The notes under the pieces: model-generated | What the model saw: only the letters and a program-made list of their open reading frames with translations | Told to the model about the DNA's origin: nothing | Databases searched by the model: none | Made by a program: the position numbers and the translations under genes | In this document: positions 1-64,000 of the stretch, piece after piece | Layout: each line of letters begins with the position of its first letter | Numbering within the stretch: the stretch's first letter is position 1 | Assembly: GCF_025118155.1 (NCBI RefSeq) | Contig: NW_026251412.1 | Location: 186,001-250,000, forward strand | Reading direction: 5' to 3' | Source: Cokeromyces recurvatus | Lineage: Eukaryota > Mucoromycota > Mucoromycetes > Mucorales > Mucoraceae | Length of the DNA stretch: 64,000 bases

Positions 1-703
1 CAATCGCATAATTCGTACTCGTTGTCTCTTCCTACTTCTACTTTCGCCTTCATCGGCAACTTCTTCGGCCATTTGTCCTCGTAATTGGTACTATAAAGAC
101 ATTTTAAATTAAAAAAAAATTTTTTTTAATAGTGAACTAAGAGAATAATGTAGCTTACCTTCGATTTTTCATAACTAATGGAGGTTGAAGCAATAGCACT
201 AGAGTTTTTCCAGAACTCATTAATAATCGCTTTTCCTTTTGCAGACTAAACAAACTTTATTATTAGCTCTTCTCTACGATTTTTTCTTTATACCTATTCT
301 TACTTTTAAAGCACCTTCCATTTGACGTAACACTGTATCTGCTATTGTACCAGGAATAACATAAGCTTGCATTATTTTTGTATCTTTTGTGAGAGCTTTA
401 TTTCCATTTCGAGTGGTAATTGTAGGAATTTTTTGTAAAAGTTGCATAAGATAAGCATTTGCGGGGCTCTTCTGCTATAAAAAATTCTACAAAGAAATAA
501 TGAGCATGTAAATCATCAAGATGAAAATCAAGACATTTTACCTGGGAAAAAGAGCTTTTCGTATGCCTCAGAATGGAACGTATCTATAAAATGAGTTGGC
601 TTTTGAGTAGTCATAGCGATAGTAATGGGAAATAAACACTTAACAACATATTGTAAATAGGTTTCTGGTTTTTTTAATAAAGGGGATCGGTAATCAAATG
701 TAG
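1..703 (-). CDS. Unrecognised multi-exon coding fragment, runs off the left edge
   Basis: I do not recognise this protein. On the minus strand four open blocks look like exons: about 542-703, 304-471, 159-245 and 1-90. The last three join in one frame through introns with GTAAG/GTAAGC donors and TTTAG/ATAG acceptors, giving a hydrophilic sequence ending in a basic RSRKRQRVR stretch before the window edge. The first block (a Tyr/Phe-rich stretch containing CLFPITIAMTTQKPTHF) ends at a good donor but in a phase that does not fit the second block, so either an exon is missing, the first block belongs elsewhere, or the gene is frameshifted. No start codon was found. It lies next to a LINE remnant in a repeat-rich region, so a mobile-element origin is possible. 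Confidence 0.4.
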
Positions 704-971
704 CTTTTTTTTTTTCTTGGTACGATTAAATGAAAGGAAAAGAAAAAGTGACCATAATGCGCACAATAATTTTAATATATGCATTGCCCGCATTAGTTAA
801 TAAGATTAAGAGTAAAAAAAAAAACAAAAAAAAACCTCCTAAGAGTCAAGAGGGAAAATGAAAAAAGTATTGAAGAATAAAGAAAAAATAATAAAGAGGA
901 AAGTAAAAGGAAAGAAAGATAGATAAAAAGAAAAAAAAATCAGAAACAAGACAGAGAAACTAGCATTTTTA

Positions 972-1454
972 TCATTGCAACCATTTCACCAAATTAGCAT
1001 CTATATCAGTTGGAAGAGGAGGAAGATCTTCACTATGAAAAATATGATCCAATTCATGTAGGATCAGGAAAATTTCAGGCCAACGTACAGACCAGAAAGA
1101 GATAGATGGAAAAATTTTTAGTAAGAAAGAAAGAGGGTCTTTGATGGATCTGGGCATTTGTAGACGACGGTGTATGTGCAGACATTCAGTAGCATGGATA
1201 CGAGAAATATTAACTGCAGGATGGAAAAGATAGGGACGAGGTTTTCCACCAGGAAGCCAACCAAGACGCCAGTGAAGTACCTGGTTACGCTCCATACGCG
1301 TCATTGGGAGCCATAAAATAGGATCAATCACCAAGGTTGGACGACAAGTAGAGATCGTTTGGGCATTTGGACCATTACAGAGAGTGTCATTACTTTCTTG
1401 TAACAATTGTTGTTTCAGCGATTTAAAAACACGACGGTCCAATGTTTCCAGCAC
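972..1454 (-). pseudogene. LINE (non-LTR retrotransposon) ORF2 C-terminal remnant
   Basis: Open 160-codon block on the minus strand. It contains a tryptophan-rich tail with the string LGWLPGGKPRPYLFHP, then HATECLHIHRRL and DPLSFLLKIFP. These residues recur in a second, stop-containing copy at 42729-43146 (LGWLPGG, then HATECLHMHTRL and DPLSFLLN). The Cys/His arrangement and its place at the end of the reading frame fit the C-terminal end of a non-LTR retrotransposon polymerase protein common in Mucorales. No reverse transcriptase motifs are present, so this is a 5'-truncated fragment, with the real 3' end towards lower coordinates. That it is a LINE is from family recognition; the repeat relationship to the second copy is seen directly. 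Confidence 0.6.
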
Positions 1455-2098
1455 AAGTTCACATTTTTTTTATCAAAGAGAGTTGGAGACTAATTTATAC
1501 CATTGTGAGCGGCTTGAAGCTGTGTGTGAATAAGGCAGTAGTTTTTGTATCAAAGTTTCATCAGGTTAGTTGTAGTGTTCTAGTTATGTATTTGGCTTGT
1601 AATATCGTTATGTATATGATGATGTATTACATAATATCTTATAATATATATAGGTCAGAGTCATGAAGGACCGAATGATGTTATAGTTATCAGTAATGCA
1701 CTTTATGCATACATGCATACACTATTATTTGAGTTCGGTATACAAGACATTCTTGTGATGAGAAAAATAATATAATAATAGATATTGACGTTACGAGACA
1801 ATGATAAGCAAAACATAGTGTAAATGTGATATTTCTTCTAGAATATCAAATAAAAAATATTAAAAAATAAAAAAATAACATTAAGACAAAAAGAGTCAAT
1901 GAGAGCGAACAATAGTTCTAAGGTCAATAGTTTTTATTTAGCTATTTATAAGAATTGTTAAAGAAGTCTGACATAAGATGTGAATCAGAAAAGTGTTAGT
2001 TACTACCGAATAAGATATGTTGTAGATAATGAAGTGTTAGAGGTTTTAATATTATTTGATGTAGTGGACCAAGAGAGTTTTTCAAGGGAATCTAGATA

Positions 2099-2155
2099 GA
2101 ATTCCTTGATCCGCTTGTTTAATCAAGGTACATGACATTATAAGTCAGCTCATGG
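2099..2155 (+). repeat. Dispersed fragment, copy 1 of 2
   Basis: Contains ATTCCTTGATCCGCTTGTTT followed by AATCA and, after about 20 bp, GCTCATG. The same order is found at 4209-4245 with the intervening bases missing, so one copy carries an insertion or the other a deletion. Function unknown. Confidence 0.6.
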
Positions 2156-3455
2156 CAAAATGTGTAAATGCAGATTATTTTTTATTTTTTATTTTTTATT
2201 TTTTTTTAAAAGAAAGAAACAAGGTGTACATTACCGCTGTTGAAAGGGTCTATTCTCTCAAAAGGATTACCCAGAACGATATTTGCTAGTTGGCTAACTT
2301 CATGCGTCCATTTCATACAATGATTAGTCATCTTATCAGCTTAAGTATAGCACGTTGATTTCTGTCATATTGTTTGGATCAAACGTACTTCATATGCTTG
2401 TCAGAAAAGTAGATAAAAAAAGAAAGGTTCATATAGTCATCACCGAAAAGTATATGTGTATATATGTACATGTAATGGGCTACTTATTATGTTTGCTTAC
2501 TTTTTCTTAGAGAGTATAGCAGAAATGTGAAACTCACTTAAATTCTTTGGCACGTCAAAGTTACATTATTATTAGGTATATCAAATACATATTCTTTAAA
2601 GTACTCTTGTTGTAGTGTTCTCTTTCTCCCTTTCTTTTATGTACACTGTATTTCAGTAATGGTATTAAAGTCGTTTAACAATTTACTATGTAGATTCTTT
2701 TTTTTTTTTATAATCCTAATGGTGTTAATATACTCATACTTTTTTTTTTCAGTAGAAAACTAGTGCAAAGTAGTGTTCGTTATCATAACAAAGAAAGAAA
2801 GAAGAAGATTAATAAGGGACATTAGAACATCATTTACCTTCGTTTGCTGATGACTGTCGTTGAGAAATAGGTTGCTCGAGAAAAGAATCAAAAGTTGTTT
2901 CTACATTAGAAATAGCTTGCTTAAATATCTACTCCCATTTTGAAGTAGTTTCACTAGAACCAAAGAAACCACTCATTATTAAATCATTTAAAAGCTTTAT
3001 ATGAATGGGATTTCAAAAAAAAAAATTTGATTGTAAAGGAAGAATAACAATCATGATAGTTTCTCTGATAAAATATTAGTCAATAGTTTACATAATCACT
3101 ACTACATTACATCTTATATCTCCTATATTATTTAAGTCAATTATTTTATAACTTCTCTACTTGTTTTTATACTTCTTAAAGTCAATTTGGAGCAAAAAGA
3201 TATTTTATTATACAAGCAATAGTTAAAGAAGGCACAAGATTATTAAAAGACGCGTAAAAAAAAGAGATATTTATTTATTGTATTTTATTTTCATTTTTAT
3301 TTCATATATAAAAAAAGTGAATCCCCAATTCGTCAACAGTAATAATTACTGCAGTCCAAAGGTGGCCGCGTGGAGGCTAGGATTCGTTGCACCTTCTTTG
3401 TTCTTGTATTTTTTATTTTTACTAGGAGGTTAGAAAAAACCCATAGCTATCACAA

Positions 3456-3553
3456 TATGTAACGCCCTCTGAATCAACAAGATACCCTACAATGTCCTCC
3501 TAATTCAAGGAGGGCAAGATAGGGTGTCTTGTTGATTCAGAAGGCGTTACATA
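3456..3553. repeat. Fold-back inverted repeat (about 45-bp arms)
   Basis: The left arm starts TATGTAACGCCCTCTGAATC and the right arm is its reverse complement with a few mismatches, ending in GGCGTTACATA. The arms include the shared stretch TCTGAATCAACAAGA and continue through ACCCTA and CCTCCT, leaving a loop of only a few bases. It could be a small fold-back MITE or a pair of solo repeat ends. No coding capacity. Confidence 0.75.
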
Positions 3554-4208
3554 AGCGGTAACCATGAGAAAAAGAATTTCCTCCTAGGGCAGGGAAGAAG
3601 AAGAAGAATAAAATAGTATTATTTAATGACTTACCTACAGAAGAAATAGTAATAATAAAGAAGAAAAAGAAGAAAAAATAACTTTGAATATCTACTTTTT
3701 TATAAGAACAAGGAGGTCGTTGTTGTAAATTACAGTCACAATCATATGAAATCCATAGGAATATGTGTTACCCCACATTTAATACACACACACACACAGT
3801 TACATTATTTAATTTTCTTTCTTTCTTTCTTATAAAAAGTAACAATGTGTAGAATAGTAAAATGTTGTCAATTTTGTATCTTCTTTATGACTATATGAAA
3901 TGTGTTTATGTTAAAGAAAAGAAAAGTAAGTAAAATAAATGTCTTTTGTTTTCACTTTTTTGTTTATATTCTCATAAACTTTCTTTTTCCTAATTAGGCA
4001 ACTAATATGCATCTCATTTAGTCTCCCTTATGTTGTGCCTAAAAGCATTTTTTTACTCACATACATCGTTTGCCAAAATGATGTTGTAAAGATTAACGAT
4101 TTTAAATTCTTTGATGTATGCTATGAAAACCAGTTTAAGTATCTTTGACTTGCATTCACAGTAATATTTTCCACCCCTTTTAAATACAAAGATATGTTAT
4201 AAATAATG

Positions 4209-4245
4209 AATTCCTTGATCCGCTTGTTTAATCAGCTCATGATAT
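4209..4245 (+). repeat. Dispersed fragment, copy 2 of 2
   Basis: Shares ATTCCTTGATCCGCTTGTTT, AATCA and GCTCATG with 2099-2155 but lacks the middle segment. Seen directly by comparison of the two stretches. Confidence 0.6.
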
Positions 4246-7141
4246 CAAGTCTTGAAAAAGCCCATCAATTAGACAAACAAATAATGTGGTGTAGTTAGGT
4301 GTTTGGGAGTATAACCCTTCAGCTATTAACTTTTATACATGTCAAGGTTTCTATAAAGCGGGAAGCCATACATTCAAATTAGGTTCACAAAAAGATACAG
4401 ATCATATCATAATCAAGACACTTTAGATTTACTGTAAAATAATTATTATTATTTTATTTTATTTAACGTACATTGAAATGAATCGGTTCTATTCCAATGA
4501 TTATAATGGCTGTAAAGGAATCTTATAAAGACTAAAAGGGAGATAAGAAGAATGATATATAATATGTTACAATATACCAAATATAAACGAGGAACAGTAT
4601 AAATATCTCTTTTTTGTAACAAAGATATCAATTAGAATAATTTGTTCTGATGATGCCTATTTCTTCCTTAAAAAAAAAAATAATAATAATCCATAGCAAT
4701 AATGTTCATATTACTGCTGTCTTCATTGTATAATTTACAGCTTTTGAAATATTATCCTTAACCTCTTTTAGCCTTCAGGTTTGTAGGCATTGACAAGTAT
4801 TTGATAATATACTACACGGAACAAGGGATTTATTAGGTAATTCATTTCAACTTTTTTTTTTTTTATGAGGCAAAATATTAACTTTAGATGTAAAATTGGA
4901 TAAAGGAAGAGTTGAGATTATTCATTTTGTTTATACAATATCTAGATAACGTCTCAGTAAAATAAAGTAAAAAAAAAAAAAAAAAAAAAATGTTGAATAT
5001 TTCTGGAAAAGAAATATCCTTGCATTTATTACTGTTACAGTGACAGAATTGTTATATTTGTCAATATCTTCTTTTTTTGAAGTAATCGAGAACATTCTTC
5101 TTTACACTAGTTTATAGAGAGATATTGATTGTTATTACAATATTTTTGGTAGAGCTTTTTTTTTTATAGTCTTTGTTCCTAAGTAAGCCATAACATAATG
5201 TATTATTAGCTAGAGAAGCTTGCTGTTAATCAATTAAAAGAGTCTGCATATTACGTTTACTTATGATTATTTCCTGAGATGTACATTATGATCAAACACA
5301 GCAACTATAGATTTATATCTGTATATGCTTAAAATAAGGCTTTTTAGACACTCTATTATCTTTCTATGGCTTGAAGACCATAATGATACCAAGGTACATA
5401 GTATACATTCATGTGTAAGAATTTATTTCTGATATATAATCTGACTATAATAGTATCAAGTAATAATAGAAAATTTGTAATTACTACTGTTCCTCCTGTA
5501 CCCACTACCATTGCTTGGTAGAATGAAGCTATAATATATCATCCTTCTTCATCATCGTCATTATTCATGCTGCTGCTGTAAAAAAAAAAAAGGAGTTATT
5601 GGTGTAGTACAAAAAACAAGAATAATTAAAAAAATTAAGGGTTCATTTGATTTGGTGGGGAACCCTTGAAGTGATTCGATTCCACAGCCTAGGCTTGGGC
5701 TAAATATGCTGCGAATTCTAGTCACTCTCCAAACACCCGTCTTACTTTCATCAGAAATAGAGGATACACATAGGGCTATATTTACTATAGGCACCTCACT
5801 TATACCACCACCTCTATTTATACTTATAACTACAATACTACTACCAACACATCCTTACTAATGTTAATAATCACTACACAATACCAGTGTTACTTACTAC
5901 CACTACTACTACTTTGATTTGCTTTCATTTTTTTTTGTAACCCTTATCGTTGGATTATGGAACAGTCTATAATATATATGTATGAACAGAAAAAAAAAAC
6001 TACTTCTTTTATTAGTAACACTTACTATTATTATCATTATAAATAAGTTATATTGGAACATCAAATGATATACTTTGTTATATCGGTTGGGTTATAGTAT
6101 ATATGAACCTTTTTATGATATTTATTATAGAGCAAGCTCTGAATTTAAGCACAAGTAATATTATAAAAGATGAATTTCATAATAAAGGATAAATTATGAG
6201 CCCGAGTATATAATAAAAGGCATCATATCTTCCTGTATATAACATTTTATAAGTAATATAATATAAACTCTATTGACATCCAATCATCTAAATATGTCAA
6301 CTAAATATGATATCGTATCAGTTCTAAATATTTATTTTTATAACTTTGATGAAAGATTCTTCAGATCGTCTATGACCTAATAAGACAAAAATATAAAAAG
6401 ACATCAGGAATCTATATACTCAGATCAAACAATTAAAATCTTAAATCAGATTATTATAACACCCAGTAGATAATCCATAGATCAGTCTTTTGAATCAACA
6501 AGACGTATCTATTTGAATATTAACATTGTTTCATGGCTCTTGTTCTTTTATAGTTATTTTTACTTCTTTGATTCAGGATTCATTAGTATAAATATAAGTG
6601 GTTGTGTAGACACGAAATAGTCTTTATATCATTCTTTTTACATTGAATAAACAAGTCTCAAACTATACTTCTTTTTCGTCTTCTTTCTCCCTTTTTTTTT
6701 ATCTTTTATTCTTTATCATAAAATTAATATTTATTCTTTTGATTATGTATTCTTATATAATACAAATAATACAGAAATAAATGAATACTTAATGTAAGAC
6801 TCAAATACAATCAGATTAAATGTCCATAAACTATTTATTTTAAAAGTGATAAAGCTTTTCTATACGAGGGTTTTTTTGGACTTCTACTTTGTGTAGTTTT
6901 TTTTTTTCTTTTTTTCAACAGCTATCCTTCTTCTGATGACGATTATCAGACGAAAAGATGTATTTTATTTAAACAAATGCATATTTATAGAAAGTTTTAT
7001 AGTGGAATACACCTTGATTTGATAAGTTATAAGAACGCCATCACCACAGGTCATCGTAGCTTGAAAGGCTGTTGTCAAGCAGTCACATAAAGTTTGTCCT
7101 ACTGTCTCGAACGACAAGCACTATTAAAGGTTCAAATCGTT

Positions 7142-7181
<40 letters not shown>

Positions 7182-7253
7182 ACTATCAAGCATTTATTAC
7201 AAATTCTTGAACAATAGTAATAGTAACATTTATTAATAATAATTAAAACAATA

Positions 7254-7582
7254 TGGTTGTATGTATATAGTGTTTTTTTTTAGTCATAAGGCTTTTATTT
7301 TATTTACTCGGGCTTTTATAATTATTATTGTAGAAATTAGGTTTATATCTTAAAGCAGATCTCGAGAACGTTACTGGTTTATCTCCAGTTGACAATTATG
7401 AATGGCACTTTAAAGTAAATAGGAGAACATTTATATATGTATATTGGCATTCTAATGATTCATATATATAATGTTTATTATATGTTAGATTGAATGTACT
7501 AGTTGTCACGAAGTTGATGAATCTTGGATTTCTTTTAATCAACAGGTACATGGAAATTTGTTATTTTTTTCTTTTCTTCAGT

Positions 7583-7626
<44 letters not shown>

Positions 7627-8166
7627 TTAGGATGAATATGAAATGAATTCTTCCCGTGGTTCTGCTAATTTGGTTATGCGTTGCAAGTTCTGTAAACGTG
7701 ATATGTCTGCACGTAAGCTTTTTTCCTTTTTTTTTTCTTTAAAAAAAAAAAAAAACGAGACGTAAAGAAATATATAATTTAAATAGAATTTAAATAGAAT
7801 TTGAGCCTTCTTTTAAAGTCAAAGGTTACGAAATTGAAAAAAATGGAGAATTCCAACAGATTGCTCAGTTTGATTGTCGTGGTCTAGAATTAGTTGATTT
7901 CCAACCTAGAGTATTATAACAACTATAAACTTGTACGAAATGGAAAACTAATCATGTACATGTATAGGAATCTTGGACTGCAAAAGGTGCTGAATCTGAT
8001 ACTATTTTTGAAGATATTGATCTTACAGAAGGTGAATGGGCCGAATATGACGAAAAGGTAGTAATTAAAAAAGTGTATTATTTGCATGTATATTAATGTT
8101 ACTTTTTAGTCTGGTGAGCCTGTTGGTATAAGCAATATTGAAGTTCAATTCAAAAAAGAAAAATAA
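7254..8166 (+). CDS. CZIB: CXXC zinc-binding protein, DUF866/UPF0587 (CZIB, human C1orf123 type)
   Basis: Small zinc-binding protein of the DUF866 family; the human relative binds zinc and its cellular role is not settled. Proposed exons are 7254-7256, 7334-7414, 7489-7545, 7631-7712, 7798-7910, 7968-8057 and 8110-8166, joining to 160 residues, the usual family length. Diagnostic pieces are LKADLENVTGL near the N terminus, the first zinc pair CTSCHE, then SSRGSANLVMRCKFCKRD with the second CxxC, the CRGLELVDFQPR block, and the C-terminal EGEWAEYDEK. The start is the weak point: the best fit is an ATG directly followed by an intron, so exon 1 would be three bases. All other exon joins keep frame. 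Seven exons in 0.9 kb is typical of this window. Confidence 0.88.
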
Positions 8167-9222
8167 ATAGCATTTATATAATAGCTTTAAGTACTAGTAT
8201 ATTTGGAATCGTATATCTAATGTTATTTTACTAATGAAAAACAATGATAAAGTATTATTATTATTATTGTGACCAATGAGCACGAAGCTGTAAAAACTGT
8301 TTTGCCCTAGTAGTTAGTTCAAAAAGAAAAACGAATGGAAACTGAAAAGTCCTTTTCGAGACGAGATGTAAAGAAATAAAGGCTAAAGTTAGGGAGAAAT
8401 ATATCTACACAAATGTAGATTAGAAAGAAAATATGTAAAATCCAGAAGAGGTAGACTAAGCTAATCACTCAGTTAAGAGATAAACAGCATTGGAGGATTA
8501 GATAGTCCATTTCATGCAATATCGAGCATGTTGATGGCCAACGGATGAGCCCAGGAGAGGCTGTATTCGTTTTAATATGATTAAATAAAAAGTGTATTAC
8601 ATATTTAACTTTTTTTTTTCTTCAATCTATGTGAGCAGATAGTATCTAAATGATACTAGATTGCACAGACCAGCTCAATAAGATAATAACTAAAAACCCC
8701 TTTTAAGAGACACACAAGGTAAAAAGGAGATGAAGAGAATGCACAGTCTTTTCAAGTAGACGGGTTTATTTTATTTGCAAACTTGTAAAAAAAAAAAAAA
8801 AAAAAGAACGAGAAGAGCCCGAAAGCAGAGCCATGAATACTATCAATCGATTGTCTCACACAGGGCTAGTTCCCGTATCTAATAAAATATGCTATGATGA
8901 TCACATACTTTGCTTGGGAGTACTCATGGTATACTAATCGGCAGTAGTAGAAGCATTTAATTATTTGGACAAAACATAGTTAGTAATGGACCAAAACCCT
9001 TCATGTATTAAAATACTTACCTCAATCAAACGATAAACCAAGAACTCCAGCTATTTATTATCATCTTTATATTAATCGTAAAGAAATGATTGTATAATAA
9101 AATTACATACGAATAAGTATTATATCCTCATAAAAAGAAAAAAGAAAAAAAAAATACAATTCTTTTATTACATTATGAATATATACGTATTTTAGTTCGA
9201 AATATGGATATGAATATATAAT
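8167..9222. other. Intergenic spacer between CZIB and PRP22 3' ends, with possible LINE 3' remnant
   Basis: About 1.05 kb with no supportable gene. Around 8655-8740 it resembles the sequence beside the LINE remnant at 42600-42690 (shared CTAAAAACCC block, then AGGTAAAAAGG), so it may be a 3'-only LINE copy. There is an A run near 8788-8805. Both flanking genes end here, so no promoter is expected. Confidence 0.45.
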
Positions 9223-12200
9223 TTAACCAAATGTCTGGCTAATTCTTCCACCACGCTTGACTCTACTAAGACGCCATTCATTAGGCTTTTCATAACGATT
9301 ATACAATGGTTCAATCTTCTCCTGCTTCTTACGCTTAGAAATCTTATTGGCATCCGCGATACGGAAGAAGGTAGGTGCTGCTTCTGTTAACCATTTAGGA
9401 TCAATTGCTGTTACTTCACGCATATATTCTTTTGATGTAAACACAATTTCGTGATAAATAACCCTACAAAATAAACATATAATATATATATATATATAAG
9501 GCCATTTTGTTGTGTATTGATTTATTTAAATTTACCATTCTGGACCCTTATTGAATAACGCACTCGAAGGATGAATATAAACAGGTGTACCTTCTAGTAA
9601 AGTCTTGTAACCTTCTTGTGGATCCTTTTTAGCTGCATTTCTAAAATAACCAGAAACTAAAGCTTTGCAAACTCTTGTATAATTACGACCACAAGATACA
9701 ATATCATGTCGATATCTAACAAATAAAATAAAATAAAAAATAAATAAATATGGTTAGCTTTAACCTTTAATACGCATCCACATATATTTACCTATCCATA
9801 ATACCAAGTAATTGTTTTCTAACATCTTGTGCACGCTTCATACTACGACCTTGGATATAATTATCAAAACACCATGCATTTGAATATTTACTTGCTTTCC
9901 ATCCATTATATACGGTTAACAGTGTCAAATGATCGCCCTCAGGTTGATGAAATTTGGCCTTCTTTTGATCTGCTTGTGTTTGCTTCTCCTTGGGTCGATA
10001 AAAAACATTTTGAGCAGTCAACATAGCAACGATCGTTAAGATTTCTTCTGAGCAGCCCAAGTCAACTGATTGAATTAACATTTTAGAAAGCTGGGGTTCA
10101 AGTGGAAATTCAGCCATTTTACGGCCCAAACGTGTCAAGAGGCCTTCATCATCCAAGGCTTGAAGGGCATATAATTGCTCTAAAGCTTGAATCAAGTTGT
10201 TTTCAGGTGGTGGATCCATAAAATCAAAATGAAGCAAGTCATTAATACCCATAGCCTTTAATGTTAAAACGGTCATAGACAAATTTAGCAATTGGATTTC
10301 AGGAATAGTGTTTGGTAACATTTCATTACGATAGGCAGCTTCGGTATAAAGACGATAGCATTTACCAGGACCTGTACGACCAGCACGACCGGAACGTTGT
10401 CTTGCTGCAGCTTGAGAGATAGGCACAACAACCAATGAATCCATACCAAGCTTAGCATCCCATTTGTTTTGTTTGACAAAACCAGGATCCACAACATAAT
10501 AAATACCATCAATAGTAATCGAAGTCTCAGCGATATTGGTAGCAATAACTACCTTACGACTACCAGGAGGGGCTGGATCAAAAATACGTGATTGCATTTC
10601 TGACGGTAAAGCACTATAAACAGGTAAAATAATCAACTCCGGCACATCATTACCTAATGCTTTCATACGTTCAAATAAAATTTCGCATGCTGTATCAATC
10701 TCCTCTTGACCTGTCAAGAATAATAAAATATCTCCTGGAGGTTCAGAAAGATGAATTTGCATAACAGTGATCAATGCAGCATCTAAATAATCTGATTCAG
10801 GATCCTTTGTGTACAAAACTTCAACAGGATAGGTTCTACCAGGAATAGTGAAAATTGGGCAGTTATTAAAATAGGTAGCAAATTTATCAGCATCTAAAGT
10901 GGCAGACGTAATAATCAATTTCAAATCGGGACGCCTTTTAGCAGCTCTCTTGAGTAAACCAAAAAGAACATCAGTAGATATTGTTCTTTCGTGAGCCTCA
11001 TCAAGAATAAGAATAGAATATTGACTCATTTCAGGATCAATAAGACATTCTCTTAGAAGCATACCATCCGTCATATATTTAATACGTGTTTCAGGACTAG
11101 TACAATCTTCAAAACGAATAGTATAACCAACCTCTTGACCTACACGACAACCTACTTCTTCAGCAACACGTTTAGCTACTGACATCGCAGCCACACGACG
11201 TGGTTGAGTACAGCCAATTCTACCAGTATTCGCAAATCCTTCCTCTGCCAAATATTGTGTCATTTGTGTAGTCTTTCCTGAACCTGTATCTCCAACAACA
11301 ATCAAGAATTGATTCTAAAATAGAATTATGATATATTTTTCTCCAGTTAAGCAAACATAAAAAAAAAAATAAAATAATTTTTTTTCTTACCTCACGAATA
11401 GCATTGATTAAAGAATTTCTAAGTTTATAAATAGGGAGAGATTCACGTTGTTCTTGAATTGATAAACTAGTCACTTTACCAAATGTAGTGGCATTGTTGA
11501 AAGTAGCCCTCTTCCATTCAGGTATTTGATCAGTTTTAGAACCAGCTGCAGTACCTCTAGCATCTTGAGCAAACTGTCTTCCACTAGGACCAGCCATAGG
11601 ATCTAACCAAGGTGTATTCACATCTTGTGGCACTGCATCAAGTTCTTGCTGTTGTTGCTGTTGTCGCAATTCTCGACGTTCTTTAGCTAAGGATGCACCT
11701 GCTAAAGCAGATCGATTTAAGGTACCATCAGGAATTTTTACCACTTTTACAGGACTAAGATCTAATGTCTTTGTCGTCTGTCCTTTCAAGAAAGGTGGTT
11801 CTTCTTCACGTACTTCAACATCAATCTCTTCTTCTGCTTCCATATTTGTAGCAAAATCATTATCTTCATTTAATTCTGGATAATCAGCTGGATCAACAAC
11901 ACCGGAAGCAATTAATTGTTTTAATTCCCAACGTTCAGGTGAAGACATACGTTTGATCATTCGAGAAGGTGTATCGTCTATTAATTTAGAACTTATGCCA
12001 GAACTTTTAGAGTCTATTATATAAGATGGACGATCTGGATTACGAGAAGTCATTGCTTCAATTTCTTCTCTTGATCGTGCACGTAAATGAGGTGTTAAAT
12101 CTTCTCCTGTTCGTTGATCGACATCTTTCATAGATAAACTTATACGAGAACCAGCAACAGACATAATTTTGACTTTTACTGATTGACCTGTTTTTACAAC

Positions 12201-12960
12201 TTCACGAGGATGATTCACTCGACCTTGGATCAAGGAACCAACGTGAACTAATCCTTCCACACGATGTTTTAATCCTTCTAATCTTACAAATGCACCAAAT
12301 TCTTTAATGTTTGTGATAGTACCGTTATAGATCTTGTAGATCACAGGAGTATCATCTAATTCATAACGTTTTGGAGGACTACGACGACGAGAAGGTGAAC
12401 GAGAGCGATGACGTCTACTATGTCTTCTATCAGGTGAGGGACTCTCATGTCGACGCTTGTTTGAAGATTTTGTAGGAGCTGTTGATTCAAGTCCTTCTAA
12501 TTCAGCCAACATATCATCTGCTACCTTCATATCCTCTAATCGTTTCTTTTGCCAATCAGGATCATCTTTAACAGCTAATCCGGGAAAAGTCTGTTCTTTT
12601 TCATTCACCCCTTCTTCTCTGTGGACTTTTCTTTTAGGCTTAAGTGTATTGATAATACGATCCAAGTTTTCTATAAAAGAATCAGGGAAATCAGCATCTG
12701 CTTCTTTTATAAGTTTTTTGAATGTTGGTAATGAGCCTTTTGCTTCATCATGCAAGTGAATAATAAATTCGGCTAATAATAAATTAGTACATGTATTAAA
12801 TACATAGTTTCTCTCTTCCCCCCTTGATATATAAAAATATTGGAATTATGAAAGCTTTCTATTTACCTAAAACCTGTTCATGAAGACCTGTATGATTATA
12901 GAGTTCACTAACCACTTTTTGTACAAGTGATAAATGCTCTAACTTTTCAATATCATCCAT
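9223..12960 (-). CDS. PRP22: Pre-mRNA-splicing ATP-dependent RNA helicase PRP22 (DHX8)
   Basis: DEAH-box spliceosomal helicase that releases spliced mRNA from the post-catalytic spliceosome in the nucleus. Exons (5' to 3', minus strand): 12867-12960, 11391-12772, 9792-11314, 9536-9715, 9223-9463; sum 3420 nt, 1139 residues, frame kept throughout. The start [13 protein letters not shown] fits the PRP22 family. It is followed by a basic RS-like segment ([16 protein letters not shown]), then an S1 RNA-binding domain ([17 protein letters not shown] to SLSMKDVDQ), which separates PRP22 from PRP2, PRP16 and PRP43. The helicase core has [10 protein letters not shown] (Walker A), DEAH in [14 protein letters not shown], and [12 protein letters not shown]. 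The C terminus has [17 protein letters not shown]. It shares a 506-bp divergent promoter with the NAB3-like gene. Confidence 0.95.
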
Positions 12961-13039
12961 ATTTTTGTGTTGAAAAGCTTAACTATTTTTTTTTTCTTGC
13001 AAATATATTTGAGTGATTGGAGTTTCAAAATTTCTCAGT

Positions 13040-13074
<35 letters not shown>

Positions 13075-13466
13075 GCAGCAAATGATATCTGGTTGATGAT
13101 AATAATGATGACGTGGCGACGACTAAAAAAAAAAAGAATTTTTTATTGTTTTTTTTTTAAATTTTTCCTTTTTTCTTTTTATTATCATTATACAGCTTTT
13201 CTCTTGTTGTTAAAAACAAAAAAGAAAAAGAAAGAAAGTAGTATATCTAAGGTTATTTATTAGACTTATAACATATAACCAGTTATCCTTTTCTATTGAA
13301 CTATAAAAACACTATAACATAATATACTTGTATATACATACATACATTCATATATTTATATAAATATCCATCGAATTATCTTTTTTTTTTTCCTTCTTTC
13401 TTTATTCTTATATATAGAACTTCGCAACATTATATATATAAGGTTTTATTTTAATATTCTAAGGAG
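12961..13466. promoter_or_regulatory. Divergent promoter region of PRP22 and NAB3-like gene
   Basis: 506 bp between two start codons pointing away from each other, so it must hold both promoters. It contains a roughly 30-base A run (13041-13071), further T and A runs and TATATA stretches at 13410-13440. Poly(dA:dT) tracts commonly keep promoters nucleosome-free in fungi; that role here is inferred. Confidence 0.55.
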
Positions 13467-15556
13467 ATGACAGAACCAAAAACTACTAGTGAAAATAAAT
13501 CCTCAGTCGTAGATGACTTTTTCTCGGCATTATTTGCTAATAAAGGAAGTGGTCAAGGTACAAGTAGTTATGAAACTACTTCTACTTCGACCACTACTAC
13601 TAATACAACACCGTCGTCATTAACTTCTGAAAATAAGAATGGACCTGATGAAAATAATTCTGAAGAACAACAAACGAATTCCCCCATTAATGAGACAGCC
13701 TCGGAAACAAAAGTATTAGATGAGTTTGATGAGTACTCTCTACTTAGTAGTAGACGACGTAGTGAACAAGCAAATCCTTCTCGTCGTTCGTCATCTCATT
13801 CAAGATACCCAGGAGGTGATGCACCAGCCCAAATATTATCGAAAAGAGATATAGACTGGAGTACTGTTAGCCCTGAGTCTCGTATGTTGGTACGTCAATT
13901 ACCTAAATTTGTTGATAAGCAAGAAATCATGGATTACTTTAGCAAGTATGGTGAAGTAATTGAAGTTGTACAAAAAAATTCTTTTGGTTTTGTTCATTTT
14001 GAAAACCCTGAAATTTGTGCTCGTGCTGTAAAAGCTGAAAATGGGAAAATCTTTAATGGTGTTATTTTAGGTAAATAAATAATTTATAATTTAAATAAAA
14101 TAGGGATTTTTTTTTTAACTGAAATTTATTTGAATATAGATTTGGAGATTTGTAAGAAAAAGCCTTATTTCGCTCGTGTTCTTGAGGAACAGGCGATGGC
14201 ATCTCGTCGAGAAACATCTCCTCCTCATATGCGTGATTTTTCAAATCCGAATAATAAACGTAATAGTCGTAGTAGGTCTCCTCCTCCTCGTCGTAAGAGA
14301 AGAAATAGTAATTCAAGAACTATGATTCCTAGTCGTAATTCTGGGCCGATGAATAATAACCAAAGAAATCGACAAGTACAACAATGGGAGTATAATGATA
14401 ATTATGGAAGACGTAATAACGTAAGAAGAGATACTCGTTTTGGAGAATTAGCATATAATCCTACACAATTACTCCCTACACGTAATAGCCATGAAGTTCC
14501 TACTGTTCAGATTATTTCTTGGAGTGAAAATTTTCGTAATTTCATGAATTATGTTGAAAGCGTATTTGCACAATATCATATTCGTACCTCTTCTGCTATA
14601 TTACACTATTCTCAATCATCTAAAGATGAAATAGTAAAACAAATGGTACTTGAAGGAGTTAAGGCTATTATTATTATTGATCGTTTTAATGAGTCTAAAA
14701 GAAAAGTTTATCTTCAAGTATTTTCTGCAAATAATCAAGGTGGAGGCGTAAGATATGATGGTAAAAAATAAATTAAAATAAAAAAAAAACCCCTGTATAT
14801 TTAAACCTGCTACTAACATAAAAAAATGAATGTCTAGAATATGATAGTGTTACACCTAATGAGGCAGTTACTATCATTCAGCGTTCTCATCCTCAAATAC
14901 AACCACAAGTCTATAATAATACTCCATCTTATATTCCTCAACAACAATATCAACAACCCTATACACAACAATATCAACAGCCCTATCCTCTTCAACAACA
15001 GCAATATGTACCACCTCAACAACAACAACAGCAGCAGCAACCATTAAATTTGGATCTTAATACCCTTTCGACTATTTATAATATGATTCAAGCCAAAAAT
15101 ACAATTCCTGTTCCTCCTACTTCTGCTTATAATTCTACTACTACAACTCAAGTAGCCCCTACTACCACTACTCCTACTCCTACTCCTCAGCCTTCAGTAC
15201 AACAGTTATTGGCTACTTTAGTGAGTGGATTAAATATGAATAATAATATGAATACAGCCCCTACTACAAATCAAGTATCTACTCCTCCCGTACAACAACA
15301 ACAACAACAAACAAACAAGATAAATGAACAGCAACCATCACCAAGTATGGCAGCATTATTAAGTACAGCAGCCAATGGTAATCCTACTTTAGCACAACTT
15401 TTATATCAAATGACATCTAATACAACTGCTGCCACTTCTTCTACTGCTCAAGTCAACAAGTCAACAACTAATAATTCATCTGCAACACAACAACAATCAC
15501 CGAGTATTACACAACAACAGCAACAATTGTCCTTTGGTTCTTTTACTAGAAGTTAA
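13467..15556 (+). CDS. NAB3: NAB3-like RNA-binding protein (RRM, Q-rich tail)
   Basis: Likely ortholog of Nab3, the RNA-binding partner of Nrd1 and Sen1 in transcription termination of short non-coding RNAs. Exons 13467-14070, 14140-14760 and 14838-15556 give 647 residues. Order: acidic Ser/Thr-rich N terminus; a short RRM at about residues 140-210 with MLVRQLPKFVDKQEIMDYFS (RNP2 region) and KNSFGFVHFENPEICARAV (RNP1 FGFVHF); an Arg/Ser/Asn-rich linker; a conserved domain with VPTVQIISWSENFRNFMNYV and LQVFSANNQGGGVRYDEYD that resembles the domain after the RRM in filamentous-fungal NAB3 proteins and the anticodon-binding-like region of NCOA5; and a Gln/Asn/Pro/Thr-rich tail. The Q-rich tail fits the yeast protein. 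An NCOA5-like protein is the main alternative. Confidence 0.75.
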
Positions 15557-15984
15557 AGAGAAAAGATATTATATGTATTTATTTATTTCTCTTTTTCAGT
15601 TCCTTTAAAAGGAATAAATATTGAATATGTGTAAGATTATGCATTTAAATAAATATATCAAATGTCTGCAGAAGAATGAATAATAAATCTTGATTTGCTC
15701 TGTGTGTGTGTGTGTGTATTAAAAAAAAAATATTTTCTTTGACAAATTGTTACTGTTATTTTAATAAAATACACAAATCAATTTAGAGTCCGTAATAACA
15801 ATCACTCCTATTTGATTGGATAAAATCAAAGTTTAGTCATGTCACGAAAGAGTGGGTGGAAAGAAGAAGAACAACAACAACAATACACCCCACATGAATA
15901 ATATTTTATAAAAGAAACGCATTTTTTTTTTAGTTCTCTTTTCTTTTTCTTTTTTTATATTTTCTTCTTCTTTTTTTAAAAAAA
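15557..15984. promoter_or_regulatory. NAB3 3' region and SOD1 promoter
   Basis: 428 bp holding the 3' end of the NAB3-like gene and the SOD1 promoter. Contains a (TG)n run near 15700-15718, a CAA repeat at about 15870-15885 and a T-rich tract ending at the SOD1 start codon. I see no clear TATA box or metal-response motif. Confidence 0.4.
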
Positions 15985-16225
15985 ATGGTTAACGCTGTAG
16001 CAGTTCTTAAAGGTAACGAAGTTTCTGGTGTTGTTAAATTCTCCCAAGCTTCAGAAGATGCCAAGACTATTATTGAGGCTTCTTTCACTGGTTTGAAGCC
16101 CGGAAAGCATGGTTTCCATATCCATGAATTTGGTGATAATACCAATGGTAAATATCGAGAAAATAACTTTGTATTTAATTTTCGAAAAAAAAAAGAGAGA
16201 GGAAAGAAGCCATAGTTAGCGTGTG

Positions 16226-16257
<32 letters not shown>

Positions 16258-16824
16258 GTCAAGAGCGAGGGTGGTGGGAGGGTCAGTCAATGACTATTTG
16301 ACATAATATATCGCGTATTTTTTTATTTTTTTTTTTTCTTATTGGATTACTAATATGAAAATTTTTAGGTTGTATTTCCGCTGGTCCTCATTATAATCCA
16401 CACGGTAAGACTCATGGTGCCCCCGAAACTGAAGTTCGTCATGCTGGTGATTTGGGAAATATTGTAGCTAATGAGAAGGGAGAAGCTAACTTGAAGATTG
16501 AAGATTCTCAAGTCAAGTTGATTGGTCCTTACTCTGTCATTGGGTAAAATAAATTCATACATGTATATTTGTATATACAAGTTATTAACTGTTTTATATA
16601 CACATGTATATACTAGCCGTACAATTATTGTTCATGCTGACGAAGACGATCTTGGTCTTGGTGGTCATGAACTTTCTGCCTCTACTGGTAATGCCGGTGA
16701 TCGTTTAGCTTGTGGTGTTATTGGTGGTAAGTTTTGTTTTAGACTATTTAAATAATGAATTGATGATTAATGACTATTTTTTTTTTTTTTTTTTTTTTTA
16801 AACCCTTGTACAGTCACTAAATAA
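15985..16824 (+). CDS. SOD1: Cu/Zn superoxide dismutase
   Basis: Converts superoxide to oxygen and hydrogen peroxide, in the cytosol and mitochondrial intermembrane space. Exons 15985-16147, 16369-16543, 16617-16726 and 16814-16824 give 152 residues, the usual SOD1 size. All metal ligands are visible: the [10 protein letters not shown] pair, the zinc loop [21 protein letters not shown], and [16 protein letters not shown]. Both cysteines of the structural disulfide are present (GCISAG and LACGVIG). No signal peptide, so this is the intracellular enzyme. The last exon is only 11 nt and codes for the end VTK plus stop after a T-rich intron. The alternative to splicing would be an end soon after LACGVIG, which would lose the normal C terminus. 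Confidence 0.96.
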
Positions 16825-16937
16825 GTTTTGCACAAAATACCTCTTTATTTTATATGTATTAAAAAAAAAGGCTTAAAATGATATAATGCATTTCTTTTAT
16901 TATAAATAAATATAAATAAGCATTTGTATAGGTATTC

Positions 16938-17378
16938 TTAATTATGATCTATTTCTTTTAATATTTGACCCAAGACATTATGTGTCGCTGCTTTCCTTGA
17001 AAGTTGAGTTAAATCCTTTGATAGAATGTCAGTTTCTTTAGTATTTGTCAAGAATCTATAATGCTTCATCACATATAAATAAACAGAATTACTTAAAAAG
17101 ATGCTTTGTATTAATAAATAGTAAAATTCATGCATTGCGTTCAGTAGAACTGAAATGGAAGGAATTTCTTCCTGCTCTTTACTAGCTACTGCTAATTGCC
17201 TTATCCTTTCACGTTCTTCTTCTGTTAATACACTTAGTTCTGTTTCAAGATAAATACACCAATTTGTACACTGTTTAATAAATTCAACGTTCCAATTAGA
17301 TATGTCTTTTGTCTTTGTTGTTTTTAAAAGATTTGTATATTCAATTATAGTTTTAACAAGTATTTCTTGATGTTTCAT
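16938..17378 (-). CDS. Small unassigned protein with possible FANCF-like pattern
   Basis: Single-exon frame of 146 residues, convergent with SOD1. Mostly helical, leucine-rich, no signal peptide or clear membrane segment. Two short patterns recall the N-terminal helical region of the Fanconi anemia core-complex protein FANCF: a segment of the form T-K-T-K-D-I-S-N-W followed by an helix with CTNWCIYLETEL, and near the end SKDLTQLSRKAATHNVL. The spacing and the alternation of hydrophobic residues agree by eye, but no catalytic motif exists to confirm it, and FANCF is poorly conserved. The reading frame itself is well supported by length, ordinary composition and a clean start at 17378. Treat the family as a hypothesis. 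Confidence 0.6.
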   Translation of the reverse strand: MKHQEILVKTIIEYTNLLKTTKTKDISNWNVEFIKQCTNWCIYLETELSVLTEEERERIRQLAVASKEQEEIPSISVLLNAMHEFYYLLIQSIFLSNSVYLYVMKHYRFLTNTKETDILSKDLTQLSRKAATHNVLGQILKEIDHN

Positions 17379-17517
17379 ACAAAAAAATAAAAACAGAGAA
17401 GAAAGGTATATACAAATATGCGTATCTATATATATAAATATATGTGTATATATAAAAATCTATCTAAATTTAGGATGATATGCGCGTCTATTATGTGACT
17501 ATTTTTTTCTTTCCCCC

Positions 17518-18538
17518 TCAAAATCCTTCATCCAAAACATGAAGCTGTACAAATGTCTTTAATGCCTTTTCATATACACCTAAAAAGATGCTACCACCAA
17601 TAGAGATCCACATGACACGAGGTCCAATACCTGAAAATAATGCACGAGTACCTTCTTCTGAAGCGATACGTTTCATAGTGGAGATAATACCATCATAATG
17701 CTTTTTATGATATTGATTTGTATTCTTTGAAGACAACATAATTCGTGTTTTACATACATCTAAGGGAGTAGTTGACGCTGCTGCAATAGCACCTGCTAAA
17801 GATCCCATTAAAGCTGCTTCATAAGGTTCAGTACGACGTCCTTTAAAAACTGCATAACGACGTTTAAAGTATTCGTAAAGTGGGAACTGAATACATGTAA
17901 ATGGAATCTCTCTAGCCACTGTTGATAAAAATCCACGATATAAACCCAAAATACCCTCTGTTCGTAGTACGTTTGAAACTGCAGCGGATGTCTTTTTAAA
18001 CTGCTTTGTCTGCATACGCTGTTTAATCACTTCTGTAGGGACACGTACTGTACAGGCTACTGTTTCACCACATGAGGCTGCTACCATATGAATCAATGGT
18101 GCATACTGGCTTTTATCCACAGTAGCTCCCATTACGCGTTTTGTAGCTTCATAAGTGACAAAAAATAACGAAGCTTTATATATATATATATATATATATA
18201 GATACAAAAATTATTTAAATATCACACAAACAGAGCCGTCATCATAGATGTATACATATATAAAAGAAGAAAAGAAAAAAAAATACCTCCAGGTGCACTT
18301 CCAATCACGGCTGTTAATAAACCTGAATAAATTCCACGAAATCCGCCTGAAGCCATAAATCCATGTTGTGATTGTAATCTAGTTTTGATTGTATCTATGT
18401 TCATCATGTCAAAATCAAATAAAGTGATTACTAAGAAATCATGAGATTACCTAAAGGGAATAAGGCTGTATCCACAGCAGTTCCAGCACAAGCACCAGCA
18501 ACCAAGGCTTGTTTCAAATTGCCTTGTTCTTTACTCAT
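17518..18538 (-). CDS. SAMC: Mitochondrial S-adenosylmethionine carrier (SLC25A26 / PET8 type)
   Basis: Inner-membrane carrier of the SLC25 family importing S-adenosylmethionine into mitochondria in exchange for S-adenosylhomocysteine. Exons 18451-18538, 18287-18394 and 17518-18173 give 283 residues, the normal carrier length. Three carrier signatures are present: FPLDTIKTRLQS (repeat 1, split by an intron), VRVPTEVIKQRMQT (repeat 2) and TTPLDVCKTRIML (repeat 3). Six membrane helices are expected. The start MSKEQGNLKQALVAG and the second-repeat sequence fit the SAM carrier rather than other SLC25 members. Substrate is inferred from family resemblance. The second intron contains a (TA)n run at 18176-18200. 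Confidence 0.88.
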
Positions 18539-19335
18539 GTATATATATATACATGTATATACAAAAAAAAAAAGAAAAAAAAAAGAAAAGAAAAAAAAAA
18601 AAAGCTACATCATATTATATACGTCAATCACCCCCACCACCCTTGTTTTCCCATCTTTTGTAACTGTTAACTGTTTAATAAATCTGATTAAATATCCGCC
18701 TTTTTCTAATTATTTACTGTAGACAGTGTTACTATTAGTTACTCGAGAATCTTACATCATCATAATATCTTTTCTCATACTATCGTCACCTTGCCAGTTA
18801 ATATGTATTAAAGAATATCATTTAATGGAAACTATAAAGCATAATATTCTATATACATAAAGGACCTTTTTATCATCAAGCTCTTTAAAAAAAAAATTAC
18901 AGTAGGTTCATTATGTACTACAAAAAAAAAAGAGATTCTATTTTACAATGAAATTATTTTAATGAATATGTAATTTTCTTTATTATTATTATTAATAATG
19001 AATTATGTACAGTAAATAAAAAAAGGAAAATAATTGTCATAGGTATTAATGGCATAAAAAATGGTATAAACTTTTTTTTTGTATATGTGTGCGTGTAAAT
19101 ATTTTTGTTTGCTTGAAGAATAAAATAAAATAAAATAATATAAAGCATGTGGAAAGAAATATAATTAAAAGGGGGGAAAAGGGTATAATATATTAATATA
19201 AGGAGTAAATAAGAAGTATATGAAATAAATGCTTAAAAATTCATGCAAAATTATAGATTGTGTGTAGTAGTAGTAGTAATTATTATTAGGCTGTAATATA
19301 CTTTTTTTTTTCTTTTTTGGAGGTCACTGTAGTAT
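18539..19335. other. Intergenic: SAM carrier promoter and kinase 3' end
   Basis: 797 bp without a supportable gene. It contains A-rich runs, an AT-rich spacer, and a (TAG/TAT)n-type triplet run near 19268-19290. The right half must hold the 3' UTR of the kinase gene; the left half the promoter of the SAM carrier. Confidence 0.4.
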
Positions 19336-20490
19336 TTATAATTGTTTGAACCAAGGATGCATTAAAACTTGATGAATTGTAGGTCTTTGTTCTGGTGAAC
19401 GAGTTAACATCCAAGAGATTAAGGAATAACATTCTAAAGTTACTTTTATTTTAGGCTGAACAAACTGACCAGCAATTGCCATATTAGAATCATGGAAGGG
19501 AACTTCACCAAATAAAATAGTATACAGTAGAACACCTAAGGACCAAATCTCTGCTGGTTCAGCTCGATAAGGTTTATTCATTAAGATTTCGGGTGATGCA
19601 AAATTCACTGTACCAAAGAATTGAGTAAATGAATAACTTTTATTCCTTTCTCCAAAGTGATGAGGTAATAAAACAGCAGATCCAAAGTCTATTAATTTGA
19701 CCTAAAAAAAAAAAAAATACAATTAATATTTGACTTGAAAAAATAAAAAAAATCTATCTATCTATTTTTGTACCTGAAATTGATCGTCAATAACAATATT
19801 TTCATCTTTGATATCACGATGGCATACACCAAGTAAATCAAGATAAGCAATACAAGAAATAATTTGTTTAAAAACCATTTTAGCAATAGGTTCTTCAAAA
19901 TAATTATGTCGTTCAATACATTCAAATAAATCACATGAAGTACGTCTTTTGATGACTCGAGGATTTTCATCAAAGAATGGAATATCTTCATTTACAGGAG
20001 AATCAAGTACAACTGAACTGTTACAAGAGGATGTCTCTGAGAGGGCAGGGGATCGAGAGATGGTAGTTGTGTTGGTAGTAGACCATTGAGTACCGTGTAA
20101 TTCCATAACAAGATAACAGAATGTAGGGTCCTGATAGAAATCAACATAACCTATGATATTTGAGTGACGAATGTTTTTTAAAATATAAATTTCCATTGGA
20201 ATTAATTGACCGAGTCCTCTATCCCTAACCCAACTATGAGGGGGGACCTTGTCTCGAAAGATGAATTTGACAGCTCTTTCGATACCAGTCTTTCTTTCAC
20301 GAGCAGATACAACAAATCCAAATCCACCTGATCCAAGCTCTTCTCCAATAATATAATTTGCTAAAAACATAGGATGAAATGAATGATATGCCAAATAAGC
20401 TGCTGTGGTAGAATTAGCAAAATTGTTGATTGGTTCTTTCATTACAGGTATTGAGTTATCAATATAAGTTAACTGATGTTGATATGACAT
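19336..20490 (-). CDS. PAS-kinase-type Ser/Thr kinase lacking a PAS region
   Basis: Protein kinase with closest resemblance to the catalytic domain of PAS kinase (PASK; yeast Psk1/Psk2), which links nutrient state to sugar metabolism. Exons 19774-20490 and 19336-19701 give 360 residues. Visible motifs: glycine loop EELGSGGFGFVV, Lys in RAVKFIF, hinge VMELHG, catalytic loop CHRDIKDENIVI, DFG in VKLIDFGSAVLL, SPE in NFASPEILM, and AEIWSLGVLLYTILF. DLFECIERH and CHRDIKDENIVI are PASK-like. An approximately 50-residue Ser/Thr/Asn-rich insert follows the hinge. The N terminus before the kinase is only about 45 residues, so there is no room for a PAS domain. I chose Met at 20490 over an upstream Met because the longer form begins with an unlikely Ile/Phe-rich string. 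Confidence 0.85.
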
Positions 20491-21348
20491 ATTAAATATA
20501 ATAAAGAAAGAAAGAAAGAAAATAATAATTAACAAGAAGCGAGTATTTAAATATAGAATACCATATAAGGGGAAAGATGTATATGTATAAATATATAAAT
20601 GTATATAAAAGGTTAAACAAGCATGTATGTGTGTGTGTGTGTATGTGTGTATGTGTGTGTGTATATATGTGTGTGTGTCTGTGTGTGTGTGTGTGTATGT
20701 GTTTGTATATATATGTATATATGTATATTTATTTATTTATATTTATTTTTCCCTTTTCTTTAAAAGGAGGAAATATATAATGTCAATCAATCTTCAAGAA
20801 AAAAAAAAGATATTACAAAAAAGCCTTGAAATGTATAATACAACTTCGTTTCCTTTGTATATCACTTTATTATATGTACACAACTTCTTCCCTGTGTATG
20901 TATATCACTTTATTGTTATTATATGGAATGTAGCTCCTGAAAGTTTATATACACATATTTATATAAATGACAACATGTATATACGCATACATACTTGTAC
21001 ACACACACACACTTTAAGAGCTTATTAGCATTCCATTTCATTTATCGTATACAATGAAGTCGAATCAGAATTCCTCCTTAATCATAATGTTCCTTATATA
21101 AAATATATAATGAAAATTCTTATATTAGAAGGGAGTCATACAATATATTAATATATATTCATATATAAAAGGGATTCAATATAAATATTTGTTCCCTTTC
21201 TTTGTCATTTTATATATTGTAAACTTTAACTTATATATAACTCCTACTACTACCTTCTCCCTTGTTTTTACTACTTTAATTATAGAATAGTTTTAAAAGG
21301 GAGAAAATAGATAAAGGGATACACAAAAGAACATGATAGAAATATAAT
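20491..21348. promoter_or_regulatory. Kinase promoter region with (TG)n microsatellite
   Basis: 858 bp between the kinase start and the phosphatase stop. A TG/TATG-rich simple repeat runs from about 20625 to 20735, followed by T-rich and TATATA-rich sequence, and a short (CA)n at 21001-21012. Open frames on the plus strand here are translations of the repeat and are not genes. Confidence 0.5.
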
Positions 21349-22326
21349 TTATTCTTCTTGATCAATAAAATCTAAAAGGGCTTTATAACAAAAGCTATAT
21401 TGAGATAAAGATTGAACCATGGTAGTACGTTGTTTACGAAATTCGTCTATTAATAGAAATATAGGATCTATTGCTAAATTATCATGCATCTTTAAAAGTA
21501 TCTCTGCTGAATCAATGACACAAAATGTACCTGTTCTACCACATCCTGCACTACAATGAACTAAAACAGGTTTATCCACTTCTTGTAATTGTCTCGTCAA
21601 GCGTATCAAATTTATCACTTTCGATGTCTCTTTAGGTACTCCGTGATCAGGCCAACCTAAGAATTGCAACTGAGTTACCCTTGCTTGTTCAATTAACTCT
21701 TCGTTACGATAGAACTGAATCAAAATTGTCCTTACAATCGAATCCGCTTCCGAATCCTTTTTTTCCTTTTTAATATTAGAAATTTTCACGTTGATTTCTT
21801 TATTATCGTTGTGCCTAATATGCATTATCTCATCCCCCAAGGGCCAATAACGTGCACATTTTTCAAATCCATCCTCTGAGATCGGAGTCAAACAAACGAT
21901 AACTGGCACGCGTTGCTCAACTACCATACGCCAAAAATCAATCAACGTGGCCATAGTAGGTCCCTGAGTAGCTATATAGATTCGGGGAATCTCATAAGGT
22001 GCTAATATCCAGCTTGCATTAATATATCCATCCTCCTCATCCTCATCCTCATCATCAGCGTCATTACAGCTACTATTCCCTGCTGGCCCTAATCGAGGAT
22101 CGGACAAGACGACTCGATTTTTGTCAAAAGGTAAAATATTATAATATCGATTTAATGTTTCGTTTCTTTTCGCTTTTTCTTGTCTATATAACATATTTCC
22201 TCTTCGTTTCATTTCTAAATCGTTAATGAGTAAATATTTTTGATGACAATAACGTTGAAATTTATATGGATCTTTCACAAGCCCTCTTAATGACTTTATA
22301 AATTCAGGGTCTTTTACGCTCGTCAT
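21349..22326 (-). CDS. Classical protein tyrosine phosphatase
   Basis: Non-receptor tyrosine phosphatase, 325 residues in one exon, that removes phosphate from tyrosine in signalling proteins (yeast Ptp1 and fission yeast Pyp are relatives). Motifs in order: KNRVVLSDPRLG (substrate-recognition loop), GYINASWI, the LGWPDHGVP WPD loop with the general-acid Asp, the P-loop HCSAGCGRTGTF with catalytic Cys and Arg, and the Q loop QSLSQYSFCYKAL. All catalytic residues are present. An acidic insert (DADDEDEDEED) lies just before the YINAS motif. No membrane segment or targeting domain, so it is probably soluble. Convergent or tandem with neighbours on the same strand; no sign of co-transcription. 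Confidence 0.94.
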   Translation of the reverse strand: MTSVKDPEFIKSLRGLVKDPYKFQRYCHQKYLLINDLEMKRRGNMLYRQEKAKRNETLNRYYNILPFDKNRVVLSDPRLGPAGNSSCNDADDEDEDEEDGYINASWILAPYEIPRIYIATQGPTMATLIDFWRMVVEQRVPVIVCLTPISEDGFEKCARYWPLGDEIMHIRHNDNKEINVKISNIKKEKKDSEADSIVRTILIQFYRNEELIEQARVTQLQFLGWPDHGVPKETSKVINLIRLTRQLQEVDKPVLVHCSAGCGRTGTFCVIDSAEILLKMHDNLAIDPIFLLIDEFRKQRTTMVQSLSQYSFCYKALLDFIDQEE

Positions 22327-22576
22327 TCTTTTGAATAAAGTTTTGAAAATTTTGATAAAAAAAAAAGGGAATGTTTACAACAAATATCAAATAAATTATA
22401 CAAACTTTAGCTGCTTACTACTCTCCTCCAATTAAATTTCTTCTATTATTCCCTTTCACTACTGATAATAGTATACATTGCATCATGCTATTATTATTAT
22501 TATTATTATTATTATTTTATTACTATATACAATTAAGAAAAAAGAAAAAAAAAAAAGAAAAGGAGGGGTATCCACA

Positions 22577-23406
22577 TCAATTCATGGATTGAATTAATTT
22601 ATTAATATCAAATTCACGATCACCAGCATCACCACCTTCAACATAATGTTTAGATTTTCTTGGCTTCCAACTGACCTTTTTATGCCCATTAGGATTACTC
22701 AGTTTAAAAGGCCAAAGAAAGTTATTTACTTGTTTGAAATGTTCACCCACTGTAAATATTTCATGAATAACGTCCTCAATGCAGATGATACCAAACTGTT
22801 TCAAATTATCACTAATGATCTGATTATCCGAAATGGCTAATCTTTGGCCTTTTACTTTTGCATATCCTCTTTTATATATTAATTCACGTACTGTCTTCAA
22901 GTTGGGTGAACCATAAGTAACATACGGTTCAACTATCTGCAACATCTCCATTGTAGCTTTATTGACACGAACAAAGACACCATTATTCGTCTGTAACAAT
23001 CGAAATAGCTGTAATACCTTTTTCACTTTAGGGTTCAAGTCATTCACACCACTGATACGGATAACAAATAAAAGTTTAGGTTGAGCTGGTATATAAAAAT
23101 GACCCTTGTTCTTTGCTTGTCGGCGTAATCGAATATCATCATTCTCTCGTTGCCTATATTCCTTTATATAGGTATCCGCTTTCTTAAAGATGATCTTACG
23201 AATGTCTCGTTTTTCTTTTGCCGCCTGTGATGCGTCTTGTGCCTTTTGTGCATCTGTCTTTTCTATCGTCTTTCTCTTTTTTAAAAGTGTTTCCGGAACA
23301 CATATTTGTTTATGGGAAGGTGTACTAAAATAACATATTATTAATAAATAAGTCACTGTATATCAAAAGATGAATAATAATAAAATATACTTTACCTATA
23401 CCCCAT
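22577..23406 (-). CDS. RPL7: 60S ribosomal protein uL30 (L7)
   Basis: Large-subunit ribosomal protein of the cytoplasmic ribosome. Exon 2 (22577-23324) carries nearly all of the protein: VPETLLKKRKT, then the basic helix, the uL30 core FVIRISGVNDLNPKVKKVLQ, GVFVRVNKAT, and LWPFKLSNPNGHKK near the end. For the start I propose an 11-nt exon at 23396-23406 (Met-Gly-Tyr-Ser start), with donor AG/GTAAAG and the acceptor TTTTAG at 23325-23326; this gives 252 residues. Without it the frame would begin in intron-like sequence. It faces YPP1 across a promoter with a 55-base A run, a layout common for fungal ribosomal-protein genes. Confidence 0.92.
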
Positions 23407-23434
23407 ACTTTATATATGAAGAAATAAAGAAAGG

Positions 23435-23492
<58 letters not shown>

Positions 23493-23854
23493 AGAGATTA
23501 ATGGTTGCCAAGTAGTCACAAATATAAAAATACAACAGCTGAATATGATTGGATTTGAAATGTATTCTTCTTAGATTTATTTTACTGATAATATCTCGAT
23601 ATTCTAAAAAGTAGTAGTAGTAGTAGTAATAGTAATAGATTGTAGTGTTGTGCCAACAAGAGCAACAAAAATACTATAAAAAGCACGTGTTTTAAAAACC
23701 AAAATAAAAAATCATCACACATAATTAGTTTGTACTTCCACTGTCAGATACTATATTTGATTTTAACAAAAAAAAAAAAAAAAAAAAAAAAAGACATTTT
23801 CTTTTATTCTTTTTCATTTTATTCTATTTTTTTTTAAAAAACATATATATAAGA
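23407..23854. promoter_or_regulatory. Divergent promoter of RPL7 and YPP1 with 55-base A tract
   Basis: 448 bp between two divergent starts. Contains an uninterrupted A run at 23435-23489 very close to the RPL7 start (a T run in the RPL7 sense), a (TAG)n triplet run at 23612-23640 and a second A run near 23768-23792. Poly(dA:dT) is a known nucleosome-excluding feature of ribosomal-protein promoters; its role here is inferred. Confidence 0.6.
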
Positions 23855-25232
23855 ATGGATAATAACAATCCTAAAGCACGTCAGGCATTCATTGACCTTG
23901 ATAATGCTAGATGTAATGAAACATGGTCGATTATCCCCGAATTAGCAAAACGATATAAAAAATATCATCCAAATGAATCAGGTACATAAAAATGGACAAC
24001 TTGTTATATTTGAAACATTATTCTAATATATAACTTTTCTCTCCCCTAAAGTACTTGAATTTACGGCAAGAATGGAAGCTGAGTTTATAGTATTAACCAG
24101 ACAAATTCGTTATGGCATGATAGATAATGGAAGCAGTCATCATGATGAGTCTAATGATAATATAACATATCCTACTACTCTTGCTTTTAAAAGAGAGATA
24201 GATTGTTGGTATCAATTAGATGACCCAAATCATATCTCTCTTCCACCAAAAACTCAACCTTCTCAAGCACAACTTATTCTTGTAAGGTTATTAGATGTTA
24301 TACAAAGGCAGATCAAAGCAGGTGAATTATTAGAAACGTCTGATGATTGGCAGATACAGGTATATATATATATATATATAATAAGCAAACACACATACGC
24401 ATACATACATATGTTGATTATACATGTATATACATATGCATATATATATATATATATATCTATATGTAATGTTCATACTTTTTGATTGAATAAAAGTTTT
24501 CCAAAATCATTTTGGCTCGAATCTTTTTTGAAACAGGCCGTTATGAGAAGGCTTTTGAATGGTTACAACATATAGCTTTAAAGTTAGAAGATGTTGAATC
24601 TGGTTATGGTCTTGTTTTATTAATTCAAGCAAGATTTATTAAAGGTAAATAAATACATATATTTAATGTATACATCCCTTTATATATACATATACATATA
24701 TATAATAGGTGTCTGTTTTGAGTTACAAGAAAATTATTCAGATGCTTTAGATTCTTATTCAAATGCCCTCAAAGTAGCTGAACAGCATCCTGAAGAGAAA
24801 AATAATGCTTTGTTCTTTTGGTTAGAAGACTGTCTTTATCGATCTATTTTGTTACAATTACGTAAAAAGTAAGTTTTTAGGTAGATATTAGAGAGACGAG
24901 TTTAGGGTTTACTTACCTTTTTTTTTTTTTTATGCATCATCATAGAGGGCCTGTCAAACAAACATTAAAACTTATGCGAACTTATCTAAATTATTGCCAA
25001 ACACAATGGTTAGCAGATTGGCGTAGTTATAAACGGTGGGTTATATTTCGTCATTATATACGTTATTTAACAAGAGCTTATCAAAAGGGTCTTTATGTAC
25101 CTGAAAGTCCCAACGATGAATACACAATGTAAGAATAAATGAAGAGAGAGAAAGAGAGAGAAAGAGAGAGAAAAAGAGAGAGAGAGAGTGTGTGTGTGTG
25201 TGTGTGCATATAATGGTTTTATTTCGTTATTG

Positions 25233-25266
<34 letters not shown>

Positions 25267-27292
25267 TTTCCTTATGTCCACTCTACATAGATCTGATACA
25301 GTCGGTACCTCATCAAGACTCACAAAAGATAATTTAAGTGAAAGTTCAAATTCTGCCCTTCATGAAATAATGACACTCTTAAATCAATTTCGTTCCCTTT
25401 TGTCAAATGTTTTTGTTCCACTTTTACAGACATCAAATCCAATGGATTTACATCATCGAACCTTAGAGTTATCGAATCTTCTAGTGACTGCACATGAAGC
25501 TATAGGATGGGGGAAAGATGAACTCTATCTTCATCGTCTTGGCCAGTTCTTTCATCGGTCTCAAAAATGGATTCAAACAGATAGTTTATGCATGACAAGA
25601 CATAGGTTCTGTATCCTTGTTCGATTAAAGAATAGGATGGAAGAAGCTAAATTAGCATTTATACATTATTCAAAATTGTTGGGAATACCTCTACCTAATC
25701 ATTATCAACAGCAGGATGATGATGATGATGATGATTGTATGGAAAATAGGGTAGAATCTATACGAAACAAATTAAACAAGCTTATTCAGCAATCATTAAA
25801 GACAGCTAATAAAAATGTATCCAAGCTAGAGTCATTCCTCTCCTCATGGATGATGGATTATCCAGAGAGCGATGAACTCTTCTCTTCTGTAAGGAAACCA
25901 CCTATAGGATCATTTGAAAATGATTCAGAGTTTGATGTTGTACGACTCTTGTTGATTGCCTCACAGCAAATTTATGGTCAACACGATAAGGGAGGATATG
26001 AATCAAGCATGCAAACTCAATTAGCAGTAGCCATTTTAGAGGGGTCTGTGCATTTAAAAAAGAAAAAACCGGGACAATGGAAGATACTGATGGCACAAAG
26101 CAAAAGGATGAATGGAGTTGCTTATGGATTATATGCTTCACAATGTAAATAATATATATATACATATATACATATATATATATATATTATACCTATACTT
26201 TATATATTAGGTCAAATTGAAAAGCCACGCTTCAAATATTTAACACAATCTATATCGTCTTTAAAGAATGCTTCTGAGCTAGACACCCGATCATGGCAAA
26301 CATTTTATGAATTAGGTTTACAGCAAACTATCATGGGAGATATCACGTCTGCTATTACGTCTATTCAACGATCCATCAAGCTCAAAGAAGATTTCATTCC
26401 TAGTTGGCACCTCTTGGCACTCTTATACTCTTCTCGTCAATTATATGCTTTACCAAAGTCCTTGGAACTTATTCAGCAATGTCATAATGACCATTATAAA
26501 AGATTATTTGATATGGAGAAAGTGATGACATTAGATACAGAGGAAGGACAAGAATTCTTTGAGAGAGCTGAGAGTTATATAAAAATGCAAATGACACAAG
26601 TCACTATCTTGGAGATCCTGGAGGGTTCAGAAGCTGTTTTAGATGCCTATTTAGATTTATTTAATCTGTATGCCAAGTTATCTAAAAAAATGAATCTTCC
26701 CATCAGTAAGAACAACTTATTAATAATAGCTAAAAAAAAGAAGGAAGAGGAAGAGGAAGGGGAAGGGAAGGAGGAGGAGAGGGAGAAATATCGACAAAGA
26801 TCCATTGCCTCTAGGGACCGAAATGATAACAGTAGAAGGTCATCCATTTCACGTCCTCGTTCATATTCAGCTACTATAAGCAGAATAACACGTAATGATG
26901 ATGATGATGATGATGTTCAAAGTTTGAGCTTATCTCAATATAGCTTACATAGCCAAAACCCAATATTAGCTGTAGTTAACGAAAATGATCATAGTAATAC
27001 TACACAACAAGAAATATCCTATTTCACAATGTTACAAAATCAAATAGAAAACGTGAATAATGATAATAATTCAACAGCAAAAAGCAATAAAAAACATACA
27101 TCTCGACAACTTATAGATGATCCTTTATTGAGTTTCCCTATATCAACTAGAATAAAAAAGGAAAGAAAGGAATCAATAAATAGTAGTAGTGATAATAGGA
27201 GAAAATCACATTTCTTGAGTTTTAAAACTTCATTTCGTAATAGCATCAGCCATCCTTTGATAGGCACAACAGCTACTGTAACAACAACAACA

Positions 27293-27333
<41 letters not shown>

Positions 27334-27420
27334 TGCTTTAAATACTAATAATAATGATAATAGCAATGCCAATATCGATTGCAATGATATGAATAATGGT
27401 AAAGTTCTTTATACAATTAA

Positions 27421-27453
<33 letters not shown>

Positions 27454-28191
27454 AAGGAGAGAAAGTTAATATACATATATTTATAGAACAACGCGTTCAT
27501 AATGGAAACTACTCTTCGTCAAGTTTACTTAAAACTACTAATAAGCAATTATCATCTACTCTACTAACAAACCAGAAATCAAGTAGTTTATCGTCTCAAA
27601 TAAGCTTAGATGTCCAAAAAAATAAAGCAACATTCAAACATGGTTATGATAGACAACATGAGTCAAGATGGCGTTCAATCCTTGTTCGAATCTGGATCAT
27701 GGTCTGTAATAGCTACCAAAATTTACAACAATTTGAAGAAGCATTCAAAGCCATTGAAGAAGCGGAGCAACTTACTTATGGTCATGATGCAGATGTATGG
27801 CATCAAGTTGGTTTATTAAAGAATGATGATAAAATGGCATTAGAAGCATTTAAAAAGGCTTTATCAATTGATCCTAATCATATAGCTACTCATATCTCAT
27901 TAGCATCTCTTTATTTAAGTATGAAAGAATTTGATTTAGCAGAAGACTTGTTACAGAATGTGACTCATGGATTAGGTTGGAATCAACCCAAAGCATGGTA
28001 ATTGTGTAGATTATTTATTTTTAAATATGTTAAAAAAAAATTAACATGATATTAGGTATTTACTTAGCCAAGTTTATAAAGAACAAGAACATATTCAAGA
28101 TGCAAAAAACTGTTTGCTGTATGCAATAAAACTAAGTGATATTCAACCCATTATTTATTCATTTGATCGATTATTACCTCGGTTTGTTTAA
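23855..28191 (+). CDS. YPP1: YPP1/TTC7-like protein, scaffold of the plasma-membrane PI4-kinase complex
   Basis: Tetratricopeptide protein like yeast Ypp1 and animal TTC7, which with Efr3 holds PI4-kinase (Stt4) at the plasma membrane to make PI4P. Nine exons: 23855-23981, 24052-24359, 24497-24644, 24709-24868, 24946-25128, 25291-26144, 26211-27398, 27487-27997 and 28056-28191, summing to 1204 residues in frame. Evidence is the overall order of helical repeats: RYEKAFEWLQHIALKLEDVE, ENYSDALDSYSNALKVAEQ, then C-terminal TPRs EEAFKAIEEAEQLTYGHDAD, ALEAFKKALSIDPNHIATHI and FDLAEDLLQNVTHGLG. A long Ser/Asn/Asp-rich insert lies between the TPR blocks, with runs of Asp, Thr and Ala coded by triplet repeats. 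The seventh intron (27399-27486) contains a GA repeat. Confidence 0.85.
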
Positions 28192-28328
28192 GAACAGAAG
28201 AATATGTAGTTTACAATGTAATAAAATTTTACATACATTCCTATTCTTGATACTTATTTACATACATCTTTTGTTGCCAACATATATAATAAATACATTT
28301 TATTAAGTTTATATGTATATGTATATAA

Positions 28329-29401
28329 TTAGAGTAAAAAATCAAAATCGTCAATAGTAGAAGGTAAAAATGAAGATATGCAGTTATTATTATAAAATAG
28401 TCTATAGTTGTCAATATTATCAAAACTACTTGGTAATGTAATAAAATCCTGAGTATTAGATAAAGGAAAGAAGAAGAGATCTTCCAAATTTTGTTGTTCC
28501 TCTTTATGCTGTATCAGTTTATCATGTATTGGAGTAACTGGTAAGTTTGGATAAGATAGTGGGGAACAAGGCGTAGAAGATGATTGATGGCTTATCAAAG
28601 AGCATGGTGAAGATATGGGTGTTACCTTATCAGTATTTACAATAGATGTGAATTCATCGTTATTCTCTTTTACACAATCTGATTTATCTGGAAGCATGTC
28701 AACTTCTTGTTCCTGCTTCTTCTTTTCCTTCTTCTTCTTCTTCTTCTTCTTTTCTACTTGTGAATGATAATGAATTTGATTCCATCGAGTACGACATTGT
28801 CTTTGAGTACGAGTAGGAATCATGCTAGCAACACGTATCCAGCAACAACCATATTTAGATACTGCATCCTTTAATAATTTATCTTCATCTACTTGCCATC
28901 TGCCTTTACGAATAGAAGGATCTAATGCTTCAGTCCATCTCGCCTGACATTGAATTCCTGTTCGATGCGGAATATGTTCTGCAATTTGATTCCATGGCAA
29001 ATTTGTTGTCTTTTGTATTACTATTTGTTGCTGATATTGATGTACAGCTTTTATGAGTGCTTCATCTTCATCCTTTGACCATCTCCCTTTGTGTACATTA
29101 GAGCTATTGGATACATATATATGCATATATATCATTCAACTTGACTTTCTCTTTTAATGTAAATAAATATAACTTACTTTAAAGCACCATACCATCGAGT
29201 GGAACATTGTACTGCTGTTCTACCAGGAATTAATTTTGATATTGAAGTCCATTTATGTGGTCCATACTTTGCAACTGCTTTAGATAACAATACATCTTCT
29301 TCTATTGACCATCGACAGTAAAATTGGTGACTTCCATTTTGTTTAAAGACAGTTGTTGTAAATGAATTATTTTTTAAAGGGATCTCAGCTGTTGGCAGCA
29401 T
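28329..29401 (-). CDS. Three-repeat Myb/SANT DNA-binding protein
   Basis: Nuclear DNA-binding protein, 332 residues from exons 29178-29401 and 28329-29103. Three tandem Myb repeats: R1 RWSIEEDVLLSKAVAKYG to TAVQCSTRWYGAL, R2 KGRWSKDEDEALIKAVHQY to TGIQCQARWTEALDP, and R3 KGRWQVDEDKLLKDAVSKYG to TQRQCRTRWNQI. The spaced Trp and the QCxxRW ends are typical of R1R2R3 Myb and of the SNAPC4 and Bas1 groups. R2 has an insert in its first turn. After the repeats come a long lysine run and a Ser/Pro/Asn-rich tail ending DDFDFLL, an acidic-hydrophobic end that could activate transcription. I cannot assign a specific ortholog. Confidence 0.85.
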
Positions 29402-29938
29402 TTAATGATATACTTGATAAAAAAAAAGCAAAAGAGAAAGGAGAAAGAGAAAAAAGGAATGAATTATATAAGCAGGTTTTTATATTTATATAAAGACATA
29501 TATGTATACTGGTTTTAACAATAGTACAGTAACCGAGGAGCTTATACTTCATATAAGAAAGTCCTCCACAAACATGAGCCTAAAAAGGATTCGGATAATG
29601 TCGGATTTAATTTAATATCTTTTTTTGGGGGGACTTGAAGAGTTTTAAAGAAACGGCTTCAGTTACGTTTAAGGAAAATGATCCGCTTTTAATAAATGAT
29701 GATTCACTGCTTTTTTTTTTTTTTTCTCTCATTATATATCATTCTGTAATAAGTTCAACTCTTCTTTTAAAGATAACCAGTGATGAATAGTTTTTACATA
29801 AAAAAAAAAATGAGGACAGAATAGTAGCAGAGTCATTACAAAAATGTAAGGTAAGTTTACAAACTTTTTTTTTTTTTTTGACAATCCCTTAAAATAGGAA
29901 AAACCAACTTGTTTTATTTTAAAAAATACTAACCATTA
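29402..29938. other. Myb gene promoter up to transposon insertion
   Basis: 537 bp of AT-rich spacer holding the Myb gene promoter. It includes T runs near 29710-29726 and 29865-29879. It ends at a TA (29937-29938) that is the left target duplication of the transposon. Nothing else seen. Confidence 0.45.
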
Positions 29939-30319
29939 CAGCTGAAGAAATTAGTTTGCGCCAGGAAAAAAAAATTTTTTTTGGCCAAGAAAAAAAAAAT
30001 TTTGGGCCACTTGAAAATATTTGGGATAGCTAAGGGAAAGTAGGGTCACTTGGCTGAAAATGGGACACTCGATTAAAAGTGACAACAAAATGAAGGTTCC
30101 ATTTTCATGATATTGTACTATAAATAATACAAGGTTTATTTTGATTTTGATAAAATAAAAATAGAGAGAAGAATGATATGATATCTTTGAGGAAGCTAGA
30201 GTGTGAATAGTAATAAAAGGATCAAGAATAATTATGAAGAACAGGTGAGATGATAAGTCACTCGTTTCTTTTTAACAGTTGTTTCTTTTGTTCAGCACTT
30301 ACAGTTACATATCTTTCTC
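29939..30319 (+). repeat. Left terminal inverted repeat of Tc1/mariner-like element
   Basis: Matches the reverse complement of the right end for about 350 bp, then again after a gap, ending near GTTACATATCTTTC. Includes an A/T palindrome-like stretch at 29965-29999 and spaced GGG motifs. Confidence 0.9.
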
Positions 30320-30648
30320 AACTCATGTAGGATTGAGCAACAACAGACATTACTTGGCCATCACTAATAGTGTTATCGTAACTCCTGTCATAGGTCATAG
30401 AAAAAAAAAGGACTCAAACAAACTGTAAAACTTAAAACTTAAAGTGACATATTTGTATACATATTTGTGAATTTAAGTATTTTAAACCCTAAGGGAGTCT
30501 CACTGACTTGTTCATTTTTACATTTATTTGTTATATATTCAATCCCTTGGTACTTGTTACAAATAAATATTTTAAAGAAATTTATTATTATAAAACGCAA
30601 ACAAAACTATAAATAAGCGTAAACATGATAGTAAGCAGCTACTTATTG

Positions 30649-31728
30649 TTAACGACAACTTGTTTTAAATACGTGTAAAATATTACACAAGCTGTCTACA
30701 AATCCAATAAGCTGTGGAAGCTCTTTCAAGTCTTTTGGTACGTTGAGATGATCGATTTCGGTCATTGTATAAAACCCTTTGCATTATTGCTGGATCAAGT
30801 AAAAACAAATAGATTTGCCTGTTAATGTTCATTATTAGTGAATAATTTATGCCTATTTGTGTATTCTATAAAAATTACCGACAATTTGAAAATCTAACAC
30901 TCTATGGAGGTGATTTTGATCAGTTGTCTGTTTAGAAAACACACCCAGTTTGTACAGGTCTTTGTTCAATTTAGTTTTGTCATTTCAGTACTTCTCTTCT
31001 TTGACTTCAATGAAGCCCACATCTATCTTTTCATATGTCTTTAGTGTTATACAACCATCAGGTCGTTTGTTAGAACAATTGGACTTGTCCTCTTCTGTTT
31101 GTGCATCAGTCCGCCGGAGATAAATGTTTTCTTCTCTGTCTTCAAACAGCAGTAGTAATATTGGTTGAATTAACCGTATAGTTAATTCGAATTCTTTTGC
31201 GTCAAAAGAATCATTTGGTAATTGTTCGATTAGGATCTTGAAGCATAATATGGCTTTGTCTTGGTAAGCGTTGCTCTCTTCATCAATTAATGCCAATAAT
31301 CGTTGGATTGTAATTTGTTTGGCAACGCATTGTTGAACAATTTCCATTAGTTTGATAAGTATATCTATGGAAAATTGTTGGCTGTGTATACCAATTTGTT
31401 CATGGATATCTTTTAACATTATGTGGGTTGTATTGCTGTCAATAAACTTTGCCAAATCAGGATGTTGATGGTCTTTAACTAATAGTATGCCCGATGTCGA
31501 TAAAATATGGCAAATATGGCTTTTATATGTTAAAGGGCTAGTTCCAAGCGAGTTTTGAAAGTTACGGGATAGTTGAAGGATATTTGCATCGTTGATACGA
31601 ACTATGTTAGATTCAATCATTTGCATTACTTCGTTACTGTCCGTACTAACTGATGTTGTACTATCAGAAGAAGTTGTACACCTTTTGCAAAAATAATTGA
31701 CCCCAGTGACAAATTTGTTATAGCACAT
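30649..31728 (-). pseudogene. Transposon-carried protein with PD-(D/E)XK-like motif, C terminus broken
   Basis: Open block 30985-31728 codes for 247 residues: an N-terminal CYNKFVTGVNYFCKRC with paired cysteines, a long helical middle, then a C-terminal KRPDGCITLKTYEKIDVGF followed by IEVKEE. The order P-D, about 14 residues, then E-V-K on a predicted strand is the layout of a PD-(D/E)XK nuclease core. A TGA follows, but the same frame stays open into DLYKLGVFSKQTTDQNHL, and another frame resumes with MTEIDHLNVPKDLKELPQL and ends at 30649, suggesting a longer original protein broken by a stop and possibly an intron. Similar proteins ending in a GFxEVK block are, from my recollection, widespread in Mucorales. 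Function unknown; nuclease activity is inference. Confidence 0.55.
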
Positions 31729-31775
31729 TTTATTTTATTGATAGCACAACATTTTTGGCATAAAGTGTGCCAAAA

Positions 31776-33037
31776 TCAAAGTGGAAGTTTGTCAAGACAA
31801 GCTTGCCATTTTGATTCAGAATACCGACAAAAGCCTTGTAAATCACTCAAAAGAATACTGTTGTAAGCATCGGTTATTCCTAAAGTTAGCGTTTCCTTTT
31901 CTAAAGGTTTTTCTCTCTTCGGTATACTTTTGACAACTGACCAAAGTTGTTCGATCGGGTTCAGTTCAGATGAATAAGGTAGGAAGATCAACACAGCCGT
32001 ATCCGCGGTTGATTATATACCTTTCGATATCAAGGTTTTTGTGGATTGGAACATTATCCATGGCAAGGTAAAAGCCATTAAATTGCTCGTGTTTGTCCAA
32101 AATATCAAGAGTACTAGCAATGAAATTGAAATAATCGCCAGTAACAGTACCCGTTGTTTTGATTGCAGCAGATCCAGCGGTTTTAGATGATGTGCTATGT
32201 AATTTTCGTTTCTTTGAGACAGATTGATAAGGTCTTTTTACTTTCACATTAATAATTCCATGGGGGCGATATAGCCCTCGTTGTAGGCGTCTCTATGATG
32301 GTTCTTTCTCCTTTTTTTGCTCAACCCATTGTCCTTTTAAGGTTGACATGAAATGCTGCTTCATCAATAAAAACACAATTACTCTGGTAGTTTAGATCTG
32401 TTTTTGACCAGTTAATAACCCACCCATATCTTTGCTGAATCTTTTCAGGAGAATTTCTCTCTCCGTGGGGATAGAAATAAGCTTTTTTGAAGGATAATGC
32501 ACATTTATCTACTATGAAGCTACGGACAGTTTTTTTTTAACTAACTTTCAGACCCTCAAATCGATCAGTCAAGTTATCCATAGCTTGAGCTATCGTTGCT
32601 GAAGCATTTTCGCCAAATGTTTTCTCAAGATATTCTTTATGATCCGCGTTTAGTAGTGACTTTTGACCTCGCTTCTCTGGCCTTTCCCTTTAGTCTATCA
32701 ACGAGCTTATTTTGGTCATCCTGAAGCCAATTGTAGTCAGTTTTGTGAGGGATGTTCATCAAACTCGCTGCTTTACCTGCAGTCAAGTCTTTTTCATAAA
32801 TATAAAAAAAAAGAACATCTCCTTGGTATCATTTCCACGGTGTATTCTCCTGGTATCCTCTTTACTTGGGTCCCTTGAAACTGCAGTTTTCTTAACAACT
32901 TTTGGCTCTTTTTTAGTTTTTTCAGTTGGCTTCAGGTTCAAATGTGAATCATCGTCTACTTCCTTTTGTACAGGCTCTAAACCATCTTCATTCATGGCAT
33001 TTCCTTTGCCTTCTTCAAAATAAACTTTAAAAGACAT
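31776..33037 (-). pseudogene. DD34E transposase of the IS630/Tc1/mariner superfamily, frameshifted
   Basis: The reading frame can be followed on the minus strand from Met at 33037 to the stop at 31776 with breaks. A helix-turn-helix-like segment has TAGKAASLMNIPHKTDYNWL. The catalytic core shows the first Asp in CVFIDEAAFHVNL, the second Asp in YLAMDNVPIHKNLD and the Glu in SSELNPIEQLW. Allowing for the frameshift, 34 residues lie between the second Asp and the Glu, i.e. DD34E. Breaks: a frame change in a T/A run near 32805-32815, a stop in an A run near 32540, a frame change near 32250, and one extra base near 31990 between Asp2 and Glu. All catalytic residues survive, so decay looks recent. 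It cannot make active transposase as read. Confidence 0.85.
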
Positions 33038-33192
33038 ACTTAATATTACAAATAGAATAATTATTTTTATAAATAAAAGAGAAGTGTACCAAAAAAATTT
33101 ACCAAAGTGTGCCATATTAAATTCCTTTTGTGACAACTCAATTTGAATTAGTGTGCCATATGTAATTTTTAAGTGTGCCACTTCTTTTTGCA

Positions 33193-33614
33193 GAAAGATA
33201 TGTAACCGTAAGTGCTGAACAAAAGAAGGCCAGTAAGGAAAAGGATGGTGCATCTTCCAAAGAAACAATAAACAACTGTTAAAAAGAAACGAGTGACTTA
33301 TCATCTCACCTGTTCTTCATAATTATTCTTGATCCTTTTATTACTATTCACACTCTAGCTTCCTCAAAGATATCATATCATTCTTCTCTCTATTTTTATT
33401 TTATCAAAATCAAAATAAACCTTGTATTATTTATAGTACAATATCATGAAAATGGAACCTTCATTTTGTTGTCACTTTTAATCGAGTGTCCCATTTTCAG
33501 CCAAGTGACCCTACTTTCCCTTAGCTATCCCAAATATTTTCAAGTGGCCCAAAATTTTTTTTTTCTTGGCCAAAAAAATTTTTTTTTCCTGGCGCAAACT
33601 AATTTCTTCAGTTG
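33193..33614 (-). repeat. Right terminal inverted repeat of Tc1/mariner-like element
   Basis: Reverse complement of the left repeat plus an approximately 45-bp block near 33216-33262 not found in the left copy. Ends in GTTG followed by the TA target duplication. Confidence 0.9.
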
Positions 33615-33616
33615 TA

Positions 33617-35638
33617 TTACAGTTATTTTAACACATCATTATAAAGGATTAAAACTTATAATGGTCAACTTAAAAATCTTTATTTAAAAAATAAAAATAC
33701 ATAAATTTGTATATTATATAAAAAAAAAAAAGATAAACACATAGAAAGCAAATGGAAGCGCTCTATCTATTTTACCTAATATGAAAAAAAAATTAGTTTA
33801 TGCTCGATAAATAAAAGTTGAAAAAAAAAAAGAGAGAAGTAAATTAAAGCTTTAAATCATATAGGAGCGAAAGAACTTTTTTGAGTCAACATTCAATAGG
33901 TTAGTAAGACCCGCGTCTGTTGAACTATGCCATAAGCGGTCTAATCATTTTAAGCTTTCCTTTTCTTTACTTCCTCTCTTTTAGCAGTATAATGTATATA
34001 GTCCAATATTTACCTTTTTTTTTTTTCATGTGTGTGAATAGTAAAGAATTTATCATATACAGTTCGAAAAAAAATTTTGCTTTTTTATACTTTTGACTGA
34101 GTCTAATTTTTTTTTTCTCGAAATAATTGTAAGTTTATACAGTCACAAAAAGCCACAAATTTTTTATATATTTAATAACACTATATTTAATACTCAGTCG
34201 GTATTAACAAATAGTTGCAGTATGTTTTCAAGTGTAACTTAACATGGCCACCTATTCAACAACAGAAGATTACTATTATTCTATTTCATTTTTGTGAAAA
34301 ACATTTTTTCCTAAATATTAAAAGAAACTACACGTTTGGAATTGCAAAGTGAAGACGCTATAGCCCAAGATATTATTAAATTTATGGATATTTTAAAGAA
34401 TAGGAATAAAATCATTAGAGATTACTATGTGTCGTCGCTTATGATTGGTTAGAAAACGTAGAGGTTTCTAATCAAAATATTACAATTATCATTAGCGTTT
34501 CCTTGACTTTTAGATATGTTTAATAGCTTTTTGTGGCCATACAAGTTGACCCTCCTTTCTCCCCCCCCCCTCGCATACATACTGATAATAATATTTATTT
34601 GCTATTGTCTTTTCTGGTTAGAAGAAGTTTACTGACAAGTACATAAATTGCTAGTTAGTTTTCTTACTCCATTATAGGTCGTACTAAAACTTAGCTTTGA
34701 TTGTCTTATTTCAAGTGGAAATACTATATTGACCTATGAATCATGCTGAACGTAGCTGATGAGTTAAGTAGTGTCTGAGCCAACTGTCTTGTGGCCTACA
34801 GAAACTTTGTATCTATCATTTAAATATTAGTTGATCTCTCGAATAGATGCAAATATATATGCCTATATGTGTATCGACAACTACAAATGCTTACTACTAT
34901 TGAGGATCCAGTTTCATTTCTACTCAAACAAAGTGAAACGAAGAGAGCAACACTCTGCTATCTCTCATCTACTTTCTCTTGGAATATACGATGACCGGTT
35001 ATTTGAATTCAATTATCCATTTCATAATAAAAGACTTCTCCGATATCGCATCTTACCTTTGTTCAAAGTTTCTTTCTCAGGCTTTGTGTTGACAACTAAT
35101 GCTAGTATTACAGATACACTCCCTTTGTGCTTGCTCTTACCTTATATTTCGTCCCTAAGGCCTCTCATCATTCGCTTTAGTTTCCTAATCTATAATATCG
35201 AATTGGCCTAGGCAATATCTTTCATACTGTATGTTCCACATTGGGTCAAAGAAAATAAAGTAAAATAATAAACTTTAGTTCTATTAATTCATGGTTTTGC
35301 ATTCATTCAATCATGCCTTTTATTTTTTTATTTTTTCGTCAAAGGAATTTCTAGCATAATAGCACCACCTTCTAATGATGTGCACTGAAGAAGCTTAAGT
35401 AAATGGGATTTTATAGATAATCTCTTTTTTTAATAATCTTTTTTTTTTTTTAAAAAAAAAAAAAAAAATCTTCTCATTTTCATTCCTTGATCCGACTCGG
35501 ATATATTTAACACTTATTTTATTTAGTTACAATTTCAGTAAATTGGAATGAACATTCATCCACAATCGAAGATCATCCGAAAAGGTAGAATCATCATTTC
35601 TTTTTATTAAAAAAAAAAAGTAACCATGGCGGTAATCA
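33617..35638. other. AT-rich intergenic region, no supportable gene
   Basis: About 2 kb between the transposon and REV7. A plus-strand open frame of 126 codons at 34831-35211 is hydrophobic and matches no family I know. Homopolymers include T/A runs at 35441-35468. A run of C at 34560-34570 is unusual in this AT-rich setting. The last few hundred bases should hold the REV7 promoter. Confidence 0.4.
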
Positions 35639-36517
35639 ATGCTTTTGTTCTTAGACATTATAGATCTCACTTGTGAATTCTGTAAATACACATTTATTTT
35701 TTTATATTATTATTATTATGCATAATTCTTTTTTTTTTCCCTAAATCTGATTTAAACAATGTATGTTTATATAGTAGAGACTTGGCTTCATCAAATTTTA
35801 TATCAATGTGAGCTCTATCCTAAAACAATATTCAAACTTCAAAAGAAGTTTGAAGTCCCAGTTCATATAGCAGTTCATCCAGATGTTCAAAATTATTTAA
35901 GTCTTTTTATACAATCGTGTCATTCTCAATTAGAAAAGGTATATTTAGATTCAGTATCAGGTGTTTTATAATTTATAACTTTTTTTAAATCCTCTATATT
36001 AAAAAAGGGCGATGTCAAATCTATATCATTAAATCTGATAGAAGAAAATGGTGACAGTAAAGCAATAGTAGAGAAGTTTGTATTTGAAATCAATTCAACT
36101 GCTTTAAAGCAGTCTACTAGTTTACCTTTAAATACACTACTTAAAAGCGAATCTACTTATTCAATAGAAGATATAGAACAATATCTAAGAACCTGTTTAA
36201 TAAAGATTAGAACATATGAATCTTCATCAGTAATAAAAAAGGAGCCTAGAACTTTTTCTTTATCGATTGAAAGATTTGAAGGAGGTTATCCTGATTTAGA
36301 TAGAAATACTGACTGGGTACCTGAGGATAATTTGGAACAAAATTGGAAGCATTTGGTACCATTAAAGACTGTGTCTATCGATTTATTTCGTGTAAGTTTT
36401 TTTTTTTCATTTTTCTTTAAAGTAAAAAACAAAAACAAATGATTTATCTTTTATTGCTAGTTTAATATCTATGTAAAGGTAGCTTCTTCTAGGAAGGGAA
36501 AAGAGCGCTGCCCTTAA
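35639..36517 (+). CDS. REV7: REV7/MAD2L2 HORMA-domain subunit of DNA polymerase zeta
   Basis: Accessory subunit of translesion polymerase zeta (with Rev3), binding partner peptides through a HORMA domain. Exons 35639-35681, 35775-35938, 36008-36391 and 36461-36517 give 215 residues, close to the usual 210. Recognisable blocks: IIDLTCEFLETWLHQILYQ at the start, VPVHIAVHPDVQNYL, AIVEKFVFEIN in the central strand, the helix YSIEDIEQYLRTCLIKI, and HLVPLKTVSIDLFRFNIYV at the C-terminal safety-belt region. The chosen ATG at 35639 lies in frame just before IIDLTCEF; an upstream ATG at 35548 joins in the wrong phase. The third exon's acceptor is an unusual purine-rich AAAAAAG. The longest exon starts in mid-domain, so a search relying on single frames would miss this gene. 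Confidence 0.88.
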
Positions 36518-37005
36518 CAAAGTAGAGTGGGTCTTCAAGATTTTAATAATTGTACATGTACAAAGGAGTTGAATACATATTTAATGTATATAAATATATA
36601 TATATATTTTTTTAGATAAAAGATACTGCCCAATGTATATATGTGTATGTATACAAGTACTCATCAAGTCCTATTATGTATTTTATTTTAGCCTTTACTT
36701 TTTCATGTGTATTTTTATGACTAAAAAAAAAAAATAAAAAAATACAAAGCAGAAAATACAAAATCCGCAAGAATAATCTTTATTAGCTGTTTGTGCGTAA
36801 TATACGTATCGGTTAATATCAACGCCGAGAGATTAAAAATAGCGGAGGAAACTTCGTTTTATTTGTTGGATCAAAACTACTGTACAACGTTAAGGCACAA
36901 TTTATAAATATTTATGTTATACGCTAATATTAAGAATTATATTTTATTTATTTATATTTTTTTTTCAAAAAAAGTTATTTATCAAAAATAAATAAAGAAA
37001 AAAAA
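36518..37005. promoter_or_regulatory. REV7 3' end and PhoD_2 gene promoter
   Basis: 488 bp of AT-rich spacer with TATATA runs near 36590-36612 and A/T homopolymers; it ends in an A-rich leader directly before the ATG at 37006. No defined element identified. Confidence 0.4.
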
Positions 37006-39386
37006 ATGAATAATTATGGGAATCAGGGTCATCAAGGTTATGAGCAGCAACATCAAAGCCACTTTGATAACCTAGCTCAAGGTTTTAATCAGCTTAATGT
37101 AGGTGATCGTTGGAATCAATTTCAATCTCATTTACATCGACCTTGGTCACAAGAGAAAGGATCTCATCATCATCAACAACATGCGCCCGGGGAAGTAATC
37201 TGTGGGCCCTTATTAAAGTATATTGATATTAATTATACAACACGTCAATGGAGAGGATCGATTCTTATCGTCTCTAGTGATCCATCTCCACCACCTATCC
37301 AAGTTCAGTTGATTGCACTCACTACAGGTCAAAGTACGACTATCGAAACCCGTGTTGAAAAACTCGATAGTTTCCGCCAAATATATCATTTCTGGCGTTA
37401 TGACCTTCGTTTAAAACTCACAGATCAACCACAACGTTTGATCTATTCCACACCTCATCAAAACTGGGCTCAACCCCAATTTGAAGTCCATTTACCAGCT
37501 TATTTTGAAACGATGCGGTTCATGTTTTACTCTTGTAATGGGTTCTCAGATATTCCCCAGGAAGTGAAAGATAAATTTGGTGAAAAGGAGGCTCCGCTTT
37601 GGCAAGATGTGTTGGATCGTCATGAAGTAATGCCTTTCCATGTCTTGTTGGGGGGTGGGGATCAACTTTATCAAGATCGCTTAATCAAAGAAGATTTTAT
37701 GAAGCCTTGGGTTGCTGAGAAAGACCCTGTAAGGCGATTAGCTATGAAATTGAGTCCTGAAATGAAAGATGGATTTGAAGAGTTTTATTTTTCAAACTAT
37801 TGTAAAAATTTTGGGTAAAGAGGAATAATAGGAAAAAAAAAAAGACATAATACAGATTTGTTTTATATTTAGGTTTAAAGAGAATCCAGTGGTAGCTAAA
37901 GCCTTTGCTACAATTCCTTCTATTAATATGTGGGATGATCATGTAATAATACTTTTATTTCTGTTTACATTTGAAGCCTATTTTTTTTATTTTTTTTTAT
38001 TTTTTTTTAATAGCTTTTTATTAGGATATTATTGATGGCTATGGTTCATATCCGACAGAGATGCAGCGTGCAGAATGTTTTCAAGGTATAATAATGAGTT
38101 ATGATGATTAACTTGATTTTAAAAGCTCTTTTTTCCTCCTCTCTGATAAATAGTACTCTTTGCAAATGCAAGTCGATTTTATTATTTATTCCAGCATCAT
38201 ACTACTATAGAACTAGCCACACAACATGGAATGATTCGAGGTTCTTTGCCTACCTGTAATCATATCATTTCGACACTTGGACCCGATATTGGCTTCATTG
38301 CTGTTGACTGTCGAGGAGAACGTACAAAGATGGAAGTCTGTCAAGCATCCTCCTATGATACTCTCTTTCGACATCTTAGTTCAACAGCTGTTATCCCACC
38401 TACTGTTAAACATCTTTTTATTCTTACGGGTGTGCCCCTCATTTATCCTCGGTTAACTTTATTTGAAAATTTAATGGATGGTGCAGCTGGATTTAACCTG
38501 GCTACTATTGCGGGTAAGACAGGTGCATTAGGTGACATTATCGGTGGTCAATTGAATGTTTGGAATGGCGATCCTGAATTATTAGACGATATGAACGATC
38601 GTAAGCATATATATATATATGTCGAATTTAATAATAATAATAATAATATATTCATATAGACTGGACTGCAGGTAATCATGAACAAGAAAGAAAGATATTT
38701 ATTGAACGACTTCAATCTTATGCTCGTGAAAGGTCAATTCGTGTATCATTCTTAGGTGGTGATGTGCATTGTTGTGGAGCTGGAAAATTATACTCAAAAG
38801 ATATGAAGGAAAAAGAAGAGGGCGATCCTTATTTCATGGTCCAAATTATTTCCAGTGCCATCGTCAATGTACCACCTCCCCAAGCTCTCTTAACAGTGCT
38901 TAATCAAAATTCTGGCTATATCACATTTAATGGTAATACAGAAGAACGCATGTATAACCTATTTAAAAAGTCTCCTAATGGAAATACAGTAAGTACTGCT
39001 CTAAATGATAATAAAATACAACATCATTTTCATCATCTATAATAATATAGCGACAAAATAAAAAATTAATGGGAATGAGAAACTATTGTGCAGGATATTA
39101 CGATGAAAAGACAGGTAAAGTTAACTTTTGGATTCAAGCTGAAAAGGAAGTAGGCGTAAAAGGAACGATGGGTTACCTTGTGGATGTACCTAAACTTGTA
39201 TTTGGACAAGCTGGATATCATTTATTTCATCAAGATAAAAAACAAATATTAAATGATCTTTATCAGCAACAAAAGCAATCACAGATTCCTTTCCATTATC
39301 AACAACAGCAAGGAAGAAATGATGACAATAGTTATTTTCAACGTTTACAATCAAAGATAGGCGGATTCGTTATGCCTCAACCCTAA
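37006..39386 (+). CDS. PhoD-like phosphatase, fungal PhoD_2 family
   Basis: Metallophosphoesterase-like protein of the fungal PhoD_2 family; substrate unknown. Six exons, 37006-37814, 37873-37942, 38025-38085, 38154-38600, 38660-38988 and 39051-39386, give 683 residues. The metal-site motifs are visible: HVLLGGGDQLYQDRL, then INMWDDHDIIDGYGSYP split over two introns, HLFILTGVPLIYPRL, HWTAGNHEQERK, and FLGGDVHCCGAGKLYS. The N-terminal 60 residues are Gln/His-rich and have no signal peptide, so the protein is probably cytosolic, unlike secreted bacterial PhoD. The C-terminal part (FWIQAEKEVGVKGTMGYLVD) is typical of the fungal family. Exons 2 and 3 are only 70 and 61 nt. Confidence 0.88.
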
Positions 39387-39512
39387 CTCCTATTTAACTT
39401 TTATATATTCATATTATAAATGCTATTCATAATAAACAAACAAACAAACAAACAAACAAACAAACAAACAAACAAACAAACAAACAAACAAACAAACAAA
39501 CAAACAAACAAA

Positions 39513-39554
<42 letters not shown>

Positions 39555-39715
39555 GGAACAAAAAAAAAAAAAATTTAGTAACAACAGTTTATAGAATTAA
39601 AACTTTTTTTTTGTGTGTGTGTGTGTTTTCTTCACAAATAATACCTAAAGCATATACACACATGTATGCTTTATAATTACATTTGAGTTAATTAGAGACG
39701 TATATTTTAATAATA
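39387..39715. repeat. Spacer with (CAAA)n microsatellite and A tract
   Basis: 329 bp between the phosphatase and the RRN5-like gene. A pure AAAC/CAAA tetranucleotide repeat of about 20 units runs from 39433 to about 39514 and passes directly into an A run ending near 39549; a short (GT)n follows at 39614-39626. Confidence 0.85.
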
Positions 39716-41574
39716 ATGAATAACACTATTAGAAAACGACTACGGAGTGATAGTGAAGAAGATGAAAGCAATCAAGGTCCAATCTATGCATCTGATCTTA
39801 AACAAGAAATTGTCCTTCAAGGTCTTTATCGATTATGGAATCTTAACAGTCCAAAAGCCTATCAATTACTTTATGATGAACTGCAACGTTTGTATATAAT
39901 AGCTAAAGAACCTAATTTAAAAATAAAAAGAATAAAACATCGACATCCTACAATACCGAAACCTGTAAAATCTTTGATTGATCCTCTTCTAAGAGCCGTT
40001 CAGATGGAAGAATTTAAAGATCAGCTTCATGATGATAATGGTGTTCCTAATTTTGCACATCTTCAACATCATTTACAACCTAATTCTAAAAAACGAGATG
40101 ATTCAATGGTTTCATGCGATAACCAAAAATATCTATCACAGTTGCAAGATCGATATAAAAAGTTTATAGTAAATGATAAAAGGACAGGACTTGGTGCATT
40201 AGATAAGAATATACGAAATTATTACATGTATCTAGCTCTTGAAGAACATGAAATGAAAAATGGACCGCTCGATGATGAAGAATATGAGCTTTCAATAGTG
40301 GATGGCTCTTGTTGGACACCAGCAGAAAAGAAGAGATTCTTTTTAGCAGTGGAGCGATGTACTCGAGGCGATGTGGTTGAGATTGCTCGACGCGTAGGAC
40401 CGACCAAGACGGTCAATGAGGTGGCAGCTTATTTGAATTTATTAGATGCAGCTTCGAATTGTATTGGAAATGATCCAGATGAAAGTTACAAAATTCAATA
40501 TTCTGCTAAAGAAATGTCACCCTTATTTATGATGCAAGAAACTCGAATGGCAACATTGTTAGAAGAGAAGATTGAAATAGAGAATTATGATAGACATCAA
40601 AGATTAATTCAGGATAATAACCCTACCTTGGAGAAAGCGATGGAATTGTTTGAAGTTTGGAACATGTCTTCTCTTACTCATTTGTAAGCTATATTGATAC
40701 ATACTATAATATAGGGCTTTTTTTTTTATTTAACTTACCTTCATGTAGTTTTTCGGATTTCAAAGATATGACCCTCTTATCAAGTACAATTGTTCACTTT
40801 TATGAGCTTTTAAAGACCTTTATCATTGATATCCTGGCACATGTTCATACTGAATTACTGGATAAAAAAGATAAAACTATAAGTCGTGCTTTAATGAATT
40901 TTGTTATTGCTAAAAGACAAAGGATTTGGACAGACATAAATGAAGAAAGCGACAGACGCTTAAAAGATTTAGATATAATGTCTATACTGGACAAACGTAA
41001 AGATTTACATGAACAATATGCACAAAATAAGACTGCAAGTTATTTAGCTAAAAGACGAAGGAAAGGTTGGATGAATAAAGATAATGATACAGGTGACGAT
41101 ATGCTTCAACCATTTGATGTCCAGGACAAATTACCGCCTTCATATCATATGGTCTATGAGCATGAAAATTTTCGATTTATTCAATCAAAGTTAAATTCAA
41201 CAAGACTTTTTGAAAACGAAATTGGTATAAATCAAAAGAATAAAGATTTGGTAAATATTAGAGAAAAAAGGATGCAAATAGACGAAAGTGAAGACTCTGC
41301 TCATGAAGAAAATAATAGCTCAAATGATGAATCTAATGTTAGCTATAATGATGATGATGAAAGTGATAGCTCTGTCAATGAAGAAAACTTTATAATAGAA
41401 AAAGATTTAGAAATAGAAGCAGAAAAAGAATTAGAAGAGGATAAATTGCTAGAAATGAAAATGAAGGAATCAGACAAGAGTTATGAAGCAAAATTAATAC
41501 AGCAGCTTGGATTTTATGATGCAGAGCAAGTAATGAATGAAGCTAATAAAGAACCTGTCTCCATTCCAAGATAA
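39716..41574 (+). CDS. RRN5-like SANT protein (RNA polymerase I upstream factor candidate)
   Basis: 597 residues from exons 39716-40683 and 40749-41574. A single SANT/Myb-like domain at about residues 198-247 begins SCWTPAEKKRFFLAVERC and ends TVNEVAAYLNLLDAAS; the W-T-xx-E-K-xx-F-F start and the V-x-x-Y-L-x-L-L end are those of the Rrn5-type SANT domain. Rrn5 is part of the UAF complex that recruits RNA polymerase I to rDNA. Before it is a helical region with ADKNIRNYYMYL-like character; after it a helical block (LLKTFIIDILAHVHTELLDK), RKGWMNKDND and a long acidic Asp/Glu/Ser tail, ending in a conserved-looking KLIQQLGFYDAEQVM. The assignment rests on the SANT domain and layout, so another SANT-domain nuclear protein is possible. 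Confidence 0.6.
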
Positions 41575-41593
41575 TTGATATACCCTTATTTTA

Positions 41594-42429
41594 TTATTCA
41601 AATGATCTTAAACTACGAATAAAACGGTCTACAGCAATTCTAAATAATTCATTAGAGATATTGCCAGGTGGTGAGGGTGAAGTACTTGAAGAAGTATGTG
41701 TAGTATTTGTTGTAATTTCATCTTGTGTGTTTGTTGTTGATTGAGCATTCTGTAAAAATCCCTGACTAACTTCCCAACGGGTATCGGTGAATCGCATTAA
41801 ACCATTTTTAACTACAAATTCAACATAAAGTTGAATATAGATTTGTTTGAGAACAATTCTTAAATTTTCTGTATTTGGGTCAGAATTCATAACAAATTTA
41901 AGACCTGTTGGTGTCTCGTAATAATGTAAACGATAGGTTGAAGTTTTATAAGAAATAAATCCGTCTTGACTGTATGTTTATGAGTTTCATGTCAGTAGTT
42001 ACAAAAATAACAATAACAACAACAATCTAATTTTTACCTTCCACTTAATTTGCGAACAAAATTACGTAAAGATAAAATAACACCATAAACTAATTTAGCT
42101 TCCTCTTCAATAGAAATAACACTACCAGCAGCTAAACCACTTTGCTGTGTAATACTAGTTTGAAGCTGACTATTGTCTTCACCATTACGCGTCAAATTAT
42201 TTGTTGAATTATGATCAGTAAGGGAAGAAGTTGCACTGGACATAGAAAATCGAGAAGATGAAGTAGTTAAACCACCTAAACGGTGGCCAGAATGACCAAG
42301 CTGACTATTTGCATTACTATTAGACGAAGAAAAATTTGTATTATTAGATGTTTTATTATTATGAGTCCATTTTTGAAAGTAAATGCATTGGCAGTGTCGA
42401 TCGAAAATGTAAAGATTATATATGGTCAT
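41594..42429 (-). CDS. BET5: TRAPP complex subunit BET5 (TRAPPC1)
   Basis: Longin-fold core subunit of the TRAPP complexes, which activate Ypt1/Rab1 in ER-to-Golgi transport. Exons 42038-42429 and 41594-41969 give 255 residues. The N terminus MTIYNLYIFDRHCQCIYFQ is diagnostic. EEEAKLVYGVILSLRNFVRK follows, then after the intron DGFISYKTSTYRLHYYETP, TGLKFVMNSDP and YVEFVVKNGLM. Between the first two strands sits an insert of about 80 residues rich in Ser, Asn and Thr, and a second low-complexity Thr/Ser stretch lies near the C terminus; together they make it about 100 residues longer than typical BET5. It ends convergently with the RRN5-like gene, only 19 bp apart. Confidence 0.93.
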
Positions 42430-42728
42430 TTTTTTTTTCTTGTGAATAAAAAAAGGGGGAGAGGGAAATAAAATAATAAAAATTATAGGCGCTTATAGTT
42501 TAAATTCCTCGTGTACGATTAAACATTTTTTTTTTATTTTTATAAATTAAAATTTATAAAGCGACCTATGGGTACATAATATCTTTATTATATTGGATTG
42601 CCCAGGTCAGTTCGAGTTATGTGAAAAAAAGTATCTAAAAACCCTCTTATGGGACAAGAGGTAAAAAGGTAAAGGAAAGGAAAGGAAGAATAGAAGGTGA
42701 GAAAGAAAGGGGAATATTGCTAACAATT
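42430..42728. promoter_or_regulatory. BET5 promoter and LINE 3' untranslated remnant
   Basis: The first about 150 bp upstream of BET5 must act as its promoter. From about 42590 the sequence is a LINE 3' flank on the minus strand, with a potential stem CCTCTT-loop-AAGAGG at 42643-42661. Related sequences lie at 834-858 and 8698-8722. Confidence 0.45.
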
Positions 42729-43146
42729 TTAAAGAGACAACCAGTTGAGTAATTTCCTGCCTGGATCAAGAAGTAGAGGGGGTAATTTATCGTGCATTAA
42801 GTAATCTATTTCCTGTAGAATAGTATACATAACTGGCCAGCGATAGAGCCAGGCAGAAATATCCTGAGAACTTCGGTACTTATGCTGAGGGAGATGATTT
42901 AAAAGAAAGGAAAGGGGATCTGCTATTGATCGTGGCAAGAATAAACGGGTGTGCATATGCAAGCATTCAGTGGCGTGTGACCGACTAAAGTGTACATGAG
43001 GATGATATGGGCAGGCTTTAGGTATTCCTCCGGGTAACCAACCAAGACGTCATCGAATAGTTCGACTACGCTCACTGTATGTCATGGGTAACCAGAGTAT
43101 CAGATCAATAATCAGATTGGGGCGGCAAGCGGAAGTTCCTCGTGTA
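42729..43146 (-). pseudogene. LINE ORF2 C-terminal remnant, second copy
   Basis: Minus-strand reading from 43146 to the stop at 42729 gives the same tail as 972-1454: ACRPNLIIDLILWLPMTYSE, then RLGWLPGG, HATECLHMHTRL, and RSIADPLSFLLNHLP. A TGA replaces the tryptophan codon that precedes RLGW in the first copy, so it is broken. At its 5' side the Fanzor element begins exactly at 43147. The other flank of the Fanzor element carries no LINE coding sequence, so either the LINE was already 5'-truncated here or the region was rearranged after insertion. Confidence 0.7.
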
Positions 43147-43265
43147 CAGTCGTTGAAACTAGGTTGGGTCATCAAAAAAATTTGGTCAATTCCAAATTAA
43201 ATTGGGACAGAGTTGCAAGTTTGGGACACCAGTAAGAAAATGGGACATGAATACAAATATGGGAC
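43147..43265 (+). repeat. Left terminal inverted repeat of Fanzor element with 19-bp iterons
   Basis: TGGGAC starts at 43203, 43222, 43241 and 43260, an exact 19-bp period. In the Fanzor gene's orientation this is the 3' (right) end of the element, where the guide RNA of TnpB/Fanzor systems normally ends. Confidence 0.9.
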
Positions 43266-43521
43266 GAGACAATGTTAATTTCTTCAGATAAATCAAAATT
43301 AATTTTTAGAAATTTTAGTTTACCTTTTTTTGGACAAAGTTAAAAAGGAAATTTGACAAGAAATGTTAGTATCTTTTTCGGCCGAATCAGAAAGGAGATG
43401 TTAGTTTTTTGGACGTAAATATAATTTAAAAAATTGTTTACCTATTGATGAGAGTTAGAAAATGAAAGGATTTATTTTCAAGAAGACCTCTTACCTGTAG
43501 ATATCCTTAAGCCTTCGTTAA
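43147..43521 (-). ncRNA. Predicted location of the Fanzor guide RNA (omegaRNA/fRNA) scaffold
   Basis: In TnpB and Fanzor loci the guide RNA scaffold is transcribed from the 3' part of the nuclease gene and its 3' UTR up to the element end, and the guide is copied from the flank just outside. By analogy the 375 bp between the Fanzor stop and the element end would hold the scaffold, with the guide reading on the minus strand from 43146 into the LINE remnant. This is purely positional inference; I could not recognise a conserved structure by eye apart from the 19-bp iterons. Confidence 0.3.
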
Positions 43522-46355
43522 TTAAAATTCAGGCACCACATTGGAGGTGGCGCTTTGTTGGGTAAACACAGTAGGGTATCCTTAGCCGTTCCAAATAGAT
43601 CCAGCAATGGTGAACATATTTTTTGAAGCCATAACGTCACGATTCCAGAAAATATTACAGTTTTTGCGGACGAATACTTGATAGATTTTACGTTTATCAG
43701 TACCACTTCCGTATGTAATATGTTCCAAATTATTTTCGAGGCACGAATTGCAAGTCTATATAATACAAAGGTGTCAATATTCGGATTATGATCACGTAAA
43801 CATTATATACCTTGGAAGTTTTATATTCGTCTATATCCAGAAGCAGTAACTCTCCACGTTTCTCACGTATTCTTAATTGCCTGTACAGCTTTTCAACCAC
43901 GCCATGACGCAAACTTTTAAACTTGACATGAGACTTATTTTTCAAACCATCTCCAAAAACAATTAATGGCATTTTACTGCGATCACCTTCTTCAAACTTC
44001 TCCTTGTATCCTCTGCATTAAATTTATTAAGATCAATGCTTTAAGAAGAAGAATAAAAGAAATATGAACTGTACCTTGACCTTCTTTTCCCTGTATTTGG
44101 TCGATAACTACCATGATGACCGTATTGATAACTGCTTGCGATCTTGCGCCTCTTCCGCTTATTCCTTTTAGTATCCTTTCTTTTCTTTTTGTTATATTTT
44201 TTTGACCCATCAATGAGAATATTGATTGCATTTTCAATCGCTTGCTGAGAGCCTATGTAGTTACACCATTTGATTCTAGCAGTGTTAAAGCCATAAAAAT
44301 CTGTTAATGCTTGAAAATGTCGAAGGGTATATATAATATATTCTGTATATTGTTGGACATTTGTAGTTTTAGGTGAAGGTAAGTGGGTTTCAATTTGCTC
44401 TATATTCGACCTTCTCTTTCTATCTTGCTCTAACTTTCGTCGGTTGACAGTCCTATTCATGTTGTAATACTCGGCAGTTGACAAGCGTCTCAAATCGTTT
44501 TCATCATGATAGGATACGAAGACGTCAGACCTATTTGGATCAACAGTGCAAGGACGGAAGTAAAGATCTACCTCTTCACTAGTGAAATCGTCTACCTCCA
44601 GGAATACTTTATCATTGGGTGAGATGGGGTGAACCTTCCTGCAGAATGAGACCCTACATGTGTATCCGTCCGTGTACATACTGTTTAGGAACATTTTTTC
44701 TTTTCTTTGTGATAGTTGTTGTAAACCTTTAAAGCTGTATATGTAAGATGAATGTGAGTATGCTGTTTGTATCAATTAATCATAAAATGATTTCAGCTCA
44801 CCTATAGATTTTAAATTTTTTAAAATCAAAATTGTCATAGAAGCATCTTTGAGCAAAGTTAAATATCGTCTCTTCAGGTTTTTTTGGAATACATTTTCCG
44901 AAAATACTAGCTATGTTTTGACCATCTACTTTTATAAGACGCCATTTAAAACCAGGATTGGGAAATAAGTTGAACAGCCTTGGTGGCTGAAATTTTGGTG
45001 GCTGCAATCGGTTCTTGCTGTTGTCTTTTTCTGTTGATGAATTACGCTTTTTTAACTTCTTTTTCTTCTTTGGCCTTCTCCTTCGCTGGTTTGATGACTC
45101 TGCCACTTGTACAGTTTGTTGCTCTTGCCGGGCTACTTCTCTTTATGGTTGCTGATTGTCGGCAATTGTTGACTCATAATTCTCAAGTATATACCTCAAA
45201 GCCGGCAATATGTCAAAGGGAGCTTTGTTCAATGTATCTTTTGTTAAGGGGATAGCAGGTAACCTGTTCCTTATTTGCAATATTAAAGGGTTTAGGAACG
45301 CACAAATTCTTGCTTTCATTTGCTCATTTAACGAACTTGCTATGTTTTCAGCGGTAATAGTTGTCTGACCAGAGGAGAATAATGTTTCTATTACATGATT
45401 GTACACAGTGTACTTTACTTCTGGCATCTTTAGGTTCTATTCATAAATATTATTGGTTTCATTAGCAAAAAAAGTTAGACACGCGTTTGACTATACATAA
45501 CTTACGTCAAAAGAAGAGCGCAGCTTATAAATGAAATAATTGGATATTATATTTTCGAAATTTTCAATATAGTAATTGTTATAACATGTTGCAATTGCTT
45601 CACAGGCAGTCAATAAAACTTGACCATAATTTTTTATGCCTTGAGTTTCTACTAGCAAGTCTATATTGTTAAAATTATTCAACTCATCCCATGTTTCATG
45701 CAGGTGGGGGATATGTTGGAAGTATTTTTGAGCGAATTCTCTAATCTCCATATTTCCATTGATTAGCCGACACACAGAATACCAAATATTTTGCTAAAAG
45801 AATTCATTAGTCAAACCTTGTGGGTGTTTCAAAATGTAATAATTCACAAATAATTGGGCTTTGAAGACAACTTCCCTCAGGAACAGAGACAGACTTTGTA
45901 TTCTTTCTAGAATTGCGTTAAAAGTATTATTATCAGACGTTCGTATGAATGATCTTAAGGGCAACGACACTGTATATTTTTCATTTGAAGGACCCAGTTT
46001 TTGCTGAATCAATTCTGGTAAGGTTAAATTGTAGTTCATGCACTGCTTACTTCTTGCGGAAGCATGCCCTGTCTTGCCGCATGATTTGCATATCACACCT
46101 TGCGTAGATGATACAGCCTCACGCGCAATTTTTGCGTCCTTTTTGAGTTTTTTCTCTTCAAACGTATCTTTACGCTTGACGCCTTGTAAAGAGCGTTAGT
46201 TTTTCTGATAAATTGTTCAATGAGTAATTTACTTTACCTCGCTTTGCTGTTGGTTGTTTTATTTGGTTTTTTGCTACTTCCTGTTGTTCATCATACTTGC
46301 GTTGTTTCTTTAGTTTAATCAAGGCTTCGACTTTTGGATATAATTACCTACGCAT
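43522..46355 (-). pseudogene. Fanzor-type TnpB-like RNA-guided nuclease gene with in-frame stops
   Basis: Eukaryotic relative of TnpB/Cas12 (probably Fanzor2). Exons on the minus strand: about 46238-46340, 45506-46182, 44802-45436, 44075-44734, 43811-44012 and 43522-43755; phases agree at every junction. N-terminal zinc knuckle CKSCGKTGHASARSKQC, long helical region (RuvC-I side), then RuvC-I around CTVDPNRSDVFVSYH, an Arg/Lys-rich linker, LIVFGDGLKNKSHVKFKSLR, ELLLLDIDEYKTSK joined by splicing to TCNSCLEN, and the RuvC-III end FWNRDVMASKNM. The C-x2-C pair plus WNRDVxAxKNM is the TnpB zinc-ribbon/RuvC-III signature. Lesions: in-frame stops at 46344-46346, 45794-45796, 45143-45145 and 43582-43584, and the second zinc pair reads RKNC instead of C-x2-C. 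No frameshift was needed. Probably non-functional as read. Confidence 0.85.
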
Positions 46356-47495
46356 ACTTTTTTTGAAAAAAAAATAAATAGAAAGAAAGAGCAAGTAATA
46401 TTTTTGATAACTTTTTCCTATTTTATTAGCAATGGTCAGAACAATTTTATTAGATGTTGTTTCTAAATTAATCATAGTTGGCCCCACTTTGCCCTCAAAG
46501 GTGATAAATCTCTCAAGAATCATTATTTATTTTTCATATAACTATCGTTTGCGAAATAATAAAGCCAAGTAAAGTGATTAAATTACGGAAAGCCTAAGGC
46601 TCTTATATTTAATAGGAAAAAAAAAAGGGGGTAGACATCAGGTCTTGGTTCTAATCACTGTTTATACTCTATAATGTTAAGCTTAGTACAATAATAGCGC
46701 ATCAGAAAAACAGCAATTTCATATGATGTTAATCAAACAGCGATAGGTACATGATATATATATATATATATGAGATTATTCTAGATCCATAGAGTTTCTT
46801 CTTTCAGTTTGCAATCACACAAGTAACTAGATTAGCCCACTGTTTTTGTGTCTTTTTTACTTTATTTTGAGTCTGTCAATTCTTTTATATTTTATAATTT
46901 ATGCTGATACGTATCGATTATTGGCGGTTCTCTTCTTACAACTAATTTGTTTTTGTACTTTCGAATAATGTAATATGTAGACTATCAATAAAGGATCATA
47001 ATTCCGGTAAAATAAATCTCAAGTAAATCAAAAAAAGTGAGATAAAGGCAACCAAAGTCGTTTCCTTCTCTCAATAATGAAAGTGAGTGTTTCAAATACA
47101 TGAAAAATCAAGTTCACAATTTGCAATGAATTCATCAACTGTATTACAAGTTTCCCACTTGATGGAATTAAACACTAAACATATAGATATAGAGATTTTG
47201 GACTTTTAATGCAATCTTCATTCTATTTTTTTTTCAAGTGTACAAAAATGCCTCCAAAAAGAAAATTAGGTAAATATTATGATTGATGTATAGCTATATA
47301 GCATATGTCATAATATTTATTTTTAAATCCTTCTGGGAACAAAGAATCTGGGGATCCTAGACCAAGAAAAAGGTATGTTGGATGTACATATTGAAATACA
47401 CAAAGAATAACAGCGGGACATCCCATATTTACAGGTAAGTTAGCCCATTGAAGAAATGCCTCCATTCGTCCAAAAAGCTAAAAGTATCTCAATAT
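46356..47495. other. Non-coding interior of Fanzor element
   Basis: About 1.1 kb upstream of the Fanzor gene without a supportable frame. It should contain its promoter. A (TA)n run lies at 46756-46771. On the plus strand at 47248 there is an ATG followed by CCTCCAAAAAGAAAATTAG and a good GTAAAT donor, and an open stretch with GNKESGDPRPRKRYVG near 47336; together they look like the relic of a second, oppositely oriented gene, but no body of that gene remains. Confidence 0.4.
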
Positions 47496-47619
47496 GTCCC
47501 GTTTCCGTATCACTGTCCCATTTTCTTACTGGTGTCCCAACTTTGCAACTCTGTCCCAATTTAATTTGGAATTGACCAATTTTTTTTTTTTCATTGGCCC
47601 AACCTAGTTTCTTTGACTG
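47496..47619 (-). repeat. Right terminal inverted repeat of Fanzor element with 19-bp iterons
   Basis: GTCCC starts at 47496, 47515, 47534 and 47553, again a 19-bp period, mirroring the left end. Followed outward by a T/A-rich block, CCAACCTAGTTTC, and the TA duplication. Confidence 0.9.
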
Positions 47620-47714
47620 TAATAAAAACACAAATATTTTTATTTAAAAACAAAGCTAAATATTCACTACAGGAGTATATTTTTTTAATAAACAGGAATA
47701 ATGTCAAATTCTAT

Positions 47715-48573
47715 TTACTTTTGACTATTCTTCTTCTTTTCGTCTTTATGATCAAAACGTAGGATGCTAAGATCAGGCTGCAAAATTTTGGGTAAAGGTA
47801 TTTTGATTGATTTTGGACAACGGACTATATTTGAAGATGGCGGTTTAATGCAGACTTTAGTTACTTTATAGCATTTATATATCTTTTCCATGTCCTTATT
47901 ATCCATTGTCCTTGTTGTTAATTTTGTATTCATTTTATTTTTTACTATAGCGAGTGAAGATAAATGAATGGCTTTTTTCTTAAGTTCTGTTGGTTTTCTA
48001 AGTTGAATGCATATTCTACATTTACACAATTTTTTAGATTGTCTTCGGCTACCTTGCTCTTCTAACCAAAGTAAATGAGGAATAAAGCTCACTTATATAC
48101 AATGGTTAATGTTGTTACTTAATCATAACAGTTATACATTACTTACTTTCATCTTTAAAAGCTATCCCACTTGGATGACCATAAATAACTAATTGGTTAT
48201 TTGCTTCGAAACTAACGTAATAGCCTTTTGGTAATTTTCGTAAAAATGTAAGCTCTATTGAATATTGGCGATGAGAATTATATGCGATTTCCTTTTTTTT
48301 TTTTTGTTTTTACATGCAACCTTTTCCATGTCCTATTCGTACATTGGATAGAGCTTTTCCAGTAACATGTAATAAATGGATTCTTTTTAATTCTTGGGCA
48401 TCTGTAAAATTCAAGTGAAAATACTTTTCAGCTCTTTTTTTACCAACAGCATCAGAATATTTTGGTGGGTTCAAAAAATGTAAATTACGATCACGCTTTA
48501 GATAAAGCTTTAAAGCTTTGCTGACCATATAAACAATTCCTTTATATATAAATATATAGAAATAACTATGCAA
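47715..48573 (-). pseudogene. Clr2-like transcriptional silencing protein, probably decayed
   Basis: Minus-strand blocks 48178-48573 (with one in-frame TAA near 48311) and 47715-48092 join through a GTAAGT intron. They contain LPKGYYVSFEANNQLVIYG, HPSGIAFKDEMSFIPHLLWL and KLCKCRICIQLRKP. The order L-P-x-G-Y, Y-G-H-P-x-G, F-x-P-H-L-x-W-L, C-x-C-x2-C matches the Clr2 transcription-silencing domain, known from the SHREC heterochromatin complex of fission yeast. The N-terminal block has MVSKALKLYLKRDRNLHFLN. The protein ends soon after the domain, much shorter than Clr2, only 95 bp from the Fanzor element end. The TAA sits at an A-rich run (AAAAACA13). A pseudogene or a truncated paralogue is most likely; a sequencing error in the A run is an alternative. 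Confidence 0.6.
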
Positions 48574-49486
48574 ATTTAGCAGTAATATTTTTTCTTCATT
48601 TTTTTTTTAGTGAAAATTTGCTAAAAACTATATTTTTTCGGACAAAAAAAAAAAAAGTTTACACGAAACTATTTTCATTATGGATTATATTCCTCCTCCT
48701 CTACATATACGTGAAACATTTTGTAAAAGAAGAGAAAGGAAATCATCTTTAATACTACGATAAAGACTAGTTATAATAAATAGTATATAAGCTGACTAGG
48801 ATCAGAAAACCCGCTATACTAAAAGATACATTTTGGAACTATTTCCCATTGGCTTAAAAGTTAAAATGGGTGGTAAGGACTTATTACTTCATGGCATGAG
48901 CTGCACTAAAAGTGATAGTTCCACTTTTAGTGTTTTATATTCATCAGCGTATTTCATTGAAGAGTGATTATTTTTGATTCTAATATTCTTCACAATTTTC
49001 GTATTACGAGAAACATCACTACAGTGAGAAGTTCCAATTGGCTGAATCTTACTTTCTTTCATACTCTAAACTGTTCTGTTTCTTTTTAATTGTGTTTAAG
49101 TAATAAATGAGTATGATATTCTTTTACAAAAGTAGATAATAAGAACAAATTTTAAATGAAGGATTGTGTAAATAAGTTGGGAAAGGACATTTTTTAACAT
49201 AGCGTCTTTTTTTTTAAAAAAAATGAAGCTACCATTAGGTATTTCGAAACAAAAAATTAGACCTTTTTGTTTATTTAGATCAGGAGATGGAGGAGATAGT
49301 CAGAGAAGTAAAATTCAACCAATAAAGACTTGTATAACACTTTTCAATAGTTGCCCACTATTGACAGCAGCATAGCATTATCAACGACAATAATGTTTAC
49401 CTTTTATCCGGCATAAATTTTGGCAAGTTCTTTTTTTTTTTTTTGTTTAAAATGAAACAAGCCTTATGACGGTTTTAAGATTAGAT

Positions 49487-49528
<42 letters not shown>

Positions 49529-49800
49529 TGTTTTAATCACTATTGATAAAATAGACTTGTTACATGCAGTTTGTTTGGTTAAGGCATATTCTTGTTGATA
49601 CTTTTTCTCACAAAGCTCTGCATAATCATGTTTCATATCATAAACTTCTCCTTCCACATTGTTTCCCTCCCCCCTCCAACTACCTCCACCACCACTATCA
49701 CCTCCAAATAAAAACCCCTAAATTTGTTAAAAAACAAATTTGTTTAAATTAAATGGCGTTGTATTATTATTAAATGTGCTATGTTTAAATTATCATTTTT
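48574..49800. other. Intergenic region with small palindrome and A tract
   Basis: About 1.2 kb without a supportable gene. A perfect 11-bp inverted repeat CACTAAAAGTG / CACTTTTAGTG is at 48904-48932. An approximately 40-base A run ends at 49526. A short plus-strand frame at 48680 (MDYIPPPLHIRETFCKRRER) stops after about 27 codons and was not called. Confidence 0.45.
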
Positions 49801-50261
49801 TTAACGTTCTTCCAAATCCCAATAAATGATCATATCATTGGAATTTAATTCAAATTCGAATTCTACGTCTTCTAGAAACTGAATTTCATGAACTAATAAT
49901 GCTGGTATCATACAGTCATGATTTGCTTGCAAGATATAAGCTTGATTTGATTGTAAATCATCGATTTGAATTGAGCCAGAAAGTACAGTAATATGTGCCA
50001 TGGAAGGAAAATGATGTGGTGGCTTTATATATAAAATTAGGGTAAAAAAAGAAAAAGAAAAAACCCAAATATTACCAGTGATTTTCCAGCACTAAATCTC
50101 ATCGTTGTTTTTAAATAAGGCGTCTTTACAAGATTTTTCCATTCACCACCTAGACAAGCAGGGAAATGTGGAATTGGTGTATATTTATTCTTTTCATTAT
50201 CCTTGCCTTCCATATTCTTTATAATGGGAGAAGATATCATAGTTGGTGTTGAAGATATCAT
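49801..50261 (-). CDS. Small cupin-like protein
   Basis: 135 residues from exons 50076-50261 and 49801-50022. The C-terminal 90 residues have the alternating beta pattern of a single cupin barrel: TTMRFSAGKSLPPHHFPSMA, then HITVLSGSIQIDD, SNQAYILQANHDCMIPALLV and HEIQFLEDVEFEFELN. The H-H-F-P-S-M-A-H-I-T-V-L-S-G-S stretch resembles cupin motif 1 and IPALLVHEI the place of motif 2, but not all metal ligands of the classic motif are present. I cannot name a substrate; a small-molecule-binding or assembly role is possible. No signal peptide. Confidence 0.7.
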
Positions 50262-50807
50262 GTTTGCAATAAAAATAATAATAGAAAGAAAAGAAGGAAA
50301 AAAAAAAGGGATGTGTGTGTGAGAGAAACTAGAACATTGAGTTTAATATAACTTATTTAAATAGTACATGATTTGCTTTTTTTTTTTTTTTTTTCATTGC
50401 TACAAGTCACATACATTCTAACTCAGTAGTATCATTAAACTTACCAATAACAGGAGAACATAATTTCCTCCAAATATGTAAAGTCTAAATTCACATTAAA
50501 TACGAAATAGATTCATCTATTTGGCTACTATGTAATAAATGAAAATAAAATAGGAGATTACTTGATTTGACAAGAGAAAGAGTGATACTTGGATAGCAGC
50601 TGTAGTAGTTAGTAATATCTAAATTTGTAATAATGCATAAATTATAGTTTAATTCTTGATTTGCTATTATTCAAACAGAAATTATTATTATCTTATTTTA
50701 TTTTTTTGCTCATGACACGTTCATTTATTTTTCGCACTAATAATAGTTTACTAACTCATATTTATAATTACTAGTATACTACTATCATTAGGTCTTTGTA
50801 TAGACAT

Positions 50808-50849
<42 letters not shown>

Positions 50850-51286
50850 GAAGGAGGGAATGTCTCGACCTATTCTTTGAGGTCATCAAGTAAGTATAAC
50901 TGTTTAAATAGATTTAACAAGGTGCTCATGTGCTCTTTTCTTTGTAAACGTATGTTTCATCCTTATCTGTCACTGTGCTCTGTACTAAGTGTATATTTAG
51001 TAACAGGTCATTATATATTATTAAATTAAACTGTTCTTCCGAGTTTTGGTTTGGTTATTAGGAATATACATGTATACCGGTATTATAGATAAATATATAT
51101 ATGTATATATTTCTTTTACGATATATCCAATGAAATTTATTTGACATGAATCTAACCCATCTTACTATATAACTAAATAAAGGATATACTATAAATGGCT
51201 AGTAAACTGTGTCTTCATCTTACTGCTAATTTGATACAAACTCCAGTAGTATAATAAATTTGTTGAACTACCCTATTTTATACAAA

Positions 51287-51342
<56 letters not shown>

Positions 51343-51820
51343 CTGTCATATATAATAATAAAGTAGGCTAATTCCGTATTATAATTCACTATTATGTACT
51401 CATTTGTAATCATCTATAATAAGATTTTTTTTTTGGAAGAGTACTGCTCAAATGAAAGGATATAATTTTATTTTCCTTCTCTTCTCGTTACTAGAAAATG
51501 AAAATATAGATCCCTGCTAGTGGAGTTTACAAAGGAACATAAATAGCAGCGTTTTAAAATGAATAAATAAATTAATTACTATAGCAATATATATATATAT
51601 ATATATTTTTTTTTTTGTCAATCTTATTGCATAGCTAGCTATAAAAATCCCCATTTATTATGGTACATACAAAGATAAAATACTTGTATTCCTTTTCTTT
51701 TTTTCTTTTTAATCAACATATCCTATACATTAAAAAAAAAACTATAGTATATAAAGAAAAAAGAAACAGTTTTATTATCTATAATAAATGCTTTCGAAAT
51801 ATGTACAATAAATATCTTGG
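50262..51820. other. Intergenic region between cupin-like gene and MSH6 3' end
   Basis: About 1.56 kb. Contains the cupin-like gene's promoter on the left. Homopolymers: T run near 50378-50394, A run at 50811-50845 and T run at 51289-51340 (52 bases). A (TA)n run lies at 51588-51604. No supportable gene. Confidence 0.45.
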
Positions 51821-53346
51821 TTACACATGTATGTTTTGGAAACTGGAAAGAATACGCTGGGTAGGTAACTTTTCTCTTTTGTTGGACCAGATATATTGTA
51901 AATCAGCAATAATAGCAGGAGTAATATTTACATTATCATCCTTTATATTGGCATAAGTGGTATCTTTCGAATGATGCACCTTCTCTGTTTCTTCAGCTAT
52001 TTCAGTAGCTCTTTCTACAATAGACATAGGTATACCTGCCATCATAGCTACATTCATACCAAAGGATTTCTCACATATACCGGGTGTTAACTTGTACAAA
52101 AATGTAATACTATGATTATCTTCGCCTACCATGTAGCTCCTAATTAGATAAAATAAAATAAAATAAATAAACTGTTTCCATATATTAATTATATAGATAA
52201 TACTTTACATGTGCATATTATTAATTTCTGGATTCCTTTCAAATTCTTTACATAATGTATGATAGTGAGTTGCAAACATACCCAGACATCCAATGTGTGT
52301 TGAAAGATGATGTAAAACTGAATAAGCAATTGCATATCCGTCATAGGTAGATGTTCCTCTTCCAAGCTCATCTAAAATGACCATTGAACGTGAAGTGGCT
52401 TCTTTCAAAATCTTTGATGTCTCTGCTAATTCAACCATAAACGTTGACTGTCCTGCCATGATATTATCATTTGCGCCTATACGGGTATAGATTCGATCAC
52501 ATGGCGTCAATCTACAGGAGCGAGCAGGAACATAACCTCCTAATTGCGCGAGAATAATGGCTACACATGTTTGTCTTAATAGCGTAGACTTACCACCCAT
52601 ATTAGGACCAGTTAAAACAATAACACTTGCTTGATCACCACCTAAACCGACATCATTTGGGATAAAGTCTGTAGCAACGCTAAATACATATATATATATA
52701 CATAATTAATTAAATGGATTTACTACTATAATTGAATTTCTAGATCTTTGTTTGTTACTCATTACCCTGGCACCACGCATGGATGACGAAGTTCTTCAAA
52801 TTCAATAACACTTTTTTCTTGATCCAAAAGAATAGGTCTACAAGCAGGTTCTAAAATATAAAATTATATTATAATTTTAAATATACTCTGTCTATAGTCA
52901 TATATGCGTATACATCTTACCTCCCATATTCAAAGATCCTTTTGCTAAGCCCATTAATGCATCCAACTGTGCAATACTTTGAACAGCATTTAACCACATG
53001 TCATACGATTCATCAAATGAAGCATACACTTGTAACACAAACTTTTTCACAAATGCATTTTTAGTTTCTAAAAGTTCTTTATATTCTATCACCATACGTT
53101 TGATTGTACTATCCCAATAGCGCGATACTTTCTATTCATGATAAACCCGTTAGCTTGTCTATTTAAAAGCACAATTTCATATAGATAGTATGCTTACACT
53201 AGTAGTGGAAAGTTGATCCCAATCACGTGGTACAGAAATGTTTTTAGGCACTTCAAGTTGATAAATATCCTTACCAAGATCTTTATATGTAATAGTAGAG
53301 CATCTAATTTAAGCATATTTAGTTAAACTGTATTATATGAATTTTT

Positions 53347-53388
<42 letters not shown>

Positions 53389-55762
53389 CATGTATGTATA
53401 TAATCCTACTTTAATTGTTTCTTGACTTTAAATAAATGACGATTAAACTCTTCTTCCATATCTTTAATTTGTTGATTAATAGTATCCCATTCATTGTTCA
53501 TACCACTGTTAGGTATTATTGTTCTTGACTTTCCATCTATTTTGAATAAATAAAATAGTCTATGATATTATAGTATCATTACTTACAGTCAATATCAACC
53601 TCTGCTATAATAAACGACTTCAATATACTGTCTAATTTTTCACCTATTTGAGGAAACTGATCAATCAATCTACCCAGTAATGCTGATGTATACTGGGAAC
53701 GATTTTCGGTCATTGTACGAATGATTTCTCCTGTAGTCTTAAAACCTTGTAGAGCAGCTAAGAACTCCTTTACTCTAATCCTTCCTGAATGAATACGAGA
53801 TATAAGACGCTCTAAATCGGGTATAGATGCCATTTCTTTTGATATAGTATCATGCAATCCTCTTAAACGCATCAAATCTTCAACAGCATCCAGACGAGCA
53901 TTAATTTCTTCAATACGGCGTAAAGGATGACATAACCATTGTTTAAACAATCGTTTACCAAAAGGCGTAATACTGTTTGCTAATAACTTAAAAACAGTAC
54001 CATCAGTACTACCATCAGATGAGTTTTGAAAGATTTCAAGATTAGCTAATGTTTGACCGTCAAGTACTAAAGATGTACTTTGTCGGATTGGATCATACAT
54101 TAGAATATTTTTAGCTGATAATAATTCTTTATCTAATTTAAGCTAAATTATAGAGGATTAGCTTATTCTAAAAATAAAAAAAAAAAAAAAGGGAGAGAGG
54201 GAGCGGATAAATAAAAAGACTTACAGTACGAAGATACCAAATTAAGCCACCAAAAGCAGACATGAGTAAAGGGTCCTGTCGAGCTTCTTTCATTGCAATA
54301 GTCAGATGTTCATTACTCTCTTTTATATCAAAATATCCATTAATATTAATTTCATCTTCTGTAATACGGGCATCCCAAAACTCAGTTTCAGGCTGTAATT
54401 TATTCCAAAGAGGTTCATTTAAAATAGATTTCAACATACGAGTCGTAGCTTTAGAAAGGCCACCTTTTTCGGTTACTAGTTCGCGAGGTTTAATTTGCAT
54501 AATAAGGGTTTCAAATTTAGTACGATGAATATCATCTTCAAAATGAACAAGATTAAATTCTGCGGTTGAGGTATCAACAAAGCAAATACCAAACTTGGGA
54601 GGAATTTTATCATCCATATCGCACTGTTCTTTAATAGACATACAATAGGTACCTAATTCATTTGTAAGTAAACCAGCATCAACCAGAGTACCGGCTGTTA
54701 AGACTGAAGTTAATTCACGGCGAATCACTTTATCTGCTTTACTGGTCTTGCCATCACTCTTTTCACGCATTGATTTACCAATAGCTGTCTCCATTTGATC
54801 CACTTTAGCTACTTTATAACTTTAAAGAAAAGAAGGGTAGCGAAGCATGTTATTTGCTTGGTCTATATTTTTTTTTTATAGAGTATATACGTACCCCTTT
54901 GCAATAAATTGTGCAGCCCAGTAATCAAATGACATTTCAGGTACACCAACCATTCGCATATTAACTCTATCTGTCATTTTTAAATCAAATTGCGTATGAC
55001 CAATATCTGCGTCCTTTTCATAAAGCTCATAAAATTTTCCCTTTTTGAAAAAGACAACTGTATCCCAATGTTTATGCTTCACTTCCCAATATTGTCTTTC
55101 GAAAGGGGTAAACTTGTCCCAAGCAGATTTGGGAATATATAATGTTCTAGGATCATACTCTGCCGTACCAATACGATTACCATCTACATCTTTTATATCT
55201 TGTAACCAATAATATCTTTCTTCATTTTTCTCTTTAAATTTTTGCATTCTATCCTGGCTTTTTTCAGATTTAGATGTTATTCTAGAAAATGCATTTACAA
55301 ATGGTGTTCTTTTGATATTTCTTGAAGGTGATTCAACAGAGATATGTTTGAATTTTTCAGCTAAAGGTGTCATTGGTGGTTTTTTAAGGATATTCTTTTC
55401 TGCCTGTATAATATCCTCTTCTGGAATGTCGTCCATAAATTCATCCTCATCTTCATCGACGACATTATCTTCCTTTGTAGGTTTAAAATCATCATCACTA
55501 TCATCGTCAGCAATTCTACGAACAAGCCTTTTCTTTTTTCCTATTGAAATTCACGTTTTATTTATTTAGTTTTAATGCGTTAAAATGCCGCCAAATATGT
55601 GTATATTTTACCTGTAGGTTTACTTTCTGGTGAATCTTCTACATCACTGTTGTCAGACTCTTTGTAATTTACTCTTTTACGTGTACGTCCCTAAAATTAA
55701 AAAAAATAATAATAAAAAAAAAAAATATGAGTTATATTTCTTTTAACATATTTACAGCTAAC

Positions 55763-55809
<47 letters not shown>

Positions 55810-56077
55810 CTACCAATGATGACATTATTGGGATTTCATCCTCATCACTTGATTGATCAACATCCATTTCATTTTCTTCTATATCTTTCTTAGAATGCGT
55901 TGATGATCGTTCTTTGACAGCTAGTGTTTTGGTAGGCTCTTCTGTTGGCTTTTTTTCTGTTATCGGAATCGATGTGGTAGCTTCTTGAGCTGTACTTCCA
56001 TTCGTTGATACAGAAGGTTTTTTACTGAAAAATGATAATAAAGAACTTTGTTGCGATGGCCTTTTTGAATTAGACAT
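51821..56077 (-). CDS. MSH6: DNA mismatch repair protein MSH6
   Basis: MutS homologue that pairs with MSH2 (MutS-alpha) to detect base mismatches. Eleven exons (56077-55814, 55690-55612, 55540-54895, 54819-54225, 54142-53587, 53536-53410, 53303-53198, 53131-52921, 52850-52766, 52679-52209, 52139-51821) sum to 1152 residues in frame. The N terminus has a PCNA-binding PIP box QSSLLSFF and an acidic linker. The mismatch-binding F-x-E motif is in [16 protein letters not shown], distinguishing MSH6 from MSH2. Then the connector, lever and clamp regions, and the ATPase: [13 protein letters not shown] (Walker A), [31 protein letters not shown] (Walker B) and TH in MFATHYHTL. No PWWP domain, as in other fungi. 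The first intron carries a 43-base A tract at 55765-55807. Confidence 0.97.
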
Positions 56078-56315
56078 GAGTGTGTAAACGATCTCTGCAC
56101 TTAAAAAAAAAAAGCCTTAATCACGTATGATCGCGTCAAGTTTTTTTTTTTTTTCTTTTTTTTTCAGTTATGCTTCCTGTGACTTGTTGTACGATCATTA
56201 CTTTTTTTTTTTTTTTTTTCTTAAATCAATAAAGCACTGTAATAACAATAGAATGTTTATTTTATATTTAAATAATTTAATAAAAAAGGGGAAATGGTTT
56301 ATTATTTTTTTAAAA
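56078..56315 (-). promoter_or_regulatory. MSH6 promoter with MCB-like core
   Basis: 238 bp between the MSH6 start and the TAF5 stop, so MSH6 is transcribed from here or from within the TAF5 3' region. TCGCGT at 56131-56136 reads ACGCGA on the gene strand, an MCB-like core about 55 bp upstream of the start. Yeast MSH6 is a G1/S-expressed MBF target; that it holds here is inference. Confidence 0.35.
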
Positions 56316-59195
56316 TCATGTAGTTTTTTGTTGAGTAAATGCACCTGCAACAAGGCATAAATTACGGTCTGTAAACTGAATATCATAAATGGGAGTTTGT
56401 TTAGTAGGGAATACAGCAAGACGTTCACGGCTATAAAATAATAATATGAATACAATAGGAAAAAAAAACCCTCCCTAAAACTTATAATAAGCTTACCTTT
56501 CATGAACAACAGCTTTGCGTTTTTTATCATTATCTATTTTTAATCTTTTCGTACCATTCATATCATGATCAGTATCCATATAAGTAACAGTAGCTGAAGT
56601 TAAATCAGTATTAACATCCCAAACACAAACTGTATTATCTGCACCTCCAGATACCAGTACACCATTATCTGCACTAAACTTCAATGAATAGATAAAGCCT
56701 GTATGTCCCGTTAATTTCTTAATACATTTACCAGATCCAATATCCCAAAGCATAATTGATTTATCTTCACCAGCAGATGCCATTAAACGGCCATTAGGAG
56801 AAACAGCGACTGTCTTGATTGCACCTGTATGACCTGTAAATACACGTACACAGGTACCTTTTTGTATATCCCAAAGTCGTGATGTACGATCACTTGAACC
56901 AGTAACTAGATATTTTGAATTAGGATGAAATTTAACAGTCTAACGATCATAATAGTCAGTATACACAAATATATATACAATATACAATATATACTTTACA
57001 TCTACATCTGATAAATGACCTGCAAAAATTCGAAGAGGATTAATATGATCGCAACTCCAAAGACGAGCTGTTCTATCATGAGATCCAGTAGCAAAATAAA
57101 ATCCAAATGGTCCAAAATCAACATCCCATACAGGACTATTATGACCTTTATAAATTACTAAGTTGGTAAATGTTTGTGTACTCCATAATCTCGCTGTCTT
57201 ATCTTCTGAACAAGAAACTAAATACTTATTATCCGGGCTAAAACTAAGGCCAAACACAGGACCTGAATGTCCTATTAATTTCTTATATTCATGTCCATAT
57301 CTTTCTTTTTGACGATTTAAATCATTATCTATATAATATATTTTTTAATTTATAAGCTAATATACATATTTATATATATAAGATACCTACAATCATTAAC
57401 CAAAGCAGGATTAATCGTATTTCTAAGTGATCTTAACTTTTCTCCTTTTAAACTCCAAATCTTTATATAGGATTCAGAAAATCCCCCAGCTATTAAAGTA
57501 GCATCTTTAGTTATCGTCACACAATTTAGACTAGAAAGTATAATTTTTTTTTTTTTTTTAGTAAATGCCATATTTCCTAGAATTAACTGTCATTTACCTG
57601 TCGTGTGTATTATGAAACGTATAACAGCATATGCTAGGTAGTGAAGATTCATTTAGAGGGATTGTATGAGTCAAGTTTTTTAATGATTCGATTTGTGTAG
57701 TAATATCAGTTCCTCTACTATTTTATACTATAAACATAAAAGCATTACTTGGAGAAAATATTTAACTTACTATGGCGGGAGTGGTATATCACCAAATGCA
57801 GGACCATCCGCTGTATTTTCTTGAGTGACTCTTTTGAAAGTTTCAAGTAAAGATATATTATCATCTTGTTGACTTTCATCTTCTTGTTCTTTAATAGCCT
57901 GTTCTACTTCTTCTTTAAATGACTGATCTAATTGAGGCAATCCAAGTTGCACCTTCTGTTTATTAAACTCTTCAATTTGCTGTGCTTGATGTCCAATGAT
58001 ACCAATCACATCGTCCATTTCTAATCCGCCTGCGGATTTTAATAATTTACCATGTACCACTAAAGTCATGTAATTAATCAAACAATATTCGTATTCATAA
58101 AACACATTCATATATATATTTACCTTGAATATTGAGATATTGATTTACAATTCGAAGCAATATCATGAACTTATTATCCTGCAAGTAATTCAAAAATAAT
58201 TCAAAAGGGACACCTGACATGCGTAAATTGTATTTATTACTTCTATACATTCGTGCTAATTCATTTTCGCGGACATGTTGAGGTTCAGTAATTGTTTCAA
58301 AAGTATTTAAATCCAAAGTATGTAATTCAACATGATCTTTTCTATAGGTATCCATAAAGTATTTTGCTAAAGAAAGAATTAGTTTTTGAACATGTAATAT
58401 TCAAGTAAAATTTACCTTTTTCAGGTATATTTTTACTAACAAGATCAAGATAGGAATGAACAAAAATTGGAAATAAAACAGATCGTAGTTCAGGCTAAGA
58501 GAATGCTTATTTAATGTCTTTATTGCTGTTACCATGTGTCTTTTTCTTTTCTTTTTTACCTTATACCAATCAAGAGAATTTTCAATCCATTGTCTTAAAC
58601 TTTTATAACTGACATCATATATATCAGGATCTTCTTTCTCTTCTTCTTTTGTCTGTTCTACAACATGTGTGTTCTTGGACTTTACTGAATTATCATTTGA
58701 TGTTTTTTCTGTTTTCTTTCCTTTTTCATCAGTTGGGTCATCTAACAGTTTTCCAAGTGAAATTGTTTCTCCTTTTGACTCGCGTGTAAAAATGGCTTCA
58801 GTTGCTCTATAACCTTTTTTTTGAAGATAAGACGCGACCATTTTATCAATGTCAGCTGGTGTGTGTATTCCATTAGGAGCGGCAGCAGCGGCAGCAGCAG
58901 CGGCAGCAGCAGCAGCTTGTTGTTGTTGAGGTTGCACTTGTTGAGGAGGTTGCACTTGATGTTGAGGTTGTACTTGTTGAGGAGGTTGCACTTGTTGCTG
59001 AGGCTGTGGTTGTTGCTGAGGTTGTGGTTGTTGCTGAGGTTGTGGTTGTTGCTGAGGCTGAGGCTGTGGTTGTGGTTGTGGTTGTGGTTGTGGTTGTAAT
59101 TGATGTAATTGCGATTGTTGTGTTGGTGTTTGTGGAGTTTGAGGTGATTGCTGCTGACCATTATTAGGTCCTTGTTGATTATTTGGTGTAGACAT
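56316..59195 (-). CDS. TAF5: Transcription initiation factor TFIID subunit 5 (TAF5)
   Basis: WD40 subunit shared by TFIID (and SAGA in yeast). Exons 58560-59195, 58416-58494, 58124-58366, 57771-58059, 57598-57717, 57391-57530, 57000-57328, 56497-56939 and 56316-56430 sum to 797 residues. Order: a Gln/Pro-repeat then polyalanine tract (residues about 15-105), LisH motif [20 protein letters not shown], the TAF5 NTD2 domain ([47 protein letters not shown]), then at least six WD40 repeats: [96 protein letters not shown] and [20 protein letters not shown]. The Q/P repeat is coded by an imperfect hexanucleotide array. Confidence 0.96.
58900..59100 (-). repeat. Imperfect triplet/hexamer array coding Gln-Pro and Ala tracts in TAF5
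   Basis: On the plus strand the sequence is a GGTTGT/GAGGCT-type array of about 150 bp followed by an approximately 40-bp (GCA)n-type run; on the coding strand these give QPQPQ repeats and a run of about 13 alanines. Likely length-variable between strains. Confidence 0.85.
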
Positions 59196-59560
59196 TGCGT
59201 CTCACTTTATAATTAAGACTTAAATAAAGAAGGAAAAAGGAAATTTTTTTTTTTTTTTTTTTTTTTTTTGGTTTGGATAGAATCCATGCTTCGTTGTGAC
59301 GCGTATTTACCGGAGTAGAGATATGTTTTATAACTGTTAAGTAAAGTCATGATTGAATTCTGTTTACATACTTTATACTTTATTGTAGTTGATTCTAATT
59401 AGTGGTTTTTTTTTTTTTTTTTTTCATTATATTTTCATTAAGAATTATTGACTTTATAATCAGCTTTTTTTAAGAATCAAAATATTAACGTCAAACTTAC
59501 TTTAAAATAAATTAACTATATTCAGCACTTGTCGAAAACTTTTATACATATATAAATAAA
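59196..59560. promoter_or_regulatory. Divergent promoter of TAF5 and REXO1-like gene
   Basis: 365 bp between divergent start codons. Contains T runs at 59245-59269 and 59407-59424 and one ACGCGT at 59299-59304 (MluI cell-cycle box core). No other element identified. Confidence 0.5.
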
Positions 59561-61551
59561 ATGCTTCCTTCATTAGGATTATTCAAATCCGAACCTTGCC
59601 CTTTATACCCTAATTGCACAAGAAATCCTTGCTTTTTTTCGCATGCACTACAAAGATCTTCGACAATTGAAGGTTAATATTTTAAAAAGTTTCTATAAAA
59701 AGTTTCATTGATTATAGCTTCCTTTTATATAGATCGTCCTATTGAAACTGTTAAACGTCAGAAAAAAGACACTCCCTCCATGATGGAGAGGAAAGTAATA
59801 ACGACACAAATAGCGATAGAAAAATCAAAAAGAACTGAACCAATAGTTCCATCACTTATTCCAGTTAGTAGTAAATGGACACTATAGCAACTTAGTTTTG
59901 CCTTTTTTTTTATTATTATTAATTGTAAGCTAATTAAATATTATTAGAATCCGTTACTTTACCAAAACACTCAGCATCAGTACCTGCAATTGTTCATAAG
60001 AAAAAGATAGCAGCAATGTCAACAAAATTAGAAACTACTCAAAAAACCACTACAACAAATGATAAGATAATTATTTCTGATCCTAGGAAGAGAGCAGCGC
60101 ATAAAGTGACGGTAAATTATTCGTATAATTGATAAAATAGATAAGAAGGGACTCATCTCTTTATATAGTACAATAATAAGCCTACTGGACCACCTATTAT
60201 TTTGCCAGATACTAGAGCAAAGATACCACTTAAAATTAGACAGGTACGATATTTTTTTCAACAATAGCACATGCACGAAATCTCATTTTCATTTTTAAGT
60301 TGATTGCAAACAAGTTATTTGAAGCATTTTCACGTATTTATAAACCAATATTGAATAATAATCCAACATTAGCAACAGACCATGCAAAGCAACAGGAGGA
60401 AAAAATTTTGGCAGCAACAACGAATGTAGCTGGTTACAAACAGATGGCTATGTCAACCTTGATGAATTTAAAAAAAAGACCAGAGAGTAAAGATAATCAA
60501 GATATTGGCTTGGATGGTGAATGGGTTGATTCTGAAAAGGCAGCAGCTGAAAAGGCTTTGGTATTTGCAAGGGCCAAAGAATGCATAGCTTCATTAGAAG
60601 AATTAAAACAACTGCAATACCCTTTACCTGACCTTTTGAATATACCGGTATCATCTACAGAAATGGAAGATAGGGTTGGTACAATTCAAACATGTGATCG
60701 TTGCAAAAAGGAATACATAGTCAAAGCTGTCTTGGATAAAGATGATATAGAGGCCTGTGTATATCATCCTGTACGTCCATATATAGAATTAGTGAATGGT
60801 CAAAAGGAAAAAATATATGGTTGCTGCAAAGATCCTATTGGAAGTGAAGGATGTATTCGAGGTTCTCATGTTTATAAAGATACTGATTTGACTGTATTAC
60901 ACCATAAAATTCCTTTTATCAAGCTGCCACCTCGTAACTCAGCAAATAGGTCAGAAACGATTCAAGATTTAGTAGCTTTAGACTGTGAGATGGGTTATAC
61001 TACAGCAGGCATGGAATTGATTCGATTAACAGTAGTAGATAAAGATATGAATGTCCTTATAGATGAACTGGTATTACCTTCAAGTATGGTTATTGACTTG
61101 AATACCCATTACAGTGGTGTTAAAACACTTGAAGGTGTGAAATATGATTTGGACGGGCTTAGAAAAGAGTTGTTCAAGTATGTAGATGAGGAAACAATTA
61201 TTGTAGGTCATGGTTTAGAAAATGATCTTAATGCATTAAGAATTGTTCATACAAATGTGATTGACACAGCTGCTGTAAAGTGAAGAAAAGTTATATATTG
61301 GGGGGAAAAAAAAGAAAAAAAGACTAATGATATTTACTATATGTATACAGCTTTTTCCTCATAAAAATGGATTGCCTTATAGATACAGTCTTCGATTCTT
61401 AACTTCTGCACATTTAAAAAGATTTATCCAGACGGGTTCTGATGGCCATGATTCGCTTGAAGATGCGAGCGTATGTATTGAATTATTAGAATTTTATATA
61501 AAGAACGTGTTAGATAGGACCAAGATAAAGCAGCAAGCAGGAAAGAAATAA
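59561..61551 (+). CDS. REXO1/REX-type 3'-5' RNA exonuclease
   Basis: DEDDh exonuclease of the REXO1 group (yeast Rex1/Rex3 relatives), trimming 3' ends of structured RNAs in the nucleus. Exons 59561-59672, 59733-59870, 59948-60111, 60169-60243, 60300-61274 and 61351-61551 give 554 residues. The start MLPSLGLFKSEPCPLYPNC is a CCCH zinc finger (CPLYPNCTRNPCFFSH). A lysine-rich linker follows, then the REXO1 zinc region TCDRCKKEYIVKA with YGCCKDPIGSEGC. The exonuclease core has VALDCEMGYTTAGMELIRLT (D and E of motif I), IVGHGLENDLNALRI, NVIDTAA, then LFPHKNGLPYRYSL and HDSLEDASVCIELL (motif III His and Asp). All catalytic acids are present. Domain order, CCCH plus exonuclease, is most like REXO1 and Rex3. 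Confidence 0.93.
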
Positions 61552-61817
61552 AAAATAATTAGATTGGGATCGTTTACTACTTGTTTCAACATTAAATAAA
61601 TAAGATCAAAGAATTTTGTATACGCGTAATAATTCGCGCTTGATTTAAAAAAAACCCAAAAAGTCTCAATTTTACGCGTTGTTCATAATTTATTCGCAGT
61701 ACGATTATTTATGCTGTATTGCTCTGGCCAGTTCCAAAAAAAAAAAAAAAGTTTATTCAATTGTATACAATTTTTCCCCCTTCTTTTAATATTATACTAA
61801 AAAAAAGGATTTAAACA
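61552..61817 (+). promoter_or_regulatory. SCC2 promoter with two ACGCGT boxes
   Basis: 266 bp between the exonuclease stop and the SCC2 start. ACGCGT occurs at 61622-61627 and 61674-61679, with TTCGCGC at 61633-61639 between them. ACGCGT is the MCB site bound by MBF in yeasts, and TTCGCGC resembles an E2F-type site. The spacing, about 140-200 bp upstream of the ATG, and the S-phase role of SCC2 make G1/S control plausible; this is inferred. Confidence 0.5.
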
Positions 61818-63347
61818 ATGAAGTCAAGGACTTCAATTCCAAGGGATAATGATGCCGAAATGGAAGAAGATAATGAAGTTCTTGAATTAAGTATACCAAG
61901 GCGAATAAAAAAATCCAAACGAATTATTATTGATGATAGTAGTAGTGAAGAAAGTGAAGATGAAGATGATATACCCTTAAATGAAAGAAAAGCTCTCAAT
62001 CAGTTGAAAACCCCCGTAATGAATCCCACTAAAAAAATAAAGCTTACTAGTGATCATCAATTGAAAACTTCTCATAAAAAGATATTTGATCTAACCTCGA
62101 AAGCTCGAAATGATTCATATAAAAATGATAATAATCATTTAACTATTTCTAATGAAGTAAAGAGCATGATTAAAGAACCCAAAGTGCTGATCAAACATAC
62201 AAACCGCAAATTGAAGAATGTAAAAGGCAGCTCATCACGTTTTGTAGACGAGACGAACGATTCAATACGATTATTACATATTGATCGTAAAAGCAATAGT
62301 TCTTCTTCAGAAACAACGAAAGTTACAACACCAAAACTTCCATTAAAGAACTTTTCCAGGACAATATCAACAATGCCGTCTTCTAATAATAAATTTAAAG
62401 TACCTACAAATCCTCCTACTTTCGGAAGTTTTAAATCGCTTATGCCTCCTTCCAGAAAGTCTGATAAACCATCTTCAAGCAATAATTTTAAGGCGCCTAT
62501 GTCACACTCCTTTAATCATGTTGAAGCATCTAATACGTCTTCTTCAGATAATAGCGTTAAACCATTTTCTAATAATGATTTTAAGGCTCCTTTACCTACA
62601 ACACCTGATGATGGTTTCAAGACACCTATAGCACCAACACCCGATGATAATCTAAAGACATCCATGGATCTTTCCCCAGTTCCTGAATTTAAAGCGCCAA
62701 ACACTATTTTTACCAAACCACAACAAAATGAATGTAAGCATATAAATATATGTATATATATAGGGATTATTGGCTGATATATTATTTTAATTAAATAGTA
62801 GCCACAAGCCGTTTAACACATTATATTAACTGCATATGTGATGATTTGGATCAATATAACGAAAACAAGCAGAAAATGGCAGATTCTTTACTCACATTTA
62901 GGGATACAGATGATTTACCTACCCTAGATATTACTATCATGAGGAAGATTACTTCACTTGTATCAAGTATAATTAAACAATACAAGAATCTTGAGCTAAT
63001 CGATATGGTTAAATTTGGAAAAATTATCAGATTAATGGAAAATACAGTTATTATTGCAACTGATATTGATATCATTGAGCTTTGTGGAAAGAATCCAACA
63101 GAGGATAATAATAAAGAATCAATATTAAAACTATTAACTCTCATAAGCGATGGTTTAGAGGCTTGCTTTATGATCTTTGAAATATTGACAACTTGTAATT
63201 TAGATAAGCAATTCCTTTCAAGAAATTTAATCACAAATTGCCTTCATTTTATCAAGAATCAGTTAGATTTTACTATATACCCGCTTATTGATTTAAGTCA
63301 TTTTGAAGATGAAGCAACTTCCTGTACGTTTGTTGTTAGAAATATTC

Positions 63348-63392
<45 letters not shown>

Positions 63393-64000
63393 CATTACTA
63401 ATTAGACTCTTAATACATGTATATTTATTTATTCATGTTTAGTAACTACAAGCGCTCATGCATTTTTCTGTCTTATAGAATCATCCTCAAAAGAAAGACA
63501 TTTACTCAGTACATTTGTGCCATTAATTACTCGCTTCTTTCGTCGCGCATTTACTTTTATTCTTTCTGAAGATTTAGATGATGATGTACTTGTGATTGTT
63601 GCCTATATTAGTATGGGCCCCTTCTTTCATGATTATTCAGAGTCTCACAAATCTATCTTACTTGTCACAGACAATTATGAAAATTTATCATTTAATCCTT
63701 ATGAGCAACTTAAGTTTGTTGCACTTGATATTTTGAAACATATCTTTAGTAAATACCCAAAGCATAGAAGATGGATATTTGAAGAAATCTTGACTAGTAT
63801 CGGATCGTTAACTACGATGGAAGAAGCAAGGAAATACCGATTACGTGATAATAGGTCAATTCATGTCATTAGTGCCCTGTTTATGCAACTTGTTCAATGC
63901 TGTTCTTCACTTAGTGATAAGGTATCGCATAAAAATTGGTTTATGAAATGGAATATCAAATATCAAAAAGCGATTAAAGGACAAGATGAGGATCAAATCA
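61818..64000 (+). CDS. SCC2: Sister chromatid cohesion loader SCC2/MIS4/NIPBL, 5' part
   Basis: Subunit of the cohesin loader, which places cohesin on chromosomes; the gene runs off the right edge. Exons 61818-62734, 62799-63323 and 63443 onward, in frame. The first exon codes for a disordered Ser/Lys/Pro-rich N terminus with a repeated SxNxFKxP-type motif (NKFKVPT, NNFKAPM, NDFKAPL, DGFKTPI, PEFKAPN), where Scc4 would bind. The later part is helical and HEAT-like. The diagnostic stretch is FVALDILKHIFSKYPKHRRW, IFEEILTSIGSL, then RSIHVISALFMQLVQCC, which follows the NIPBL/Mis4 order. The acceptor for exon 3 is TTTAG at 63442, giving LTTSAHAFFCLIESSSKER; a later TATAG would introduce a stop. 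The second intron holds an approximately 40-base A tract. Confidence 0.9.

Follow-up and report, generated by a model that had tools for sequence, protein, structure and literature searches.

On sequence evidence, the gene at 46355-43522 (-) of the window, which is the whole 64-kb stretch of DNA that was analysed, is a Fanzor pseudogene with six exons. It lies within an element of about 4.5 kb (43145-47621) whose terminal inverted repeats (TIRs), of about 120 nt each, begin with TA-CAGTC, and which we identify as a DNA transposon of eukaryotic type, distinct from IS607. The host belongs to the Mucorales and is a near relative of Choanephora. The window copy looks chimeric, as the Fanzor gene and a type-A terminus lacking 12 nt stand between type-B ends. 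We consider the explanation as a whole, that is, a Fanzor1 pseudogene in a TIR-bounded DNA transposon with exchanged ends, together with a guide-RNA mechanism, to be highly probable. Fanzor1 in transposons of Mucorales and chimeric Fanzor elements are known; the 3' cassette of these elements is the novel lead.

A multi-exon Fanzor gene had been proposed in the first-pass annotation, and the searches bear this out. The spliced protein matches PF07282 (OrfB/Cas12f1-like zinc ribbon) at 32.2 bits, above the cut-off of 26.3, despite the presence of Arg in place of one Cys. SpuFz1 was matched in a PDB sequence search (E of 4e-8) and was the sole Fanzor found there by sequence, and the Mucor saturninus homologue P0001 was matched with an E value of 5e-292, with 55% identity and 100% of the query covered. 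A TnpB/Fanzor match is present, and the C-terminal region aligns with homologues. The P0001 model, which is mediocre (pLDDT 64), likewise has SpuFz1 as its best fold match; the two structures align at about 15% identity. The gene can be placed more precisely in Fanzor1, on which the PF07282 match, the SpuFz1 sequence match, and the P0001 fold agree. SpuFz1 (Spizellomyces punctatus Fanzor1; PDB 8gkh, 9ceu-9cez) has the DPN, DEYKTS, and NRD motifs in common with the window gene; its host and element are different, and it lacks the damage of the window copy. PpFz1, the Fanzor1 of Parasitella parasitica (PDB 9cf0, 9cf1; PMC11423790), gave no match to the window protein at E <= 10 in the PDB sequence search. 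Fanzor1 in transposons of Mucorales is already published there and in PMC3627910.

The spliced model comprises 2526 nt, or 841 codons plus the terminal stop (Table 1). As the first-pass annotation had stated, the frame passes through the introns in phase: the five introns (55, 69, 67, 62, and 55 nt) are GT...AG in 5/5 cases and join the six exons without a frameshift. The start codon aligns with the ATG of the paralogues L039 and L046.

Table 1. Positions of the features discussed, numbered from the first letter of the window
Feature	Position	Strand	Remarks
Fanzor exon 1	46355-46238	-	start codon 46355; stop lesion 46346-46344
Fanzor exon 2	46182-45506	-	N-terminal CCHC-like CKSCGKTGHASARSKQC (46090-46040); stop lesion 45796-45794
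Fanzor exon 3	45436-44802	-	stop lesion 45145-45143
Fanzor exon 4	44734-44075	-	TDG motif (codon 498); RuvC-I VDPNRSD (D542); without a stop
Fanzor exon 5	44012-43811	-	RuvC-II side: FGDG, DEYKTSK (E759)
Fanzor exon 6	43755-43522	-	zinc ribbon; RuvC-III NRD (D804); stop lesion 43584-43582; terminal stop 43524-43522
Conserved 3' motif TTAAGGATATCTACAGGTAAG	43490-43510	-	downstream of the Fanzor stop codon; TACAGGTAAG at 43490-43499
Inner part of type-A TIR, without outermost 12 nt	43267-43353	-	matches to other type-A ends
Left TIR, type B (TA-CAGTCG...)	43145-43266	.	on the 3' side of the Fanzor gene
Right TIR, type B, ends GACTGTA	47496-47621	.	inverted-repeat search
Remnant, 5' region of second type-B Fanzor element	46540-47409	+	piecewise matches
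3' end of second type-B element	47407-47624	+	own TACAGGTAAG at 47430-47439
Dispersed-repeat copy, directly left of the Fanzor element	42514-43134	-	repeat matches, flanking duplication

Terminal repeats and the apparent chimeric structure

The TIRs of the window element were recovered as two inverted repeats, 43174-43265 / 47496-47587 (92 nt, 89%) and 43145-43180 / 47586-47621 (36 nt, 81%). The type-B end, TACAGTCGNNGAAACTAGGNNGGG, is found at 131 places in the genome at <=3 mismatches (reversed control, 0). The 100 of these 131 ends that were listed form 24 convergent pairs with a spacing of 1.3-5 kb, each of which encloses a Fanzor match, and three shorter pairs that are MITE-like. The type-A end, TACTTCAAATTCAGACAATGTTA, occurs at 75 places (reversed control, 0); Fanzor matches are enclosed by 9 of the 11 type-A pairs and, by tblastn, by a tenth (L044), the remaining pair being at C20:126291. 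The 28-Mb genome contains at least 107 Fanzor-related loci (fragments counted, joined within 3 kb), or 146 with weaker matches, and 70 matches to PF07282, 60 of them above the Pfam cut-off. The RuvC-I exon match is without a stop in five copies (C21:28299, C64:362203, C62:992082, C45:303372, and C33:196313).

Two side observations concern type-A ends. At L007 (C5:347840-351037), one pair of type-A ends encloses two Fanzor zinc-ribbon matches in opposite orientation. In the outward direction, the type-A end (e.g., L043 and L044) is CTAACATTGTCTGAATTTGAAG|TA, which has the look of a branch point and a 3' splice site right at the terminus of the element and may be a coincidence.

The elements have TA at both ends, and no longer repeat was seen by eye in any of the five doubly flanked elements (L047, L050, L064, L065, and L066), so that the ends appear Tc1/mariner-like. 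They are not filed here as Tc1/mariner, as no transposase sharing them was seen. DDE_3 is not enriched near the TIRs: within 2.5 kb, it is found at 1 of 100 listed type-B ends and 0 of 75 type-A ends, compared to 2.7 per 100 at random (about 150 of the 184 DDE_3 matches, those listed, were used). A DDE_1 search of the genome gave one match (C15:48756), and a PF01359 search of the genome found nothing, with controls that were equally silent.

Related elements are described in PMC3627910, which covers the Fanzor1 families MCi, ROr, and PBl of Mucor, Rhizopus, and Phycomyces, Fanzor1-bearing transposons of Mucorales of which some have TIRs and are without a transposase, and chimeric Fanzor elements in other hosts. 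The window element resembles MCi, ROr, and PBl in that Fanzor1 lies inside transposons of Mucorales; it differs in that the ends in this genome are TA-flanked, CAGTC.. and CTTCAAATTC.., with no duplication seen beyond TA. The same source reports Tc1/mariner elements that carry Fanzor1, such as PUl-4, whose TIRs are identical to those of a transposase-bearing element. These have TIRs and terminal TA, as does the window element, but no transposase-bearing partner was found for the window TIRs among the matches listed.

On the left, adjacent to the type-B TIR, the type-A remnant has matches to element ends that set in at 43267 for L043 and L045 and at 43291 for L044 and L041. On the right, matches to a second type-B element begin at 46540, with 67-71% DNA matches to L049, L054, and L058 and more pieces up to 47409, and 47407-47624 gives 75-79% matches to the termini of seven copies elsewhere (C38, C56, C50, and four places on C1). 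The gene of this second element is mostly deleted between 46540-47409 and 47407 onward. At ~46390-46539, local alignments to type-A and type-B copies both pass through at low similarity, and the origin of this stretch and the right-hand junction are therefore not secure. A fold-back derivative of ~330 nt (C30:24897-25225; L052 1398-1729) has the B|A junction in both arms and is 93.6% identical to window positions 43145-43358; a chimeric element has therefore moved.

The RuvC-region tree retained 49 of 67 sequences, those with >=130 aligned residues (L001, L005, L006, L025, L057, and 13 proteins were left out), and includes L007 as two merged genes. In it, the window gene pairs with a Gilbertella protein as its sister (support, 1.00), within a group of copies with type-A or untyped ends (node support, 0.53, 0.84, and 0.90). 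Several other groups carry type-B ends (L020 and kin, L066, L050, and L047 and kin). The type-A copy L045 is placed beside type-B copies, against a clean split; either the tree is wrong here, or genes have been combined with both end types on a wider scale.

We regard it as unlikely that the gene is native to type-B elements, with no swap, and that what looks like an A terminus has ancestrally been an internal stretch of a B element. No other B copy matches the left end beyond 43266, apart from L065, whose second match extends to 43300, and the C30 derivative, in which, as such a reading would have it, the junction recurs. The sequence from 43267 matches the type-A ends named above, and the nearest copies compared in the tree are A-type or untyped, even if type-B L047, L050, L053, L064, and L065 carry Fanzors of the same broad clade and are joined there by A-type L045. 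The cassette behind the gene, moreover, is 345 nt in the window element versus 128-218 nt. We therefore retain an exchange of ends as the preferred explanation of the window copy.

Lesions and past selection of the gene

The four in-frame stops, the replacement of one zinc-ribbon Cys by Arg, and the lack of frameshifts that the first-pass annotation had listed were all found. The Arg is R794 (43668-43666), where 8/8 homologues have Cys. In an alignment with eight homologues, at least 3/8 read through at each stop column, and the stop at 45145-45143 is located in a linker of poor conservation. The stop at 45796-45794 had been considered less certain as a lesion because it follows a sequence that might be a splice acceptor. 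This doubt can be put aside, as 8/8 homologues run on there without a gap, and we count the stop as a lesion.

Much of the gene is otherwise preserved. The RuvC residues D542, E759 (the alternative-position E of DEY), and D804 are kept and are invariant among the nine aligned sequences. The TDG motif of the WED domain, a Fanzor1 feature according to PMC10711439, is present as MYTDGYTC at codon 498. Codons 364-821 form one open stretch, and the final 20 codons are lost behind the stop at 43584-43582. Based on this stretch, the kept splice sites and D-E-D residues, and the lack of frameshifts, the gene might be thought still alive, with stops that reflect sequencing errors, readthrough, or unrecognised introns. 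This is very improbable, however, given the gap-free passage of all eight homologues across 45796-45794, the Cys that all eight have in place of Arg, and the stops in many paralogues too. A regulator, truncated or domesticated, that consists of the open C-terminal stretch without the REC part would suit the kept active-site residues but is scarcely credible with a damaged zinc ribbon and the last 20 codons cut off.

That the gene was "recently inactivated," as had been suggested, is plausible from the open RuvC-I exon, the kept splice sites, and the terminal branch of 0.10 in the tree, but synonymous change is saturated and gave no date. The dN/dS value is 0.23 in one close pair and 0.13 in one nearly saturated pair; the remaining unsaturated pairs have values of 0.47-1.01, and one or both of their copies contain stops. 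On the basis of dN/dS, we infer that the Fanzor family was earlier under selection.

A conserved signal behind the stop codon and its possible role

The sequence CTTAA-N-GAT-N-TACAGGTAAG occurs after Fanzor stop codons in several clades and with both end types. Within 300 nt past the last coding match, TACAGGTAAG is present exactly at 14/32 Fanzor ends, with <=1 mismatch at 20/32, and with <=2 mismatches at 32/32. Neither the upstream sequence nor the reversed motif gave a match at <=2 mismatches (0/32 each), and the antisense control gave 0/32 at <=1 mismatch and 5/32 at 2. Random stretches of the window, with the real copies included, gave 33/3200 at <=1 mismatch and 439/3200 at <=2, and shuffles gave 20/3200 at <=1. 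The random-stretch and antisense matches imply that the 2-mismatch cases are partly due to chance; several of these cases (L021, L003, and L004) occupy the identical place. The 32 ends were selected by C-terminal match position, with L045, L007b, and the window copy placed by hand, and they are not independent, being copies related to one another, two of which (L024 and L028) do not differ in the tree. The two exact occurrences of TACAGGTAAG in the window (Table 1) are both at Fanzor 3' ends, where 0.08 would be expected in 64 kb.

A longer form, TTAANGATN{2,7}TACAGGTAAG, is found at 20 places in the genome (reversed control, 0). By eye, a Fanzor match lies no more than 2 kb away at 18 of these, including two on C56 at which it is one of the weaker matches; of the other two places, one is 203 nt inside a type-A end and one, unassigned, is C20:201842. 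The distance from motif to element end could be taken at 17 of the 20 places, window included, as three have no typed end in reach. It is 173-203 nt in seven type-A elements and 171-197 nt in nine type-B elements, and looser forms of the motif in other groups lie 128-218 nt from the end. In the window copy, the 345 nt consist of 223 nt of A-type sequence and 122 nt of B TIR.

The motif is kept where the adjacent noncoding DNA does not align, which argues for a function. In form, it is like a 3' splice site with a 5' splice site directly behind it, and it may equally mark the start of the guide RNA. The available parts of the literature on Fanzors of Mucorales and other fungi mention no conserved signal at the Fanzor stop codon. 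We infer that the 3' cassette serves guide-RNA production. The predicted fold of the 3' end was no better than that of shuffles in 5/5 type-A copies (z, -0.03 to 1.80), and the idea that the motif pairs with a complementary 6-mer was dropped (such a 6-mer is present downstream in 1/20 copies and upstream in 2/20).

In an insect-virus Fanzor1, the guide RNA takes in the TIR and the target duplication and reaches ~15 nt beyond, according to PMC10711439. By analogy, an intact protein would use a guide RNA that runs from the element's 3' end into flanking DNA and would cut the vacated target site, such that the element is kept or recopied, with the ends mobilised by a transposase supplied in trans. 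Exchange of TIRs would alter the guide-RNA scaffold. In the window copy, the swap would have lengthened the 3' cassette, leaving it ~165 nt too long and the guide-RNA module probably out of register, which could have freed the gene from selection. The decay of the gene fits this course of events and is no proof of it, and it should be considered that the A-type part of the window cassette is already 223 nt by itself.

On a more far-reaching reading, which we hold to be less likely than not, the 3' cassette, whose length is near constant within clades, would belong to the guide-RNA system, end swaps would rewire it, and the swap in the window would have failed. The signal would be part of that system because it is common to deeply split Fanzor clades and two TIR families. 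It is conceivable, if doubtful, that the cassette starts at the stop codon with a branch-point-like CTTAA, followed by TACAG abutting GTAAG. With the same reserve, the signal might mark the 5' limit of the guide-RNA scaffold or else serve as a splice site parting messenger from guide RNA, and the window cassette might have become about twice too long.

To our knowledge, the division of Fanzor transcripts into messenger and guide RNA, and the adaptation of a single Fanzor lineage to differing transposon ends, are open questions. With >100 loci related to Fanzor, related proteins that occur with two TIR families, a short conserved stop-codon signal, and near-constant spacing between it and the element end, this genome makes a direct test possible, and the window copy would represent a natural experiment in which the ends were exchanged and the gene decayed.

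A dispersed repeat beside the element

The repeat copy directly left of the Fanzor element is, by its look, presumably a 5'-truncated LINE. Its flanking duplication, AARTTCCTCGTGTAC (42502-42516 / 43133-43147), shares a few bases with the start of the Fanzor element. The left flank was considered as proof of the target site and rejected: this flank is the repeat copy itself and shows no empty site, because the repeat inserted there itself. Similarly, the common end of the repeat matches at query position 285 was set aside as an artefact of where the window copy stops. Two coding remnants of the repeat family are 48% identical to each other, and Pfam named no family for either. Elsewhere in the window, an open frame of 165 aa at 972-1469 (-), also without a Pfam family, is 48% identical over ~100 residues to a coding remnant of the repeat next to the Fanzor element.

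Other copies of the repeat are on C13, C38, C6, and C10 (L067, L079, L078, and L080). Proximity was scored for 40 of 63 candidates, including the window copy. Of the 39 others, 16 have a TIR or Fanzor match no farther than 2.5 kb away, compared to 1.6 at random (maximum, 6 in 300 trials); the control with DDE_3 gave 2, with 1.1 expected. Judged by eye, the Fanzor side is the 5' side of the repeat in all 16 of these copies and in the window.
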